Assembly: GCA_021781455.1 (NCBI GenBank)
Contig: JAJXWV010000040.1
Span: 1 to 64,000 of the forward strand
DNA length: 64,000 nt
Direction: 5' to 3'
From: Acidobacteriota bacterium
GTDB lineage: Bacteria > Acidobacteriota > Thermoanaerobaculia > Gp7-AA8
Position numbers and translations under genes: made by a program. The notes under the pieces are model-generated. The model saw only the letters and a list, made by a program, of their open reading frames with translations, did not search any database and was not told the origin of the DNA. This document shows positions 1 through 64,000 of the stretch, in pieces. Within the stretch, counting starts at the first letter, position 1; each line of letters starts with the position of its first letter.

Positions 1-121
1 GGCGTAGCGCGGCGAAGAGTCTCAAACCTACTGATCGTCCCGGTAAGAGACTCTTCGCCGCGCTCCACCGCTCCACCCCATCCACCGCCCCCGCGGTTGC
101 GCCGGCTCAGAGTGACGGCAG
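1..121. repeat. Family A inverted-repeat element, copy 1 (cut by window edge)
   Basis: Part of a dispersed palindromic element whose arms contain GCGGCGAAGAGTCTC and its reverse complement around a GATCGTCCCGGTAAGAG core, and which ends in GGCTCAGAGTGACGG. The left end is missing because the window begins inside it. It lies in the opposite orientation to the copies at 8861, 25015, 31590 and 55489. Confidence 0.85.
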
Positions 122-128
122 AAGCAAA

Positions 129-158
129 ACACCCCGCGGATTCCCGCGGGGTGTCGAT
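129..158 (-). terminator. Rho-independent terminator of the M28 peptidase gene
   Basis: A perfect 11-bp stem (arms 129-139 and 144-154, 4-nt loop) is followed on the minus strand by TTTT. It sits about 20 bases past the stop codon of the minus-strand peptidase gene. Confidence 0.8.
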
Positions 159-178
159 TGACTTCGGGCAGCGAACGA

Positions 179-1891
179 CTACTTCGTCGCGTGCAGGCTC
201 TTGTCGCGCGCGGCGCGGAACTCGTCGCCCGGCTTCCAGTTCGGAAGCGTCGGCGAGTTCGCCGCTTCCCATCCGAGGAAATAGCCGAATTGCGCCATCT
301 GGACGCTCGTCGACCAATCCCAGTTCGGCTGGAACTCGTCACTCGGCTGGTGGTAGTGCAGCTTGCGGTACTCATCGGACTGCGCTTTGCCATAGCCGGC
401 CGGTTTGCCGATGACGTCCTGACCGGCGCTGATCGTGAACGCGGGGATGCCGACGCGGCTGAGGCTGAAGTGGTCAGAGCGGTAGTAATGGCCCTGCTCC
501 GGCTGTTCGTCGGGCACGATCTTGAGGCCGAGATCTCGGGCCACGCGTTCAGCTGTGGGATTGAAGGTGGTCCGCTCCACGCCCGTCATCTCGACGTCGC
601 GAACGCGACCGTACTCCGGAATGGCGTCGTAGTTGATGCCCACCGCGATCTGCCCGGCGGGAACGGGCGGGTGCTCGCCGAGGTACGCCGAGCCGAGGAG
701 TCCCTGCTCTTCGGCGGCGACGGCGGCGAAGATGATGGAGCGCTTCGGTGCGGGCTTCGTCTTCGCCCAGACGCGGGCCATCTCCAGCAGAACGCCGCAC
801 CCGGTGCCGTTGTCGATCGCGCCGTTGTAGATCGTGTCACCGCGCGAGTCGGCCTTGCCGATGCCGAGGTGGTCGTGGTGCGCCGAGTAGAGGACGGCCT
901 GGTCTCGGAGCTTCGGATCGCTTCCTTCCAGCTTTGCCACGACGTTGGCAGTGTTGACCGGACGGAGCTTGCTCACGATCGAAGCGTTGAATTTCACGCC
1001 GAGAGGCACAGGCTTGAAGTCGCGCGAAGCGGCGGCTTCGGTCAGCTTGGCAAGATCGAGCCCGGCGGCCTTGAACAGGCTCTGCGCCGTCGGCTCGGTG
1101 ATCCAGCCGGCAAACTTCAGCGCAGGCTCTCCGGCTTTGAGGCGGGGAAACGAGTTCTCGTAGCCCCACGAATTGCGCACCACCGGCCATCCGTACCCGG
1201 CTGCGGCGTCGGTGTGGATCAGGATGACGGCGGCGGCATTCTTCGCCGCGCCGATCTCATACTTGTACGTCCAGCGCCCGTAGTACGTGCGCGTCTTTCC
1301 CTTGAACAGGTCGGGCTCGCTGGCGTTGGCGGGGGGATCGTCGGCCAGCATGATCAGCGTCTTGCCCCGCGTGTCCAGGCCCTTGTAGTCGTCCCATTTG
1401 TATTCCGGCGCCACGACGCCATGGCCGACGAAGATGACGTCGGAGTCGATCGAGTCGCTGGCAACCTGCGTCTGGTCCTGGCCGACGTATTCGTCTTCGT
1501 GCTTGAGCGGACCGACCACCGTCGTTCCGTCCCTGGTGAACGAGACCGAGGTCTTGCCCGGAACGGTGGTGATGCCGAGCAGCGGCACCTTCTGGTAGTA
1601 GGTGCCGTTGTCGCCGGCGGGCATGAGGCCGGCGGCTTCGAATTCCGAAGCGATGTACTGCATGGCGATCTCATCGCCGCGGGTTCCCGGACCGCGGCCC
1701 TCGAGCAGGTCGCTCGATAGAAACCGCACGTCCGCTTTGATCGCGTTCGGGTCGAAGGCATCCAGTCCGCGCTTCACCGCGGCCGGTACCGCGGATGCCT
1801 CACTCTTCGATGCGCTCTTCTGCGCGACAAGAGGAACCGCGGCGATCGTCATCGCAACTACCACAAGCAATAGCCAGCGTAAACGCTGCAT
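179..1891 (-). CDS. Exported M28-family zinc aminopeptidase with PA domain
   Basis: The 570-residue product starts with a Sec signal peptide (MQRLRWLLLVVVAM..., cleavage near residue 22), so it acts in the periplasm or outside. A protease-associated (PA) region covers roughly residues 130-270 and the M28 catalytic domain roughly 300-540. The di-zinc ligands are visible as SAHHDHLG (His), GAIDNGTG (bridging Asp), AAEEQG (catalytic Glu and Glu ligand) and YRSDHFSL (His). M28 enzymes of this layout release N-terminal amino acids from peptides. I chose the ATG at 1891 because AGGAGA lies just upstream; the open frame continues to 2113, but that extension runs through an intergenic repeat. It is transcribed alone and ends at a hairpin with a T-tract. 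Confidence 0.93.
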   Translation of the reverse strand: MQRLRWLLLVVVAMTIAAVPLVAQKSASKSEASAVPAAVKRGLDAFDPNAIKADVRFLSSDLLEGRGPGTRGDEIAMQYIASEFEAAGLMPAGDNGTYYQKVPLLGITTVPGKTSVSFTRDGTTVVGPLKHEDEYVGQDQTQVASDSIDSDVIFVGHGVVAPEYKWDDYKGLDTRGKTLIMLADDPPANASEPDLFKGKTRTYYGRWTYKYEIGAAKNAAAVILIHTDAAAGYGWPVVRNSWGYENSFPRLKAGEPALKFAGWITEPTAQSLFKAAGLDLAKLTEAAASRDFKPVPLGVKFNASIVSKLRPVNTANVVAKLEGSDPKLRDQAVLYSAHHDHLGIGKADSRGDTIYNGAIDNGTGCGVLLEMARVWAKTKPAPKRSIIFAAVAAEEQGLLGSAYLGEHPPVPAGQIAVGINYDAIPEYGRVRDVEMTGVERTTFNPTAERVARDLGLKIVPDEQPEQGHYYRSDHFSLSRVGIPAFTISAGQDVIGKPAGYGKAQSDEYRKLHYHQPSDEFQPNWDWSTSVQMAQFGYFLGWEAANSPTLPNWKPGDEFRAARDKSLHATK

Positions 1892-1976
1892 GAGTTCTCC
1901 TTTTTGCTGGGATCGTGATTCGAACGGGCCGGGGACCGGCCGTGTCGGTTTCGATCGTAACCGAACATGGGGCTCC

Positions 1977-2080
1977 GAGGTTGCGCGGTTAAGAGGTTTC
2001 GCGGTTTCGAGGTTTCGCCGTGTTCGACCGCACGGTCCGTATTCATGCCTCGCAACCTCGTAACCTCGTAACCGCTTTCG
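1977..2080. repeat. Tandem-word palindrome H1 (8-nt words)
   Basis: The left arm (1977-2020) is a run of 8-mers of the form GAGGTTGC / GCGGTTTC / GAGGTTTC. The right arm (2046-2080) carries the same words reverse-complemented (AACCTCGT, AACCTCGC). About 25 bp separate the arms. It lies upstream of the minus-strand peptidase gene. Confidence 0.8.
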
Positions 2081-2118
2081 GGTAGGGACTGCGCCGTCTC
2101 GATCACTCCTCATTCAGA

Positions 2119-2340
2119 GTGCAAGACCTATCCGATTTCGACCCAGTCGACGCTCTCCATCTGCCGATCAGCGAGCGCGTTCTCGACAGGCTGAGCGATA
2201 TCCTCCTCGCCTCCGACGAGATCCTCGGCATGATCGCCACGAGCCCGCAACGCCTCACCGAGGCGACGCGATGCGTCGAAGAATCGGTGAAGACCGTCTT
2301 CGAGCAGGTCAACGAGCTCATGAAGAGCCTGGCCGACTGA
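2119..2340 (+). CDS. Small hypothetical protein
   Basis: A 73-residue acidic protein, probably all-helical, with no recognised family. It starts at GTG 2119 without a clear ribosome-binding site. The opposite strand also holds a short open frame here, but its product is Ser/Arg-rich and looks like a shadow, whereas this product has ordinary composition (runs such as ERVLDRLSDILLASDEIL). It stands between an oppositely transcribed peptidase gene and the end of a minus-strand operon. Whether it is expressed is uncertain. Confidence 0.45.
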   Translation: MQDLSDFDPVDALHLPISERVLDRLSDILLASDEILGMIATSPQRLTEATRCVEESVKTVFEQVNELMKSLAD

Positions 2341-2379
2341 ACAGCTGTTGGCGGCCGCGGCGTCTAACCGGCTTCGATG

Positions 2380-2859
2380 CTATCGCGCCTGGATCTGCTT
2401 CTCGAGCGTCGCCGAGACGTTCTCGTAGTAGCCGGGTGCGTTCTTCCGCAGGAACTCGATGAACTGACCTGCCACTTCTTCGAGGCTTTTCAGATAGAGC
2501 GGATTCTTCTGCGTCTCGCGCGTTTCCGGCACCATCCTGCGGACGCGCTCCCACACGAGCACCAGCTCGAAGTTGTTGGAACGGAAGAAGAGCTCACCAT
2601 TGAGGATGCCGGCCACGATGAACGAGGACGCCATGTCCCAGTACGAAGTGACCATGCGGAACGAGGCGTTCTCCTCGCTTCCGGGAGGGCAGGCCGCGAG
2701 GAACTGTTCGCGCTTCGCGAAGGGCGGCTGCGACATCACCCACTTCCGGGCGCTGCGCATCCTCTCTTCCCGGCGAAGATCGTAGAGCTTCAGGATCAGG
2801 TCTGCGTCGTCGTAGGTGCCAGGGTTTTTCACGTGCTTCTCCTCGTAAACGGTGGTCAT
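2380..2859 (-). CDS. Hypothetical protein, second gene of a nuclease-like operon
   Basis: A 159-residue soluble protein that I cannot assign. It begins MTTVYEEKHVKNPGTYDD and looks mainly helical, with a hydrophobic stretch near residues 75-90 (WDMASSFIVAGILNGELFF). Its ATG overlaps the TGA of the upstream gene by four bases (ATGA), so the two are almost certainly translated together. The upstream partner carries PD-(D/E)XK-type residues, so this protein may work with it; that is inference from context only. Confidence 0.75.
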   Translation of the reverse strand: MTTVYEEKHVKNPGTYDDADLILKLYDLRREERMRSARKWVMSQPPFAKREQFLAACPPGSEENASFRMVTSYWDMASSFIVAGILNGELFFRSNNFELVLVWERVRRMVPETRETQKNPLYLKSLEEVAGQFIEFLRKNAPGYYENVSATLEKQIQAR

Positions 2860-3569
2860 TTCGTTCTCCGCCGGTGCCGCGGCGACTCACGGCGATGAAC
2901 CGTGCGCCCGTTCCGCTCGTCGTCTGCGGTCACGACTTCCACGCCGCGCTCACCACGCCTGCCGGCACCGCCGCGACGCGCTTTCTCCATGGTCATCAGA
3001 AATCCGAACGCCGGATCCTTGAACTGCAGGTGCCGCAGCACGGCCCAGTGCTTCCGCACGTACTGCTGCAGGTACTCGAGGACGTGACCGAGGCTGATGA
3101 TGCGGCAGGGCGGAACACTCGAACCGGGAGGAAAGGCGCCGAACGCGATGAGCCGGACCGTGTATCCATCGACCGCCGCGTTGCCGCTCTGAAGGAGCTC
3201 CTCGATGACGCGCTCTTCTTCGCTACCCGCTTCGCCCAGACGCGAGATCACCGCCTTGAGAACCTGCGGATCGCGGATGCTGCTGTTGATCCCGACGCGC
3301 CCTTCCTTGACCTCGCCGATGATCATGTCGACCGAGTCGGGCGAAAGGCCGAGGCCGGGATCGATGTCGCTGAGATCGAGCCCGCGCGGTGTGTGCCGTC
3401 CGCCCGTCGGCGTGGGCAGTCCGCTCGGAAAGCGGAACGCCAGGATGTCGATGTCGGTGATGGTGCGCGCGCCGCTCCGGCCGGCGCTGGCGATGATCGG
3501 ATACTCGGCCGACGTGAAATAGCCGTTCAATTGCAGGTAGGCCTGCACGAGGGCAACGGCATGGTCCAT
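2856..3569 (-). CDS. Predicted PD-(D/E)XK nuclease-like protein
   Basis: A 237-residue protein read from ATG 3569 (the frame opens at 3599). Residues 37-46 read TITDIDILAF and residues 82-88 read MIIGEVK. The spaced Asp (39/41), Glu86 and Lys88 on predicted beta strands fit the D...(E)xK active site of restriction-endonuclease-fold proteins. The following region (DPQVLKAVISRLG) could be the helical part of that fold. The C-terminus (about residues 195-237) is Arg-rich and probably disordered. It is the first gene of a two-gene operon whose partner overlaps by ATGA. There is no methylase or helicase nearby, so I do not call it a restriction enzyme. Confidence 0.6.
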   Translation of the reverse strand: MDHAVALVQAYLQLNGYFTSAEYPIIASAGRSGARTITDIDILAFRFPSGLPTPTGGRHTPRGLDLSDIDPGLGLSPDSVDMIIGEVKEGRVGINSSIRDPQVLKAVISRLGEAGSEEERVIEELLQSGNAAVDGYTVRLIAFGAFPPGSSVPPCRIISLGHVLEYLQQYVRKHWAVLRHLQFKDPAFGFLMTMEKARRGGAGRRGERGVEVVTADDERNGRTVHRRESPRHRRRTK

Positions 3570-3600
3570 GGACCGAATGATACGTGACCGGCAACGCACT

Positions 3601-3712
3601 ACCGATGGGACCGGGGGGACCGATGGGACCGATGAGACCGACAGAACGGGCGGCGCTTCTTCTCATGAGTCCCATCGGTCACACAGGTCTCATTCGTCCC
3701 ATCTCGCAGCCG
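3601..3712. repeat. Tandem-word palindrome H2 (9-nt words)
   Basis: The left arm (3601-3645) has five 9-mers of the type ACCGATGGG (variants ACCGGGGGG, ACCGATGAG, ACCGACAGA). The right arm (3664-3712) carries reverse-complement words (CCCATCGGT, GGTCTCATT, CGTCCCATC). It lies between divergent genes. Confidence 0.75.
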
Positions 3713-3815
3713 CCACGCTCCAGCCCGCCACAAACTTGATCCGGATCACGGCATATCTACATTCCCTACCTTACAATTGAAATCGGCTGCAGATAGTTAT
3801 TTGTTGTCAAATCGC

Positions 3816-4829
3816 ATGTGCCGGCTTTCGACTTTCGTCCTCGCGATTCTCGTCGCGACCTCCGCACTCGCGCAGACCGCTGCGCCTGGAGCACAGCCGG
3901 AGGTTCAGCCGCTCAAGTTCGCCGATACGGTCTCAGTCGGCTACGTCATGGTTCCCTTCACGGTTCTTGGATCGAAGGGCGGACCGATCACCGACCTCCG
4001 CCAGCGCGAGGTCCAGCTGTTCGTCGACGGCGTTCCGGTTCCCAGCGACATGTTCGAGCGATCGATGAACGCGCCGGTCTCGTTCACGATCCTGCTCGAC
4101 GGCTCCGGGTCGATGGGACTGGCCGGCAAAATGCCCGCTGCTCGCGCCGCCATGGCCACACTGATTGCGCATCGGAAGCCCGGCGACGACTTCGCGCTCT
4201 ACGTCTTCGACGACCATGAAGCCGCCGAGGTCGTGCCGTTCACCGAAGACGCAGCGAAGATCATGCGGGCCATGAACGACGTGAAGCCGTTCGGGAAGAC
4301 GGCGTTCTTCGATGCGCTGGCGACGATGCCGGCACGAAGCGAGCTCGGCAAGAATCCGACGCGGGCCATCATTCTTCTCAGCGACGGCATCGACAACGCG
4401 TCGCACCTGACCCGGGCGCAATTGCCCGGGCTGCTCGAAGGCGTGTCCGTTCCCATCTATGCGCTGGGACTGCGCGAGCCCGCCGAAAAGCAGCCGATGG
4501 ACCCGAAGCATCCGAACGAAGAGTTCTCCGATCTCGGCCTCCTGGAAGAGATCGCCAATCAGACCGGCGGACGGTTGTTCCTCGGCAACCGGCCGGAGCA
4601 ACTCTCGGAAGCTGTTGATGCTCTTGAAAATAATCTTCGCGCCCAGTACCTGATTGGCTTCTCGCCAACCGGCAAAGGTGCTGTAAAGTACCGGCGCATT
4701 GCGCTGAAGCTTGCCGGACGCGTCCGTTCCGTACGTGTTCGCGCTGGCTATCTCGGCACAGAACCGCCCATTCTGTCCGCCGCGGCGCGCGATAAAACGA
4801 AAAAGAACGAAAGGAAACGAAGTTCATGA
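3816..4829 (+). CDS. Exported VWA-domain protein (acidobacterial VWFA-related type)
   Basis: A protein of about 337 residues with a Sec signal peptide (MCRLSTFVLAILVATSALAQ) and a von Willebrand A domain from about residue 75 to 280. The metal-ion-dependent adhesion site reads LLDGSGSM (DxSxS), with a later conserved ILLSDGID. Such domains bind protein partners through a divalent cation; many copies per genome are typical of acidobacteria. I chose ATG 3816 because the signal peptide begins there; a TTG at 3777 would add 13 residues in front of it. The stop overlaps the next gene's ATG by four bases, so it is co-translated with an OmpA-like lipoprotein, which suggests a cell-envelope role. Confidence 0.85.
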   Translation: MCRLSTFVLAILVATSALAQTAAPGAQPEVQPLKFADTVSVGYVMVPFTVLGSKGGPITDLRQREVQLFVDGVPVPSDMFERSMNAPVSFTILLDGSGSMGLAGKMPAARAAMATLIAHRKPGDDFALYVFDDHEAAEVVPFTEDAAKIMRAMNDVKPFGKTAFFDALATMPARSELGKNPTRAIILLSDGIDNASHLTRAQLPGLLEGVSVPIYALGLREPAEKQPMDPKHPNEEFSDLGLLEEIANQTGGRLFLGNRPEQLSEAVDALENNLRAQYLIGFSPTGKGAVKYRRIALKLAGRVRSVRVRAGYLGTEPPILSAAARDKTKKNERKRSS

Positions 4830-5440
4830 ACAGGTTGACGAAGGTTCTCTCCGTAACGGCTCTATCGGCCGTTCTCGGAGCCTGCGCGACAAACAAGACT
4901 CTCGACCAGAAGATCGCGCAATCGCAGGCGGAAACCAACAAGAAGATCGAGTCCGTAGCCTCACAAGTGGAACAGGTCCAGCAGCATCAGAAGGATCAAG
5001 ACGTCCAGATTTCGCAGCTCAGTCAGGAAGCGAAGGACGCGCTCAAGCGAGCTCAGGAAGCGGGCGTGCTGGCCAAAGGGAAGGTCGTCTTCGAACAGAC
5101 GTTCACCGAGGATCGGGTGAAGTTCAAGACCGACAAGTACGAGCTCGACAACAGCGCCAAGGCTGCCCTCGACGAGTTTGCGACCAAGGTCAAGGGGCTC
5201 AACGAGCAGTACTTCATCGAGATCCAGGGCCACACCGATGACACCGGAAGCGCGAGGTACAACGATGACCTCGGACAGCGCCGTGCCGATGCGGTGCGCC
5301 GGTACCTGTCGCGCCAGGATCAGCTGCCGCTGAACCGCATGTCGACCATTTCGTACGGCGACACGCTTCCGGTCGCGAGCAACAAGACCAAGGCCGGCCG
5401 CGCGCAGAACCGCCGCGTCGTTCTGGTCGTTCTCGAGTAG
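4826..5440 (+). CDS. OmpA/Pal-like outer-membrane lipoprotein
   Basis: A 204-residue lipoprotein. The lipobox LGAC places the lipid-modified cysteine at about residue 20. It is followed by a predicted coiled coil (about 25-80, KIESVASQVEQVQQHQ) and a C-terminal OmpA domain with the peptidoglycan-binding signature EIQGHTDDTGS and later AQNRRVVLVVLE. It should anchor the outer membrane to the cell wall. AAGGAA stands upstream of ATG 4826, and the start overlaps the preceding VWA gene. A strong terminator follows the gene. Confidence 0.9.
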   Translation: MNRLTKVLSVTALSAVLGACATNKTLDQKIAQSQAETNKKIESVASQVEQVQQHQKDQDVQISQLSQEAKDALKRAQEAGVLAKGKVVFEQTFTEDRVKFKTDKYELDNSAKAALDEFATKVKGLNEQYFIEIQGHTDDTGSARYNDDLGQRRADAVRRYLSRQDQLPLNRMSTISYGDTLPVASNKTKAGRAQNRRVVLVVLE

Positions 5441-5461
5441 TCCGTCACATTCGCAGGATCG

Positions 5462-5496
5462 AAAAGGCCGGCGTCATGCCGGCCTTTTCTTGTTTG
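5462..5496 (+). terminator. Rho-independent terminator after the OmpA-like gene
   Basis: An 11-bp perfect stem (arms 5462-5472 and 5478-5488, loop GTCAT) is flanked by A and T runs, so it could terminate from both sides. It closes the VWA-OmpA operon. Confidence 0.85.
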
Positions 5497-5524
5497 GAGT
5501 GCGGACTGGGCATCCGCACTCCTA
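5496..5524. repeat. Family D palindrome, short copy
   Basis: A short inverted repeat GGAGTGCGGA ... TCCGCACTCC. Its distal end, CTAC, contains the minus-strand TAG stop codon of the exonuclease III gene. The longer relatives are at 15099 and 39499. Confidence 0.6.
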
Positions 5525-6268
5525 CTCGAACGTGGCCACGACCGGCGCGTGATCGCTCGTGCCGATCTCGCGATACGACGGGCACGACACCGCTCGTTCA
5601 GCGAGGGACCTGCTCGCCAGCACGTAGTCCAGCCGCCAGCCGATGTTCCTCTGCCGGAGATTCCGCCATGGCGCCCACCACGTGAAGTAGTTCTCGTCGT
5701 CGGGATAGAGCTTCCGGCCCACGTCGACGAGACCCTGGGCGATCAGTCTTTCGAAGAGAGTCCGTTCCTCGGGAAGCTGACCGATGGCCGTCGGCTTCCG
5801 CTCTTTCGGATGAACGTCCATCTCGCTCCGGGCCACGTTCATGTCACCGCACAGCACGAGATTCAGCCCCTGCTTGTGAAGATCCGCGGCGTAGCCGGTC
5901 AGCGCTTCGATGAAGGCGATCTTCGCCGCGAAGTCCTTGCCGCCGTTCGGAACGTACACCGAGGCGAAAACGGTGTCGCCGATCCGCGCCTGCACGATCC
6001 GCGTCTCGTGGTCGAAGTGAGGATGCGAGAACTGCGGTTCCGCCGCGAACGACTGGCGGCGGACGTGGAGACCGACGCCCGAATAGGCCGCTGCGCCGTG
6101 CCAGTAACAGGAGTACCCCTCGAGATTACAGATCGACTCGGGGATCTGGTCCGGCTTCGCCTTCAACTCCTGCAGGCAGATGACATCGGGCTGCTCGGCG
6201 GCGGCCCAGTCGCGAAACTGCTCGTGCCGCGCACGAATCCCATTGACGTTCCAGGTTGCAATTTTCAT
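5522..6268 (-). CDS. xth: Exodeoxyribonuclease III
   Basis: A 248-residue member of the exonuclease III / AP endonuclease family (endonuclease-exonuclease-phosphatase fold). The catalytic motifs are visible in order: MKIATWNVNGIRAR, ICLQELKA (metal-binding Glu), VYVPNGG, CGDMNVAR (Asp/Asn), RLDYVLAS and GTSDHAPV (catalytic Asp-His). It cleaves DNA at abasic sites and removes 3' blocks in base-excision repair. The frame opens seven codons earlier, but MKIATWN at 6268 is the canonical family start. It is divergent from the next gene. Confidence 0.93.
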   Translation of the reverse strand: MKIATWNVNGIRARHEQFRDWAAAEQPDVICLQELKAKPDQIPESICNLEGYSCYWHGAAAYSGVGLHVRRQSFAAEPQFSHPHFDHETRIVQARIGDTVFASVYVPNGGKDFAAKIAFIEALTGYAADLHKQGLNLVLCGDMNVARSEMDVHPKERKPTAIGQLPEERTLFERLIAQGLVDVGRKLYPDDENYFTWWAPWRNLRQRNIGWRLDYVLASRSLAERAVSCPSYREIGTSDHAPVVATFE

Positions 6269-6366
6269 CCGAAGCGCGATTGTATCCATCCGGTTACGGA
6301 GGATGTATAAACGAAATAACTATCTTCCGCTCTCTCTTGAGACGACCACGACCATTGGAGGAACCC

Positions 6367-7023
6367 ATGCGTAAAGCCGTACTGATGACGCTGCTGCTTC
6401 TGATTCCTGCCTCAACGCTTCTCGCCCAGCCCTGGCGGGACAGTCGCTATTACCCGCGGGACAACTCCTTCGACATTACTCCCTTCGCCGGGTATCGATG
6501 GGGCGGGACGATCTACGCCGACCAGACGAATCTGTACGGCCAGAACGTCGACCTGCAGAGCTCGGCGAATTACGGCGTGAGTTTCGGAATCCCGGTCTCG
6601 CAGACGGGACTCAAGATCGAGCTGCTGGTCGACCGCCAGGACACAACCGTCGGCAGGGGCACGGGATTGTTCTCTCCGGGAAACAACTTCGGGGACTTCC
6701 ACGTGACGTACTACCACGGCGGCCTGATGATCCCGTTCAGCCAATCGCGCGCGGCGACTCCCTACGTGGCGGTGAGCGCAGGCATCGCGAATCTCGATCC
6801 GTCGATGCAGGGCGTGTCGTCGTCGAACAAGTTCTCGGCGGCCGCAGGCGTCGGCGTCAACGTGCCGATCAACCGGCAGGTCGGCTTCCGCGTCGAGTTC
6901 CGCGGCTTCTACACGGCAACCGGCAACAACAACAACTGCTCGCATTGCTACTACAACAGTTACAACAACTACCACGACCTGGTGCAGGGCGAGACGAAGG
7001 TCGGGCTTTCGGTGAAGTTCTAA
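6367..7023 (+). CDS. Small outer-membrane beta-barrel protein
   Basis: A 218-residue protein with a signal peptide (MRKAVLMTLLLLIPASTLLAQ). The mature part has alternating aromatic/hydrophobic strands (FDITPFAGYRWGG near residue 37, YVAVSAGIANLD, FRVEFRGFYTATG) and ends VGLSVKF, with the terminal aromatic residue expected of outer-membrane barrels. It resembles the OmpW/outer-membrane beta-barrel superfamily with about eight strands; the cargo is unknown. GGAGG lies seven bases before ATG 6367. An Asn/Tyr-rich loop (about residues 183-205) is unusual. Confidence 0.8.
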   Translation: MRKAVLMTLLLLIPASTLLAQPWRDSRYYPRDNSFDITPFAGYRWGGTIYADQTNLYGQNVDLQSSANYGVSFGIPVSQTGLKIELLVDRQDTTVGRGTGLFSPGNNFGDFHVTYYHGGLMIPFSQSRAATPYVAVSAGIANLDPSMQGVSSSNKFSAAAGVGVNVPINRQVGFRVEFRGFYTATGNNNNCSHCYYNSYNNYHDLVQGETKVGLSVKF

Positions 7024-7038
7024 CGAGTCTGACTTTCT

Positions 7039-7257
7039 TCACTGCCACCGGAAGATCCGCAGCGCGACGACGAACGACACGGCACCCCAGGCGATCAGCA
7101 CGACCATCGGCAGCGCGATCTTTCCAACGGGCGCGGCGTCGTTCATGACCGCGCGCAGGGCGTCGTTGAGTGCGGTCAGCGGCAGCGCCCGGATCAGAGG
7201 CTTCACCGCCTCCGGGAAGCGCTCGTACGAGAAGAAGACGCCCGAGCAGAGCCACAT
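7039..7257 (-). pseudogene. C-terminal remnant of an ABC-2 exporter permease
   Basis: About 72 codons, in a different frame from the ATPase fragment immediately upstream, encode a typical ABC-2 permease tail: MWLCSGVFFSYERFP, then ALPLTALNDALRAV, then a last transmembrane segment (MVVLIAWGAVSFVVALRIF). The first five or so membrane segments and any start codon are absent. The remnant joins the upstream ATPase right after its Walker B motif, so one deletion has removed the ATPase C-terminus and most of the permease. Confidence 0.8.
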
Positions 7258-7744
7258 CCCCGGTGGTTGGCTCGTCGAGAAAGAGGATGTCGGGCTCTCC
7301 CACCAGCGCGCACGCGACCGCCAGCCGCTGCTTCTGCCCTCCCGAGAGCTTTCCCACGCGGGCGTTTCGCTTTTCATCGAGCGACAGATCGCGCAGCAGC
7401 TCATCGGGATCGTGACCGCGCTTGTAGAACGATCGAAACAGCCGCAGCGTCTCGTAGACCGTCAGCTTCTCGTAGAACTGCGTTTCCTGCAGCGAGATAC
7501 CGATGCGCTCGCGCAGCTCTGCCGGATTGCGGTCCCACGAAAGGCCGAGGACTTCGACCTCGCCGCCATCCGGCTTCGTCAACCCCTCGAGGATCTCGAT
7601 GGTGGTCGTCTTTCCGGCGCCATTCGGCCCCAAAAGACCAAAGCACTCGCGACCGGCAATGAAGAGGTCGAGCCCGTCGACAGCCTTGACGTCCGCGTAG
7701 TGCTTGCGCAGGTCGCGGCATGAGACCGCAAGATCGCTGGACAT
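7256..7744 (-). pseudogene. N-terminal fragment of an ABC-2 exporter ATPase
   Basis: Starting at ATG 7744, about 162 codons encode a normal ABC ATPase N-terminal part: Walker A GPNGAGKTTT, Q-loop SLQETQ, signature LSGGQKQR and Walker B LFLDEPTTG. At that point the homology stops abruptly: the D-loop, switch His and C-terminal part are missing and the frame continues as unrelated codons. A shifted frame picks up the end of the cognate permease. Normal proteins of this class are about 300 residues. It is either a real deletion in the genome or an assembly collapse. Confidence 0.82.
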
Positions 7745-7767
7745 GAAGGCGGAAAAGATAGCAGAAG

Positions 7768-7850
7768 GGGTGTCGGGTCGCGGGTGTCGGGTCTCAGGAG
7801 CTAACCTTGCATTCCCGATCCCGACACCTGACACCCGACACCTGACACCC
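7768..7850. repeat. Tandem heptamer palindrome H3 (word GGTGTCG)
   Basis: The left arm (7768-7798) has heptamers GGTGTCG, GGTCGCG, GGTGTCG, GGTCTCA. The right arm (7813-7850) has the reverse complements (CGACACC, TGACACC repeated). It sits between the divergent ABC pseudogene and the quinone oxidoreductase gene. The same word is used at 26886 and 55020. Confidence 0.85.
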
Positions 7851-7885
7851 TTTCTCATTTTCCAGATTTCGACTCCAATACGGCC

Positions 7886-8848
7886 ATGCGCGCCATCGTC
7901 ATCGATCAACCAGGGGGTCCCGACGTTCTGCACATCGGCGAGGTACCGTCACCCCGGCTCGAAGCCAACGAGATTCGCATCGAGGTCCATGCGACGGCGG
8001 TGAACCGCGCCGACCTTCTCCAGCGCGAAGGGCACTACCCGCCGCCGGCCGGCGCTTCGCCGATCCTCGGCCTGGAGTGCGCCGGTATCGTCACCGAAGC
8101 AGGAAGCGGCGCGATCGGACGGTCGCGCGGCCAGCGCGTCATGGCGCTGCTGGCAGGCGGCGGATATGCCGAAGAGGTCGTGGTCGATGCGGGGTCGGCG
8201 ATGCATCTTCCGGAGACGCTCGCATTCGAGCAGGCCGGCGCGATTCCGGAAGTCTTCCTCACCGCGTTCTCGAACATCTTCATGCTCGCGCGTGCCCGGA
8301 GCGGGGAGAGCATCCTCGTTCATGGCGGCGGCAGCGGAGTCGGCACGGCGGCGACGACGCTCTGCAAGCTCGCGGGAATGCGCGTACTCGTCACGGCTGG
8401 ATCGCCTCAGACGTGCGCGAAGTGCCTGGAGCATGGCGCCGACGTGGCCATCAACTACCGCCAAGAGGACTTCGTCGAGAAAGCGCGCGGAGTCGACATC
8501 GTCCTCGATCACCTCGGCGCGATGTACCTGACCCGCGACCTCGAAGCGCTCGCCGTCGGGGGGCGGGTGGTGATCATCGGGTCGATGGGCGGCATTCGCA
8601 CCACCGAGCTCGACGTTTCGAAACTGCTCGGCGAACGGCAGCAGATCATCGGATCGACGCTGCGAGCGCGGCCGCTGGCCGAAAAGGCTGCCATCGCCGC
8701 GGCATTCATCGACCGCTTCGGCAATGACCTGGCCGCCGGACGCATCCGGCCCGTCATCGACAGCGTCTTCCCCCTCGAGCGCGCCGACGACGCGCACCGG
8801 CACATGGATTCCGATCACTTCGGAAAAATCGTACTGAAGGTGCGGTGA
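7886..8848 (+). CDS. NAD(P)H:quinone oxidoreductase, zinc-free MDR family (PIG3-like)
   Basis: A 320-residue medium-chain dehydrogenase/reductase. The N-terminal GroES-like domain (MRAIVIDQPGGPDVL..., TAVNRADLLQR, GLECAG) precedes a Rossmann domain with the NADPH loop HGGGSGVGTAA near residue 150. The zinc-ligand cysteines of alcohol dehydrogenases are absent and NRADLLQ is typical of PIG3-type quinone reductases. It should reduce quinones with NADPH in the cytoplasm. It is a single gene; a heptamer palindrome occupies its upstream region. Confidence 0.9.
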   Translation: MRAIVIDQPGGPDVLHIGEVPSPRLEANEIRIEVHATAVNRADLLQREGHYPPPAGASPILGLECAGIVTEAGSGAIGRSRGQRVMALLAGGGYAEEVVVDAGSAMHLPETLAFEQAGAIPEVFLTAFSNIFMLARARSGESILVHGGGSGVGTAATTLCKLAGMRVLVTAGSPQTCAKCLEHGADVAINYRQEDFVEKARGVDIVLDHLGAMYLTRDLEALAVGGRVVIIGSMGGIRTTELDVSKLLGERQQIIGSTLRARPLAEKAAIAAAFIDRFGNDLAAGRIRPVIDSVFPLERADDAHRHMDSDHFGKIVLKVR

Positions 8849-8860
8849 GGAAGCCATGTG

Positions 8861-9105
8861 ACCGTCATCCTGAGCCGGCGGAACCGCGGCCCCGTCACTC
8901 TGAGCGGGCGGAACCGCGGGGGCGGTGGATGGATGGGAGCGGTGGAGCGCGGCGAAGAGTCTCTTACCGGGACGATTGTTAGGCGGAGGCGGTCGCGAGT
9001 GACGGCAGGCTCACCGCGATCGTGCAATCTGGAGACTCTTCGCCGCGCTACGCCGCTCCACCGCCCACCTTCCCCGCGGCTCCGCCGGCTCAGAGTGACG
9101 GGAGT
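8861..9105. repeat. Family A inverted-repeat element, copy 2
   Basis: A long palindrome between convergent genes. Its left end is doubled (two GAGCCGGCGGAACCGCG-like ends within 45 bp). It contains AGCGCGGCGAAGAGTCTC, a CTTACCGGGACGATT core, and the reverse arm GAGACTCTTCGCCGCGC ... GGCTCAGAGTGACGGGAG. Confidence 0.85.
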
Positions 9106-9608
9106 GCAAGAAAATACAGCCCGCCCCAGACCTTCAGATCGACCAGGATCCCTTCGCGCTCCCGCGCGTGCAGCCAATCAACAATGCCGTCGCGCGGCAC
9201 TTCGTGGACGGTGATGTTCTCGCCAGCCACCCCACCGCCTTTGCCCGTCTTCCGCAAATCGAACGCGCGATAGAAGGTCGCGGTCTCCGAGGTGATGCCG
9301 GGCGAGGTCGGACCGGCAGCAAGACGTTCGACGCGTGAGCAGGTGTATCCGGTCTCCTCTTCGAGCTCTCTCTTCGCGGTCTGCGCCGGATCATCGTGAC
9401 CGCCCTCGTCGCCGACGAGCCCCGCGGGATAATCGATGACGCGGGCATCGACCGGACGCCGGTACTGTTCGGTGAGCACGATCCGGCGATCGTTGGTCTC
9501 GGCGATGATCACGACCGCAGTCTTCGCTTTCTTCCGCTCGACGTACTCCCAGCCGTCGCGCTCGCAGACGTAGACGTGTTTCCCCTCGAACACTCGTTTC
9601 TCCGACAC
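9090..9608 (-). CDS. Nudix hydrolase, ADP-ribose pyrophosphatase-like
   Basis: About 172 residues. The Nudix box is present as AGLVGDEGG...AKRELEEETGY (near residues 82-100); the glutamate expected before the seven-residue spacer is an Asp here. YPAG in front of the box and the overall length match the ADP-ribose/nucleoside-diphosphate-sugar hydrolases, which clear toxic ADP-ribose. I prefer GTG 9608, which has AAGGAAT upstream; an ATG at 9635 would add nine residues. Its 3' end overlaps the edge of a family A repeat. It follows the dehydrogenase gene on the same strand but is separated from it by a heptamer palindrome. Confidence 0.85.
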   Translation of the reverse strand: MSEKRVFEGKHVYVCERDGWEYVERKKAKTAVVIIAETNDRRIVLTEQYRRPVDARVIDYPAGLVGDEGGHDDPAQTAKRELEEETGYTCSRVERLAAGPTSPGITSETATFYRAFDLRKTGKGGGVAGENITVHEVPRDGIVDWLHAREREGILVDLKVWGGLYFLALPSL

Positions 9609-9663
9609 TGTCGATTCCTTCCCCACCCTTTGCATGCGAAAGCGATTCCGCCGGCCTCTGTGA

Positions 9664-9795
9664 AGTGCTGAGTACTGAGTGCTGCGTACTGAGTAAGAGC
9701 CGTGAGCCTTTGACTGTGCGGGCGCTCAGTTGGCAAGATCTGGTCCCACTCAGTACTCAGCACTCAGCACTCAGCACTCAGTACTCAGCACTCAC
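9664..9795. repeat. Tandem heptamer palindrome H4 (word AGTRCTG)
   Basis: The left arm (9664-9699) reads AGTGCTG, AGTACTG, AGTGCTG, CGTACTG. The right arm (9747-9795) has seven heptamers such as CAGTACT and CAGCACT. Its outer end runs into the dehydrogenase gene and supplies that gene's stop codon. The same word occurs at 42853. Confidence 0.9.
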
Positions 9796-10767
9796 CTCCA
9801 GCACGGCGGAGCCGGTGATCTCTCCACTGCGCAGACTGCTCAAGGCTTCGTTCGCACGTGCCAGCGGGTACATGGTTCGCTTCGTTTCGATCTGAAGAGA
9901 GCCGATGCGCGCGAAGAAATCGAGGCCGTCGCGGCGCGTCAGATTGGCCACCGAGCGGACCACGCGCTCGCCCCAGAGCAGCTCGTATCGGAACGAAGGG
10001 ATGTCGCTCATGTGGATTCCGGCGCAGACAACGACGCCCCCCTTCCTCACGTTTTCGAGCGCCTTCACGACGAGCGGTCCCGCCGGCGCAAAGATGATGG
10101 CCGCGTCGAGCGCCTGGGGGCCGTGCTCGCTCGATCCGCCGGCCCAGGCCGCGCCCATCTCGCGTGCGAACCGCTGGCCTTTGGCGTCGCCGTCACGAGT
10201 GAATGCGAACACTTCCCGGCCGTCGGCGCGTGCCAGCTGTACCAGGATCTGTGCCGCGGATCCGAATCCGTAGAAGCCCAGTCGCCGTCCATCTCCAGCC
10301 ATGCGATAGGCGCGAAATCCGATGAGCCCCGCGCAGAGCAGCGGAGCCGTCGCGGCAGCGCTGTACGACTTGGGGAGCGCGAAACAGAAACGCGTGTCGG
10401 CCACGGCAAGGTCCGCGTAACCCCCGTCGATGGTGTAACCGGTGAAGCGTGCGTAATCGCAGAGGTTCTCCTGCCCGGCGAGACAGTAACGGCACTTGCC
10501 ACACGTCCAGCCAAGCCACGGCACGCCGACGCGATCGCCGGCCTTGAATGCCTCGCTGCGGCTCGACTCCACCACGCCGGCGATCTGATGGCCGAGGATC
10601 AGCGGCAACTTCGGATCGCGAAGCTCGCCGTCGACGACGTGCAGGTCGGTGCGGCAGACGCCGCAGCACTCGACGCGGATCCTCACCTCGCTGTCCCGCG
10701 GATCCGGCGCAGTGACCTCGCGCTCGACCAGCGGCGCTCGCTGCCGCTCGAGGACCATCGCTCGCAT
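9778..10767 (-). CDS. Zinc-dependent alcohol dehydrogenase
   Basis: A 329-residue zinc-binding dehydrogenase. It has the catalytic-zinc region CGVCRTDLH (residues 36-44) and GHQIAG, the four-cysteine structural zinc loop (CGKCRYCLAGQENLC), and a Rossmann segment with GFGSAAQ. It should oxidise or reduce alcohols/aldehydes with NAD(P). The last residues (VLEVSAEY, then TGA) are encoded by the first heptamers of repeat H4, so the repeat has been captured as the end of the gene or has replaced the original end. Confidence 0.88.
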   Translation of the reverse strand: MRAMVLERQRAPLVEREVTAPDPRDSEVRIRVECCGVCRTDLHVVDGELRDPKLPLILGHQIAGVVESSRSEAFKAGDRVGVPWLGWTCGKCRYCLAGQENLCDYARFTGYTIDGGYADLAVADTRFCFALPKSYSAAATAPLLCAGLIGFRAYRMAGDGRRLGFYGFGSAAQILVQLARADGREVFAFTRDGDAKGQRFAREMGAAWAGGSSEHGPQALDAAIIFAPAGPLVVKALENVRKGGVVVCAGIHMSDIPSFRYELLWGERVVRSVANLTRRDGLDFFARIGSLQIETKRTMYPLARANEALSSLRSGEITGSAVLEVSAEY

Positions 10768-10783
10768 GCGGTGAGGGTACTCC

Positions 10784-10988
10784 CGTCACTCCTGATCCTG
10801 AGCCGCTGAAACCGCGCGCCCGTCACTCTGAGCCGGCGCAGCCACGGGGTGGTGGGCGGGCGGGAGCGGCGGAGCACGGCTAAGAGTCTCAAGCCTGCAA
10901 GTCGTCCCGGTAAGAGACTCTTCGCCGCGCTCCACCGCTCCCGCCCATCCACCGCCCCCGCGGTTCCGCCGGCTCAGAGTGACGGGAG
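10784..10988. repeat. Family A inverted-repeat element, copy 3
   Basis: Same element as at 8861 but in the opposite orientation: TAAGAGTCTCAAGCCTGC, a GTCGTCCCGGTAAGAG core, then GACTCTTCGCCGCGCTCC and GGCTCAGAGTGACGGGAG. It fills the space between the start of the dehydrogenase gene and the end of the MFS gene. Confidence 0.85.
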
Positions 10989-11014
10989 TGTCGGGCCGCC
11001 GGACGCTCGGGGTC

Positions 11015-12256
11015 TCACGCCACCGGAATCTCGCGCATGCGCCGCAGCGCGGGGGCGCGCCAGGCCACGAGAGCCACCACGATCAGGGTCATCGTCCCGC
11101 CGAAAATCACCGAGGGGATCGTTCCCATCAGCTTCGCGGCGACGCCCGACTCAAAGGCGCCGATCTCGTTCGACGAGCCGATGAAGATCTGATTCACGGA
11201 AGCGACGCGGCCGAGAAGATGCTGCGGAGTCATCGTCTGGATCAGCGTCCCGCGGATGACGACGCTGACGTTGTCCGCCATCCCGCTGGCCGTCAGGATC
11301 GCCACGGACAGGAAAAAGTTTCGCGACAGCGCGAAGGCGATGATCGTCATGCCGAAGAGAGCCACGGCAACGAACAGGGCGAGGCCGGTGCGCCGCATCG
11401 GCGGTCTGTGCGCGAGAACCATGCCCGTGATCAGCGATCCGACGGCCGGGGCGGCGCGCAGGATGCCGAGGCCTTCCGGACCAGCGTGAAGAAGGCGCGC
11501 AAAAATCGGCAGCAGTGCGGCAGCGCCGCCGAAGAGCACCGAGAACAGATCCAGGGTCATCGCCGCGAGGATCACCGGCTGCTCGAATAGAAATCGAATG
11601 CCGATGCGGAGGCTCTCCCCGATCGGGACGTCGGGGGCCGATGCCTGCGGCTCGCCGCGATGCGTGATCAGCGCCAGGGCGACGATCGACAGCGCCATCA
11701 CCACCGAGACACTCGCGTAGGCGGTGGTCGTTCCCGCGAACCCGTAGATCAGCCCGCCGACCGCCGGCCCGATGACGGCAGCCAGCTGCCACGACGCGCT
11801 GCGCCAGGTCACTGCGTTTGCGTAAATGTCCCGGGTGACGACGTCGGCGGAAAGCGCCTGGAACGCCGGCCGCGCAAAGCTTCTGGCGATTCCACTGAGA
11901 AAGATGACGAGGTAGATCGGCCAGATACGACCCCGCGCGATCATGCCGCTGTACGTGAAGAGGAGCAGCGCGACCGCGGAGAGGAACATGCCGAACGTGC
12001 CGGCAATGGCGATGGCCCGCCGTGGCATCCGATCGGCCACGTGTCCCGCATACAGCGCCACGGCGATGAACGGCAGCGCCTCGGCCAGCCCGATCATCCC
12101 CAGCGAGAGCGGATCGCGCGTGACGTCGTAGACCTGCCAGCCGACCACCACGATCTGCGCCTCGCGTGCGACCGTCGAGGCCGCGTAGCTGGCCACCAGC
12201 CAGAGAAAATTGCGCACGCGAAGGGCGGCGTAGGGATCGTGTCTGGCGGTCGACAA
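11015..12256 (-). CDS. MFS exporter (EntS/MFS_3-like)
   Basis: About 413 residues with roughly 12 hydrophobic segments. The MFS motif between segments 2 and 3 reads AGHVADRMPRR, and the profile (NFLWLVASYAAS..., GWQVYDVT) matches the MFS_3 group, which includes enterobactin exporter EntS and macrolide efflux proteins. The substrate is unknown. The frame is open to 12343, but that extension would translate repeat H5 and overlap the PII gene, so I suggest TTG 12256 or a nearby start; no convincing Shine-Dalgarno sequence decides it. Confidence 0.82.
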   Translation of the reverse strand: MSTARHDPYAALRVRNFLWLVASYAASTVAREAQIVVVGWQVYDVTRDPLSLGMIGLAEALPFIAVALYAGHVADRMPRRAIAIAGTFGMFLSAVALLLFTYSGMIARGRIWPIYLVIFLSGIARSFARPAFQALSADVVTRDIYANAVTWRSASWQLAAVIGPAVGGLIYGFAGTTTAYASVSVVMALSIVALALITHRGEPQASAPDVPIGESLRIGIRFLFEQPVILAAMTLDLFSVLFGGAAALLPIFARLLHAGPEGLGILRAAPAVGSLITGMVLAHRPPMRRTGLALFVAVALFGMTIIAFALSRNFFLSVAILTASGMADNVSVVIRGTLIQTMTPQHLLGRVASVNQIFIGSSNEIGAFESGVAAKLMGTIPSVIFGGTMTLIVVALVAWRAPALRRMREIPVA

Positions 12257-12276
12257 GCGGCGCGAGAGTTTACAAC

Positions 12277-12329
12277 GGCAGATCGCAGATGGCAGGGGAA
12301 TCCCGGGAGGCCCTGCGATCTGCGATCTA
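12277..12329. repeat. Tandem heptamer palindrome H5 (word AGATCGC)
   Basis: The left arm (12277-12297) contains CAGATCG, CAGATGG. The right arm (12309-12329) contains CTGCGAT, CTGCGAT. The spacer is short and the arms form a near-perfect hairpin. The right end includes the TAG stop of the PII gene (12327-12329). Confidence 0.75.
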
Positions 12330-12689
12330 GTCAGCCGGCACACCCACCGGCGTCACGGCGGCGCGGCCCTCTTCGCCGGTGCGGATGCGATAGACGTGCT
12401 CGACCGGCACGACGAAGATCTTGCCGTCGCCGACCTCGCCCGTGCGTGCGGCGTCCATGATGGCCTGCACGGTGGGCTCGACGAAGTGGTCGGAGACGCC
12501 GATGTCCAGGCGCACCTTTTCGGTGAGCTCCATCTTCACCGTCGTGCCGCGGTAGGTCTCCACGCGCTCCGTCTCGCCGCCGTGGCCCTGCACGCGGCTG
12601 ATGGTCAGGCCCGCCACGTTGGCGTTGAAGAGCGATTCCAGGACTTCGTTCAGTTTTTCGGGCCGGATGATGGCGGTGACGAGTTTCAT
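12327..12689 (-). CDS. glnK: PII nitrogen-regulatory protein
   Basis: A 120-residue PII signal-transduction protein. It begins MKLVTAIIRPEKL and has the T-loop tyrosine used for uridylylation (ETYRGTTVKMELTEK) and the C-terminal GDGKIFVVPVEHVYRIRTGE nucleotide-binding region. PII trimers sense 2-oxoglutarate/ATP and, in AmtB-linked forms, plug the ammonium channel. It lies 29 bases downstream of the ammonium-transporter gene on the same strand, the standard partnership. Because that transporter is internally deleted, this copy may have lost its channel partner. An open frame continues upstream to 13397, but this is a shadow of the transporter gene. Confidence 0.9.
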   Translation of the reverse strand: MKLVTAIIRPEKLNEVLESLFNANVAGLTISRVQGHGGETERVETYRGTTVKMELTEKVRLDIGVSDHFVEPTVQAIMDAARTGEVGDGKIFVVPVEHVYRIRTGEEGRAAVTPVGVPAD

Positions 12690-12718
12690 CGTTTCTCCAT
12701 GAGCGACGGCTGCGGGTT

Positions 12719-13510
12719 CTAAGAATCCGTTTTGCGTTCGAGGAGCAGCAAGGCCCCTTCGCCGCGGCTGTAAGCCTCCTCGCCGTGCTGCGTGAAATCG
12801 AGACCCAGGCCTTCCTCGCGTGTCGACGGACGGAGCGAGGCCACGAGCGCGATCACCTTCAGGATCACGAACGTGGCGGTCCCGCTGTAGATCAAAGTCG
12901 CGAGCACCGCGATGGCCTGCACTCCCAGCTGCGACCAGTGGCCGGTGATCGCGCCGTCCGCCCCTGCCGGGTTCCAGCGCTTCAGTGCCAGCACACCGGT
13001 CAGGAGCGCGCCGACGATGCCGCCGACGCCGTGCGCGGCCACGACGTCGAGCGAGTCGTCGAGCCGTGTCGTGGCGCGATACAGCAGTGCGAAATAGCTC
13101 GGGAACGCCGCCACGATGCCGAGAACGATCGCGCCGCGCGGGCTGATGAACCCCGCCGCGGGCGTCACTGCAACCAGACCCACGACGATCCCGGTGGCCG
13201 CACCAATCGCGGTGGCCTTCGAGTTGCGGATCATGTCCAGCATCGTCCAGACCACGAGCGTGGCCGTCGGCGCCAGGAGCGTGTTCGCGAATGCCAGCGC
13301 TGCTGTCTGATTCGCCGCCAGTGCGCTCCCGGCGTTGAAGCCGAACCATCCCATCCTGGAATGGCCGAACGCCACCGAATAGCCGAACAGCGCCCACGCC
13401 AGGCCGACGAAGCCGAGCGCTGAGAAGCTCATCATCAGGGTGTAAATGATGGATGGTCGATCGCCAGCCGCGACGCTGAGCAGGTTCTGCTCACTCAAAC
13501 GAGTTATCAA
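12719..13510 (-). pseudogene. Internally deleted ammonium transporter (Amt/MEP family)
   Basis: A 263-residue open frame against about 400 in intact Amt proteins. LFGYSVAFG (end of TM3) is joined directly to WFGFNAGSALAAN (TM6-7 region). This removes roughly 100-115 residues carrying the selectivity Asp of the DFAGGTVVH motif and one twin histidine. TM1 and the FYGG segment are also missing from the N-terminus, where translation starts at TTG 13510 in unrelated sequence. The remaining part (VTPAAGF, DDSLDVVAAHGVGG, LDFTQHGEEAY) is well conserved and in frame. It is very unlikely to conduct ammonium. Real decay and an assembly collapse are both possible. Confidence 0.75.
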
Positions 13511-13664
13511 GCCGTCCGAACGTTCGTTCTTCGGTCCCGACGCAAAGGGCCAAATTCCTCAGGATTCCTGTGATTTTGATCGGCGGTATCGCACCTTCGG
13601 GAGGTCCCGCTCACCGAAATTGACCCTTCTGCCAACCGGGCCATACCCTACGGTCGGGCTCGCC

Positions 13665-14270
13665 ATGCTTCGCGCCGAAAAATCCGAACGCAGCCGAAGA
13701 ATGCTTCTCGACTCCGCCCTCCGCCTCTTCTCGCGCCAGGGCTATCGCGCCACCACCGTGCGCGACATCGCCGAGGACGCCGGCGTCTCCACCGGCAACC
13801 TCTATCACCACTTTCCCGACAAAGAAGCGATCTTCCGGACGCTGCTCGACGAATACCGCGAGATCACGATGAGCAGCCGCTTTCCGATCATGCGGGCGCT
13901 CACCACCGGCGTGTTTCCGGAGAACCTCGAGGCGCTCGGCTTTGCCACGCGCGAGTGCGTCAGGCAATTCCGCAGCTACATGGCCCTGCACTACGTCGAC
14001 GTCATCGAGTTCGACGGCACGCACATACGTAACTTCTACAGCGATCTCGCGCAGCGCTTCGCCGACGCCGTCCGCGACGGCGAGGGCGGCCTCGCCACGA
14101 ACCTGCGCCGGACGGTCTCCCCGATCTCGGCGCTCCTCGTCGCCACGCGGCTTTTCATCAGCTACTTCCAGCTGGAAATCCTCCTCGGCGTTCCCGCGCC
14201 GTTCGGCAAGGACTCCGGCCAGGTGGTCCACGAGATCGCTGATATGCTCAGGCACGGGATGACGGAATAG
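13665..14270 (+). CDS. TetR-family transcriptional regulator
   Basis: A 201-residue regulator with an N-terminal helix-turn-helix (ATTVRDIAEDAGVSTG, then NLYHHFPDKEAIF near residues 32-60) and a helical ligand-binding domain. The family represses neighbouring genes until a small ligand binds. The start is ATG 13665; the frame is open further upstream, but the additional residues have no TetR character. It faces the ammonium transporter divergently and is followed 66 bases later by a methyltransferase gene. Confidence 0.88.
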   Translation: MLRAEKSERSRRMLLDSALRLFSRQGYRATTVRDIAEDAGVSTGNLYHHFPDKEAIFRTLLDEYREITMSSRFPIMRALTTGVFPENLEALGFATRECVRQFRSYMALHYVDVIEFDGTHIRNFYSDLAQRFADAVRDGEGGLATNLRRTVSPISALLVATRLFISYFQLEILLGVPAPFGKDSGQVVHEIADMLRHGMTE

Positions 14271-14336
14271 GAGTGCTGAGAGCAACCTCGTAGTCGCTCT
14301 CTCGGGCCTCGGCACTCGGGACTCCGCCAGAGTGAC

Positions 14337-15080
14337 ATGTGGAATCCCGACCAATACGAGCGCTTCCGCCACGAACGCCATCAGCCGTTTCACGATCTGG
14401 TCGGCCTGATCGAGCCGCGCGATCGCATGCACGTCCTCGACCTCGGCTGCGGAACAGGCGAGCTGACCCGGCAGCTGCACGAGCAGCTGCACGCGGAAGA
14501 GACGCTCGGCATCGACAACTCCGAGACCATGCTGCTCAAGAGCAGTGCCTTCGGCGGGAAGATGCTGCACTTCGAGCGCGGCAACATCGAGGCGCTGGTC
14601 ACCGACCGGCCCTACGACCTGGTGTTCTCGAACGCGGCTCTGCAGTGGGTCGGCAATCACACCTCGCTCTTCTCCCGTCTGGCGAGCTTCCTGGCTTCGC
14701 ACGGGCAGCTCGCGATTCAGATGCCGTCAAACGACGATCATCCGTCGCACATGGTGGCGGCCGAGGTGGCGACGCAGTTCGGGATTGAAGCGCGGCCGGT
14801 CAACGTGCTGCCGGTGGATCGGTATGCGCAGCTGCTCCACACGCTCGGGTTCCAGCGGCAGCACGTGCGCATGGAAGTCTATGGACACCTGCTGCACTCT
14901 TCGCGCGATGTCGTCGAATGGGTCAAAGGGACTCTGCTGACCGACTACGAGCGCCGACTCCCTCCGGACGAATACGCCCGTTTTCTCGCGGATTACGCCA
15001 CGCACCTGCTGGCCGTGATCGGCGATGTCCACCCGTACTTCTACACGTACAAGCGGATTTTGATCTGGGGCAGTTTCTGA
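14337..15080 (+). CDS. SAM-dependent methyltransferase, trans-aconitate methyltransferase-like
   Basis: A 247-residue class I methyltransferase. It starts MWNPDQYERFRHERHQPF, as in Tam proteins, and has motif I VLDLGCGTGEL (about residues 32-42), the acidic GIDNSETML, and ALQWVGNH. Tam methylates trans-aconitate to relieve TCA-cycle inhibition; the length and N-terminal signature fit, but related methyltransferases share them. It may be co-transcribed with the TetR gene upstream. Confidence 0.82.
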   Translation: MWNPDQYERFRHERHQPFHDLVGLIEPRDRMHVLDLGCGTGELTRQLHEQLHAEETLGIDNSETMLLKSSAFGGKMLHFERGNIEALVTDRPYDLVFSNAALQWVGNHTSLFSRLASFLASHGQLAIQMPSNDDHPSHMVAAEVATQFGIEARPVNVLPVDRYAQLLHTLGFQRQHVRMEVYGHLLHSSRDVVEWVKGTLLTDYERRLPPDEYARFLADYATHLLAVIGDVHPYFYTYKRILIWGSF

Positions 15081-15098
15081 GCGACGTTTGCGCGGACT

Positions 15099-15214
15099 GG
15101 AGTGCGGACGTCTCGTCCGCACCGGTCGGGCGTCCCGCCCGACCGTCTTCGTCCGGCCTCATTCACCGCCGGGCGAGACGCCCGGCGGGTGCGGACGGGA
15201 CGTCCGCACTCCTG
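15099..15214. repeat. Family D palindrome, copy 1
   Basis: Nested inverted repeats: GGAGTGCGGACGTCTCGTCC at the left end pairs with GGACGGGACGTCCGCACTCC at the right, and CGGGCGTCCCGCCCG lies within. It is located between the convergent methyltransferase and anti-sigma genes. Confidence 0.8.
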
Positions 15215-15264
15215 AGCGTCCACGACGCTCTTGAGTGGCGATATCGGCGCCACGACGTGAAGAC

Positions 15265-15747
15265 TTACTCCTCCGCGAGGATGGTGTGCAGCGCCAGAAA
15301 CATCGTCAACGAGGCCAGCACAACGATCCCGGCGTAGAACGCGAGCGGGATCGACGGCGCGGTCAGGCCTGACGCGCTCTGGATCACATGCGCGGGAGTG
15401 AAGCTGAGCATCCACTGCCGGACGACGTCCCACTTCCACGTCATCAGCCCAGCCCATCCCGAGGCGACGACGAAATACGCCAACCACTGAAAGACGGTGA
15501 AGGGCCGGGCGACGCGCTCGGCGGCGAGAGTGTCGCGAAGCAGCTGCGCCTTGAGCCACACCGCGGACGCAGACGGCAGGGGACGCACCCGCGCGTTGTC
15601 CTCCGACAGATTCTCCATGAAGCCGGTTACCGCAGCGGCCGCCTGGCAGTCCTCGCAGGAGGCGAGGTGACCCTGCAGCACCTCCGTCCAGCGGCTCTCG
15701 CGAGCCGCGTGCATGACATCGTGTTCGTATCGGCAGTGGTCGTTCAT
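15265..15747 (-). CDS. Membrane anti-sigma factor with zinc-finger-like N-terminus
   Basis: A 160-residue protein. The N-terminal part has a His/Cys cluster (CRYEHDV...LQGHLASCEDC) like the ZAS domain of anti-sigma factors, followed by two or three membrane segments (WLAYFVVASGWAGLM near residue 88; FYAGIVVLASLTMFLAL near the end). Its ATG overlaps the stop of the sigma-factor gene by four bases, which fixes the partnership: it would hold that sigma factor at the membrane until a signal releases it. Confidence 0.82.
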   Translation of the reverse strand: MNDHCRYEHDVMHAARESRWTEVLQGHLASCEDCQAAAAVTGFMENLSEDNARVRPLPSASAVWLKAQLLRDTLAAERVARPFTVFQWLAYFVVASGWAGLMTWKWDVVRQWMLSFTPAHVIQSASGLTAPSIPLAFYAGIVVLASLTMFLALHTILAEE

Positions 15748-16319
15748 CGCACCACCTCGGGACCGAGTCCGTGATTCTTCAACACGTCGGCCAGACGGCG
15801 GCGGGCGCGGAACAGCAGCACGCGCACGCTCTTCGATTTCACTCCGAGCGCCTGCCCGATCTCGTCATGACTCGCCTCTTCGACGTGCGCGAGCCAGAGC
15901 AGAGCGCGTTCCTGCGGTTTGAGCTCCGAGAAAACCCTTTGAAAATCGTGCTTCAGCTCGCGGGCCGGGTAGTCGACCGTGATCGTGGCGGCCGCCTGTT
16001 CCTCGACTCGTTCGCGCTTCGCTTCCCGGAAATGGTCCATGGCCAGGTTCGTGGCCGTGCGAAAAAGATAACGGCGCATGTGCTCGTCGCTTTCGACGTT
16101 CGGGTTGGCGCGCAGAAACCGGAAGAACGTCTTCTGCAGCAGGTCATCCGACGCCGCGGCATTGCCCGTGAGGCGGTAGATGTACGACCAGAGGCTCCCG
16201 GCCGTGCTCCGGTAGAAGGCCTCGAACTGAGCTTCGTTCATGGGCTTCTGGGGAGCACGGCCTCCGCTCGCCTCGCGGCTCGCCATCAGGTGACCCGGGA
16301 GCGCCATCGCGTTGATCAT
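15744..16319 (-). CDS. ECF RNA polymerase sigma factor
   Basis: About 191 residues (180 if ATG 16286 is used). Region 2 is recognisable (EAFYRSTAGSLWSYIYRL, SDDLLQKTFFRFLRA) and so is region 4 with its helix-turn-helix (HDEIGQALGVKSKSVRVLLFRARRRL). ECF sigma factors direct polymerase to stress or envelope regulons. The ATG at 16319 comes directly after the stop of the membrane-protein gene upstream, and the gene's own stop overlaps the anti-sigma start, so the three genes form a tightly coupled operon. Confidence 0.9.
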   Translation of the reverse strand: MINAMALPGHLMASREASGGRAPQKPMNEAQFEAFYRSTAGSLWSYIYRLTGNAAASDDLLQKTFFRFLRANPNVESDEHMRRYLFRTATNLAMDHFREAKRERVEEQAAATITVDYPARELKHDFQRVFSELKPQERALLWLAHVEEASHDEIGQALGVKSKSVRVLLFRARRRLADVLKNHGLGPEVVR

Positions 16320-16320
16320 C

Positions 16321-16794
16321 TTAGGACGTCAGGGTCGAAACGTTGTCCGAATCCGCAGGACCGTTGATCAGCCCCCACGACTTCGAGAGGCGGTAAGTCA
16401 CGTACGTGGCGATCATCCAGGCGACGCCGAGGGCGATCAGGATGCCGGCCGGGACGATCAGACTGTCGTCTTCGCCCGAAAAGCGGGCGATCAGCAAGCC
16501 GATACCGACGGCCGTAACGAGCAGCGACCACTTGATGCCGCCAAAGATCCGGTCGTGGACGGCCGCGCGCACCGGCTCGTGCATTCCGCCGACGAACTGC
16601 TTGCCGGCCGGTGAGGCGAGGAAGTCCGCCAGCTCCGGCGCGGAGTTGAACTTCTCGATGAGCTTCGTCTGCACGTCGGCGCGGTAGCGGGCCTGCCTCT
16701 GCTTGGCCCGGGCAATCAGCCATACCACCATGACGATCATCGTGAACGTCGAGATGACCGATACGATCGGGATCAGAGCGATTTCAAGACCCAT
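16321..16794 (-). CDS. Membrane protein, first gene of the sigma-factor operon
   Basis: A 157-residue protein with a membrane segment at the N-terminus (IALIPIVSVISTFTMIVMVV), a charged helical region (about 28-80) and two more segments (WSLLVTAVGIGLLIARF; LIVPAGILIALGVAWMIATY). No family is recognised with confidence; small proteins of this kind next to ECF pairs are often part of the signalling set. Its stop lies one base before the sigma-factor ATG, so it is the leader cistron and perhaps a sensor or modulator; that role is inference. Confidence 0.78.
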   Translation of the reverse strand: MGLEIALIPIVSVISTFTMIVMVVWLIARAKQRQARYRADVQTKLIEKFNSAPELADFLASPAGKQFVGGMHEPVRAAVHDRIFGGIKWSLLVTAVGIGLLIARFSGEDDSLIVPAGILIALGVAWMIATYVTYRLSKSWGLINGPADSDNVSTLTS

Positions 16795-16849
16795 AGTGAA
16801 CCTCCCGGAATTGCTTCCGGACGCTTATACGGGCGGGAGGGGCTGGGGG

Positions 16850-16924
16850 TTAACAGCCGGCTCTTGGCTCTTGGCTCTTGGCTCTTGGGATGGTTCACCA
16901 GGATCCCAAGAGCCAACAGCCGAT
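16850..16924. repeat. Tandem heptamer palindrome H6 (word TTGGCTC)
   Basis: Four exact copies of the heptamer GCTCTTG in tandem (16859-16890), with the reverse complement CCAAGAGCC at 16907-16915. An outer AACAGCC occurs on both sides. It is located between divergent genes. Confidence 0.85.
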
Positions 16925-16935
16925 ACACTTCCGCC

Positions 16936-17376
16936 ATGCGATTCTCCGTTTCCGAGTACGTCCGCTGGGAGGACATCGACGCGGCGGGCATCATCAACTA
17001 TCAGGCCTATCTACGTTTCTTCGGTCTTGCGGAGGTGGAGCTGTTCCGTTCGTGCGGACTGTCGTATCGCACGATGTTCGACGACCTCGGCGTGTGGCTG
17101 CCGCGGGTTCATGTGGAGTGCGACTTCTTCCACCCGGTTCGCCTGGACGAGCTCCTCGTGGTCGACGCCTTTTTCGGCCACATCGGGACGAGCTCGATAC
17201 ATCTCAACTTCGAGGTGCGGCCGAGGGAACATCCGGAGATGATCGTCGCCACCGGGAAGTACATCCTCGTTACCGTCAACCGCGAGCTCCAGCCGATTCC
17301 CATCCCGCCGGCAATGCGCGATCACGTCGAGCGCTACGTGGACACGAGCCGTGCCTCGCCGAAGGCGGCCCTGTAG
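16936..17376 (+). CDS. Acyl-CoA thioesterase, 4HBT/YbgC-like hotdog fold
   Basis: A 146-residue single hotdog-fold protein. RWEDIDAAGIINYQAYLRFF (residues 10-29) matches the catalytic Asp-GI-NY segment of the 4-hydroxybenzoyl-CoA thioesterase group. It should hydrolyse acyl-CoA or phenolic-CoA thioesters in the cytoplasm. Translation from ATG 16936 begins just after repeat H6; the open frame upstream runs through the repeat and is not real coding. Confidence 0.86.
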   Translation: MRFSVSEYVRWEDIDAAGIINYQAYLRFFGLAEVELFRSCGLSYRTMFDDLGVWLPRVHVECDFFHPVRLDELLVVDAFFGHIGTSSIHLNFEVRPREHPEMIVATGKYILVTVNRELQPIPIPPAMRDHVERYVDTSRASPKAAL

Positions 17377-17454
17377 GCGGCGCGATCGCTGAAGGCTGGC
17401 CGGCAACTGCTAGACTAGGCGCGGGTTTCCGGGGATTTCTTGGGGAGATTTTTC

Positions 17455-18135
17455 ATGTCCAGCGACATTACGGAGCTGCGCGCGACTGAACGCTTCGTTG
17501 CCACCGAGCCGCTCCACGGCAGTTTCGGAGCAGCCAGCATCACCATCGTCAACATCGGCGAGACCGGCACTCAGATCGAGCATCCGCAGCCGCTGCGCCT
17601 GGCCACGAGGGCGCGCCTCAGTTTCAAGCAGGGAGACGACACGTTTGCCGCCGTTGCCGTGCTGGTCTGGAGTCATCTCTCCAAACGGCCGAACGACAAG
17701 GGCAAGCTCCTGTATCGCTCAGGCATTCGCTTCGAAGACGATGCGGCCGATATCCCGAAAATCCTCGACACGCTCCTCGCCCACCGCGTGATCCAGAGCG
17801 ATCCCGACTCCCTGGAGCGGAAGAAGCAGCGGCTGGTCGAGCGAGAGGCCGAGCGGAGCGGGCGCACGGTACGCCAGGTGCGCAATCTGCCGCAGGTCGA
17901 CGTCAGCGCCGACCAGATCCTGCTCATCCAGCATGCCCGCGACCGCCTTCGCACCCATCCCGACGAAGCGATGAAGTGGTACAACCGCGCCAAGTACGCC
18001 ATCACGCAGAGCAACGAGCCGATCGCCGCGGAGCTCTACCACCGCGACGAGGTCCTGGCCGTGTGGGAGTACCTCGAGCGCACCGTCGACCTCAACGTCA
18101 TCGCCCGCGTCTTCGACATGAAAAAGCAGGCGTGA
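17455..18135 (+). CDS. PilZ-domain-like protein
   Basis: A 226-residue soluble protein. The N-terminal ~110 residues look like a PilZ beta-barrel (SITIVNIGETGTQIEHP and GIRFED replace the usual D-x-SxxG segment), but the RxxxR c-di-GMP-binding motif is not clear, so ligand binding is doubtful. The C-terminal half is helical and basic (ERKKQRLVEREAERSG), ending LNVIARVFDMKKQA. GGGGAG stands seven bases before ATG 17455. Its TGA is followed at once by the left arm of repeat H7. Confidence 0.72.
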   Translation: MSSDITELRATERFVATEPLHGSFGAASITIVNIGETGTQIEHPQPLRLATRARLSFKQGDDTFAAVAVLVWSHLSKRPNDKGKLLYRSGIRFEDDAADIPKILDTLLAHRVIQSDPDSLERKKQRLVEREAERSGRTVRQVRNLPQVDVSADQILLIQHARDRLRTHPDEAMKWYNRAKYAITQSNEPIAAELYHRDEVLAVWEYLERTVDLNVIARVFDMKKQA

Positions 18136-18583
18136 CGGCAGAGCGCAGAGCGCAGGTGGGTATCGCGCGAACCCGCTTGTCATCCCGAGCGCTCGAATCG
18201 CGGAGGCGCGACACCAGAGAGAAGAAACGCTCGATCGTTCCCCCTCTCCCCGCCGCAGCGGGGAGAGGGCCGGGGTGAGGGGTCTCGTTCTGGTTCCAAA
18301 AGGAGACCCTTCATCCGCCTTCGGCACCTTCTCCCCGCTGCGGCCGGGAGAAGGGCAACGAACGCTAGAGCCCACATAAACACTGGGAGTTTCTTGGAAG
18401 CATCAGCGAGATGGAGGGGATCTGGAGGAGAGGGCGGCGCGCTGAATGCGTCAAAACCGCTCGGGGCGCGCGCCACCCGCCCTCCCAGATTCCTCGCTGA
18501 CGCTCGGAATGACAGCAGCGCGGCCGCGCCATTCTCGATTCTCGAAGCCTGCGCTCTGCCCTCCGCGCTCTGCCCCCCTGCGA
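18136..18583. repeat. Composite repeat region with tandem heptamer palindrome H7 and family E
   Basis: This gene-free ~450-bp stretch lies between convergent genes. Outer arms of heptamers GCGCAGA (18136-18158) and their reverse complement (18549-18583) enclose a family E palindrome (TCATCCCGAGCG at 18179; CGCTCGGAATGACA at 18500) and a CCCTCTCCCCGC/GCGGGGAGAGGG hairpin near 18240-18270 with a related one at 18330-18355. It looks like repeats nested inside one another. Confidence 0.75.
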
Positions 18584-18588
18584 TCTCG

Positions 18589-19650
18589 TCAGAAGCCGAC
18601 GAGATTCGGCTCGGGCTGCAGCTCGATGCCGAAGATGTCGCGGACCTTCGCCTGAATCGTCCTGACGAGCTCGAGGATCTCGGAGGCCGTCGCTCCACCG
18701 CGATTGATCACTGCCAGGGTGTGCTTGGTCGACAGTCCCGCCCTGCCGTGAACGTACCCCTTCTGAAAACCGGCGTGCTCGATCAGCCAGGCCGCGGAGA
18801 GCTTCACCGCATCGCCAGCCGGAAAGCTCGGCACCGCCGTTCCCTCCGCCGTCGTGCTGCGCACACGCGACAGAAACTGCTCGAATTCCGTGCGCGGGAG
18901 GAGGGGATTCATGAAGAAGGAGCCATCGCTCCGCGTGTCGGGATCGGCGGGGTCGAGCACCATTCCCTTGCGCCGGCGAATGGCCAGCACGGCAGCGCGG
19001 ACCCCTCTCAGGTCCGTCGTCCCGATCCGATGGTTCTCCACGTACTTTTGCAGCTCCGGATAGCGGACGGCGGCCTGGCCTCCACGCCGGAGCCGGTAGG
19101 TGACGTTTACGACCACGTAGCGATCGCGCTCGAAATTCTTGAAGAGGCTGGAGCGATAACCGAACCGGCATTCCCAGTTAGTCAACGTCTTGACCAAGCC
19201 GTCGCGGCGGTCCAGAACTTCCACCCGGATGATGGTCTCGCTGACTTCCTGGCCGTACGCGCCGACGTTCTGGATGGGGGTCGCTCCGGCCGATCCGGGG
19301 ATCCCGGAGAGGCATTCCACGCCCGCCCACCCGCGTTCGACGGCCAATGCGACGAAGTCGTCCCAGCGCTCGCCGGCGGCGACTTTCACGGTAGCGAACT
19401 CGTCCTCGCTCTCCACCGTGATGCCGCGCAGATCGAGCTTGACGACCAGGCCGGCAAACCCGCTGTCGGCAATCAGCAGGTTGCTGCCACCGCCGAGGAT
19501 GAACAGCGGCTGCTGGCGACGAGCGGCCCCGTCGACCGCCGCGCGAAGATCGTCGACGGAAGTGGTCCGCACGAAGTACCGCGCCGGCCCTCCCACGCCG
19601 ATTGTGGTGAAGTGGGCGAGGGGGACGTTCTCTTCGAGCGGCAGGTTCAT
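18589..19650 (-). CDS. murB: UDP-N-acetylenolpyruvoylglucosamine reductase
   Basis: A 353-residue MurB. The FAD-binding domain shows NTxGVGG-like TTIGVGGPARYF (residues 15-26) and LGGGSNLL; a later part has IPGSAGATPIQNVGAYGQE and the catalytic SFFMNP and PSFPAGDAVKLSAAWLIE. It reduces UDP-GlcNAc-enolpyruvate to UDP-MurNAc, the second committed step of peptidoglycan synthesis, in the cytoplasm. The ATG at 19650 is preferred; a TTG at 19653 directly precedes it. It is a stand-alone gene, away from other mur genes. Confidence 0.95.
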   Translation of the reverse strand: MNLPLEENVPLAHFTTIGVGGPARYFVRTTSVDDLRAAVDGAARRQQPLFILGGGSNLLIADSGFAGLVVKLDLRGITVESEDEFATVKVAAGERWDDFVALAVERGWAGVECLSGIPGSAGATPIQNVGAYGQEVSETIIRVEVLDRRDGLVKTLTNWECRFGYRSSLFKNFERDRYVVVNVTYRLRRGGQAAVRYPELQKYVENHRIGTTDLRGVRAAVLAIRRRKGMVLDPADPDTRSDGSFFMNPLLPRTEFEQFLSRVRSTTAEGTAVPSFPAGDAVKLSAAWLIEHAGFQKGYVHGRAGLSTKHTLAVINRGGATASEILELVRTIQAKVRDIFGIELQPEPNLVGF

Positions 19651-19675
19651 CAAATGCTTGTCGAGCGCGAGTTAT

Positions 19676-19782
19676 GCGGTTCGGCGGTTGCGCGGTTACG
19701 CGGTCGCCCTATTCGGCCGTTCGCATTCGATGGCTCGACTCGGACACCGCGGAACCGCGCAACCGCGCAACCGCGTAACCGG
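19676..19782. repeat. Tandem-word palindrome H8 (8-nt word GCGGTTRC)
   Basis: The left arm (19676-19707) has 8-mers GCGGTTCG, GCGGTTGC, GCGGTTAC, GCGGTCGC. The right arm (19746-19782) has CGCGGAAC, CGCGCAAC, CGCGCAAC, CGCGTAAC. The spacer is about 38 bp. It lies between two minus-strand genes, and the word is related to H1. Confidence 0.85.
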
Positions 19783-19816
19783 ACCCGAAATCGGCCGTGC
19801 CAAAACTGCCGAGTCG

Positions 19817-21403
19817 TCACACACCCGGCATGGCCTTCTTCAGCGGAATGATCAGCACAAACAGCACTACCGCCATCCCGAACGCCATCAGCGACAGCGT
19901 CAGGAAGAATTTCGCGTGGCTCCAGACGTCCCAGAAGACGCCGATGGCGGTGAGCTTGTTCCCGATGGCCGTGGCCAGGAACCAGCCGCCCATCATCAGT
20001 CCGCGCATGCGCGGCGGAGCGACCTTGGAGACCAGCGCCAGCCCCATCGGGCTCAGCATCAGCTCGCCCAGCGAGATCAGGAGGTAGGCCATGACCAGCC
20101 ACCACGGCGAGACGCGCCGGGCCGATGCGAGGCGCAGCTGCCCGTCGTTCGTCGCTTCGATTCCGGCGAGGTCGAGCTCCTTCATCGACTGCCCGCTCGT
20201 GGCGGGGTAGACCTTGACCTTCGTCGTTCCCGTGATGCCGCCGCTGGTGCGCGTGACCTCGATCGACGTCGGCGGCGTGTTGAGCCCCAGTTTCGACCGC
20301 AGCCCTTCCGGCACCTGCACCCAGTACTGGCCGGGCGCAGGGCCGACCTTCTCGATTCGCGTCGACGGCAGCGTGTATCCGCCGGCCAGCGCTCCGAAAT
20401 AGAGGACCAGCAGCGACACTCCGGTCAGGACCATGCCCAGCGCCATCTTCGTGGGCGTGGAGGGCTCCAGGCCGCGCCGGTCGAGCCATCCCCACATCCA
20501 GGCCAGCGGCAGCGACAGGGTGATGATCCAGAACGGATTGATGGCGTTCGAGATGATCCCGCTGACGTTCCAATCGGTGTTGTCGTTCGCCCAGAAGGTG
20601 AAGGTGCTCCCGTTCTGCTGGAAAACCATCCAGAAGACGATCACCAGCAGAAAGATCACGATCAGCGCAGCAATGCGCTTCCATTCCGGCACCTGCTCCA
20701 GCGCCGATTTCTCCGTCGCAGCGGCCGGCGGCAGATTCTCGGTCACTGCGGCCGCATTCGCGCCCGTGACCTGATCGAGCATGCGGGGGCGATCGGCGAA
20801 GCGGGTCGTCTTGCGGAATCCCCAGAAGATCGCCAGGCAGAGGATCATGCCGAATCCCGACGCCGAAAAGGCCACGTTGAATCCGTAGCGATCGCGCAGG
20901 TACTCCGCCACCAGCGGCGAGACGAAGGCGCCGATGTTGATCCCCATGTAGAAGATCAGGTAGGCGCGGTCCTTGAGGTGGCTCCCTTCCTTGTACAGGT
21001 TGCCGACGATCGAGGAGACATTCGGCTTGAAGAAGCCGTTCCCGATCACGAGGAATACGAGCGCGGCGTAGAAGACCACAACCTGGTGCGGGACGGCCAG
21101 CATGAAGTAGCCGATCCCGAACATCACCGCACCGATGGTGATGGCGTTGCGGTAGCCGAGGAAGCGGTCGGCCAGCCAGCCGCCGATGAGCGGGGTGGCG
21201 TAGACCACGGCCTGATACCACGAGTAAACGCTGGTCGCTTTTTCGGTGGTCCAGCCGAAGCCGTCCACCGCGTCGCGCATGTAGAGCGTGAGCATGGCCA
21301 GCATGGCGTAGAAGCCGAAGCGCTCCCACATCTCGGTAGTGAAGAGAACGTAGAGACCCTTGGGATGCCGCTCGCGGGTCGCCTCAGCCGTGGTTGCCGT
21401 CAT
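19817..21403 (-). CDS. POT-family proton-coupled oligopeptide transporter with large insert
   Basis: A 528-residue inner-membrane transporter. TTEMWERFGFYAMLAML near residue 22 holds the ExxERFxYY motif of the POT/PTR2 family, and FFKPNVSSIVG follows in TM4-5. These symporters import di- and tripeptides with protons. A roughly 90-residue, non-membrane insert (about residues 335-425, with VEVTRTSGG-type beta-rich sequence) separates two late membrane segments; most bacterial POTs have only a short loop there. It is divergent from a second POT gene at 21597. Confidence 0.92.
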   Translation of the reverse strand: MTATTAEATRERHPKGLYVLFTTEMWERFGFYAMLAMLTLYMRDAVDGFGWTTEKATSVYSWYQAVVYATPLIGGWLADRFLGYRNAITIGAVMFGIGYFMLAVPHQVVVFYAALVFLVIGNGFFKPNVSSIVGNLYKEGSHLKDRAYLIFYMGINIGAFVSPLVAEYLRDRYGFNVAFSASGFGMILCLAIFWGFRKTTRFADRPRMLDQVTGANAAAVTENLPPAAATEKSALEQVPEWKRIAALIVIFLLVIVFWMVFQQNGSTFTFWANDNTDWNVSGIISNAINPFWIITLSLPLAWMWGWLDRRGLEPSTPTKMALGMVLTGVSLLVLYFGALAGGYTLPSTRIEKVGPAPGQYWVQVPEGLRSKLGLNTPPTSIEVTRTSGGITGTTKVKVYPATSGQSMKELDLAGIEATNDGQLRLASARRVSPWWLVMAYLLISLGELMLSPMGLALVSKVAPPRMRGLMMGGWFLATAIGNKLTAIGVFWDVWSHAKFFLTLSLMAFGMAVVLFVLIIPLKKAMPGV

Positions 21404-21461
21404 TCACGCGCTCCTTGACACAGGCGCTCCCGCGCCGGTGCGGGGACATTCTCTAACAAAA

Positions 21462-21554
21462 CGAGAGCGCAGAGGGCGGGGCGCGGAGGGCAGGGGGCGG
21501 CGCCCGTCATCCCGACTTCACCCGCCCTCTGCGCTCTGCGCTCTGCGCTCTCCG
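21462..21554. repeat. Tandem heptamer palindrome H9 (word GCGCAGA/GGGCGGA)
   Basis: The left arm (21462-21502) reads as heptamers GCGCAGA, GGGCGGG, GCGCGGA, GGGCAGG. The right arm (21521-21554) has CGCCCTC, TGCGCTC, TGCGCTC, TGCGCTC. It is located in the divergent promoter region of two POT transporters. Confidence 0.85.
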
Positions 21555-21596
21555 AATTCGGTTACCCTTCTCGCTTTTGCAGCGACAGGAGCCTCC

Positions 21597-22925
<1,329 letters not shown>

Positions 22926-22926
22926 G

Positions 22927-23125
22927 TTGTCATCCCGAGCGTCAGCGAGGGATCTGGGTGGGCGGGCGGCGCGCTTACAAATGAGTTCCCGTCGGTCGGG
23001 TGGTAGCAGAAGCAGCACAGTCTGCACGCCCCACCCGCCCAGATCCCTCGCTCACGCTCGGGATGACAGTCGCGCGAAGGCGGGGTGACAGGCGCGCGAA
23101 CTCGGGATGACAGTCGCGCGAAGGC
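22927..23125. repeat. Family E palindrome region
   Basis: TCATCCCGAGCGTCAGCGAGGGATCTGGG (inverted at 23040-23067) frames an inner GGGTGGGCGGGCG/CCCGCCC pair. Truncated copies of the right end (CGGGATGACAG ... GCGCGAAGGCG) follow at about 23070-23125. It fills the space between convergent genes. Confidence 0.75.
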
Positions 23126-23133
23126 GCTGATCC

Positions 23134-23646
23134 TCAGAACGTCCTGAACAGCGGCATCTCCACGCGGTCGGCGACGTGCATCCGGCTGAGGATGGAGTTC
23201 CCGTACGCCCAGTCGTGGCTGATGCCGGTGACCATGAGCGACTCGTCGGGACAGAGCTCGCTGAGAGCGTCTCCGAGCGTGCGCACGTCGGTACGATCGT
23301 CCGATCGCAGGACGAAGGTCGACTCGAAGGGAAGCTCGACGACCGTGCCGAGGCGATCGAGGGCCTCGTGCAGCTCGCTGTAATCGGCGCCGGGCGTAAG
23401 GCTGTGCCGCACCAGGAGGAAGTCGCGGGCAGTGCTGAAATGCGTGCAGGCCACCAGCACGCGCGCGTCATCGGCGATGTGCGGGCGGAGCCAGCGCAGC
23501 AGCGGCGCCGCGTGATGCGCGTCCGACAGCCACACGTGCCAGCTCTGATCGAAATTCGGCTCCGCTCCCAGCCGTCGCATCGCGCCGGACACGTCCGCCG
23601 TCAGCTGGCCTTCGTAGCAGATCTGGAACAACCTGATCTCCCCCAT
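23134..23646 (-). CDS. Hypothetical protein
   Basis: A 170-residue soluble protein with no family I recognise. It starts at ATG 23646 with GGGAGGG upstream (MGEIRLFQICYEGQL) and has an alternating alpha/beta pattern: VLVACTHFSTARDFL near residue 80 and MVTGISHDWAYGNSILSR near residue 145. The total length and strand pattern suggest a small alpha/beta domain. A zinc-ribbon gene lies upstream on the same strand, 92 bases away. No function is proposed. Confidence 0.72.
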   Translation of the reverse strand: MGEIRLFQICYEGQLTADVSGAMRRLGAEPNFDQSWHVWLSDAHHAAPLLRWLRPHIADDARVLVACTHFSTARDFLLVRHSLTPGADYSELHEALDRLGTVVELPFESTFVLRSDDRTDVRTLGDALSELCPDESLMVTGISHDWAYGNSILSRMHVADRVEMPLFRTF

Positions 23647-23738
23647 CGCACCCTCCCGCAGATCACTGCTGTTCGCGCGTTGTTGTGTTGAGGACGCCCC
23701 ATGGTAAGGCGGCGAGCGACGAGGATCAAGCAGCCGGC

Positions 23739-23993
23739 TCATCCCGTCGCGCCGAGCTGCGAGTAGAAAGTCTGCGAGTTGCCGCATTCGCGGCAGATGA
23801 AGTGCAGCGAGTCGCGGCGCGACCACGGGTTAGGCGTGTCGCACACGGGACAGAGAGTCTGCGGCGGCAGCGCGATCCTCTCGCAGTGGTCGCAGGCCAG
23901 CGGCTGGCCCGTGGCATTGACGTCGACTTCACAGCTGACCTCATGGCAACTCGGACAACGCCAGCACACGGCCATCGACGCAAAACACCTCAT
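23739..23993 (-). CDS. Small zinc-ribbon protein
   Basis: About 84 residues with four cysteine pairs: CWRCPSC, CDHC, CPVC and CREC. This is enough for two zinc ribbons, as in rubredoxin-like or regulatory zinc-binding proteins. ATG 23993 and ATG 23975 are both possible starts; the frame begins with TTG 24008. There is no transmembrane segment. The function is unknown; such proteins often bridge other proteins or nucleic acids. Confidence 0.65.
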   Translation of the reverse strand: MRCFASMAVCWRCPSCHEVSCEVDVNATGQPLACDHCERIALPPQTLCPVCDTPNPWSRRDSLHFICRECGNSQTFYSQLGATG

Positions 23994-24041
23994 GAAATTA
24001 GACGGCAAAATAGTAGCACGGAAATCGATCGTTTTTTTGTG

Positions 24042-24125
24042 GCAGGGACGCGCAGCTGCGCGTCCGCAGCTCGCGTCTCCCCACCGTCCCGACCGGGTTG
24101 CGGACGCGCTGCTGCGCGTCCCTAC
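24042..24125. repeat. Family C palindrome, copy 1
   Basis: AGGGACGCGCAGCTGCGCGTCC at the left is matched by GGACGCGCTGCTGCGCGTCCCT at the right; each end is itself a palindrome (GCGCAGCTGCGC). It is located between divergent genes. Confidence 0.8.
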
Positions 24126-24204
24126 GACGCAGCACTAGCTTAGGTGCGGTCCGCCACGGCCTCCCGTAATCCCCGGTCATAAAGACCAGAGCCGGAGGTA
24201 TCGG

Positions 24205-24951
24205 ATGAACAAAGGACTGAAAGTCGCGATCGGCGCTGCCGCCGCTGCGGCCGCCGGTGCCGCCTACCATTTCCTTCTGCGTCCGTGGCACGTGTCGTGG
24301 GGAAGCACCCCCGAGGAACGCGACCGCAAGATGCCGCTCGACGAGCTCGTGGAAAAGCCGAACTACGCCACCAACCGCGCCGTGACCATCAACGCCCCCG
24401 CCGAGAAGATCTGGCCGTGGCTCGTTCAGATGGGCGAGCTCCCCCGCGGCGGCTTCTACACCTACACCTGGGTGGAGCGAGTTCTGGGCATGCGCACCGA
24501 GAACGCCGCCACCATCCTCAACGAGTTTCAGCATCTCAAGCCGGGCGATCGCCTCGATCGCGACGGGAACCTGACGGTCAAGGCGCTGGTGCCCAACCGC
24601 TTCATCGTTCTAGGCCCTCCGGCCGGAACGCCGAGCGGCGACGCCACATGGGCCATCGAGCTCACGCCGGTCGACGAGGTCAGCACGCGCCTGATCTCAC
24701 GCGTCCGCGCCCGCATCGCCCCGAACGTGCGCGGCACTTTCTGGCGTGCGATTCTCGACCCGGGGCAGTTCGTCATGGAGCGCAAGTGGCTCCTGGGTGT
24801 CAAGGCACGCGCCGAAGGGCAGATCGGAAAAGCGGCCGCGGCGATGCTCGACGAGCTCGTCCAGCCGGTGCAGGACAAAGTCGAGCCGGCCGACAGCCCG
24901 GATCAGGTGCCGGCCGAGGCCAAGGCTGAGTACGATCCCGTGGAAGTGTGA
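24205..24951 (+). CDS. SRPBCC-fold protein with N-terminal membrane anchor
   Basis: A 248-residue protein. Residues 5-25 form an Ala-rich hydrophobic segment (likely an anchor), followed by a START/SRPBCC-like domain (TINAPAEKIWPWLVQMGE near 65-82, ending WLLGVKARAEGQIG). These folds bind hydrophobic ligands; the ligand is unknown. The C-terminus is acidic (VQDKVEPADSPDQV). GGAGG lies upstream of ATG 24205, and a terminator hairpin follows the gene. Confidence 0.78.
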   Translation: MNKGLKVAIGAAAAAAAGAAYHFLLRPWHVSWGSTPEERDRKMPLDELVEKPNYATNRAVTINAPAEKIWPWLVQMGELPRGGFYTYTWVERVLGMRTENAATILNEFQHLKPGDRLDRDGNLTVKALVPNRFIVLGPPAGTPSGDATWAIELTPVDEVSTRLISRVRARIAPNVRGTFWRAILDPGQFVMERKWLLGVKARAEGQIGKAAAAMLDELVQPVQDKVEPADSPDQVPAEAKAEYDPVEV

Positions 24952-24975
24952 ACGCAGCTCGACGTGAGCACGACG

Positions 24976-24998
24976 AAGGCCGGCGAGAGCCGGCCTTT
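24976..24998 (+). terminator. Hairpin terminator after the SRPBCC gene
   Basis: A 9-bp stem AAGGCCGGC/GCCGGCCTT (24976-24984 and 24989-24997) with a GAGA loop and a short T run. It resembles the stem at 5462. Confidence 0.7.
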
Positions 24999-25014
24999 CG
25001 CGTGTAGGGACGAC

Positions 25015-25132
25015 CCCGTCACTACGAGCCGGCATAACCGTGTCACCGTCACTCTGAGCCGGCGGAACCGCGGGGGCGGCGGTTGGGCGGGAGCGGTGGA
25101 GCGCGGCGAAGAGTCTCTTACCGGGACGATCA
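25015..25132. repeat. Family A element, copy 4 (half element)
   Basis: Only the left half is present: a repeated CACTCTGAGCCGGCGGAACCG end, GGAGCGGTGGAGCGCGGCG, then AAGAGTCTCTTACCGGGACG. Past the core the sequence changes to family F, so the right arm was lost or replaced. Confidence 0.8.
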
Positions 25133-25143
25133 GCAAGCGCCAG

Positions 25144-25177
25144 GGGAGGGCAGGCTGGAAAGCCTGCCCCACACCGG
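25144..25177. repeat. Family F palindrome, copy 1
   Basis: GGGCAGGCTGGAAAGCCTGCCC hairpin. It adjoins the truncated family A copy and lies just beyond the GlnRS stop codon. Confidence 0.7.
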
Positions 25178-25196
25178 GGTGACGTGAGTGGCGTCC

Positions 25197-26876
<1,680 letters not shown>

Positions 26877-26885
26877 GGTCACCTC

Positions 26886-26956
26886 GGGTGTCGGGTGTCG
26901 GGTGTCGGGTGTCGGGTTTTCTCTCCCGCGACCCGACACCTGAGACCCGCGACCCA
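26886..26956. repeat. Tandem heptamer palindrome H10 (word GGTGTCG)
   Basis: The left arm (26886-26919) holds four exact tandem GGTGTCG heptamers. The right arm (26923-26956) reads CGCGACC, CGACACC, TGAGACC, CGCGACC. It is immediately upstream of glnS. The word is shared with H3 and H14. Confidence 0.9.
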
Positions 26957-26960
26957 AACG

Positions 26961-26985
26961 AAAACGACCCTGTCGAGCAGGGTCG
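26961..26985 (-). terminator. Hairpin with T-tract upstream of glnS
   Basis: An 8-bp stem CGACCCTG/CAGGGTCG (26965-26972, 26978-26985) is followed on the minus strand by TTTT. No gene was recognised immediately upstream of it (26986-27170 is otherwise empty), so it may be an attenuator of glnS or the end of an unrecognised transcript. Confidence 0.45.
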
Positions 26986-27173
26986 CTTCAGATCGAATGC
27001 ATTGATGTGAATCGCCCTACCTGCGCGGTTCTCCGCCGGTCTGTCGCTGTCGGAAAGCCCGTTGGTGGCGCGTCATGGTAGCAGAGGTAAATCGGCGACC
27101 GGCCACGTGCATTCCCAGAGCCGCAGCCGGCTCGTGCCGGTTCCCAGATAGTGCCGCACAACACTCTGTCCCG

Positions 27174-27210
27174 CAAAAAGAAGGGCACAGACGAGATTGT
27201 CTGTGCCCTT
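27174..27210 (-). terminator. Rho-independent terminator of the rubrerythrin/DUF2231 unit
   Basis: A perfect 12-bp stem (27181-27192 and 27199-27210, 6-nt loop) is followed on the minus strand by CTTTTTG. It lies 20 bases after the DUF2231 stop. Confidence 0.85.
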
Positions 27211-27229
27211 CCCGGGAGGTCGGAATCGC

Positions 27230-27763
27230 TCAGTCGTGTTCGACCGGTACCGGAGCGCTGCCGTCCAGGACAACGGCCGGCGGCGAGCTTCCCAGCTCGT
27301 GCACCAGTCTCCCTCCCTGATGCGCGGTGTTCACCAGAAGCAGTGCGGCGCCGCCGTAGAGGAGCGCGAAAATGAGAGGCACGACCGTCGAGAAGAGGCG
27401 CACCGATTCCCGGCGCCCGAACATCGGCGCGAACACGACGATCGCGAAGACCACCGTTGCGATCGTGAAGACGTTGCGCGTCGACTCGGCCAGGCTCTCG
27501 TGCCGCTCGAGCGCGGCGATCACCTGCGGATTTCGTTCGACCAGGTCCGCGGTCGCCTTTCCGGTGGCTACGGCGAACCAGACTGCGACGGTACCGAGGG
27601 CCATCAGCAACAGAGCGCTGTAGAGGTAAGGCCGCGCGCGCTGCGGTGCGACTGCCGCCCCGATGAGAATGAACAGCGGAGCGATCAGCAGCAGGACGAT
27701 CGGAAAATGGATCACCAGCGGGTGCAGCTCATCCCAGGGAGGAAGCGGTGGCAGCGCAATCAT
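27230..27763 (-). CDS. DUF2231-like multi-pass membrane protein
   Basis: A 177-residue inner-membrane protein with four or five hydrophobic segments. The start MIALPPLPPWDELHPLVIHFPIVLLLI carries the HPLxxHFP signature of the DUF2231 family, found in many bacteria next to redox proteins. It follows the rubrerythrin gene by 12 bases and ends at a strong terminator, so the two form one operon; an envelope redox or peroxide-defence role is an inference from that pairing. Confidence 0.8.
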   Translation of the reverse strand: MIALPPLPPWDELHPLVIHFPIVLLLIAPLFILIGAAVAPQRARPYLYSALLLMALGTVAVWFAVATGKATADLVERNPQVIAALERHESLAESTRNVFTIATVVFAIVVFAPMFGRRESVRLFSTVVPLIFALLYGGAALLLVNTAHQGGRLVHELGSSPPAVVLDGSAPVPVEHD

Positions 27764-27775
27764 GGCCGGCTCCGT

Positions 27776-28372
27776 TCAGCTCACGGACACGTACTTGTCC
27801 TTCGGATTCAGGCAACCAGGGCACTTCTCGAAGTCGATCTTCGTGACCGTGTAGCCGCAGATGGAGCAGACATAGAGCGTTGCGGCCTGCTTCATGTTCT
27901 CCTGGTTCTTCGCTGCATTCGTGTACAGCTTGGCGTGCTCGGCCTCGGCGGTCTTGGCGTAGTTGAAGGTACGGATGGCATCGGTCTGCTTCTCGGCGCG
28001 CGCAATCTTGAGGAACCCCGGGTACATGACATCGCGCTCGTAGGTCTCGCCCTTCACCGCAGCCTGGAGGTTCTCGGCTGTCGACTTCACGTCGGGAGCT
28101 TCGATCTTGGCCTTCGGAGTGGCTCCGAGCTTCTTGATCACGACCGCGTGATTGTCGGCGTGGACCTGCTCGGCCTTCGCGGCCGCACGGAACAGGCTGG
28201 CCACACCGAGGTATCCGTCCTGCGTGGCCTTGTCGGCAAATGCGAGATACCGCGCGTGGGCGTTGCTCTCGCCGTTGTAGGCAGTCTGGAGGTTGTCGAG
28301 CGTCGTCGCCGCGAATGCCCCCGAAGCAACCAGTAGAAATGCAGCTGCGATGAGAATCAGTCGGGTTTTCAC
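27776..28372 (-). CDS. Exported rubrerythrin
   Basis: A 198-residue protein. A Sec signal peptide (residues 1-22, ILIAAAFLLVASGAFA) precedes a ferritin-like four-helix domain with the di-iron ligands (YNGESNAHARY, AAKAEQVHADNH, KGETYERDVMYPGF, KTAEAEHAKLY) and a C-terminal rubredoxin-like iron site (CSICGY...CPGC). Rubrerythrins reduce hydrogen peroxide; most are cytoplasmic, so the signal peptide is notable. It starts at GTG 28372 with AGGAG nine bases upstream. Confidence 0.9.
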   Translation of the reverse strand: MKTRLILIAAAFLLVASGAFAATTLDNLQTAYNGESNAHARYLAFADKATQDGYLGVASLFRAAAKAEQVHADNHAVVIKKLGATPKAKIEAPDVKSTAENLQAAVKGETYERDVMYPGFLKIARAEKQTDAIRTFNYAKTAEAEHAKLYTNAAKNQENMKQAATLYVCSICGYTVTKIDFEKCPGCLNPKDKYVSVS

Positions 28373-28500
28373 GATGAAATCTCCTTTCGATTCGATGTGG
28401 ATTCTGCGCAACCCAAGGTAGGAGAGAGAGGCAGGTCGCGTATGTGCCACAGCACACCCGTCACGCTCGCAACGATCTGTCCGGACCCTGCAGGAACGCA

Positions 28501-28570
28501 CAGCGCCGCGTCCGCAGCTCGGGGGGGACAGGCGACGGGAGTTGCGGACGCGCTGCTGCGCGTCCCTGCG
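28501..28570. repeat. Family C palindrome, copy 2
   Basis: The left end is degenerate (CGCCGCGTCCGCAGCTC); the right end is intact (GTTGCGGACGCGCTGCTGCG ... CGTCCCTGCG). It ends three bases before the response-regulator stop codon. Confidence 0.7.
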
Positions 28571-28573
28571 CCC

Positions 28574-28963
28574 TCACGTGGTCAGGCAAAACTTCACGGT
28601 CTCGCGAAGCTTGGCGTGATCGAACGGCTTGCGGAAGACGGCGCTGACGAGACCGCGATGGGGCGCCTCCATGAGTGCGTCGGGAACCAGGGTTTCCGAG
28701 GCCCCGGTGATCACGATGATCGAGGGAAGGTTCGTAGTCCGGCGTGCCTTCAGCTCGTCGATGAAGCGAAGACCGTCCGTATCGGGAAGCATCATGTCCA
28801 GCACGATCACCGCGCATTCCGCGATCTGGGCCTTTTCCAGCCCTTCCGCACCGGTGGCCGCCTGCTCGACGTGCAGCATCGGATCCTGCGAGAGCTCCGT
28901 GGCCACGAGCTTGCGCATCATGTCGTTGTCGTCGATGACGAGCACCATCGGCCTGGAAGTCAT
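28574..28963 (-). CDS. Stand-alone response-regulator receiver protein
   Basis: A 129-residue single REC domain without an output domain. The acidic pair (VIDDND), the phospho-acceptor Asp (VIVLDMMLPDTDG) and the conserved Lys (FRKPFD) are all present, along with the Thr/Ser switch residue (IVITGAS). Such single-domain regulators pass phosphate to or from other proteins. Start ATG 28963 has GGAGG upstream. A Ser/Thr kinase gene is divergently transcribed next to it; a link is possible but unproven. Confidence 0.9.
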   Translation of the reverse strand: MTSRPMVLVIDDNDMMRKLVATELSQDPMLHVEQAATGAEGLEKAQIAECAVIVLDMMLPDTDGLRFIDELKARRTTNLPSIIVITGASETLVPDALMEAPHRGLVSAVFRKPFDHAKLRETVKFCLTT

Positions 28964-29067
28964 GACTGCCTCCAAACTCGGAGCCTTCTTCTGGACGGTG
29001 CCGGTACTTTAGCAGATCGGTGATCCGGGACCTCACGCGCAGACCGATCTTCGCGTACGCTAGACCC

Positions 29068-30501
<1,434 letters not shown>

Positions 30502-30563
30502 GCGCTCGCGCGCAGAGGCTCGCGATCCTGACGAGCGAGGTAGCCGTGGAGTAATGTCGGGCC

Positions 30564-31583
30564 ATGAAACGCCTGCTCTGCGCGCTCGGCTTCTTCCTGT
30601 TCGCTCTCGCCGCCCTGGCCGATGAGGGAGCGCTGCACGTCGCCAGCCTGGGCGACTTCAAGCTCGACAACGGAGACACGATCCACGACTGCCGCATCGG
30701 ATACCGGACGTACGGCGCCCTTGCGGCGGACCGGTCGAATGCCGTGGTCCTGACGTCATGGTTCGCCGGAAACAGCGCAGGCTACGCCTCATGGGTGGGC
30801 GCCGGAAAGCTGTTCGACTCGTCGAAGTACTTCGTCATCGTGATCGACGCGTTAGGCGACGGGGTGTCATCGTCGCCGTCAAACAGCGCCACGCAGCCTG
30901 GCGCGCAATTTCCGCAGTTCACGATCCGCGACATGGTGCGGTCGCAGCACGAGCTGCTCACCCGTGAGCTGAAGCTCGATCACGTTTACGCGGTCAGCGG
31001 CCTGTCGATGGGAGGGATGCAGGCCTTCCAGTGGCTCTTCACGTATCCCGAGTTCATGGACAGGGCCATCCCCATCGTCGGCACTCCGAAGCAGACTTCG
31101 TACGATCTGGTGTTGTGGGGCAGCGAGCTCGATCTGCTGCAGTCGGCGATGAACGACCCGGGCGGAGCGGCGCGGGCCATGAGCACCGTCGCGGACATCC
31201 AGACGATGGGCCTGGAGACGCCCGAGTACATCGCCACGCATGTGAAGCCCGAGGATGCGCCGGCGTTCATCCGGGATCGGCGCGCATCGCTGAGCAAGCT
31301 CGATCCGTTCAATTACATGTCACAGCTGCGGGCCATGATCTCGCTCGATGTCTATCGCGACCTCGGAGAATCGGCAGAAGCAGCAGCCAGGGCGATCAAG
31401 GCGAAAGTGTTTGTCGTCGTCAGCCTGCAGGATCACATGGTCAACCCCGCGCCGGCTCGCGAGCTGGCGCGGCTGGCGAAAGCGGAGATCGTCACGCTCA
31501 GCGGCGACTGCGGCCATCTCGCCACCGGCTGCGAGAAGGAGCTGCTGCAGCGCGAAGTGTGGCGGTTCCTGGGCGAGCGATGA
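30564..31583 (+). CDS. Exported alpha/beta hydrolase, MetX-like
   Basis: A 339-residue protein with a signal peptide (MKRLLCALGFFLFALAALA) and an alpha/beta-hydrolase fold of the homoserine O-acetyltransferase type. It has the oxyanion region LTSWFAGNSAG, the nucleophile elbow SGLSMGGMQAF, a later acid (VVSLQDHMV) and a His in SGDCGHLATGC. MetX enzymes are cytoplasmic; the signal peptide suggests a secreted hydrolase or esterase derived from that family rather than a methionine-pathway enzyme. The substrate is unknown. Confidence 0.85.
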   Translation: MKRLLCALGFFLFALAALADEGALHVASLGDFKLDNGDTIHDCRIGYRTYGALAADRSNAVVLTSWFAGNSAGYASWVGAGKLFDSSKYFVIVIDALGDGVSSSPSNSATQPGAQFPQFTIRDMVRSQHELLTRELKLDHVYAVSGLSMGGMQAFQWLFTYPEFMDRAIPIVGTPKQTSYDLVLWGSELDLLQSAMNDPGGAARAMSTVADIQTMGLETPEYIATHVKPEDAPAFIRDRRASLSKLDPFNYMSQLRAMISLDVYRDLGESAEAAARAIKAKVFVVVSLQDHMVNPAPARELARLAKAEIVTLSGDCGHLATGCEKELLQREVWRFLGER

Positions 31584-31589
31584 TCGAGT

Positions 31590-31760
31590 CCCCGTCACTC
31601 TGAGCCGACGTAACCGCGGGGGTGGTGGATGGCGGGAGCGGTGGAGCGCGGCGAAGAGTCTCTTACCGGGACGATTCGCAGGCTTGAGACTCTTCGCCGC
31701 GCTGCGCCGCTCCACCCAACCAACCTCCCCGCGGCTCCGCCTGGCCCAGAGTGACGGGGG
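31590..31760. repeat. Family A inverted-repeat element, copy 5
   Basis: A compact full element between convergent genes: CCCGTCACTCTGAGCCGACG at the left, AGCGCGGCGAAGAGTCTC, core CTTACCGGGACGATTCGC, then GAGACTCTTCGCCGCGC and an end in GGCCCAGAGTGACGGGG. Confidence 0.88.
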
Positions 31761-31769
31761 CCGCATAAC

Positions 31770-31803
31770 ACTGCCTGCCCTCTGCTCTGCCCCCTGCGCT
31801 CTC
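31770..31803. repeat. Tandem heptamer array H11, single arm
   Basis: A run of words CTGCCTG, CCCTCTG, CTCTGCC, CCCTGCG, CTCTCG: the reverse complement of the H7/H9 word. No matching opposite arm is adjacent. Confidence 0.6.
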
Positions 31804-31805
31804 GT

Positions 31806-34800
31806 TCAGTCCTCCGCCTCTCCTCCCCCGATCGGAGCATTCGACATCGCTTTGGTGTCGATCGCGGGCAGGCTGGCGGACTTCAGCTTCGCATTCATCG
31901 CCCCCACGTCCGCGACGAACGCCGTCCATCGCTCCATGACCCCGGCCAGCGCGCGGCGGCGATCCTCGACCGCGGCCACGGTCTGTGTCGCTGGTTCGAC
32001 ATCCGCCCCCTGAAGAACGCCCAGGAGTGAGCGCATGGAGGCGGAGATGCTGTTGAGGCTTTCGACTTCCACGCGCCGCGGCGGGCCGAACTCATTGCCG
32101 CCACCCTCCCCTTCGACGGCCGCAGCTGTCCTGTCGAGCGACGCCAGGTCGTTGGTCAGCGCCGTATTCGCAGCGCTCTTCTGCCGCTCGCGAATCTGCC
32201 CGCGGATCGACCGGACGCGCTGGAGCGCGTTCTGCGCGGAGACGATTCCGTCGTACATCTCCTTCGCCAGCGCGAACTGCTGCGCCAGTCCTGCCGCAGT
32301 GGTCTTCACGCGCGGGTCCATGACCACGGTCAACGGCCGGGTCACGCTCGTCGCGTTCGCCGTCAGCCTGACCGTGTAGGTGCCCGGCAGCACCCACGGT
32401 GAGCCCGGCGCAGGTGGCGTGTCGTGGACGATCGCTCCCATTCCGTAGCGGGGGCGGGTTCCGGCCGGGGGCTGGTAATGGAGATCCCAGAGGAAGCGGT
32501 GCATGCCGGGAGCGGCGGAAAGAATTTGCGGCGGGCGGATCCAGTACCAGGGGACGTTGCCTTCGTCGCGCGGCTTCACCGCTCGATCCCGGCTCGAATA
32601 CCGCCGGATCACGTTGCCGGCGGAATCGAGGATCTCGAGCGTGACCGGTGATCCGGACGCCTCATTGAGGACGTAGTCGATGATGGCGCCGTCGGGCGGA
32701 TTCTGTCCGACAGGCTCGTCGGGCGGCATCGGCGTATCGCTGTTCTTGTTCCAGCGGACGCGCATGGTGCGTGCCGGGGCAAAGAGCACCGCATTCGCGG
32801 ACGACGCGCGCGTGATCTGCCGCAGAGGCTCGATGTCGTCGAGGATCCAGAATCCCCGGCCGTGCGTACCGGCCACGAGGTCGTCCCCGTGAATGGTCAG
32901 GTCGCGGATCGAGGTGGCCGGCATGTTCAGCCGCAGCGACTGCCAGTGATCGCCGTCGTCGAACGAGACGTAGACGGCCTGCTCGCTTCCGGCGAAGAGC
33001 AATCCCCGCTTCTTTGGATCCTCGCGAACGCTGTTGATGATCGTGCCGTCCGGAATGCCGTCGACGATCGCCGTCCAGCTCCTGCCGCCGTCGCGGGTCC
33101 TGAGGATCTCCGGATGGAGCTCGTCGAGCCGGAAGGTGTTGATCGCCGCATAGGCCTCGCCCGTATCGAAGTGCGAAGCTTCCATGACCGACACCTTGGC
33201 CCACGGCCGCAGCTGTGAGGGCGTGACGTCGGTCCAGGAGGTTCCGCCGTTGACCGTGACGTGGATCAGGCCGTCGTCGGTACCGACCCAGATCCGGTTG
33301 ATGTCCAGCGGCGACGGAGCGATGGCGTAGATGACGCCGCGCTGTCTCGGTGTCGCGGTGGGCGTGCCCGCGTAGACGCCGACGTTAGGCGGGGCCGTCC
33401 AGCTCTTGCGGGTGAGGTCGGGGCTGATCTGCGTCCAGCTGTCGCCGCCGTTCGAAGTCTTCCAGAGCGTGTTCGAGGCGAAGTAGAGGACATGCCCGTC
33501 GACAGGCGAGAAGACCAGTGGCTGCGTGCGAATGGTGCGGTAGTTGGGATCGCGCAGCAGTCTCGGGCCGACCTGCACGGTCTGGTCGGTTCGGCGGTCG
33601 TATCGGCTCACCTTGCCGCCGTAGACCAGGTCGGGGTCGAGCGGATCGGGAACGACGTAACCGTATTCCTCGACGCCCACGGGGTGCCAGTCCCGGAAGG
33701 TGATGGCGCCGTCGTCGCCGCGGCTTGCCACGCAGGCCGAGCCGCTCTCCTGCTGCCCGCCGCAGACGCGGTACGGAAAGGCGTTGTCGGTGTTCACGTG
33801 GTAGAACTGGGCCGTGGGCTGGTTGTACCAGGAGCTCCAGGTCTGGCCGCCATTGACCGTGACCACGGCGCCCTGATCGCTGGCCAGCAGAATGGTGTTC
33901 GGATCGTTCGGGCTGATCCAGAGGCGGTGGTAATCGTCGCCGCCCGGCGCGCCGCGGAAGGAGGTGAAGCTCTTCCCGCCGTCGACCGACTTCCAGGTGA
34001 CGATGTTGGCCACATAGACGACGTCGGCGTTCTTCGTGTCGACGCGCACTTCGCAGAAGTCCCCGTCACGTCCCCACAGACGTTCGTCGGTGTTGATGCG
34101 CGTCCAGCTCTCGCCGGCGTCGTCGGAGCGATAGAGGCCCGGGAGCTTCGCTGCGTCGACGATGGCGTAGATCCGCCGCGGATCGCTGCGGGAGACGTCG
34201 ATGCCGATGCGGCTCGTGCGGTCGGCGGCCGCGGGCAGCCCCCTGGTCAGCTGCCGCCAGGTGGCGCCGCCGTCCGTCGACTTGAAAAGCCCGCTGTTCG
34301 GGCCGCGAAATTCTCCGTTCTCCCACGGCGCCTGGCGCGCTTCCCACAGCGCGGCATAGACGGTCTGCGGGTTCGACGGATCGAAGGCCAGGTCGATCCC
34401 GCCGGTGTTCTCGTCTTTGTAGAGCACCTTCTGGAACGAGCGGCCGCCGTCGGTCGACCGGAAGATCCCGCGCTCCGGATTCGGACCGTAGGGATGGCCC
34501 AGAACGGCCACGAAGAGGCGGTTGGCGTCGTGAGGATCGACGATGATCGCGGCGATCTGCTGGCTGTCGCGCAGGCCGAGGTGCTCCCACGACTTCCCGG
34601 CGTCGGTCGACTTGTAGATGCCGTCACCGGTGGAAAGGTCGGGACGCTGCAGGCCTTCCCCGCTGCCGACGTAAATCACGTTCGGGTCCGAAGGAGCGAC
34701 GGCGAGAGCACCGATGGAGCCGGTCGGCTGCGCATCGAACAGCGGCGTCCACACCCGGCCGTAGTCGTTGCTCTTCCAGACGCCGCCGTTGTTGACGCCG

Positions 34801-34991
34801 ATGTAGAAGACGCTCGGCTGCTGTGGGACGCCGGCGGCGGCGACCGTGCGGCCGCCGCGGAACGGCCCGATCATGCGCCAGCGCATCTCGGAGAAGAGAG
34901 CCGGATCGACCGATTGCGCGAGCGCGCCCGCGGCGATTGAGAGGATCAAAGCAGCGACCACCAGCGCAAGCCGAGGTGCACGACGAACCAT
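31806..34991 (-). CDS. Large exported BNR/sortilin-repeat (WD40/YVTN-like) protein
   Basis: A 1,061-residue exported protein (signal peptide RLALVVAALILSIAAGALA). At least eight Asp-box repeats of the type S(T/N)DGGxTW are spread over residues 70-720 (KSTDAGKSW, RSTDGGRSF, KSTDGGATW, RSDDAGESW, KSVDGGKSF, KTSNGGDSW), predicting a ten-bladed VPS10/sortilin-like propeller. The rest is a linker (about 750-900) and a helical C-terminus with KEMYDGIVSAQNALQRVR. Such proteins are common in acidobacteria and were often labelled glycosyl hydrolases; no catalytic residues are evident. GGAGGG precedes ATG 34991. Confidence 0.88.
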   Translation of the reverse strand: MVRRAPRLALVVAALILSIAAGALAQSVDPALFSEMRWRMIGPFRGGRTVAAAGVPQQPSVFYIGVNNGGVWKSNDYGRVWTPLFDAQPTGSIGALAVAPSDPNVIYVGSGEGLQRPDLSTGDGIYKSTDAGKSWEHLGLRDSQQIAAIIVDPHDANRLFVAVLGHPYGPNPERGIFRSTDGGRSFQKVLYKDENTGGIDLAFDPSNPQTVYAALWEARQAPWENGEFRGPNSGLFKSTDGGATWRQLTRGLPAAADRTSRIGIDVSRSDPRRIYAIVDAAKLPGLYRSDDAGESWTRINTDERLWGRDGDFCEVRVDTKNADVVYVANIVTWKSVDGGKSFTSFRGAPGGDDYHRLWISPNDPNTILLASDQGAVVTVNGGQTWSSWYNQPTAQFYHVNTDNAFPYRVCGGQQESGSACVASRGDDGAITFRDWHPVGVEEYGYVVPDPLDPDLVYGGKVSRYDRRTDQTVQVGPRLLRDPNYRTIRTQPLVFSPVDGHVLYFASNTLWKTSNGGDSWTQISPDLTRKSWTAPPNVGVYAGTPTATPRQRGVIYAIAPSPLDINRIWVGTDDGLIHVTVNGGTSWTDVTPSQLRPWAKVSVMEASHFDTGEAYAAINTFRLDELHPEILRTRDGGRSWTAIVDGIPDGTIINSVREDPKKRGLLFAGSEQAVYVSFDDGDHWQSLRLNMPATSIRDLTIHGDDLVAGTHGRGFWILDDIEPLRQITRASSANAVLFAPARTMRVRWNKNSDTPMPPDEPVGQNPPDGAIIDYVLNEASGSPVTLEILDSAGNVIRRYSSRDRAVKPRDEGNVPWYWIRPPQILSAAPGMHRFLWDLHYQPPAGTRPRYGMGAIVHDTPPAPGSPWVLPGTYTVRLTANATSVTRPLTVVMDPRVKTTAAGLAQQFALAKEMYDGIVSAQNALQRVRSIRGQIRERQKSAANTALTNDLASLDRTAAAVEGEGGGNEFGPPRRVEVESLNSISASMRSLLGVLQGADVEPATQTVAAVEDRRRALAGVMERWTAFVADVGAMNAKLKSASLPAIDTKAMSNAPIGGGEAED

Positions 34992-35193
34992 GAGCGGTCC
35001 CTCCCCGAAGCCGCGCATTATGCCGTTAGACGAGGACGGCGGGAAGCGGGAGGGGCGGACTGCGGACGAGCAGGCGTAGCCGCTGATGCGATCACTTTGC
35101 CCCGCGGCCTGAAGAACATGTCGCCGAACGGCCTTGCTCTGGTGTTGCGCCTGCGCGATTCGAGCGCTCGGGATGACAAGTTCAGTTCTTCCC

Positions 35194-36855
35194 TCACAAC
35201 GCCAGCGTCCCCAGGAATCCCGGCTTATGGCGCGCCTTCGTGGCCTGCTCGAAGGCGTAGGCCATCGCGATCAGGCGCGGCTCGCTCCACGCGCCGGCGA
35301 AGAACGACAGGCCCACCGGAAGACCGAAGACGAGGCCCGCCGGGACCGTCACGTGAGGATATCCCGCCACTGCCGAGGCGCTCGAGTAACCGCCCGTGAA
35401 ATGGTCGCCGTTGACGAGATCCGTCGGCCAGACAGGACTGCCGGTGGGGGCGATCAGCGCCTCCACTTTGTGTTTCCGGAGCGTGGCGTCGATGCCTTCC
35501 GCGCGTGAGAGACGGTGGTCCTTCGCCAGGGCCTTCCGGTACCTCGCGTCCGTCAACGGTCCGCGCTCCTGCGATTTCTCGAAGAGCTCCTGTCCGAAAA
35601 ACGGCATCTCGCGGTCGCGATTCTCCTCGTTGAACTTGATCAGGTCGGCCAGCGTGCGCACACGGACGCTCGGCGCCAGGCCGGCCAGGTACTTGTTCAG
35701 ATCCGCCTTGAATTCATAGGAGAGGACGTCGCCCTCGCTGTCGTCGAACTTGCCGGTGGTCACGACGTCGGCCGGATCGACGATCACGGCGCCGAGCTTA
35801 TTCAGCGTGTCGATGGCCTCCTTCATCAGCCGGTCCACATGGTCGCTGAAGCCGAAGTACTTGCGGGCCACGCCGATCCGCGCGCCGCGAAGAGCGTTGG
35901 CATCGAGGAACTTCGTGTAGTCGGCGTGCGCGTGCCCGCGGCTGCTTGCCGTGACCGGGTCGCGATCGTCCACGCCTGCCAGGGCACCGAGCAGGATCGC
36001 GGCATCGGCCACGGTCCGCGCCATCGGGCCGGCCGTGTCCTGGCTGTGGGAAATCGGGATGATCCCGGATCGGCTGATCAGGCCGAGAGTCGGCTTGATT
36101 CCCACCAGGCCGTTGGAAGACGACGGGCAGACCACCGAGCCGTCAGTCTCCGTGCCCACGCCGAGCGCAGCCAGATTCGCGGAGACGCCGCTGCCGGTTC
36201 CGGAGCTCGACCCGCACGGATTGCGGTCGAGCACGTATGGATTGCGGGTCTGTCCGCCGCGGCCGCTCCAGCCACTCGTCGAATGCGTGGAGCGGTAGTT
36301 GGCCCACTCGCTGAGATTCGTCTTGCCGAGAATGACCGCTCCTGCCTCGCGCAGCCGCCGGGCCACGAAAGAGTCCGCCGGCGCGATCGAATCGGCCAGC
36401 GCCAGCGACCCGGCGGTCGTGTGCATCCGGTCGGCCGTGTCGATGTTGTCCTTGATCACGATCGGAATCCCGTGCAGCGGCCCGCGAACCTTTCCCTCTT
36501 TGCGTTCGCGGTCCATCGAATCGGCGAGGGCCTGAGCGTCGGGATTCAGCTCGATCATCGCGTTGATCGCCGGCCCGCGTTTGTCGATGGCGTCGATCCG
36601 GCCCAGATAGGCGTCGGTCAGCGATCGGGAGGTGAAACGGCCCCTGCGCATCGCCTCCTGCAGATCAGCCGTGGTCATCTCTTCGAGCTCGAACTCGGCG
36701 ACGCGCGCTGCAGCGCCGGGCTGCGCGGCAGCGGCGGCAGGCTGCTGCGCCATGGCGCCCGGATTCACGAGCGCCGCTGCAGCTCCAAGTCCTGCGTACC
36801 CGAGAAAGAGACGACGATCCACAGCACCTGACTTGCGATTCTTCTGCTCTGCCAT
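35194..36855 (-). CDS. Tat-exported amidase (amidase-signature family)
   Basis: A 553-residue protein. A twin-arginine signal (DRRLFLGYAGLGAAAALV) precedes an amidase-signature domain with the Ser-cisSer-Lys triad: GIPIVIKDNIDT (Lys), and CGSSSGTGSG with the downstream TDGSVVCPSS (cis-Ser and nucleophile Ser). It hydrolyses amide bonds, as in glutamyl- or aryl-amide substrates; related exported enzymes are often annotated as peptide amidases. GGAGG precedes ATG 36855. A second, Sec-exported member is at 47108. Confidence 0.92.
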   Translation of the reverse strand: MAEQKNRKSGAVDRRLFLGYAGLGAAAALVNPGAMAQQPAAAAAQPGAAARVAEFELEEMTTADLQEAMRRGRFTSRSLTDAYLGRIDAIDKRGPAINAMIELNPDAQALADSMDRERKEGKVRGPLHGIPIVIKDNIDTADRMHTTAGSLALADSIAPADSFVARRLREAGAVILGKTNLSEWANYRSTHSTSGWSGRGGQTRNPYVLDRNPCGSSSGTGSGVSANLAALGVGTETDGSVVCPSSSNGLVGIKPTLGLISRSGIIPISHSQDTAGPMARTVADAAILLGALAGVDDRDPVTASSRGHAHADYTKFLDANALRGARIGVARKYFGFSDHVDRLMKEAIDTLNKLGAVIVDPADVVTTGKFDDSEGDVLSYEFKADLNKYLAGLAPSVRVRTLADLIKFNEENRDREMPFFGQELFEKSQERGPLTDARYRKALAKDHRLSRAEGIDATLRKHKVEALIAPTGSPVWPTDLVNGDHFTGGYSSASAVAGYPHVTVPAGLVFGLPVGLSFFAGAWSEPRLIAMAYAFEQATKARHKPGFLGTLAL

Positions 36856-36971
36856 GTGTCCTCCGCATCGATCGGGATTTGCGGGAGTAGACATCCCGCG
36901 GCGCGCCGCGTCAATCCTCGCCGGCCCGCTGAGCGCGGGCCGACGGCGTCACCGACCGGGCGCAAGCGCCG

Positions 36972-37192
36972 AAGGCGGCGTAGCCACCGCAAAGGCGGCG
37001 TAACCGCCGCAAGAATTTAGCGGCGGCCGTCAGGCCGCCGGAGCAGCGATCGCATCAGCGTATGAGGGCACGAAGGTACCCGACAGAAGGCTGCTGGAAC
37101 AGGCACGACGCCTCGCGCGCTCAGACGCTGGGTTGGTCTGATCGGGCGCGGCCTGACGGCCGCCGCTGGAGGGTGTCGGCGGCTCTGCCGCG
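36972..37192. repeat. Family G element, complete copy
   Basis: A gene-free stretch with imperfect terminal inverted repeats: TTTAGCGGCGGCCGTCAGGC at 37017 and GCCTGACGGCCGCCGCT at 37151. They are flanked by further GGCGGC(G)TAACCGCC hairpins. The ~110-bp interior includes GATCGCATCAGCGTA and CCCGACAGAAGGC. Its halves recur at 62054 and 60938. The size and ends resemble a MITE. Confidence 0.75.
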
Positions 37193-37227
37193 TCAACTGC
37201 ACCCTCCAGGCCGCGACGGGAAACGGA

Positions 37228-38088
37228 TCAGAGCTCTTCCAGCTCTCCCGCCGGAATCCGCAGCCCTGCGGCGGCCACGTTCTCCTCCAGGTGCCTGACC
37301 TTCGAGGTCCCCGGGATCGGCAGCATGACCGGGGAGCGCCACAACAGCCACGCCAGCGCCACCTTCGAAGGCGTGGCTTTGTGCCGTTTCGCGACGCCCG
37401 CGAGATCTCCTGCCGGATCGGCGAGCTTCCCCGTCTGCAGCGGGAACCACGGGATGAAGGCGATGTTCTCGCGCTCGCAGTAATCGAGAACGGCCTCCCA
37501 TTCGCGATCGGCGAGGTTGTAGCGGTTCTGCACCGATGCCACCGGAAAGTGCCGGCGCGCTCGCGCGATCTGCTCGACCGTCACCTCCGACAGTCCGACG
37601 CAGCGGATCTTCCCCTCTTCGCGGAAACGGACGATGGCGCCGAACTGCTCGTCCTCCGGGACGGCCGGGTCGATGCGGTGCAGCTGCCAGAGGTCGATCC
37701 TGTCGAGTCGCAGGCGGCGCAAGCTTCCTTCGAGCTCTTCGCGCAGCCGCGCCGGCTTGCCGTTCGGATCCCATCTGTTGGGACCGGGCCTGTCCAGGCC
37801 GCCCTTGGTGGCGATGACGAGGTCCTTCGGATACGGATGCAGCGCCTCGGCGATCAGCTCCTCGCTGACGTGCGGGCCATACGACTCCGCGGTGTCGATC
37901 AGGTTCACGCCGAGCTCGATGGCGCGGCGAAGGACGGCGAGGCATTCCTTCCGGTCCTTCGGGGGCCCAAAGATGCCGTCGCCCGTGAGACGCATTGCCC
38001 CGAATCCGAGGCGATGGACGGGAAGTTCTCCGCCGATCGAAAACGAGCCGCTGGCTGCGGCGTTGAGGGTGTTGGTCGTCGTTGACAT
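37228..38088 (-). CDS. Aldo/keto reductase
   Basis: A 286-residue NADPH-dependent (beta/alpha)8 reductase. The catalytic tetrad is visible: Asp and Tyr in LIDTAESYG (about 62-70), Lys in IATKGG, His in WQLHRID. The C-terminus has the cofactor signature [13 protein letters not shown]. It reduces aldehydes or ketones in the cytoplasm. Start ATG 38088 (MSTTTNTLN). No neighbour suggests a substrate. Confidence 0.92.
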
Positions 38089-38299
38089 GGTTGCCTCGCA
38101 GTGCATCAAGAGTGCCGCTGGATTGTAGTGCGCTCCAGGTTGCTGGCGGGCGCAACCGATCACAGGAAAGGCGATTGCACCGCTTCGCCAGCTGGTAAAG
38201 TTGCGCATCGCGGGCGCGCCGAACAGCTGCCGTCCGTATCACGCGTCACGCCTGTAGAGCGTCGAACATCCATAGCTTTCACCCAACGGAGGTGCCGAC

Positions 38300-39493
38300 A
38301 TGGCCGGAAAAGGAACGATTGCAATTCTCACCGGAGGTGGCGATGTGCCGGGGCTCAACCCGGCGATCCGTGCCATCACCATCCGCGCGCTGCGGGACGG
38401 CTATCGCGTGATCGGCCTGCGCCGCGGCTGGGCCGGCCTGGTCGACCTCGTGCCGGACGACGAGGCGGACAACTCCGAGAACATGATCGACCTCACCGAA
38501 GACATCGTGAACCGCGCCGGCCGGACGGGAGGGACGTTCCTGCACACCTCCCGCACCCGTCCCACGCACCTGCCCAAGGGAGCCGTTCCGGAGCACCTGC
38601 GGAGCCGCTACACACAGGACATCAATGACGTCACGCCCGACATGTTGAAGAACATCGAATGGCTGGGCATCAACTACCTGATCCCGATCGGCGGCGACGA
38701 CACGCTCTCCTACGCGCAGCGCCTCTCGCACGAAGGAGTGAACGTCATCGCCATTCCCAAGACGATGGACAACGACGTCCCGGGCACCGACTACTGCATC
38801 GGCTTCAGCACGTGCGTCACGCGCACCATCGAGCTCGCTCACCGGCTTCGCACCACGGCCGGGTCGCACGAGCGCTTCCTGGTCATCGAGGTCTTCGGCC
38901 GCTACGCCGGCTTCACGGCCCTGCTGCCGACGATGGCCGGCGCAGCCGACCGCTGCGTCATCCCCGAGTCTCCGTTCGACGTGGAGCGGCTGACGGAGCT
39001 CATGGTGCATGACCGCGACCGCGCCCCGAGCCGCTACAGCGTCGTCCTCGTCTCCGAGGGAGCGCGCATGCAGAACGAGGACGAGATGTCGTTCGAGGGA
39101 ACGGAAATCGACCAGTACGGCCACCGGAAGTTAGGCGGGATCGCCGACAAGGTCTCGGCCAAGATCAAGGAGCTTTCGGTCAAGTACAACAAGGGACGGC
39201 GCATCAACGTCGTCAACCAGCGCCTTGGCTACATGGTCCGCAGCGGCGATCCCGACGCCCTCGACTCCATCGTGCCGATGGCCTTCGGCAACCTCGCTCT
39301 CGATCTCGTGGAACGGCACATCATCGGCAGGCTCGTCGCGGTCCGCAACGGCATTTACGACAACCTGCCGCTCGACGTCGTGACGGGCCGGAAGAAAGTC
39401 GTCGACGTCGAGCGCTACTACAACACCGACCGCATGCGCCCGATCTACGACTTCCACCGCCAGCCGATCTTCATCATGACGAGCGACGAATAG
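38300..39493 (+). CDS. 6-phosphofructokinase, pyrophosphate-type signature
   Basis: A 397-residue phosphofructokinase (group A fold). The start AILTGGGDVPGLNPAIRA is canonical. The phosphoryl-donor motif reads GGDDTLSYA with a second Asp where ATP enzymes have Gly, and the catalytic segment reads PKTMDNDVPGT with Lys where ATP enzymes have Gly. Both changes are the hallmarks of pyrophosphate-dependent enzymes, so it probably runs glycolysis reversibly with PPi. GGAGG lies 12 bases before ATG 38300. Confidence 0.9.
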   Translation: MAGKGTIAILTGGGDVPGLNPAIRAITIRALRDGYRVIGLRRGWAGLVDLVPDDEADNSENMIDLTEDIVNRAGRTGGTFLHTSRTRPTHLPKGAVPEHLRSRYTQDINDVTPDMLKNIEWLGINYLIPIGGDDTLSYAQRLSHEGVNVIAIPKTMDNDVPGTDYCIGFSTCVTRTIELAHRLRTTAGSHERFLVIEVFGRYAGFTALLPTMAGAADRCVIPESPFDVERLTELMVHDRDRAPSRYSVVLVSEGARMQNEDEMSFEGTEIDQYGHRKLGGIADKVSAKIKELSVKYNKGRRINVVNQRLGYMVRSGDPDALDSIVPMAFGNLALDLVERHIIGRLVAVRNGIYDNLPLDVVTGRKKVVDVERYYNTDRMRPIYDFHRQPIFIMTSDE

Positions 39494-39498
39494 GGCGA

Positions 39499-39704
39499 CA
39501 GGAGTGCGGGCGTCCCGCCCGCATGCGCCGGGCGTCCCGCCCGGCGCACTTTGGTCTTCTGGCGAGCTCGGAGCCCCATACGATCACAACCAGGCCTACT
39601 TTCGCCGGTGTAAGAGCGCCGGGCGTCCCGCCCGGCGCTGATCGAGCGAACCGCGGGACGAGACGTCCCGCGGATGCGGGCGGGACGCCCGCACTCCCAA
39701 AAAA
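39499..39704. repeat. Family D palindrome, long copy
   Basis: The outer arms GGAGTGCGGGCGTCCCGCCC and GGGCGGGACGCCCGCACTCC lie 165 bp apart. Between them are two CGCCGGGCGTCCCGCCCGGCG hairpins (39528, 39620) and a CCGCGGGACGAGACGTCCCG hairpin. It fills the space after the phosphofructokinase gene. Confidence 0.85.
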
Positions 39705-39730
39705 AAGCCGCGTCCGGAAAGACGCGGCTT
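39699..39730 (-). terminator. Rho-independent terminator of the Gly/His-rich gene
   Basis: A 10-bp stem AAGCCGCGTC/GACGCGGCTT (39705-39714, 39721-39730) is followed on the minus strand by a run of eight T. Confidence 0.88.
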
Positions 39731-39754
39731 CTTCCGTGAGGCGAGACCAGCGTT

Positions 39755-40246
39755 TCAGTGATGCCCGCGACCGCCGCGGCCAAAGCCGCCGTGGCCGAAG
39801 CCACCGTGGCCGCCGTAGAACCCATGGCCGCCGCGGAACCCGCCGAATCCGAAACCAAACGACAGGCTCGGCCCGTAGAAGAACGGGTCGTAGTAGTACG
39901 GGGAATAGCCGTAGCCGTAATACGGATAACCGTAGTAGCCCGGCGACACGACCACGGTCGTGCTCCGTCCATCGGCATAGCGGCCGTTGTTGCGCGCCGC
40001 GGACTCGTCGACGACGGCCCGGATCACGCTTTTGGAGACGTTCGCGTTGGTCATGGCGATGACGTCGTCGGCGCTCACGTCGAAACGCCCGCGGGCGTTG
40101 TGCACGAAGGAAACGATGGTCTCTTCACTGACGCCGGCCTGCGACATGCGAACGACGTCGTCGACCAACGTCCTCTGGGTGGCGAACAGCGGCGTAGCCG
40201 CCACCAGACACAGCAGAACGGCAAACAGATAGATGGTGCGCTTCAC
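39755..40246 (-). CDS. Exported protein with Tyr-rich and Gly/His-rich C-terminus
   Basis: A 163-residue exported protein (signal peptide KRTIYLFAVLLCLVAATPLFA). Residues 25-85 form a small helical domain (DDVVRMSQAGVSEETIVSFV...). The C-terminal half is low complexity: repeated YGYPYYGYGYSPYYYDP, then GFGFGG, and a terminal GGHGGFGHGGFGRGG with six His. The tail could bind metal (Ni, Zn or Cu) or form an elastic surface layer; both are inference. It starts at GTG 40246 with AGGAG upstream. A strong terminator follows. Confidence 0.8.
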   Translation of the reverse strand: MKRTIYLFAVLLCLVAATPLFATQRTLVDDVVRMSQAGVSEETIVSFVHNARGRFDVSADDVIAMTNANVSKSVIRAVVDESAARNNGRYADGRSTTVVVSPGYYGYPYYGYGYSPYYYDPFFYGPSLSFGFGFGGFRGGHGFYGGHGGFGHGGFGRGGRGHH

Positions 40247-40424
40247 GGTGAGTCTCCTTTTCGGCATCGAGCCGAGCTGCGACTGAAGCGTACTGATGCG
40301 AGCGAAAGGCCAGGAGAATCATCGCAGTTTCCGCCGCAATCCGCATCGTTCTTGGTCTCCAGGCGCAGCCGTTCTCCTCGATTCAGGACAATGCGTCATC
40401 GAAAACGGTCACGATTGGGGTCAC

Positions 40425-40482
40425 GAGGTTTCGAGGTGCACAAACCTCGCAACCTCGCAAACCTCGCAAACCTCGCAAACCC
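40425..40482. repeat. Tandem-word palindrome H12 (8/9-nt word AACCTCGC)
   Basis: A short left arm GAGGTTTC, GAGGTGCA is followed directly by at least four tandem copies of ACCTCGCAA. It lies in the otherwise empty 278-bp region between two divergent genes. Confidence 0.8.
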
Positions 40483-40524
40483 TGGTGAAGTGACCGAGCC
40501 CTGTTCATGATCTGATTTCCGCGC

Positions 40525-41769
40525 TTGGACAGCGCCCCCCTCACCCTCACGCGCGACGCGCGCCTCCTGTTCGCGGCGCGGACGATCCGGCTCTTCGCCT
40601 ACGGGTTCGTCTCCGTCGTGCTCGTGCTCTATCTGTCGGCAATCCGGATCGACGATCACCGCATCGGGCTGCTCCTCACGCTGACGTTGGTCGGCGACGT
40701 GGCCATCTCGCTGTACCTGACCACGCGCGCCGACATGCTGGGCCGGCGACGGACGCTCATCGCTGGGGCGGTGCTGATGATCCTCGCGGCGGCCGTGTTC
40801 GTGTCGACCCGCGATTTCACCTTCCTGCTGATCGCCGCCACGATCGGCGTGATCAGCCCGAGCGGGAACGAGGTCGGGCCGTTCCTCGCCGTCGAGCAGG
40901 TGGCGCTCGCGCAGACCGCGGGCGCGGAGCATCGGACGGCGCTGTTCGCCTGGTACAACCTCGCCGGATCGTTCGCCACCGCCGCCGGCTCGCTGTGCGC
41001 GGGATTCCTCTCCGACTCGATGATGCACCGCGGCTTCAGCGCGGCGGCGAGCTACCGCAGCCCCATCGTCGGATACGCGTTCCTCGGCATCGTGCTGGTG
41101 GTGCTGTTCTCGTTTGTCTCGACATCGGTGGAGAGCCGGCGACCGGCGCAGGCGGAAATGCCTGCGCCACACGGGCAGTCTCTCTTCCACGTCGAGCGAT
41201 CGCGCGGCGTCGTGACGCGCCTCTCGGTGCTCTTCGCGCTCGATGCCTTCGCCGGCGGCCTGGTCGTGCAGAGCATCGTCGCCTACTGGTTCTACCGTCG
41301 CTTCGGCCTGAGCCCGGCCATGCTCGGCTCGATCTTCTTCGGCGCGAACCTGTTTGCCGGCGTCTCCTCGCTGCTGGCGGTACGCATCGCCCGGCGCTTC
41401 GGACTGCTGAACACGATGGTATTCACGCATCTGCCGTCCAACATCCTCCTGATTCTCGTGCCGTTGATGCCGACCCTGCCGCTGGCGGTGGCCGTGCTGC
41501 TGATGCGGTTCTCGATCTCGCAGATGGACGTGCCGACACGGCAGTCGTACGTCATGGCCGTCGTCGACGAATCGGAACGGACCGCCGCTGCCGGGATCAC
41601 CGGCGTGGCGCGGACGACCGGCGCCGCGCTCGCTCCGGTCATCGCCATGCCGCTCGTGGCCGGCCTGGCAACCTCCTCGCTGCCGTTCATCGTCGCCGGA
41701 GCGCTGAAGATCGTCTACGACCTCGTGCTGCTGCGCGCCTTCCGCGCGACGAGACACCCGTCACTCTGA
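40525..41769 (+). CDS. MFS transporter
   Basis: A 414-residue membrane protein with about 12 segments. The inter-segment motif LTTRADMLGRRRTLI matches the MFS loop 2-3 consensus, and the group resembles multidrug or sugar-efflux members. It starts at TTG 40525 in the only long frame. The final residues (HPSL, stop) are encoded by the left end of family A copy 6, which means the repeat has replaced or trimmed the original C-terminus. The substrate is unknown. Confidence 0.82.
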   Translation: MDSAPLTLTRDARLLFAARTIRLFAYGFVSVVLVLYLSAIRIDDHRIGLLLTLTLVGDVAISLYLTTRADMLGRRRTLIAGAVLMILAAAVFVSTRDFTFLLIAATIGVISPSGNEVGPFLAVEQVALAQTAGAEHRTALFAWYNLAGSFATAAGSLCAGFLSDSMMHRGFSAAASYRSPIVGYAFLGIVLVVLFSFVSTSVESRRPAQAEMPAPHGQSLFHVERSRGVVTRLSVLFALDAFAGGLVVQSIVAYWFYRRFGLSPAMLGSIFFGANLFAGVSSLLAVRIARRFGLLNTMVFTHLPSNILLILVPLMPTLPLAVAVLLMRFSISQMDVPTRQSYVMAVVDESERTAAAGITGVARTTGAALAPVIAMPLVAGLATSSLPFIVAGALKIVYDLVLLRAFRATRHPSL

Positions 41770-41906
41770 CTCTGAGCCGGCGAAGCCGCGGGGAAGGGCG
41801 GGCGGGCGGAGCGGCGAAGCGCGGCGAAGAGTCTCAAGATGCGCAGATCGTGGAGTCTTGCCCTGGATCCTTCCGAGCCGAGACCGCCGACTCAGAGTGA
41901 CGGGGG
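41757..41906. repeat. Family A inverted-repeat element, copy 6 (degenerate)
   Basis: Starts within the MFS gene's last codons (CCCGTCACTCTGA), continues GAGCCGGCGAAGCCGCG, AGCGCGGCGAAGAGTCTC, and ends CTCAGAGTGACGGGGG. The centre and right arm are diverged compared with the other copies. Confidence 0.75.
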
Positions 41907-41969
41907 AGGCACCACACAGGCGAGCGGCCATCACGGCCAGGCGATCGTCGTGCTCTATGATGCACGGCA

Positions 41970-42854
41970 ATGCCTAACACCCGCGTCATCGCAGTCGATC
42001 TCGGTGGAACCAAAGTCGCGGTGGCGCTCATCGACGAACGCGGAAAAATCACCCATTGCGTCATCGAGCCGGTGGATGGCTCCTCCACCGAAGCCCCCGT
42101 CGATCAGATCGTCCGGCTGGCGAAACCGCTGATCGGCCAGGCCGAGGGTGTGGGCGTCGCCGTTCCCGGACTGGCTCGCCGCGACGGCACCGTCTGGGCG
42201 CCGAACCTTCCGGGGTGGGACCGCGTTCCTCTGGCGAAACTTCTGCGCCGGCGCCTTCGCCTCCCTGCCTTCGTCGAGAGCGACCGCAACGCCGCCGTGC
42301 TCGGCGAAGCGTGGCGCGGCGCCGCCCGCGGCAAGTCCGACGTCGTGGTCCTGATCGCCGGCACCGGCATCGGCGCCGGAATCCTCAGCGACGGCCGTCT
42401 CATACGCGGGGCGCACGAGCTTTCGGGATGCGCGGGATGGCTCGTCGTCGCCGACGAGATGAACGAGTTCACGGCGCGATGCGGCGCCCTCGAGGCGCTG
42501 GCTGCAGGCGCGGCCATCGGCCGGAAGGAAAGCCGCGACGGCGCGGCAGTGGCCCGGGCCGCACGTGCCGGAGACAAAGCCACGCGGGCGATCTTCCTGC
42601 GCGCAGGCAATCTTCTCGGTCGCGCGGTGGCGAACCTGATCAGCCTCTTCGACCCCGAAGTCGTGGTGCTGACCGGCGGACTGACGCACGCCGCCGATCT
42701 CTTTCTCGATGAATTGAAGCGGACGGCGATGCAGTTCGCCCAGCCCCTCTCCGCGCCCCATGTGGCCATCGAAGTGAGCACGCTGCAGGAGCAGGCCAAC
42801 CTCCTAGGCGCCGGCCGTCTGGCTTTCGATGGGATTGAAAGCAAAGAAGCGTAG
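41970..42854 (+). CDS. ROK-family sugar kinase
   Basis: A 294-residue ROK kinase. The ATP loop DLGGTKVAVALID (residues 9-21), the sugar-binding catalytic ESDRNAAVLGE (Asp base) and AGTGIGAGI are intact. The usual zinc motif CxCGxxGCLE is shortened to RCGALE, so zinc binding is likely lost. It phosphorylates a hexose such as glucose or an N-acyl sugar. Downstream SIS and MFS genes and the PIG-L deacetylase favour an amino-sugar substrate, by inference. Its TAG stop (42852-42854) overlaps the first heptamer of repeat H13. Confidence 0.85.
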   Translation: MPNTRVIAVDLGGTKVAVALIDERGKITHCVIEPVDGSSTEAPVDQIVRLAKPLIGQAEGVGVAVPGLARRDGTVWAPNLPGWDRVPLAKLLRRRLRLPAFVESDRNAAVLGEAWRGAARGKSDVVVLIAGTGIGAGILSDGRLIRGAHELSGCAGWLVVADEMNEFTARCGALEALAAGAAIGRKESRDGAAVARAARAGDKATRAIFLRAGNLLGRAVANLISLFDPEVVVLTGGLTHAADLFLDELKRTAMQFAQPLSAPHVAIEVSTLQEQANLLGAGRLAFDGIESKEA

Positions 42855-42951
42855 TGCTGAGTACTGAGTGCTGAGTACTGAGTGCTGAGTACTGAGTACA
42901 GAGTGTGGATCGCCGCGGACTCAGTACTCAGTACTCAGCACTCAGCACTTC
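42853..42951. repeat. Tandem heptamer palindrome H13 (word AGTRCTG)
   Basis: The clearest example: eight consecutive heptamers (AGTGCTG and AGTACTG alternating, the last two varied) at 42853-42908. A 10-bp spacer is followed by five reverse-complement heptamers at 42917-42951. It is located between two co-directional genes that otherwise look like an operon. Confidence 0.92.
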
Positions 42952-42973
42952 GCGAAACGGAGTCACGAACATC

Positions 42974-43723
42974 ATGAGCCTCGACAAGTACCGCAGCGCA
43001 GTCACGACGATCCTCGAGAAGATCTGGGCCACCCAGACCGACGCCATCCGTTCCGCCGCGCGCCTCATGGCCGATTCGGCGGGCAAGGGCGGTCTGGTGC
43101 ACCTGTTCGGCAGCGGGCATTCGGTGCTGCCGGTCCAGGACGTCTTCCCGCGGTACGGCAGCTATCCGCTGTTCCATCCGCTCATGGACGCACGCCTGAT
43201 GTGGCAGAACGTGATCGGCTCCGGCGGGGCGCGCGGGCTGCTCTGGCTGGAGCGGCGCGAGGGCTACGCGGAAGTCCTGTTCGAGAACCAGCCCATCCGA
43301 TCCGGCGACGTGATGATCGTTTTTTCTCACGGTGGCATGAACGCGGTCGGCATCGAGGTGGCGATGGAGGCGCGCAAGCGCGGCCTGAAGGTCGTCGGCG
43401 TCACGTCGATGGACAACCAGCGGCAGAAGCAGGCCAGCCATTCCAGCGGCAAGAAGCTGTCGGACGTCTGCGACATCGTCATCGACAACTGCGTTCCGGC
43501 GCAGGATGCGGTCGTGGGCATCGAGGGCTGGCTGGCGCCGGTCGCTGCGGCGTCGACCGTGGCCTTCGTGACGATCGCGAACGCGATTGTTGCCGAGGTT
43601 GCGGCGGAGATCGCGAAGAAAGGGATGAAGCCGCGGGTCTTCGTGTCGCCTAACGTCCCTGGAATTCCCGCGGACAACAATGTCCAGGTGTTCGCCGATT
43701 ACGAAAAGGCGCTTCGACGATGA
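42974..43723 (+). CDS. SIS-domain sugar-phosphate protein (UPF0309-like)
   Basis: A 249-residue SIS protein. It has the sugar-phosphate loop FGSGHSVLPV (near 46), the second phosphate site VFSHGGMNAVGIEVA, and VGVTSMDNQ. The family resembles E. coli YfeU-type sugar isomerases that act on amino-sugar phosphates such as GlcNAc-6-P or MurNAc-6-P. It starts at ATG 42974; its stop overlaps the next gene's start, so it is translationally coupled to the MFS gene. An amino-sugar phosphate is the likely ligand. Confidence 0.88.
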   Translation: MSLDKYRSAVTTILEKIWATQTDAIRSAARLMADSAGKGGLVHLFGSGHSVLPVQDVFPRYGSYPLFHPLMDARLMWQNVIGSGGARGLLWLERREGYAEVLFENQPIRSGDVMIVFSHGGMNAVGIEVAMEARKRGLKVVGVTSMDNQRQKQASHSSGKKLSDVCDIVIDNCVPAQDAVVGIEGWLAPVAAASTVAFVTIANAIVAEVAAEIAKKGMKPRVFVSPNVPGIPADNNVQVFADYEKALRR

Positions 43724-44901
43724 ACGAGCCCGGAACGGTCAGCCGTTCGCAGCTCTTCTGGGGTGCGTGTGCGGGCATGTTCGTTTTCGGCATCGTGCTG
43801 GCCATCCTCGGTGCGCTCTTCGGCCTTCCGGAGATGCGCGAGCGCCTGAACATCGACCTGGCGCAACAGGGCGACGTCTTTCTGCTGCTGTTCTTCGGCG
43901 TCTTTCTGTCGACCATCGTGGTCGGCCCGATGATCGACAGCTTCGGCAACAAGCTCGTGCTGACGCTCTCGGCCGCACTGGTCGCAGTCGCGCTGGTGAT
44001 CTTCTCGACGGCGAGCGCGTTCCTCCCGGCCATCGCCGCGGCCTTCCTCCTCGGCATTGGCGGCGGCGGCCTGAACACCTCGACGAACGCGCTGGTGGCG
44101 GATCTCTACACCGAGAACCGCGGGGCCATGCTCAACATCCTGGGGACGTTCTTCGGCGTGGGCGCACTGTTCATCCCGCTGCTGGCGGTGAGCATCACCG
44201 GTGTCTTCACGATCACGCAGCTGTTTCTCATCGCCGCTGCGCTGGCGGCTCTCTGCACGACCGCGTACCTGCTGCTCGGCTTTCCGCCGCCCACAGCGCC
44301 GATCGGGTTCTCGCTGCTGGCCTCGGTGCGGGCGGCTCGCAACCCGGGCGTGCCGCTGTTCGCCGTGCTGCTGTTCTTCCAGTCGGGCAACGAAGCCTCG
44401 ATCGGCGGATGGACCTCGACGTATGCCGGCTCGGTCGGCGCCTCGCCTAACACGGCGACCTGGGTGCTGGCGGCGTACTGGGCGGCGCTCATGCTCGGCC
44501 GGCTGGCCGGGGCGCGCCTGCTGGCGCAGGTGCCGAAGTCGCGGCTTGTCTTCGCCAGTGCCGTCGGCTCGGCGATCGGCTGCGCGGTGCTGCTGGCCTC
44601 GCCCTCGGTGGCCGTGCTCGCCGTCGGCGCAGTGATCGTCGGATTCTCGTTCGCCGCGATCTACCCGACCACCCTGGCCATGGCCGCCGACCGCTACCAG
44701 CGCCTGGCCGGGACGATCTTCGGATTCCTCTTCGCCGCCGGCCTGATCGGCGGGATGGCCTTCCCGTGGGGGATCGGCCAAATCTCGCAGCATTACGGCG
44801 TGCGCTCGGGAATGGTCCTGCCGCTCATCGGCGGGATCGCGATCTCGATTCTCGTGACTGTGATCGCCGCGCGGGAGAAGGCTGCGGCGGTCGCTGCGTA
44901 G
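43720..44901 (+). CDS. Sugar MFS transporter
   Basis: A 393-residue transporter with about 12 membrane segments (GMFVFGIVLAILGALFGLP at the N-terminus, GGGGLNTSTNALVADLY in the middle). The pattern resembles the FucP/GlcP group of sugar:proton symporters. It is coupled by a four-base overlap to the SIS gene and follows the ROK kinase, so it probably imports the sugar that those two enzymes process. Confidence 0.85.
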   Translation: MNEPGTVSRSQLFWGACAGMFVFGIVLAILGALFGLPEMRERLNIDLAQQGDVFLLLFFGVFLSTIVVGPMIDSFGNKLVLTLSAALVAVALVIFSTASAFLPAIAAAFLLGIGGGGLNTSTNALVADLYTENRGAMLNILGTFFGVGALFIPLLAVSITGVFTITQLFLIAAALAALCTTAYLLLGFPPPTAPIGFSLLASVRAARNPGVPLFAVLLFFQSGNEASIGGWTSTYAGSVGASPNTATWVLAAYWAALMLGRLAGARLLAQVPKSRLVFASAVGSAIGCAVLLASPSVAVLAVGAVIVGFSFAAIYPTTLAMAADRYQRLAGTIFGFLFAAGLIGGMAFPWGIGQISQHYGVRSGMVLPLIGGIAISILVTVIAAREKAAAVAA

Positions 44902-44959
44902 GGCCCAGCTGCGCTGCGCCGTTCATCGCGTAGGGCCCAGCTGCGCCCTACGAATTGCT

Positions 44960-45721
44960 CTACGGAACGCGATCCAGCACGCGCCGCTTTCCGTACGATT
45001 CGACATCGAACGCCACTGCTTCTTTCCTGTGCGCTTCCGCGCCGCGAACAGTGGCCAGGGCGGTGTAGTAGTCGAGATATGCGAACGACGAGATCCCGCC
45101 GCGGACGAACTCGTATTTCGAGACCGCCTCGCGCCATTGTGCGATTCCTCCGGTGACGTCGACATAGACGTAGGGCGAGAAACCTTCCGGGTCCTCCCAG
45201 TTCTCGGCGTACCAGACCGAGCGCACGCCTCGCCAGACGGGAACGTCCCCAAGGACTCCCTGCAGCGACGCGAGGAGAACGGCATCGCGAACGATGGCGT
45301 TCGCCGCCTCGTGATCCTTGTGCATGCTGTTCCGCCAGTGCGTGATCACCGTCGTCGGCTTCACGTCGCGGATGACGCGCGCCACGTAGAGCCGCGCCTC
45401 GTCATTGTCGGGCAGCTCGCCGTCGCGATAAGGGCCGAACAGCACCTCGGCGCCTAACGCCGCTGCCGCCTCCGTCGCCTCGCGCCGCTTCTGCTCGGCG
45501 TAGGCCTGCGGTGCCAGCTTCGGATTGCCGCGCTCGCCCAGGGTCAGGTGGAGAATGACCACGCGGGCGCCGTCCTGATGCTCCTTCGCTAGCAGCGCGC
45601 CGCAGGTCAGCTCCATGTCGCCGGCGTGCGCGCCGACGGCGAGGAGGGTCCTCGGTTTTTCCTGGGCCGGCGCCGTCATTGCGACGAGCAGGATCGAGAG
45701 CACGGCAAATCGTCTGAACAT
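44960..45721 (-). CDS. Exported PIG-L/LmbE-family deacetylase
   Basis: A 253-residue protein with a signal peptide (RRFAVLSILLVAMTAPAQ). The zinc site is in the LmbE pattern: AVGAHAGDMELTCGAL (usual HPDD changed to HAGD), YRDGELPDNDEARL and WRNSMHKDHEAA. PIG-L enzymes remove N-acetyl groups from GlcNAc-containing compounds. Whether the changed second metal residue keeps activity is unclear. It is convergent with the sugar transporter gene and suits the neighbouring amino-sugar genes. Confidence 0.85.
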   Translation of the reverse strand: MFRRFAVLSILLVAMTAPAQEKPRTLLAVGAHAGDMELTCGALLAKEHQDGARVVILHLTLGERGNPKLAPQAYAEQKRREATEAAAALGAEVLFGPYRDGELPDNDEARLYVARVIRDVKPTTVITHWRNSMHKDHEAANAIVRDAVLLASLQGVLGDVPVWRGVRSVWYAENWEDPEGFSPYVYVDVTGGIAQWREAVSKYEFVRGGISSFAYLDYYTALATVRGAEAHRKEAVAFDVESYGKRRVLDRVP

Positions 45722-45812
45722 GACCGGAACTCTACAACCGAAGCCGCTCGTCCTCCCGTGCGCCGCGCCGAATCCTGTTCTCTGCCACCGGCAATCGCGC
45801 TACCGTAGACGC

Positions 45813-46832
45813 ATGCGAACACTGTTGATCGTCCTCGTGGCGATGGCGCCGTTCTCCGCCACCGCCCAGCAGCCCGCGCCATCTCATTACGTCCTGCTGG
45901 CCACGCCGAAGACCGTCACCTGGGGCCGTTACGATCCAAGCACTCCCCCCGTGCTGCGGATCAAGTCGGGCGACACGGTGGAGGTGCACACCCTGCTCAC
46001 CTCCAGCCCGTCGCGGCTGGAGGGCGCCGGCGTACCTCCCGACCAGGTCGAGCAGTCGCTGCGCGACGTCTTCCGCGAAGTGACGGACCGCGGACCCGGC
46101 GGCCACATTCTCAACGGGCCGATCTACATCGAGGGCGCCGAGCCTGGCGACGTGCTCGAGGTGCGGATCCTGTCGATCGACCTCGCCATCCCGTACGCGT
46201 ACAACGGATTTCGCCCCGGCAGCGGCTTCCTTCCGGATGATTTCCCTCACGCGCGAATGAAAATCATCCCGCTCGACAAGGCGCGCATGGTGGCGCACTT
46301 CGCACCGGGCATCGACATTCCCCTGCACCCGTTCTTCGGCAGCATGGGCGTGGCGCCGCCGGAGGCGGTGGGGCGCATCAACAGCGCGCCGCCCTGGATC
46401 CACGCCGGGAATCTCGACAACAAGGAGCTCGTCGCCGGGACCACGCTGTACATCCCCGTCCATGCGAAAGGGGCGCTGTTCGAGATCGGCGACGGCCACG
46501 CCGGGCAGGGAAACGGCGAGGTCGACATCACGGCGATGGAGACCTCACTGGTCGGCAACGTGCAGCTGATCGTGCGCAAGGACATGCACCTGAACTGGCC
46601 TCGCGCCGAGACGCCGACGCACTACATCACGATGGGCCTGAACGAGGACCTCACCCAGGCCGCGAAGCTGGCCCTGCGCGAGATGATCGATTTTCTCGTC
46701 AGCGAGAAACACCTCTCGCGCGACGACGCCTACATGCTGGCCAGCGTGGCCGCGGATCTCGACATCACCGAGCTGGTCGACGGGAACAAGGGCGTACACG
46801 CCATGATCCCGAAGGCGATCTTTTCGAAGTAG
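45813..46832 (+). CDS. Exported acetamidase/formamidase-family protein
   Basis: A 339-residue protein with a signal peptide (RTLLIVLVAMAPFSATA). It has the FmdA/AmdA-type fold: SGDTVEVHTL (about 50), GPGGHILNGPIYIEGAEPGD, FFGSMGVAPPE and GDGHAGQGNGEVDI, which carry the conserved His/Glu residues. The family hydrolyses small amides such as formamide. It is divergent from the PIG-L gene. It may release ammonia from small amides outside the cell. Confidence 0.9.
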   Translation: MRTLLIVLVAMAPFSATAQQPAPSHYVLLATPKTVTWGRYDPSTPPVLRIKSGDTVEVHTLLTSSPSRLEGAGVPPDQVEQSLRDVFREVTDRGPGGHILNGPIYIEGAEPGDVLEVRILSIDLAIPYAYNGFRPGSGFLPDDFPHARMKIIPLDKARMVAHFAPGIDIPLHPFFGSMGVAPPEAVGRINSAPPWIHAGNLDNKELVAGTTLYIPVHAKGALFEIGDGHAGQGNGEVDITAMETSLVGNVQLIVRKDMHLNWPRAETPTHYITMGLNEDLTQAAKLALREMIDFLVSEKHLSRDDAYMLASVAADLDITELVDGNKGVHAMIPKAIFSK

Positions 46833-46841
46833 AGGGCACGT

Positions 46842-46924
46842 GGTAGGGACGCGCAGCAGCGCGTCCGCAGCTTTCGTCTGGCCACCTCTCGGGAGTTGCG
46901 GACGCGCTGCTGCGCGTCCCTACA
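46842..46924. repeat. Family C palindrome, copy 3
   Basis: GTAGGGACGCGCAGCAGCGC at 46852 pairs with GCGCTGCTGCGCGTCCCTAC at 46904-46922. The right end supplies the stop codon of the remnant at 46920. Confidence 0.85.
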
Positions 46925-47030
46925 GCGCCTTCTGCCGCAGCCATGAGCTGATCACGTCGAGCACCTCCGGGATGAGGAGCAGAACCAGCGCGGACACGAA
47001 TAGCAGATGGCCGCGCGGGGCGCGGCAAAG
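46920..47030 (-). pseudogene. C-terminal remnant of a membrane protein gene
   Basis: About 36 codons on the minus strand read RGHLLFVSALVLLLIPEVLD and then VISSWLRQKAL before TAG. This is a plausible last membrane segment plus a cytoplasmic tail, without any start codon or upstream coding part. Two family C palindromes bracket it (46842-46924, 47082-47112), and the stop lies inside one of them. It appears to be the surviving end of a lost gene. The identity is unknown and the coding nature is moderately sure. Confidence 0.4.
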
Positions 47031-47081
47031 ATCCCGTGAATGGTGGTGTGGCACAGGCACTCCTGTCTGTGCCACCTGGCA

Positions 47082-47112
47082 GGTTGCGGACGCGCTGCTG
47101 CGCGTCCCTACA
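47082..47112. repeat. Family C palindrome, copy 4 (half)
   Basis: GTTGCGGACGCGCTGCTGCG then CGTCCCTACAGCGG. The CTA within it is the TAG stop of the amidase gene at 47108. A separate hairpin, GGCACAGGCACTCC/..TGTGCC, lies just outside at 47049-47074. Confidence 0.75.
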
Positions 47113-48808
47113 GCGGTGGAACGGACGGCGGCGGGACGCGCTTGTGTGTGGCCTGCTCGAAGGCATAGGCGAGTCGCAGCAGAGTCGGCTCGCTGCAGGC
47201 CAGCCCGCTGAAGCTCACGCCGTACGGCGAGGGCCTGGCGTTGAATCCTTCCGGGAACGGCGGCGTCGGCGCGTTGGGCACGAAGCCGAACGGCACGATC
47301 ACCGTCGGATAACCGGGCTTCGCGGCGATCGATGCCGACCCAGGCCCGGGGAACAGCAGCGCGTCGAGATTATCGGCCTTCATGACCTCGTCCATCCCGT
47401 GAGTGCCGGCGAGATAGACGTCGCGGGCGCGGTTAGCTTCGTAGCGCGCCTTGAACAACTCCAGGTCCATGGCGTCCGAGATGTCGAGCAGCGACTGCCC
47501 GTATTTGATGGCACCGGCTTTCTTGTGCTTCTCGTTGAACTGACGCAGTTCGGTAAGGGTCTTCACCGGCGCAGACGGGCCTAACGACTTCAGCCAGTTG
47601 TTGAAGTCGCGTTCCATGCCGTAGGCGAGGTCGATGGAGCACTTCCGCTCCTTGACCTCGTCCATGTCGCCGCAAACGCCCCACAGCAGGAGGTTGTTCT
47701 TCGGGTCCTTGTCGACGATGCTGGGGATGTCGGCCGGATCGACGATCACGGCGCCCTGCTCCTTCAGCACGGCGATGGCATCGATGATGACCCTGGCCTG
47801 GTCGGAATTGAGCCCGCCGCGGGGCTTCTCCGCTCCCGGCACGGCCGTCTTCTCGTAGAAGAAGGCGCGGGGGATGCCGATGCGCGCCCCCTTGAGGCCG
47901 TCCTTCTTGAGATAGACCGTGTAGTCGTGGTTAGGCGGAGGCGTGCAGCGGGTGGTGGCGGCGTCGTTCGGGTCGGGCCCCTTGCCTTCTGACGCGCCTA
48001 ACACGATGGCGGCGTCGGTCACGGTCTTCGCCATCGGCCCGGGCGTGTCCTGGTCGGCGGTGATGGGGATGATGCCGTAGCGGCTGATCAGGCCCACCGT
48101 GGTCTTGATGCCGACGAGCATGTTCTGGTTCGACGGGCTGAGGATCGATCCCGAGGTCTCCGTGCCGATGTTTGCGGCCCAGAAGCTCGACGCCGTGCCG
48201 ATGCCGGAGCTCGATCCGCCGGTGAAGAGCGCCGGGCGACCGTCACCGCTGGCCTCGCGCGGATCGCGGCGCGGGTCGTAGGGATTGAAGCCGTAGCCGC
48301 GGATGGCGTTGTAGTTCGCCGGCATGGGCGGATTGCCCGCCACCCAGTTCGCCAGCTCCGTCATCGTGGTCTTGGCCAGGATGATGGCGCCGGCATCGCG
48401 AAGGTTCTTCGCGATCGTGGCCTCGTAAGGCGGGGTATAGCCGTCGAAGGCCAGCGCACCGCCGGTGGTGGGCATGTCGGTGGTCTGGATGTTGTCCTTC
48501 AGCGCGATCGGGATTCCGTGCAGCGGTCCGCGCAGGTGGCCCTGGGCGCGCTCGCGGTCGAGCTGATCGGCGTCCTCGAGGGCGTGGGGGTTGACCGTGA
48601 TGGCCCCGTGCAGCTTGTCCTCGTAGGTGCCGATGCGCTGGAGGTACTGCTCGACGAGCTGCCGCGAGGTGACCCGGCCTGCCTTCAGCGCAGCCTGCAT
48701 CTCCGGGATCGTCGCTTCATAGACGGAGAAGGCCGCCTTCGTTTTCTGCTGTGCCTGGAGAGTGAAGGCGGCGAAGATGACGAGGAGACCCGCGATCGCG
48801 TTTTTCAT
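47108..48808 (-). CDS. Exported amidase (amidase-signature family)
   Basis: A 566-residue Sec-exported protein (KNAIAGLLVIFAAFTLQAQ). The amidase-signature triad is clear: GIPIALKDNIQT (Lys), GGSSSGIGTA with TETSGSILSPS (Ser pair). It is paralogous to the Tat-exported amidase at 35194, sharing VDPADI and the C-terminal AYAFEQATHKR segment. It probably cleaves amide bonds of small peptides or amides outside the cytoplasm. Its TAG stop falls in a family C palindrome. Confidence 0.92.
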   Translation of the reverse strand: MKNAIAGLLVIFAAFTLQAQQKTKAAFSVYEATIPEMQAALKAGRVTSRQLVEQYLQRIGTYEDKLHGAITVNPHALEDADQLDRERAQGHLRGPLHGIPIALKDNIQTTDMPTTGGALAFDGYTPPYEATIAKNLRDAGAIILAKTTMTELANWVAGNPPMPANYNAIRGYGFNPYDPRRDPREASGDGRPALFTGGSSSGIGTASSFWAANIGTETSGSILSPSNQNMLVGIKTTVGLISRYGIIPITADQDTPGPMAKTVTDAAIVLGASEGKGPDPNDAATTRCTPPPNHDYTVYLKKDGLKGARIGIPRAFFYEKTAVPGAEKPRGGLNSDQARVIIDAIAVLKEQGAVIVDPADIPSIVDKDPKNNLLLWGVCGDMDEVKERKCSIDLAYGMERDFNNWLKSLGPSAPVKTLTELRQFNEKHKKAGAIKYGQSLLDISDAMDLELFKARYEANRARDVYLAGTHGMDEVMKADNLDALLFPGPGSASIAAKPGYPTVIVPFGFVPNAPTPPFPEGFNARPSPYGVSFSGLACSEPTLLRLAYAFEQATHKRVPPPSVPPL

Positions 48809-48835
48809 CGTGGCCCGGATTGTAGTCGAGAGCGT

Positions 48836-48926
48836 GAAGGCAGAGCGCGGAGGGCAGGTCCTGCCTCCTTCCGGTGATCGTCATTGACGCCGCGCGTCCT
48901 CCGGCCGCACGATTCTGCCCTCCACG
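48836..48926. repeat. Heptamer-type repeat H15, short
   Basis: GGCAGAGCGCGGAGGGCAGG (words GCGCGGA, GGGCAGG, as in H9) is followed at once by CCTGCC and, at about 48914, by CTGCCCTCC. A short, imperfect member of the tandem-word palindrome class between divergent genes. Confidence 0.5.
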
Positions 48927-48935
48927 GAGGTTCGA

Positions 48936-50600
48936 ATGGACGCCTTCCAATCCGCGCGCGACCTTCTTCTGCGCTGTCGAGACGACTACGAGGCCGCGTA
49001 TCGCGAGTTCCGCTGGCCGGTGCTGGATCGGTTCAACTGGGCGCTGGACCATTTCGACCGCATGGCGGCCGACAATGAAGGGACCGCGCTCTGGGTGGTC
49101 GGCGACGACGGCGGGGAAGAGAAGGTCTCCTTCGCAGCCATGCGCGAGCGGTCGAACCGGGTGGCGAACTTCCTCCGCTCCCGCGGCGTGCGTCGCGGCG
49201 ACCGCCTCCTGGTCATGCTCGGCAATGTCGTCCCGTTGTGGGAGATCGCGCTGGCGTCCATCAAGCTCGGCGCGGTCCTCAGCCCGGCCACGGCCATGCT
49301 GACGACCGAGGACCTGCAGGACCGGATCGACCGCGGCGAGATGCGCCACGTCATCGCCGATGCCGCCAGCGCGTCGAAATTCGCCGAGGTCAAAGGCCAC
49401 TACACGCGCACGGTCGTCGCCGGGAGCGCTGCCGGCTGGACTGACTACGCCGGCGCCGATGCCGCGGCTGCGGAATTCGATCCCGACGGTGATACGCGCG
49501 CCTCCGACCCGATGCTCCTCTATTTCACATCCGGCACGACCGCCAAGCCGAAGATGGTGCTGCACACGCATGCCAGCTATCCGGCCGGGCACCTCTCCAC
49601 GATGTACTGGATCGGGATCCGGGAAGGCGACGTGCACTGGAACATCAGCTCGCCGGGGTGGGCCAAGCACGCCTGGAGCAGCTTTTTCGCGCCCTGGAAC
49701 GCCGGCGCGACGATCTTCGTCTTCAACTACGCGCGCTTCGAGGCCCGCCGCGTGTTGGGCGCCCTCGGTCGCTACGGAGTGGCCACTCTCTGTGCGCCCC
49801 CGACGGTCTGGCGCATGCTCATCCTCGAGGACCTGCGCGCCTTCCCTAACAGACTGCGCGAGGTCGTGGCCGCGGGCGAGCCGCTCAATCCCGAGATCAT
49901 CGAACGCGTGCAGCAGGCCTGGGGCCTCACCGTCCGCGACGGATACGGGCAGACCGAGACCACCGCGCAATTCGGCAACTCGCCCGGCCAGCCGGTGCGA
50001 CCGGGGTCGATGGGCCGCCCCCTGCCCGGATATCGCGTGGCGCTGATGGATCCGGACGGCAGGATCGGTGATGACGGCGAGATCGTTCTCGATCTCGACC
50101 CGCCGCCGATGGGGCTCATGCAAGGCTACCTGGATTCGCCGATGCCGACGGCCGAAATCGGCGGCCATCGCTATTACCGCACCTCAGACGTCGCCGCGCG
50201 CGACGCCGACGGCTACTACTGGTATGTGGGCCGCGCCGACGACGTCTTCAAGAGCTCCGATTACCGCATCAGCCCCTTCGAGCTCGAGAGCGCGCTGATC
50301 GAGCACGAGGCGGTCGCCGAAGCGGCGGTCGTGCCGAGCCCCGATCCGCTGCGGCTGTCGGTGCCAAAGGCGTTCATCACGCTGAAGCCCGGATTCCAGG
50401 CCGATCGGGCCACGGCGCGCTCGATCTTCGTCTTTGTCCGCGAGCGCCTTGCGCCTTACAAACGCATCCGCCGTCTCGAGTTCACCGAGCTTCCCAAGAC
50501 GATCTCCGGCAAGATCCGCCGCGTCCAGCTCCGCGCCGGCGAGCACCAGCCGGCCCGCGCGAAATCCGGGACGGAGTTCTGGGAAGAGGACGTGATGTAA
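48936..50600 (+). CDS. AMP-forming acyl-CoA synthetase
   Basis: A 554-residue adenylate-forming enzyme. Motifs in order: P-loop-like LYFTSGTTAKPKMV (near 192), the acyl pocket GYGQTET (near 338), RYYRTSDVA with GRADDVFKSSDYRISPFE, and the C-terminal catalytic Lys in LPKTISGKIRR. The overall type is close to medium-chain acyl-CoA synthetases. It activates a carboxylic acid to its CoA thioester using ATP. It is a single gene. Confidence 0.93.
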   Translation: MDAFQSARDLLLRCRDDYEAAYREFRWPVLDRFNWALDHFDRMAADNEGTALWVVGDDGGEEKVSFAAMRERSNRVANFLRSRGVRRGDRLLVMLGNVVPLWEIALASIKLGAVLSPATAMLTTEDLQDRIDRGEMRHVIADAASASKFAEVKGHYTRTVVAGSAAGWTDYAGADAAAAEFDPDGDTRASDPMLLYFTSGTTAKPKMVLHTHASYPAGHLSTMYWIGIREGDVHWNISSPGWAKHAWSSFFAPWNAGATIFVFNYARFEARRVLGALGRYGVATLCAPPTVWRMLILEDLRAFPNRLREVVAAGEPLNPEIIERVQQAWGLTVRDGYGQTETTAQFGNSPGQPVRPGSMGRPLPGYRVALMDPDGRIGDDGEIVLDLDPPPMGLMQGYLDSPMPTAEIGGHRYYRTSDVAARDADGYYWYVGRADDVFKSSDYRISPFELESALIEHEAVAEAAVVPSPDPLRLSVPKAFITLKPGFQADRATARSIFVFVRERLAPYKRIRRLEFTELPKTISGKIRRVQLRAGEHQPARAKSGTEFWEEDVM

Positions 50601-50682
50601 GGCGGCTCCAGGGGCGGCCCACCGCGGGTGCGCCCTGCGCAATCGGCAGTGCTCTGCAGGGCGCAGCCGCGCCGCGCGAGAT

Positions 50683-51999
50683 CTAACGCCTGACCGCCCG
50701 CGTCTTCCTCCACACGTTCACGATCGACGCCGCGCTGTCGATGAACCCGAAGTCGTTCGACACACGCACCCAGTACGACGTCGTTTTTTCAGGCGCCACG
50801 ATCACGGTCGCTGAGGTGGCTCCCGAGATCGGGGAATCGACGTTGCCGGGCGTGCCCTGGTACCACTGATAGGACAGCGGCCCGGCACCCTTCGCCAGGA
50901 CGGACAGCGTCGCCGATCCGCCCGGCGCGATCATGATCGAGCGCGGCTGCTCATCGATCGAGAGGACATCTTCGCGAATGCCCGGGATCATCGCGTAGAA
51001 CGCGTCGCCGGGACACTCAGTGACCGTACAGGTAACCTCCGGGTAGAGACTGTTGCCATCGCGATGAGCGAGGATCGTCGGAAGCATTGCCCCGGTCGAC
51101 GCGTGAAGCGCAACCGCCGTCGGATCGATCCCGTCTTTCGCGCAGATCTCGGCCAGGAGCGCCTTCAGGCTCGCGATCGCCGCGTCAGTCGGCTTCACCG
51201 TGGAGTACGTCCCGAGGAGTGCGATGCCGACGGTGTTCCCATTCCGGCAGGAAAAATGGGCGCCGACCACGCCGTCGCCGCCAGCTCTGCCCTCGTAGAC
51301 GACGCCGTTCGGGTCGATGAGGAAGTTGTAGCCGATGTCCGCCCAGCCGTTCGTGAACACGTGGAGGTGCCAGATGCTGCGCATCTCGGCATCCCAGTCG
51401 GGGACGCTGTTCTCACCCGCGGTGTGGTGCAGGACGGCGTGCGTCACGGTCGTGTACAAGGGCGTGCCGTGAGAGCTCGTCTCGCCGTCCGGGCATCCCC
51501 AGTCGGTGCGCGAGCGAATCTCGACCGCGCCGATCTTGAAGCCGTTGACCGAGGCGCGACGCGACTTCTGCACGGGCGCCTGCGGAAACGCGGTCACGAC
51601 CAGCCCGTCGACGCCGTGGTCGAACGAAATCTGCAAAGTGCGCTTCGGCGCTCCGAAGTGCGCGATCCCGGTCGCGTAGTGTCCCTCGAGGCGGTTCGTG
51701 ACGTCGCCGTCGATCGTCAGCCGTCGCCACTCCGACCAGGTGCTTCGGTCTTCCGAGACCCGCACGCGCACGGCCGGATCGGCGGCGAGTGAAGGGGCGG
51801 AACGCCACGAGAGCGCCACGGCCTCGAACGGATCGAGCGTGATCGAGAGCGCATCGCTACCGATCGGGAGCGGCGTCCCGATCGGATCGAAGCGGCCGAC
51901 GTGGACGTCGGTCGCGATCGCACGCGCGTCGACCTGCGCGGCCGCGGGAAACGAAGCGGCCAGGATCAGGAACGAAGTGAAAATCGAGCGAACGAGCAT
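50683..51999 (-). CDS. Exported N-acetylmuramoyl-L-alanine amidase (PGRP/Amidase_2) with C-terminal Ig-like domain
   Basis: A 438-residue protein with a signal peptide (LVRSIFTSFLILAASFPAAA). The N-terminal ~150 residues are beta-rich and unassigned. A PGRP-type amidase domain (about 165-330) has THAVLHHTAGEN with the first zinc His, IGYNFLIDPNGVVYEGR, GAHFSCRNGNTVGIAL, and the late CPGD replacing the usual His/Cys ligand region. The final ~90 residues form an Ig-like domain (SYQWYQGTPGNVDSPISGAT). It should cut the amide linking peptide to glycan in peptidoglycan. Confidence 0.9.
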   Translation of the reverse strand: MLVRSIFTSFLILAASFPAAAQVDARAIATDVHVGRFDPIGTPLPIGSDALSITLDPFEAVALSWRSAPSLAADPAVRVRVSEDRSTWSEWRRLTIDGDVTNRLEGHYATGIAHFGAPKRTLQISFDHGVDGLVVTAFPQAPVQKSRRASVNGFKIGAVEIRSRTDWGCPDGETSSHGTPLYTTVTHAVLHHTAGENSVPDWDAEMRSIWHLHVFTNGWADIGYNFLIDPNGVVYEGRAGGDGVVGAHFSCRNGNTVGIALLGTYSTVKPTDAAIASLKALLAEICAKDGIDPTAVALHASTGAMLPTILAHRDGNSLYPEVTCTVTECPGDAFYAMIPGIREDVLSIDEQPRSIMIAPGGSATLSVLAKGAGPLSYQWYQGTPGNVDSPISGATSATVIVAPEKTTSYWVRVSNDFGFIDSAASIVNVWRKTRAVRR

Positions 52000-52114
52000 C
52001 GACGAGAGCCTAGCGCGATTCGAGTCGGGACGCAGTGCGCTGAAGCCATTGGGATGACAGCGTGGCCGGCGCGTAATCCATCCGTCGCGGCCATTCCTGT
52101 ACAGTCTCCCCGCC

Positions 52115-53083
52115 ATGCGAAGCGCAGTTCGATTGCTTCTCCCGCTGTTCCTCTTCCCGCTCCTCTCCTGCGGCCCCGACAGCGGCCCGGCTCTCGTCGC
52201 GAAGAGCCGGCGCGTGTTCGGGACGCTTCCGCGAATCAGCGCCAAAGACACGCCGCAGCTCGTCCACCTCGGCCGCGAGCTGTATTTCTCGCGCGAGCTT
52301 TCGGTGAATCGCAGGCAGTCGTGCAACAGCTGTCATCCGATCGACGCACGGAGACCGAGCACCGACGGTGAGGCGACTTCACCGGGTGCCGACGGACAAC
52401 GCGGGCGCCGCAACTCGCCGACCGTGCTCAATGCCGATCTGAACTTCGCGATGTTCTGGGACGGCCGCGCCCGGACGCTCGAGCAGCAGGCCGCCGGTCC
52501 GATCATGAATCCGGTGGAGATGGCCATGCCCAGCGCTGCCGCGGTCGCGGCACGACTCCGGACCATGCCGGATCACGAGCTGTTTCCGGCCGCATTTCCC
52601 AACGACCCCGATCCGTACACGATCGACCATGCTGCCCGCGCCATCGCCGCGTTCGAGCGCACCTTCCGCACGCATGACCGCTTCGACGACTTCCAGTGGG
52701 GCAACGTCAGCGCGCTCTCCTGGAAGGAGCGGCGCGGGCTGGCGCGATTCATGTCGTTAGGCTGCACGAGCTGTCACAACGGGCCGGCCATCGGGGGGCG
52801 GCAGTTCCAGCGCATCGGAATCGTCAATCCCTATCCCACCTCCGATCACGGCCGTTTCGAGGTGACGAAGAATCCCTCCGACGATTTCGTGTTCAAGGTG
52901 CCCTCGCTGCGCAATGTGGCGCTGACCGCGCCGTACTTTCACGACGGCTCAGTCCGCGACCTTCCGACGGCCGTGGAGCGAATGGCGTGGCATCAGCTCG
53001 GCATCAGGATCAAGCCTGCCGACCGCGACGACATCGTGGCGTTCCTGAAGGCGCTGTCGAGTACCGATCGACTGGGCTCGTAG
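52115..53083 (+). CDS. Di-haem cytochrome c peroxidase-like lipoprotein
   Basis: A 322-residue protein. The lipobox LLSC (residues 16-19) suggests lipid anchoring. Two c-type haem sites are present, CNSCH (about residue 70) and CTSCH (about 217), in the arrangement of bacterial CcpA/MauG proteins. SPTVLNADLN and APYFHDGSVRDL are typical of the peroxidase group. It would reduce hydrogen peroxide in the periplasm with electrons from a cytochrome. Confidence 0.9.
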   Translation: MRSAVRLLLPLFLFPLLSCGPDSGPALVAKSRRVFGTLPRISAKDTPQLVHLGRELYFSRELSVNRRQSCNSCHPIDARRPSTDGEATSPGADGQRGRRNSPTVLNADLNFAMFWDGRARTLEQQAAGPIMNPVEMAMPSAAAVAARLRTMPDHELFPAAFPNDPDPYTIDHAARAIAAFERTFRTHDRFDDFQWGNVSALSWKERRGLARFMSLGCTSCHNGPAIGGRQFQRIGIVNPYPTSDHGRFEVTKNPSDDFVFKVPSLRNVALTAPYFHDGSVRDLPTAVERMAWHQLGIRIKPADRDDIVAFLKALSSTDRLGS

Positions 53084-53089
53084 CGATTC

Positions 53090-53169
53090 CGGTGTAGGGC
53101 AGGCTTTCCAGCCTGCCCCCGTTAGGGCAGGCTGAAGGGGGGCAGGCTGGAAAGCCTGCCCTACACCGG
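53090..53169. repeat. Family F palindrome, long copy
   Basis: GGTGTAGGGCAGGCTTTCC and GGAAAGCCTGCCCTACACC are perfect mirror arms around an inner pair GCCTGCCCCCG/GGGCAGGC. It lies between convergent genes. Confidence 0.85.
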
Positions 53170-53179
53170 AGAGCCCGAC

Positions 53180-54973
53180 CTACGGAATGAACCCGCGGAT
53201 GGTCCGCACTACGGCGCCGGGGCGATCGACTTTGACTTCGACGGTCCGGTATTTCTCGTCCGTCTTCGTCGACTCCGTGTCGTAGGCCAGCAGGTACTGC
53301 GTGCGCAGGTCGTTCTCCAGCTTGGTGTACGTCTCGTCGAACTGGTTCACACCGCGGATGAAGAAGGCCACGCCTCCGGTCTCGGCGGAGAGTGCTCTCA
53401 TCTTGCTCGCGCCGCCGAAGTCGCCGAATCCGAGGCCGATGCCGATGAAATAGATCGGCACGCGCGCGGACCGGACGTACGTGAGCAGCTCGTCCCAGGT
53501 CACCCGCGAGGTCGTGTCTTCGCCGTCGGTGAGGATGATCAGCGCCTTGCGACCCCGCAAACCTTGGAAGCGGTACAGGCCGGTGATGATGGCGTCATAG
53601 AGCGAGGTGCCGCCTTCGGCATCCGGGATGGCGTCCACCTGCCCCTCCAGCGCCGCGGCCGGGACGAACGGCGCGAGCTTGGTCGGGTCGAAGGAAAAGG
53701 CCCCGACGAAGGCGCGGTCTCCTGGCTTGATGATCCGCTTCAGAAACTCCTTGGCCGCCTTCTTCGTGGCCGCCATGCGCGGCTTCATGCTGCCCGAGTG
53801 GTCGATGAGCAACCCCGCGGAGATCGGCAGGTTCGCCGCGAAATTGAAGCTGCTGATGGCCTTCGGCTTTCCTTCCTCGAAGACGTGGAAATCGTTCTTC
53901 GTGAGATCGGTGACCGGCGCACCGGCGGCGTTGCTGACGCTCACCGGCAGCTCGATCAGGTTCACCTCGATCGACTCGCTGAAGTGGTCGCCGTTGAGGA
54001 AGAGCAGGTCGGCGGCCTCGTAGTTCGTGTCGTCGATGATCGAGGCGCGCACGAACTCCACGCCCTTCAGCTCGGCCACCGGGATGTCGATGGCGTACGG
54101 AGGAGCGGGCCACTCCACGAGCTTCTTCTTGCCCGCGTAGAGGATGGCGTGCTTGATCTCGGTGCCCTTGGGGTTCTGCACGCTGACCTTGAAGTGGGCG
54201 ATGCCGTCGGGCGTGACGGTGCGCGTGATCTTCGCTTCCAGGGGCGTCTCTCGCTCGTTCACGACGAAGGCATCGGCGTCGACGTAGTGGCCGTTCGCGT
54301 CATAACCGACGGCCCGGACCTCCACGCGCTTGGGCAGCTGCCCGAGGTCGAGCTCGGCGCGCCACGGCGGGGCGTTGCGAATGAAGATCTTCTTACTCCC
54401 CACCCAGAACTCCACGCGCGCCACGACCGGCTTCGCTTCCACCTCCACGATGAAGAGGTTCGGCGCCACATCGCGGCGCGGCGGAATGATTCTGATGGCG
54501 CCCGCCTCCTCCGGCACGACCCCTTCGGCCACGATCGCGTCCGCGGCCGCCGCTTCGCCGGCCACGTATGGCTTGCCCGTCTTCGCGATCGCGAACGTCG
54601 CTTCGCCTTTGGCCACGATCACCGGCGCATCCTCCTCGAGCGGGACGATGAGCCGCGCTTCGATGTCGGCACTGCCGGCCGGCAGGGTGCTCACCGCCGT
54701 CAGCGAGTCCGGCCGCGACGGATCGAGCGGATAGCGGAAGCGCTTGACGACCGTCCCGCCTTCGCTGACCGACCCCGTGATGACGAGCGGAATGCCGGGA
54801 GGGACTTCCTGCGGGATGGCGAACCGAAACGAAATGCGGGTGGCCACGCCGTCGGGCGCATCGCCGAGCGGCTGCACCTCGATCGTCATTTTTGCCGGCT
54901 CGCTCGCCGACGGTGCGGCGAGCAGATTTGTCGCAGCCATGAACAACGCCAGGGCAACCGCGGTTTTTCGCAT
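53180..54973 (-). CDS. Exported VWA-domain protein (acidobacterial VWFA-related type)
   Basis: A 597-residue exported protein (signal peptide RKTAVALALFMAATNLLA). The N-terminal ~300 residues are beta-sandwich-like (GSVSEGGTVVKRF, FWVGSKKIFIRNAPPW), and the VWA domain is in the C-terminal part (about 365-560) with MIDAS LLIDHSGSMKP, GGTSLYDAI and ILTDGEDTTS, closing with LRTQYLLAYD. The order differs from the shorter paralog at 3816, which lacks the N-terminal half. The function is unknown; protein binding or envelope assembly is likely. Confidence 0.88.
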   Translation of the reverse strand: MRKTAVALALFMAATNLLAAPSASEPAKMTIEVQPLGDAPDGVATRISFRFAIPQEVPPGIPLVITGSVSEGGTVVKRFRYPLDPSRPDSLTAVSTLPAGSADIEARLIVPLEEDAPVIVAKGEATFAIAKTGKPYVAGEAAAADAIVAEGVVPEEAGAIRIIPPRRDVAPNLFIVEVEAKPVVARVEFWVGSKKIFIRNAPPWRAELDLGQLPKRVEVRAVGYDANGHYVDADAFVVNERETPLEAKITRTVTPDGIAHFKVSVQNPKGTEIKHAILYAGKKKLVEWPAPPYAIDIPVAELKGVEFVRASIIDDTNYEAADLLFLNGDHFSESIEVNLIELPVSVSNAAGAPVTDLTKNDFHVFEEGKPKAISSFNFAANLPISAGLLIDHSGSMKPRMAATKKAAKEFLKRIIKPGDRAFVGAFSFDPTKLAPFVPAAALEGQVDAIPDAEGGTSLYDAIITGLYRFQGLRGRKALIILTDGEDTTSRVTWDELLTYVRSARVPIYFIGIGLGFGDFGGASKMRALSAETGGVAFFIRGVNQFDETYTKLENDLRTQYLLAYDTESTKTDEKYRTVEVKVDRPGAVVRTIRGFIP

Positions 54974-55019
54974 GGCGGACAGAACACGCCGGGAGCGTGC
55001 CGTCATCCTTCCGCACGCA

Positions 55020-55110
55020 CAGGTGTCAGGTGTCAGGTGTCAGGAACAGGCCTGAGCCCGACACCTGAACCCCGAGACCTGACCTGACACCCGACACCCG
55101 GGACCCGAAA
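55020..55110. repeat. Tandem heptamer palindrome H14 (word AGGTGTC)
   Basis: The left arm (55020-55050) has three exact AGGTGTC heptamers. The right arm (55051-55110) extends over eight heptamers of CCGACAC, CTGAACC, CGAGACC, TGACACC type. The arms are of very unequal length, so a stem can form in several registers. It lies between divergent genes. Confidence 0.85.
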
Positions 55111-55144
55111 CCTCCTGTCCTATAGTGGCGCCGAGGTGACCGAG

Positions 55145-55459
55145 ATGAGCAGCGGCAATGTGATCATCGGCGTGGGCGGGCATGTGGTGGCCATCGATCC
55201 GACGACAGGCAGCGAGTTGTGGCGGACCAAGCTCAAAGGATCCGACTTCGTCACGCTCACCCGTCAGGGCGACCGCATCCTGGCGGGGGCGAGGGGCGAG
55301 GTTTTCTGCGTCGACGCCACGTCCGGCTCGATTCTCTGGCACAACAACCTCAAAGGCCTCGGCCTCGGCCTGGTGGCCTTCGGAGGAGACGAGGAGATCG
55401 CCGCAGCGGAGAGGGTCCAGGCCCAACGCCGCGCTGCAGCAGCCGCGGCGAGCTCGTAG
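55145..55459 (+). CDS. Short PQQ-repeat (beta-propeller-blade) protein
   Basis: A 104-residue protein. Two PQQ-like/WD-type blades are recognisable, each closing with a tryptophan: VVAIDPTTGSELWRTKLKG and VFCVDATSGSILWHNNLKG. The tail is Ala/Arg-rich. There is no signal peptide. A propeller would need about six to eight blades, so this could oligomerise or be a surviving part of a larger protein. Start ATG 55145 follows GAGGTGA; GTG 55136 would add three residues. Confidence 0.75.
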   Translation: MSSGNVIIGVGGHVVAIDPTTGSELWRTKLKGSDFVTLTRQGDRILAGARGEVFCVDATSGSILWHNNLKGLGLGLVAFGGDEEIAAAERVQAQRRAAAAAASS

Positions 55460-55488
55460 GACGCGACCCCAGAGCCGGCAAACTGCGT

Positions 55489-55692
55489 GCCCCGCCATCC
55501 TGAGCCGGCGGAACCGCGTCCCCGTCACTCTGAGCCGGCGGAACCGCGGGGGTGGTGAATGGGTGGGAGCGGTGGAGCGCGGCGAAGAGTCTCTTACCGG
55601 GACGATTTGCAGGCTTGAGACTCTTCGCCGCGCTGCGCCGCTCCAACCGCCCGTCCTCCCCGCGGCTCCGCCGGCTCAGAGTGACGGGAGTT
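55489..55692. repeat. Family A inverted-repeat element, copy 7
   Basis: A full element whose left end is doubled as in copy 2 (GAGCCGGCGGAACCGCG twice, 28 bp apart). Core CTTACCGGGACGATTTGC; right arm GAGACTCTTCGCCGCGC ... GGCTCAGAGTGACGGGAG. Confidence 0.9.
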
Positions 55693-55742
55693 GCCACACC
55701 GGCCGGAGTGACGAGGGGCAACGACATCGCGATAATGCGCGG

Positions 55743-57809
55743 ATGCGCAACATCGCCTCGAAGCTCGCTCTCCTCGCCTTCTTCATTGCCGGCATCGCCG
55801 CCTCTTCGATCGCCGCCACCAAACCAGCCGCCAGGGCACACGGCCTCGACGTCGCCGGGATGGACCGCAGCGTCAACCCGGGTGACGACTTCTTCGCCTA
55901 CGCCAACGGCCACTGGTTCAAGACCACGGTCATCCCGCCGGACCGCTCCAACTACGGCGTCTTCCCCGCACTGGGCGAGGAGGCCAACAGGAGAACGGCG
56001 ACTCTGATCCAGCAGGCCGCAAAATCGAAGGCATCGAAGGGTTCGGAGGTCCGCAAGATCGCCGACTACTACACCGCCTACATGAACGAAGCGGCCATCG
56101 AGGCGAAGGGACTGAAACCTCTCGAGAGCGAGCTCGACGCCATCGCCGCGCTCCCCGACAAGAGCGCGCTGGCGCAGTTTTTCGGCAGGCAGCTGCGCGC
56201 CGACGTCGATCCGCTGAACAACACGAACTTCCACACTGACCGGATCTTCGGAATCTGGGTCTCGCCCGATTTCGACTCACCAAACAGGAACGCCGCTTAC
56301 CTGCTCCAGGGCGGCCTGGGCATGCCCGATCGCGATTACTACCTCGGCACCGACGCCACCAGCACCGCGCTGCAGGCGAAGTACCGCGACCACATCGCCG
56401 CAGTTCTCGAGCTCGCCGGTATCTCCGGCGCGAAGGAGCGCGCCACGCGCATCTACGACCTCGAGCACAGGATCGCCGAAGCCCATGAGAGCCGCACCGA
56501 CTCCGAAGATGTGCACAAGGCGGACAACCGCTGGGCCCTCGCCGACTTTGCGGGCAAGGCGCCCGGGCTCGACTGGAAACGCTTTTTCGAAGGGGCCGCG
56601 CTCTCCACGCAGCCGAGCCTCATGGTCTGGCAACCGGGTGCCGTCACCGGAATCGCCGCTCTCGTCGAGAAGGAGCCGCTCGCCGACTGGAAGGACTACC
56701 TCACGTTCCACGCCATCGATCGCGACTCTCCCCTGCTGCCGAAGAAGTTCCTGGACGAGAACTTCAGCTTCTACGGCACCGCACTGACGGGTACGACGCA
56801 GCTGTTCCCGCGATGGAAGCTCGCCGTCGACGCCACGAATGCGGCTCTGGGCGACGCCGTCGGGAAGCTCTACGTCCGGCGCTATTTCCCGCCCGCGGCG
56901 AAAGCGGCGGCGCAGAAGATGGTCGCCAACATCGTGGCCGCCTTCGCCAACCGCATCGATCATCTCGACTGGATGGCGCCGGCCACGCGCGCGAAGGCGA
57001 AGGCCAAGCTCGACACGCTCTACATCGGCATCGGATACCCGGAGCACTGGCGCGACTACTCCGCCCTCGTCGTCCGCCGCGACGACGCCCTCGGAAATCG
57101 CGAGCGCTCCGAGCTGCTCGACTACCGCGAGGCTCTGGCGAAGCTCAAGAAGCCGGTCGACAAGTCCGAGTGGTGGATGACGCCGCAGACGGTCAACGCC
57201 GTGAACCTCCCGCTGCAGAACGCGTTGAATTTTCCCGCGGCGATCCTCAATCCGCCCTTCTTCGACGCCGCCGCCGATCCGGTGCTCAACTATGGCGGCA
57301 TCGGAACGGTCATCGGTCACGAGATCAGCCACAGTTTCGACGACCAGGGCAGCCAGTTCGACAGCCAGGGGCGCCTGGCAAACTGGTGGACGAAGGAAGA
57401 CTTCGCCCATTTCACCGCGGCGGCCGACCGGCTGGCGGCGCAGTTCGATCGCTACGAACCGCTGCCCGGCATGCACATCAACGGCAAGCTGACGCTGAGC
57501 GAGAACATCGCCGACGTGGCGGGCTTGTCCGCCTCGTACGACGGGTACCGGAAAGCGTACGGGGAAAAACCGGCGCCATCCGCGCAGGGCTTCAGCGGCG
57601 ATCAGCGATTTTTCCTCGCCTTCGCCCAGATCTGGCGGAGCAAGTTCCGGCCGGAGGCGTTGCGCGCATCGCTGCTGACCAACGGCCACGCTCCGGGCGA
57701 ATACCGGGCCGACACGGTGCGGAACATCGACGCCTGGTACGCGGCGTTCGACGTCAAGCCGGGACAGAAGCTCTACCTGTCGCCGCCCGAGCGGGTTCGC
57801 GTGTGGTGA
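55743..57809 (+). CDS. Exported M13-family (neprilysin/PepO-like) metallopeptidase
   Basis: A 688-residue exported protein (signal peptide RNIASKLALLAFFIAGIAAS). The N-terminal helical M13 domain begins with VNPGDDFFAYANGHWF. The catalytic domain holds the zinc motif GHEISHSFDD, the third ligand in SENIADVAGL, NAVNLPLQNALNFPAAIL substrate-binding sequence, and the C-terminal VRNIDAWYAAFDV. It is full length for the family. It cleaves small peptides, probably in the periplasm or at the cell surface. The open frame upstream to 55182 runs through a family A repeat and is not coding. Confidence 0.95.
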   Translation: MRNIASKLALLAFFIAGIAASSIAATKPAARAHGLDVAGMDRSVNPGDDFFAYANGHWFKTTVIPPDRSNYGVFPALGEEANRRTATLIQQAAKSKASKGSEVRKIADYYTAYMNEAAIEAKGLKPLESELDAIAALPDKSALAQFFGRQLRADVDPLNNTNFHTDRIFGIWVSPDFDSPNRNAAYLLQGGLGMPDRDYYLGTDATSTALQAKYRDHIAAVLELAGISGAKERATRIYDLEHRIAEAHESRTDSEDVHKADNRWALADFAGKAPGLDWKRFFEGAALSTQPSLMVWQPGAVTGIAALVEKEPLADWKDYLTFHAIDRDSPLLPKKFLDENFSFYGTALTGTTQLFPRWKLAVDATNAALGDAVGKLYVRRYFPPAAKAAAQKMVANIVAAFANRIDHLDWMAPATRAKAKAKLDTLYIGIGYPEHWRDYSALVVRRDDALGNRERSELLDYREALAKLKKPVDKSEWWMTPQTVNAVNLPLQNALNFPAAILNPPFFDAAADPVLNYGGIGTVIGHEISHSFDDQGSQFDSQGRLANWWTKEDFAHFTAAADRLAAQFDRYEPLPGMHINGKLTLSENIADVAGLSASYDGYRKAYGEKPAPSAQGFSGDQRFFLAFAQIWRSKFRPEALRASLLTNGHAPGEYRADTVRNIDAWYAAFDVKPGQKLYLSPPERVRVW

Positions 57810-57841
57810 GGGGACCGTCTTCCACGCTGTAGGGACGCGGT

Positions 57842-57872
57842 GGTAGGGACGCGCAGCAGCGCGTCCGCAACC
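57842..57872. repeat. Family C palindrome, copy 5 (half)
   Basis: GGTAGGGACGCGCAGCAGCG followed by CGTCCGCAAC. A short partial (GTAGGGACGCGG) directly precedes it. Confidence 0.75.
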
Positions 57873-57981
57873 CCGCGTGGGCGGAGCGCAGCCGCGGAAG
57901 GGCGACATCTGCGTAGCCCAATGCGTGAGCGTTGGGATGATGTCGGCGCCCCGCGCTCCTTACGTCTTTTCCTCGTCTGCG

Positions 57982-58014
57982 CCGGGCAGGCAGGAATGCC
58001 TGCCCCACACGGGT
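57982..58014. repeat. Family F palindrome, copy 3
   Basis: GGGCAGGCAGGAATGCCTGCCC hairpin just beyond the stop of the M24 peptidase gene. It is the same family as at 25144 and 53090. Confidence 0.65.
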
Positions 58015-58017
58015 CCT

Positions 58018-59307
58018 TCAGAACGGCTTCTCGAGCGACTCCGACTGCGGCGTGAAAAGCTTCGCGCCTTCGGGGGTGATCATCATGTCGTCCTCGATGC
58101 GGACGCCGAACTCGCCGCGGATGTAGATTCCGGGCTCGTCGCTGAAGGTCATTCCCGGCTGCGCACGCAGCGTTTTCGAGAAGCCGAACATGTCGTTCTT
58201 CACCAGGTACGGCCACTCGTGGCCTTCCATCCCGATTCCGTGGCCGACGCGATGGGTGAAGTACTTGAAGCCCGGACCGTAACCCGCGGCCGTGATGACG
58301 CCGCGCGCGGCCGCGTCGATCGACTCGAGCGGCACGCCGGGCTTCGCCGCCGCGAGCGCTGCGTTCTGGGCGTGCCTGACGATGTCGAATACTCGCTTCG
58401 CCTTCTCGCTGGCCTTGCCGAGGACGAAGGTGCGCGTGATGTCGGACTGATAGCCTTCCACGCTGCAGCCGTCGTCGACCATGATGACGGTTCCCTCGTG
58501 GATGACCTGCGGCGTGGTCGAGCCGTGCGGCAGCGCCGTGTACTCGCCGGTCTGCACGCTTGCGCCGCCACGGAATCCGATGCGCCGGTAGCCGAGATCG
58601 ATCAGGTCGGAGACCTGGTTCTGCGTCATGCCCGGCTGCAGCGCCTCGTAGACGGCGCGGTAGACCTTCCACGTCGCGGTGTTCGCCGTCTGCATCAGCT
58701 CGAGCTCGTGCGCGTCCTTGATCATCCGGCAGCCGGCCGTGATCGGGATGCCGCTGACGAGCCGCGCCTGGGGCGCGGCAGAGGCGATGCCGTGGGTCCA
58801 GACGAATTTTGCGGTTTCGTCGATGCCCATCGAGCCGCCGCTCACGCCGCGGTCCTTCAGGCCGTGCGCCAGGAGTGCGTATGGGCTCTGGTCCTCCTGC
58901 CACGTGCGCACGTCGGCCCGGCCGGCGAACGGCCCCAACGCGATCTGCTCGCGGGCGCGATCCTCCTCGAAGAAGGGGCAGACGAAGAAGGCCTCGCCCT
59001 TCGCCGGAATGACGCACGCGAAGAGGCGCTCGCCACCCGACCAGCGGATGCCGGTGAAGTAAAGCAGCGAAGTGCCGGGAGTCAGCACAAGGGCGCCGAT
59101 CTTCTGCTCGGTCATGAGCCGCTTCGCCTTTTCGATGCGGACGCGGCGCTCCTCGGGCGTGATCGGCTTCGCCTGATCGCGCATCGAGGCGAGAGCGGTG
59201 ATCGAGGGCGGCAGCGGAGCTTCGGTCTTTTCGGGCTGTGCGAACGCAGGCGTCTTCCAGAGTGCGGCCACTGCCGCCGATGCGCCGATGAACTTGCGAC
59301 GATTCAC
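58018..59307 (-). CDS. Tat-exported M24 Xaa-Pro aminopeptidase-like protein
   Basis: A 429-residue protein. Twin-arginine signal NRRKFIGASAAVAALW at the start, then a creatinase-like N-domain and an M24 pita-bread domain with all five metal ligands: MVDDGCSVEGYQSDITRTF (two Asp), HRVGHGIGMEGHE (His), FSDEPGIY (Glu) and IEDDMMIT (Glu). It likely removes residues in front of proline. Start GTG 59307 has GGAGG seven to eleven bases upstream. Confidence 0.92.
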   Translation of the reverse strand: MNRRKFIGASAAVAALWKTPAFAQPEKTEAPLPPSITALASMRDQAKPITPEERRVRIEKAKRLMTEQKIGALVLTPGTSLLYFTGIRWSGGERLFACVIPAKGEAFFVCPFFEEDRAREQIALGPFAGRADVRTWQEDQSPYALLAHGLKDRGVSGGSMGIDETAKFVWTHGIASAAPQARLVSGIPITAGCRMIKDAHELELMQTANTATWKVYRAVYEALQPGMTQNQVSDLIDLGYRRIGFRGGASVQTGEYTALPHGSTTPQVIHEGTVIMVDDGCSVEGYQSDITRTFVLGKASEKAKRVFDIVRHAQNAALAAAKPGVPLESIDAAARGVITAAGYGPGFKYFTHRVGHGIGMEGHEWPYLVKNDMFGFSKTLRAQPGMTFSDEPGIYIRGEFGVRIEDDMMITPEGAKLFTPQSESLEKPF

Positions 59308-59320
59308 GATGGGCACCTCC

Positions 59321-59409
59321 GATTTAGGATCTGAGATTGATGATTTATGAACCGATGACGTAGCTTGCCTCATCGGTTCATAAATCATCAATCTCAAATC
59401 TCAAATAGG
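59321..59409. repeat. Tandem heptamer palindrome H16 (AT-rich words)
   Basis: The left arm reads as heptamers GATTTAG, GATCTGA, GATTGAT, GATTTAT, GAACCGA (59321-59355). The right arm (59370-59409) mirrors GATTTAT, GATTGAT, GATTTGA in reverse complement almost without mismatch. It is located between divergent genes and is notably AT-rich for this genome. Confidence 0.9.
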
Positions 59410-59439
59410 AATGACACCGATCACGATAAGATCATCGTC

Positions 59440-60906
59440 ATGACGACAGAGCCCCGCCAGCCTTCGAAGACGATGGGATTCACCACCCTCTTCCTGATCG
59501 AGATGTGGGAGAGGTTCGGCTACTACGGCATGACCGCCGTGGTCGTGCTGTTCATGGTGCAGCAACTCGGCTACACCGACGATCGCGCCAATCTCACTTT
59601 CGGCGCCTTCTCCGCCCTCGCGTATGCCGTTCCGGCCATTGGCGGCTGGGTGGGCGACAAGCTGCTGGGCAGCCGGCGCACGACCATCCTCGGCTCGGTC
59701 ATTCTTTTCTTCGGCTACACGATGCTGTCCATCCCGAACCATCCGGGGTTCCTCTTCCCCGCTCTCGGTCTGGTGGCTGTGGGCGGCGGCATCTTCAAAG
59801 CGAACCCGGCGAACCTGATCTCGAAACTCTATGAAGGCGACCCGGCCAAGATCGACAGCGCCTTCACGATGTACTACATGGCGGTCAACCTCGGCGCCAC
59901 CATCTCGCAGATCGCCACGCCGCTCATCGCCATCAAGTGGGGCTGGCACACGGCGTTCGCGGTCTGCGCGGTCGGCCTCTTCATCGGCATCATCAATTAC
60001 TTCGTCATGAGCCGGTATCTCGCCCACGTCGGATCCGAGCCCGACTTCCAGCCTCTCAACCTCAAGAGGCTCTTCCTGGTTCTCATCGGCATCGCCGTCG
60101 GGATCGTGCTGGTCACGTTCATCATTCAGAACCTGACCGTGGCGCGGATGATCGTCGTTCTGGCGTTCTTCGCCATGCTGGCGATCTTCGCCATCATGAT
60201 GAGGAAGGGGACCGAGTACGAGCGCAAGGGACTCCTGGCCGTGCTGCTGCTCACCGCCCAGGGGATGCTCTTCTTCATCTTCTACCAGCAGATGTCGACG
60301 TCGCTGACGCTCTTCTCGCTGCGCAACGTCAACCTCGATTTCTATGGCTACAACGTGCCGGCCGGCCAGGTGCAGGCCCTCAATCCGATCTGGATCTTCC
60401 TGCTCAGCCCGCCGCTGGCGTGGCTCTACAACAAACTGGGCAGAGGAAAGGGAGACTTCCACATCGCCACGAAGTTCGCCATGGGCTTCGCCATCCTCAG
60501 CCTCGGTTTCTTCGCGTACGGATTCAGCGGCCATTTCGCCGTCGACGGCAAGGTCTCGTTCTGGTGGATGATCATCGGCTACGCATTCCAGTCGTTAGGC
60601 GAGCTGCTGATCAGCGGCCTTGGTCTGGCCGTCGTCGCGCGTTACGTCGGCCCCGCTTTGCGCGGCTTCATCATGGGCGTGTGGTTCCTCTCGACGGGCA
60701 TCTCACAGTATCTCGGCAGCTACGTCGCCACGTACGCGAGCGTGCCTGAGAACGTAACGAACCCGGTGCAGACGCTTCCGCTCTACACGGACCTGTTCAT
60801 GAAGCTCGGTATCGTGGCCGTGATCGGAACCGTGATCGCGGCCATGATGGTTCCGCTCATGAAGCGGCTGTCGGTGGCGAGCCAGGCGCCGGTGGAAGCG
60901 GCCTAA
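59440..60906 (+). CDS. POT-family proton-coupled oligopeptide transporter
   Basis: A 488-residue transporter, third of this family in the window. FLIEMWERFGYYGMTAVV has the ExxERFxYY motif; GGGIFKANPANLISKLY is the TM4-5 signature with FKAN in place of FKPN. Fourteen segments are predicted. It faces the Tat-exported M24 peptidase gene divergently, which could supply its substrates. Start ATG 59440; the frame open to 59365 crosses repeat H16. Confidence 0.92.
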   Translation: MTTEPRQPSKTMGFTTLFLIEMWERFGYYGMTAVVVLFMVQQLGYTDDRANLTFGAFSALAYAVPAIGGWVGDKLLGSRRTTILGSVILFFGYTMLSIPNHPGFLFPALGLVAVGGGIFKANPANLISKLYEGDPAKIDSAFTMYYMAVNLGATISQIATPLIAIKWGWHTAFAVCAVGLFIGIINYFVMSRYLAHVGSEPDFQPLNLKRLFLVLIGIAVGIVLVTFIIQNLTVARMIVVLAFFAMLAIFAIMMRKGTEYERKGLLAVLLLTAQGMLFFIFYQQMSTSLTLFSLRNVNLDFYGYNVPAGQVQALNPIWIFLLSPPLAWLYNKLGRGKGDFHIATKFAMGFAILSLGFFAYGFSGHFAVDGKVSFWWMIIGYAFQSLGELLISGLGLAVVARYVGPALRGFIMGVWFLSTGISQYLGSYVATYASVPENVTNPVQTLPLYTDLFMKLGIVAVIGTVIAAMMVPLMKRLSVASQAPVEAA

Positions 60907-60937
60907 CGGTTCGGCCTATACCGCCCACTGGCGAGAG

Positions 60938-61065
60938 GCGAGGCGGCGGAGCCGCCGGCATAATTTAGCGCCGGGCCGTGAGGCCGCCGTTCGATCAGCC
61001 TAAACCAGCGTCCGAGCACGCGAAGCGCGCGACAGATCCTTATGTCTTCCGCGCTTCTGTCGGGC
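60938..61065. repeat. Family G element, partial copy
   Basis: A GGCGGCGGAGCCGCC hairpin, TAATTTAGCGCCGGGCCGTG inverted-repeat end, then GATCAGCCTAAACCAGCGTC, matching the reverse complement of the right half of the element at 36972, up to CTTCTGTCGGGC. The stretch 61066-61256 beyond it shows no gene I can support. Confidence 0.65.
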
Positions 61066-61256
61066 ACTACGGCACGCGCGGTGCCGGACGGCGGATGGCC
61101 GCCGGGGATGAAGCAGAACCAGCGGACCCCGGCATCACCTGCGCGGCTCGCGCGGCTTCCACACGGACGTGATCACCGCCATGTTGCCGAGCGCGCGCCG
61201 CGTGCTAAATGTCCAATCCTCTCTCAGCAATTGTCACTGGACAGATGGAGGTAGCG

Positions 61257-61853
61257 ATGGCTCGAGCAGGCGGAACACTGCCGGCGATCGATGAAGCGCT
61301 CGAAGTGAAGGGCACGCCAGTGCGGGCGATGGTCGCGTTCATCGACAAGCGTCTGACACCGGAGCAAAAGGCGCGGGTGATCCGCGCCCTGCCGCCGGTC
61401 GCGGCGGACCTTCTCACGCGGCATGCCATTCTCGCCGTGGAGACGGTTCCGGTGACGGCGCTGAATCGCATCACCGAGGCTGCCGCGAAGGAAAGCGGGA
61501 CGGCCGTGGACGTGTTCGCGCGCGAAGCGGGACGGGCAGCCGCCGACGAAGCGGTTCACGGCATCTGGAAACTCGCGGCGGCGCTGGTGACTCCGACGAC
61601 ACTGCTCGCGAAAGGGAGTCGCCTCTGGTCGACCGTCTACAGCCGCGGGCGCCTCGAGATCGAGCAGCCGGAAACGGGACTGGCCGTCGTGACACTGGCC
61701 GACTTTCCGTGCGAGGAAGTCTGCTGCGCGCGCATCAGCGGATGGTACGAGCGGCTGTTCGAGCTGGCACGGGCGAAGAACATCCGCGTCGAGCAGGTCG
61801 AGTGCTACGCGAAAGGCGCGCCCGCCTGCCGCTGGACGCTGCGCTGGGATTGA
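61257..61853 (+). CDS. V4R/DUF2378-like cytoplasmic protein
   Basis: A 198-residue protein. The N-terminal part is helical (PVRAMVAFIDKRL...). The C-terminal part has the pattern of V4R-type small-ligand domains: VTLADFPCEEVCCARISGWYERLFELA and a closing CYAKGAPACRWTLRW. Such domains bind hydrophobic small molecules in sensory proteins. GGAGG at 61247 precedes ATG 61257, which I prefer to the ATG at 61209. The family assignment is tentative. Confidence 0.65.
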   Translation: MARAGGTLPAIDEALEVKGTPVRAMVAFIDKRLTPEQKARVIRALPPVAADLLTRHAILAVETVPVTALNRITEAAAKESGTAVDVFAREAGRAAADEAVHGIWKLAAALVTPTTLLAKGSRLWSTVYSRGRLEIEQPETGLAVVTLADFPCEEVCCARISGWYERLFELARAKNIRVEQVECYAKGAPACRWTLRWD

Positions 61854-61886
61854 AACCAGATCTCAGGAACAGCCTAACGGCAAGCT

Positions 61887-61945
61887 TGTCATCCCGAGCG
61901 TGAGCGAGGGATCTGGGAGGCCGGGCGGCTCTCAAAATGCCGCCG
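61887..61945. repeat. Family E element, half copy
   Basis: TCATCCCGAGCGTGAGCGAG GGATCTGGGAGG, matching one arm of the palindrome at 22927. No opposite arm is nearby. Confidence 0.65.
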
Positions 61946-62053
61946 TAGCGTGGGTGTGCGGCTGTCGCGGAACACCTCCCATACCGAGACACACCAGGCG
62001 TCGATGGCCTTGTCCCGTCCAGGCGACCGAGTATAGGTGGACGCGATACGGCT

Positions 62054-62172
62054 CGCCTTCTGTCGGGCCTGCGTGCCCTTGTACGCTGATGCGATCGCCT
62101 GCTCCGGCGGCCTGACGGCCGCCGCTAAATTCTTGCGGCGGCTCCGCCGCCTATATTGGCGACTCCGCCGCC
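62054..62172. repeat. Family G element, partial copy in reverse orientation
   Basis: CTTCTGTCGGGCC, CTGATGCGATCGCCTGCTCC and GGCGGCCTGACGGCCGCCGC mirror the left half of the element at 36972 closely. AATTCTTGCGGCGGCTCC follows with a GGCGG hairpin. It is located in the otherwise gene-free interval before the flavoprotein gene. Confidence 0.75.
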
Positions 62173-62253
62173 TGTTGAGCTCGTAACCCGCCTCTCGAGC
62201 TTGCAGCCTCGTTCAGCTCGCGCCACCGCTGTGGTACCGTCGCGCATCCATCC

Positions 62254-63552
62254 ATGAGTGACCGCTCACCGTACGACTTCGACTTTGCCGTCGTCGGCGG
62301 AGGCCCTGCCGGCTCCGCGGCCGCGATCTCGCTGGCCAGCCGCGGCCACTCCGTCATTCTCTTCGAGCGCGAGCGCTTCCCGCGCTTCCACATCGGCGAG
62401 TCGCTCATTTCCACCGCCAACGACTCGCTGACCCAGCTCGGCGTCATGGAGGACATCGAGGCCGCGTCGTTTCCTCAAAAGTGGGGCGCGCGCCTCGTCA
62501 GCCATGACGGCAGCACGGGCCGCGGCGTCGATTTCGCGGTCGTCCGCGAGGTCATGCGCGGACAGACGTGGCAGGTCGGCCGGGGCGAGTTCGACCGCAT
62601 CCTCCTGGAGCGGGCCCGCCGCGCCGGCACGGACGTCCGCGAAGAACATCGCATCACGACGTGCGAGTTCGCAACCGAGGCGGTCACGCTCTCCTTCGAG
62701 ACGGCGGACGGCCGGACCGGCAGCGTCCGCGTCCGCGCCGTCGTCGACGCCAGCGGCCGCGCCGCCGTGATCGCGCGGAAGCTCGGCCTCCGCAGGGACG
62801 AGCCGCGCCTTCCCAACATCGCCATCTTCGCCCACTACAGCGGCGTGCCACGGCTGCCGGACGACCGCCCCGACGACATCCGCATCGTCGCGCGCAGCGA
62901 CGCCGGCTGGTTCTGGCTCATCCCGATCACGAAGGATCTGATGAGCGTCGGCGTCGTCCTGCCGAAAGACCTCTACGCGCAGCTGCCACAGGGCACGCCC
63001 GAGGAGCGATTACAGCAGTCCTTCGCCGATACACCGGTCATGGCCGAGCTGATGCGCAACGCAAAGCGCGAATGGCCGGTGCGCGTCGAGAAGGACTTCT
63101 CGTACAGCACGTCGAAGTACGCAGGCGACCGCTGGATCCTCGCCGGAGACGCCGGCTCGTTCCTCGATCCCGTCTTTTCGACCGGCGTCGCGATCGCGCT
63201 GGAGTCGGGGATCGAAGCGGCCGCGGAGCTCGACCGCGCGCTGGCCCGGAACGACTTCTCGGAACGCGCCTTCGCCGCGTTCTCGAGGCGTCAGCGTCGC
63301 CGCTACGAGACCTTCCGCAGATTCGTCATCGGCTTCTACACGCCGGAGTTTCGCGACCTCTTTTACGACCCGCATCCTCCGAAGCTGATCTTCCGCTCCG
63401 TGGTCACGATCCTTGCAGGCCGCTGGGACGCGAGCCTCCGCACGCGCCTTATGAGCCGTCTGTTCTTCGTCATCGTCGCGATCCAGAGGCGCTTCCCTCT
63501 GACGCGCCGCCGCTTCCGGCGCGACGCCGCCGCGGGCTACCCCGGTCGGTGA
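62254..63552 (+). CDS. FAD-dependent monooxygenase/halogenase-like protein
   Basis: A 432-residue flavoprotein. FAD-binding VVGGGPAGSAAAISLA (residues 13-28), RFHIGESL (the IGESL segment of the halogenase group), a WFWLIPI segment near residue 226 that fits the WxWxIP motif of flavin-dependent halogenases, and GDAGSFLDPVFSTGV. The catalytic Lys seen in tryptophan halogenases was not identified. It may halogenate or hydroxylate a small, perhaps carrier-bound substrate. No biosynthetic gene lies nearby, so an unspecialised FAD oxidoreductase is the alternative. Confidence 0.82.
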   Translation: MSDRSPYDFDFAVVGGGPAGSAAAISLASRGHSVILFERERFPRFHIGESLISTANDSLTQLGVMEDIEAASFPQKWGARLVSHDGSTGRGVDFAVVREVMRGQTWQVGRGEFDRILLERARRAGTDVREEHRITTCEFATEAVTLSFETADGRTGSVRVRAVVDASGRAAVIARKLGLRRDEPRLPNIAIFAHYSGVPRLPDDRPDDIRIVARSDAGWFWLIPITKDLMSVGVVLPKDLYAQLPQGTPEERLQQSFADTPVMAELMRNAKREWPVRVEKDFSYSTSKYAGDRWILAGDAGSFLDPVFSTGVAIALESGIEAAAELDRALARNDFSERAFAAFSRRQRRRYETFRRFVIGFYTPEFRDLFYDPHPPKLIFRSVVTILAGRWDASLRTRLMSRLFFVIVAIQRRFPLTRRRFRRDAAAGYPGR

Positions 63553-63598
63553 CGACCAACCGCAGCGCGTCCGCAACTTCGCTGCCTCGGCCGCGCTG

Positions 63599-63970
63599 CT
63601 ACTGGGCCGTTGCCGGACGATGGGCCGTAAGCAGCGCGGCGCCAGTCAATCCACCGACCACGAGCACGTACCAGAGGGGAAGCGTGCCTCCCGACACCGG
63701 AATCATGGCCGTGCTGATGAGGACGAGCCCGGTCGCCGCACCGAGGGCCAGCAGAATGAGCAGAGCCCCGGTGATGCGGGCAAGCAGAGGAAGCGTCGGC
63801 AGTTTCGACGAGACTGCCAGCAGCAGATAGCCGACGCCGACGAGCAGCGTGAAGAGGACGTACATCGTGAGGCCGGCCTGTGTCGTCCACAGCCCGATGG
63901 GACCGAGGACGAGCGCAACGCCGGTCAGAAGACCGAGAACGAGGAAAATGAAGCCGGCGATGATGAGCAC
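63599..63970 (-). CDS. Small four-helix membrane protein
   Basis: A 123-residue hydrophobic protein with four predicted membrane helices (FIFLVLGLLTGVALVLG, TMYVLFTLLVGVGYLLLA, ITGALLILLALGAATGLVLI, LWYVLVVGGLTGAALL). No family is recognised. GTG 63970 is preceded by AGGAGGATG-type sequence. It is close to the right edge of the window, so upstream genes are unknown. Confidence 0.72.
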   Translation of the reverse strand: MLIIAGFIFLVLGLLTGVALVLGPIGLWTTQAGLTMYVLFTLLVGVGYLLLAVSSKLPTLPLLARITGALLILLALGAATGLVLISTAMIPVSGGTLPLWYVLVVGGLTGAALLTAHRPATAQ

Positions 63971-64000
63971 GATGACATCCTCCTATCCCGACCGGCGACG

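Follow-up and report, generated by a model that had tools for sequence, protein, structure and literature searches.

Heptamer repeats are overrepresented in many bacteria, with no accepted cause. The closest described systems are the GGGAATC and GGGGA(C/T)T repeats of Xanthomonas and Nostoc (PMC4692102), which, like the elements described here, form direct arrays of 7-nt words with about four units favored, lie mostly between aligned ORFs near or overlapping stop codons, and largely keep their positions between related species. Most of them are transcribed, and in Xanthomonas there are about 70 convergent inverted pairs (PMC4692102). In those genomes a single G-rich, G-quadruplex-forming word was studied per genome (PMC4692102), whereas the word described here, AGTRCTG, lacks the G-tract that a quadruplex needs, and our genome holds many unrelated 7-, 8-, and 9-mers that replace one another at orthologous junctions. 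In the literature searched, we found no paper on the AGTRCTG sequence itself. The class is best read as akin to the Xanthomonas GGGAATC heptamers; as far as we could find, word swapping at fixed junctions and the use of many words per genome are undescribed.

Three other systems share some of these traits. REPINs are dispersed extragenic inverted doublets with poorly conserved spacers, fixed polarity, and predicted hairpins, as here, but each REP is a short palindrome tied to a RAYT gene (PMC3116915), while our arms are direct heptamer arrays with no RAYT association that we could find. The GTAG- and CGTC-tagged REPs are likewise short dispersed palindromic repeats that form dimers with variable spacers, mostly downstream of genes, but have stems of 5 to 13 bp and a constant unpaired tetranucleotide tag (PMC3733652); the stems here are about 32 bp long, and GACG flanks only 9 of 90 arms. 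Beggiatoaceae and cyanobacteria have direct repeats of TAACTGA (PMC4679880), which are also intergenic heptamers, patchy across phyla, that stop all frames in one orientation. Unlike our elements, these are almost never paired in inverted orientation, and most of those in the Beggiatoaceae genome examined lie just before start codons.

Architecture of the ROK-SIS palindrome

The window is a 64,000-nt stretch of an Acidobacteriota genome (GCA_021781455.1, contig JAJXWV010000040.1, positions 1 to 64,000). It contains the following features.

41970 to 42854, plus strand: ROK-family kinase gene (PF00480); the last two bases of its TAG stop (42852-42854) are also the first two of the array
42853 to 42908, plus strand: left arm, six perfect AGTRCTG words (42853-42894) and two decayed words
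42909 to 42918, no strand: 10-bp spacer, ATCGCCGCGG, unrelated to the spacers of other copies
42919 to 42949, minus strand: right arm, ACT followed by CAGTACT, CAGTACT, CAGCACT, and CAGCACT, the reverse complement of the left-arm word
42974 to 43723, plus strand: SIS-domain gene (PF13580, SIS_2); the homologous start is the ATG at 42974
43720 to 44901, plus strand: MFS transporter gene (PF07690, MFS_1), overlapping the SIS stop
9664 to 9792, no strand: a further AGTRCTG palindrome, the second family member in the window; an arm gives the stop of the upstream minus-strand gene, whose C terminus is SAEY*

ORFs and Pfam matches (ROK, SIS_2, and MFS_1) bear out the co-directional ROK-SIS-MFS layout described in an earlier note on this DNA. 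Direct reading also agrees with that note on the 10-bp spacer and on the overlap of the kinase stop with the first word, with which it has AG in common. The eight left-arm and five right-arm heptamers counted there are in fact six perfect and two decayed words (AGTACAG at 42895-42901 and AGTGTGG at 42902-42908) and four perfect words and one partial word, and the element ends at 42949 rather than at 42951. In the perfect part of the left arm, AGTGCTG alternates with AGTACTG; each arm is a direct repeat of a nonpalindromic heptamer. Tandem Repeats Finder reported a period of 14 with 100% match for the array, and the AGTRCTG 14-mer, with one mismatch or none, had 17 matches in the window compared to 0.02 expected from shuffling.

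In the automatic ORF call, the SIS reading frame runs back across the right arm to a GTG at 42905, and the extension (42905-42973) contains the peptide STQYSALSTS. This is probably a mis-extension, and the same artifact is likely wherever CAGYACT arrays precede genes. For annotation, such arrays mean false gene extensions (peptides like STQYSALST) and altered C termini (SAEY* and SPES*).

The predicted RNA fold of the element has an energy of -68.5 kcal/mol versus -36.8 for shuffled sequences (z = -8.6), and 0 of 200 shuffles folded as well, in keeping with the very stable repeated hairpin anticipated for any transcript through this point. A very stable stem straight after a stop codon could suggest that transcription ends at an intrinsic terminator, or is strongly attenuated, between the ROK and SIS genes. 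We consider this highly improbable: the sequence directly 3' of the stem is TTCGCGAAACG, without a U-tract; terminator prediction reported nothing there; the SIS gene starts 25 bp past the element; and the placement of other copies, described below, argues against it as well. A search of Rfam gave no match above the gathering score, returning only subthreshold miRNA hairpins.

Copies across the genome and their placement

The ROK-SIS palindrome is one copy of a dispersed family of intergenic hairpins and is not specific to this gene pair. In the 4.88-Mb genome, whose closest named relative is a Thermoanaerobaculia MAG, two adjacent AGTRCTG words occurred 488 times in the forward and 484 times in the reverse orientation, whereas the reversed-word control had 0 and 1 matches. 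The canonical 32-nt arm, AGTGCTGAGTACTGAGTGCTGAGTACTGAGTR, had 99 and 79 exact matches, with overlapping ones counted. Polarity, spacers, positions, and arm lengths were taken from a 735-kb sample of the genome, in which gene positions came from our own simple gene caller. Successive arms less than 200 bp apart were convergent (forward then reverse) in 33 cases, forward-forward in 2, and reverse-forward in 0; paired arms always converge. Arm length peaked at 31 to 32 nt (35 of 90 arms), making the standard arm about 32 nt, or 4.5 words. The flank before the arm showed a weak preference for CGA (14/90), ACG (13/90), or TGA (10/90).

Spacers were mutually unrelated in the sample, except for two long ones that hold another dispersed repeat, and no target-site duplication was evident in the flanks of the copies examined, and we rejected a miniature inverted-repeat transposable element (MITE) with a shared interior on these grounds. 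Such unrelated spacers are odd for a simple mobile unit. The constant tag of the CGTC/GTAG-tagged REPs is missing, GACG being the flank of so few arms. The genome has 14 Y1_Tnp genes, and at none of the 10 loci checked was the gene flanked by AGTRCTG arrays, which speaks against mobilization by a RAYT; several of the ten carry inverted repeats of their own, unrelated to AGTRCTG, and no mobilizing enzyme was found among them.

Among 53 AGT-type elements or arms, the simple gene caller placed 41 at tandem, 9 at divergent, and 3 at convergent junctions, which is close to the makeup of all junctions. There was no preference for convergent genes in this set, and convergent junctions were underused if anything. 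For paired elements between co-directional genes, 21 of 26 lay nearer the upstream stop than the downstream start by the same caller, with a median distance to the stop of 3 bp. In seven elements, the stop codon lies wholly or partly within the arm; four of these give an array-encoded SAEY* or SPES*. The genes beside AGTRCTG elements are functionally unrelated to one another.

In this genome, such palindromes occupy both of the junctions inside the pyruvate dehydrogenase (PDH) operon. Complete termination would be costly within this operon, so these copies, together with the lack of a preference for convergent junctions, count against a terminator. The earlier note had proposed that the hairpin reduces expression downstream of the kinase or stabilizes the kinase mRNA. 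As an operon-specific role this is unsupported: copies lie beside unrelated genes and at divergent junctions, convergent junctions are not enriched, the U-tract and terminator call are lacking, and ROK-SIS pairs occur without the element (see below). The hairpin may still have an incidental effect on mRNA stability.

Other words with the same architecture

AGTRCTG is one of many words. Of 122 intergenic tandem arrays in the 735-kb sample, 96 have a period of 7 or 14; period-7 arrays numbered 60 in intergenic versus 5 in coding DNA, and period-14 arrays numbered 36 versus 1. Markov-simulated sequence contained no arrays of either period. Further words found in inverted pairs include AGTCCTG, GAATTGA, GAAAATT, GGCTCTT, GGGTGTC, and GCAGATC, as well as the 8-mers GGTTGCGC and GGTCACCG. 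Words of 7, 8, and 9 nt share the inverted-array architecture, nearly always between genes, and for words with several pairs the left-right polarity is mostly constant. There are about 14 arrays per 100 kb in this genome and 11.5 in other family members; in small samples from other families of the class, the density is near zero in most, with two arrays in 20 kb in family f4.

We considered whether the arrays could have a local origin only, with slippage making the heptamer arrays and strand switching (quasipalindrome correction) making the inverted copy, without any movement. Both arms of an element use one word, the copy number of words varies between arms, and polymerase slippage has been proposed for heptamers, which are overrepresented among bacterial repeats (PMC4692102). 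This explanation nonetheless seems quite unlikely to us, given that one alternating 14-mer and one arm length of 31 to 32 nt recur at many loci, that polarity is invariant, and that a complete element lies within a viral gene, as reported below.

The same junctions in related genomes

We compared the orthologous ROK-SIS junctions, a check that the earlier note had called for, and found that relatives keep the gene pair without the palindrome. In a member of the same family (G012), the two genes overlap by ATGA with nothing between them. In the sister species of the same genus (G001), there is a 106-bp gap with no palindrome and three CTCATGC-like words. The element sequence was not seen as coding DNA in relatives, an observation that the earlier note had named as refuting its reading. 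On this comparison, the palindrome is an insertion relative to the family members.

The PDH operon illustrates how words differ at one position. Most relatives have only a few bases between E1b and E2, but four genomes carry palindromes there, all directly after the stop and each with a different word: AGTRCTG in this genome (G000), GGCATGA/GGGATGA in G001, GCCCAGT in G015, and GGTGAAA in G009. The E1a-E1b junction has AGTCCTG in both G000 and G001; in other genera (G012 and G009; L180 and L186), we observed long near-perfect palindromes without a heptamer period at that junction. Further junctions shared by G000 and G001 pair AGTACTG with GGATTTT, AGTGCTG with GGCATGG, and AGTCCTG with GGGGTCG, while AGTCCTG is common to both genomes at two more. 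Where an element is shared, the arm word is kept and the spacers have diverged. In the sister species, nothing occupies the junction that holds the L116:16720 element.

For a controlled comparison, random co-directional junctions of G000 with and without an element were located in G001 by concatenated protein queries and scored for iterated arrays of 7 to 9 nt, with mismatches allowed. An array was present in G001 at 13 of 17 element junctions, compared to 2 of 16 controls whose gaps were at least 40 bp (Fisher P = 3.6e-4) and 0 of 14 short-gap controls. Because the controls were picked for having neither arrays nor inverted repeats in G000, some of them may hold insertion-resistant promoters. 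Judged by eye, 11 of the 13 shared junctions have a different word in G001, and 2 have the same or a nearly identical one. In the more distant G012, arrays were found at 4 of 14 element junctions, in each case with a different word, and half of the junctions (7 of 14) were tight (19 bp or less). Sharing therefore decays with kinship, a pattern that fits inherited occupied sites with renewed words better than it fits a requirement set by the genes themselves.

Selection for an intercistronic hairpin within the genus could also account for shared positions with different words. The hairpin would serve mRNA processing, differential stability, or attenuation, and its word would be free to drift or be replaced so long as the stem is preserved. 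The positions common with the sister species despite the change of word, the fold (z of -8.6), the predominance of co-directional junctions near stop codons, and the retention of arm words while spacers diverge are all compatible with this. However, the same junctions are tight and empty in other family members, the neighboring genes are functionally unrelated, divergent junctions are occupied too, and conserved operons such as PDH do without the hairpin in most relatives. We regard such selection as unlikely.

Copies in viral contigs

In a 5.8-kb viral contig, the ORF of a terminase large subunit contains a complete, in-frame AGTRCTG palindrome; related terminases are 24 to 26 amino acids shorter at this site.

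L315:4858-4957: terminase palindrome (IMG/VR 3300037308_000429)

In a relaxed scan of viral contigs, the word occurred in 32 stretches with GC contents of 0.35 to 0.69, with 14 convergent and 0 reverse-forward pairs. The viral copies point to mobility or exchange, without indicating the source bacterium. Plasmid records gave weak one-arm matches only, and phage records gave none. We also observed a 40.8-kb viral contig, IMGVR_UViG_3300005578_000008 (L362, L368, L371, L374, and L380), with dense AGTGCTG/AGTCCTG palindromes.

Proposed spread and renewal of the elements

On balance, we think it fairly probable that the elements are REPIN-like: noncoding intergenic inverted repeats with heptamer-array arms that spread by copying, stay at inherited positions, and have their words renewed there. 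The large number of copies, and the different words at sister-species junctions, make the ROK-SIS palindrome look like a spreading, self-renewing repeat and not an operon switch. With no U-tract, no Rfam match, and no AGTRCTG arrays at the ten Y1 loci checked, REPIN-like copying is favored, presumably by another enzyme. We infer that the spread would be active and would proceed through a single-stranded hairpin, and that the elements may for the most part be neutral or selfish and have no regulatory role.

Under this reading, the family would spread by copying into junctions, mostly at or just past the stops of co-directional genes, where insertion would do the least harm. The arm carries TGA every 7 nt; it would consequently stop all frames and could replace the stop of the host gene. 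Once a junction is occupied, its position would be inherited and its word renewed: homogenization may give rise to near-identical words (AGTCCTG to AGTRCTG), and an unrelated word may overwrite the old one or arrive when another family reinserts into a slot that is already noncoding. The ROK-SIS hairpin would be transcribed if the operon is, and its presence would need no function.

A less probable but credible alternative, which we hold tentatively, is a word-agnostic process that writes iterated 7- to 9-nt palindromes into junctions, later rewrites them with another word, and reaches phage genes too; neither RAYT transposition nor slippage alone would explain such a process.

REPIN-like or not, these elements combine many words with one architecture, adjoin stop codons, and swap words at fixed positions between sister species. 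This swapping makes what is kept (place and hairpin) separable from what is not (sequence), so that the origin of the elements can be tested by comparing strains.

Other repeats in the window

Iterated-heptamer palindromes with other words lie at 7768-7850, 16859-16918, 21465-21553, 26884-26955, and 55020-55110 of the window, and their words include GGGTGTC, GGCTCTT, CTCTGCG, and CAGGTGT. Another dispersed repeat, about 215 bp long, is present in pieces at 36993-37167, 60939-61040, and 62103-62152; it occurs at many sites in the genome and also within the two long element spacers. Repeats of the CCCTGAGCCGGCGGAACCGCG type at 8862-8919 and 55468-55548 belong to another dispersed intergenic family.
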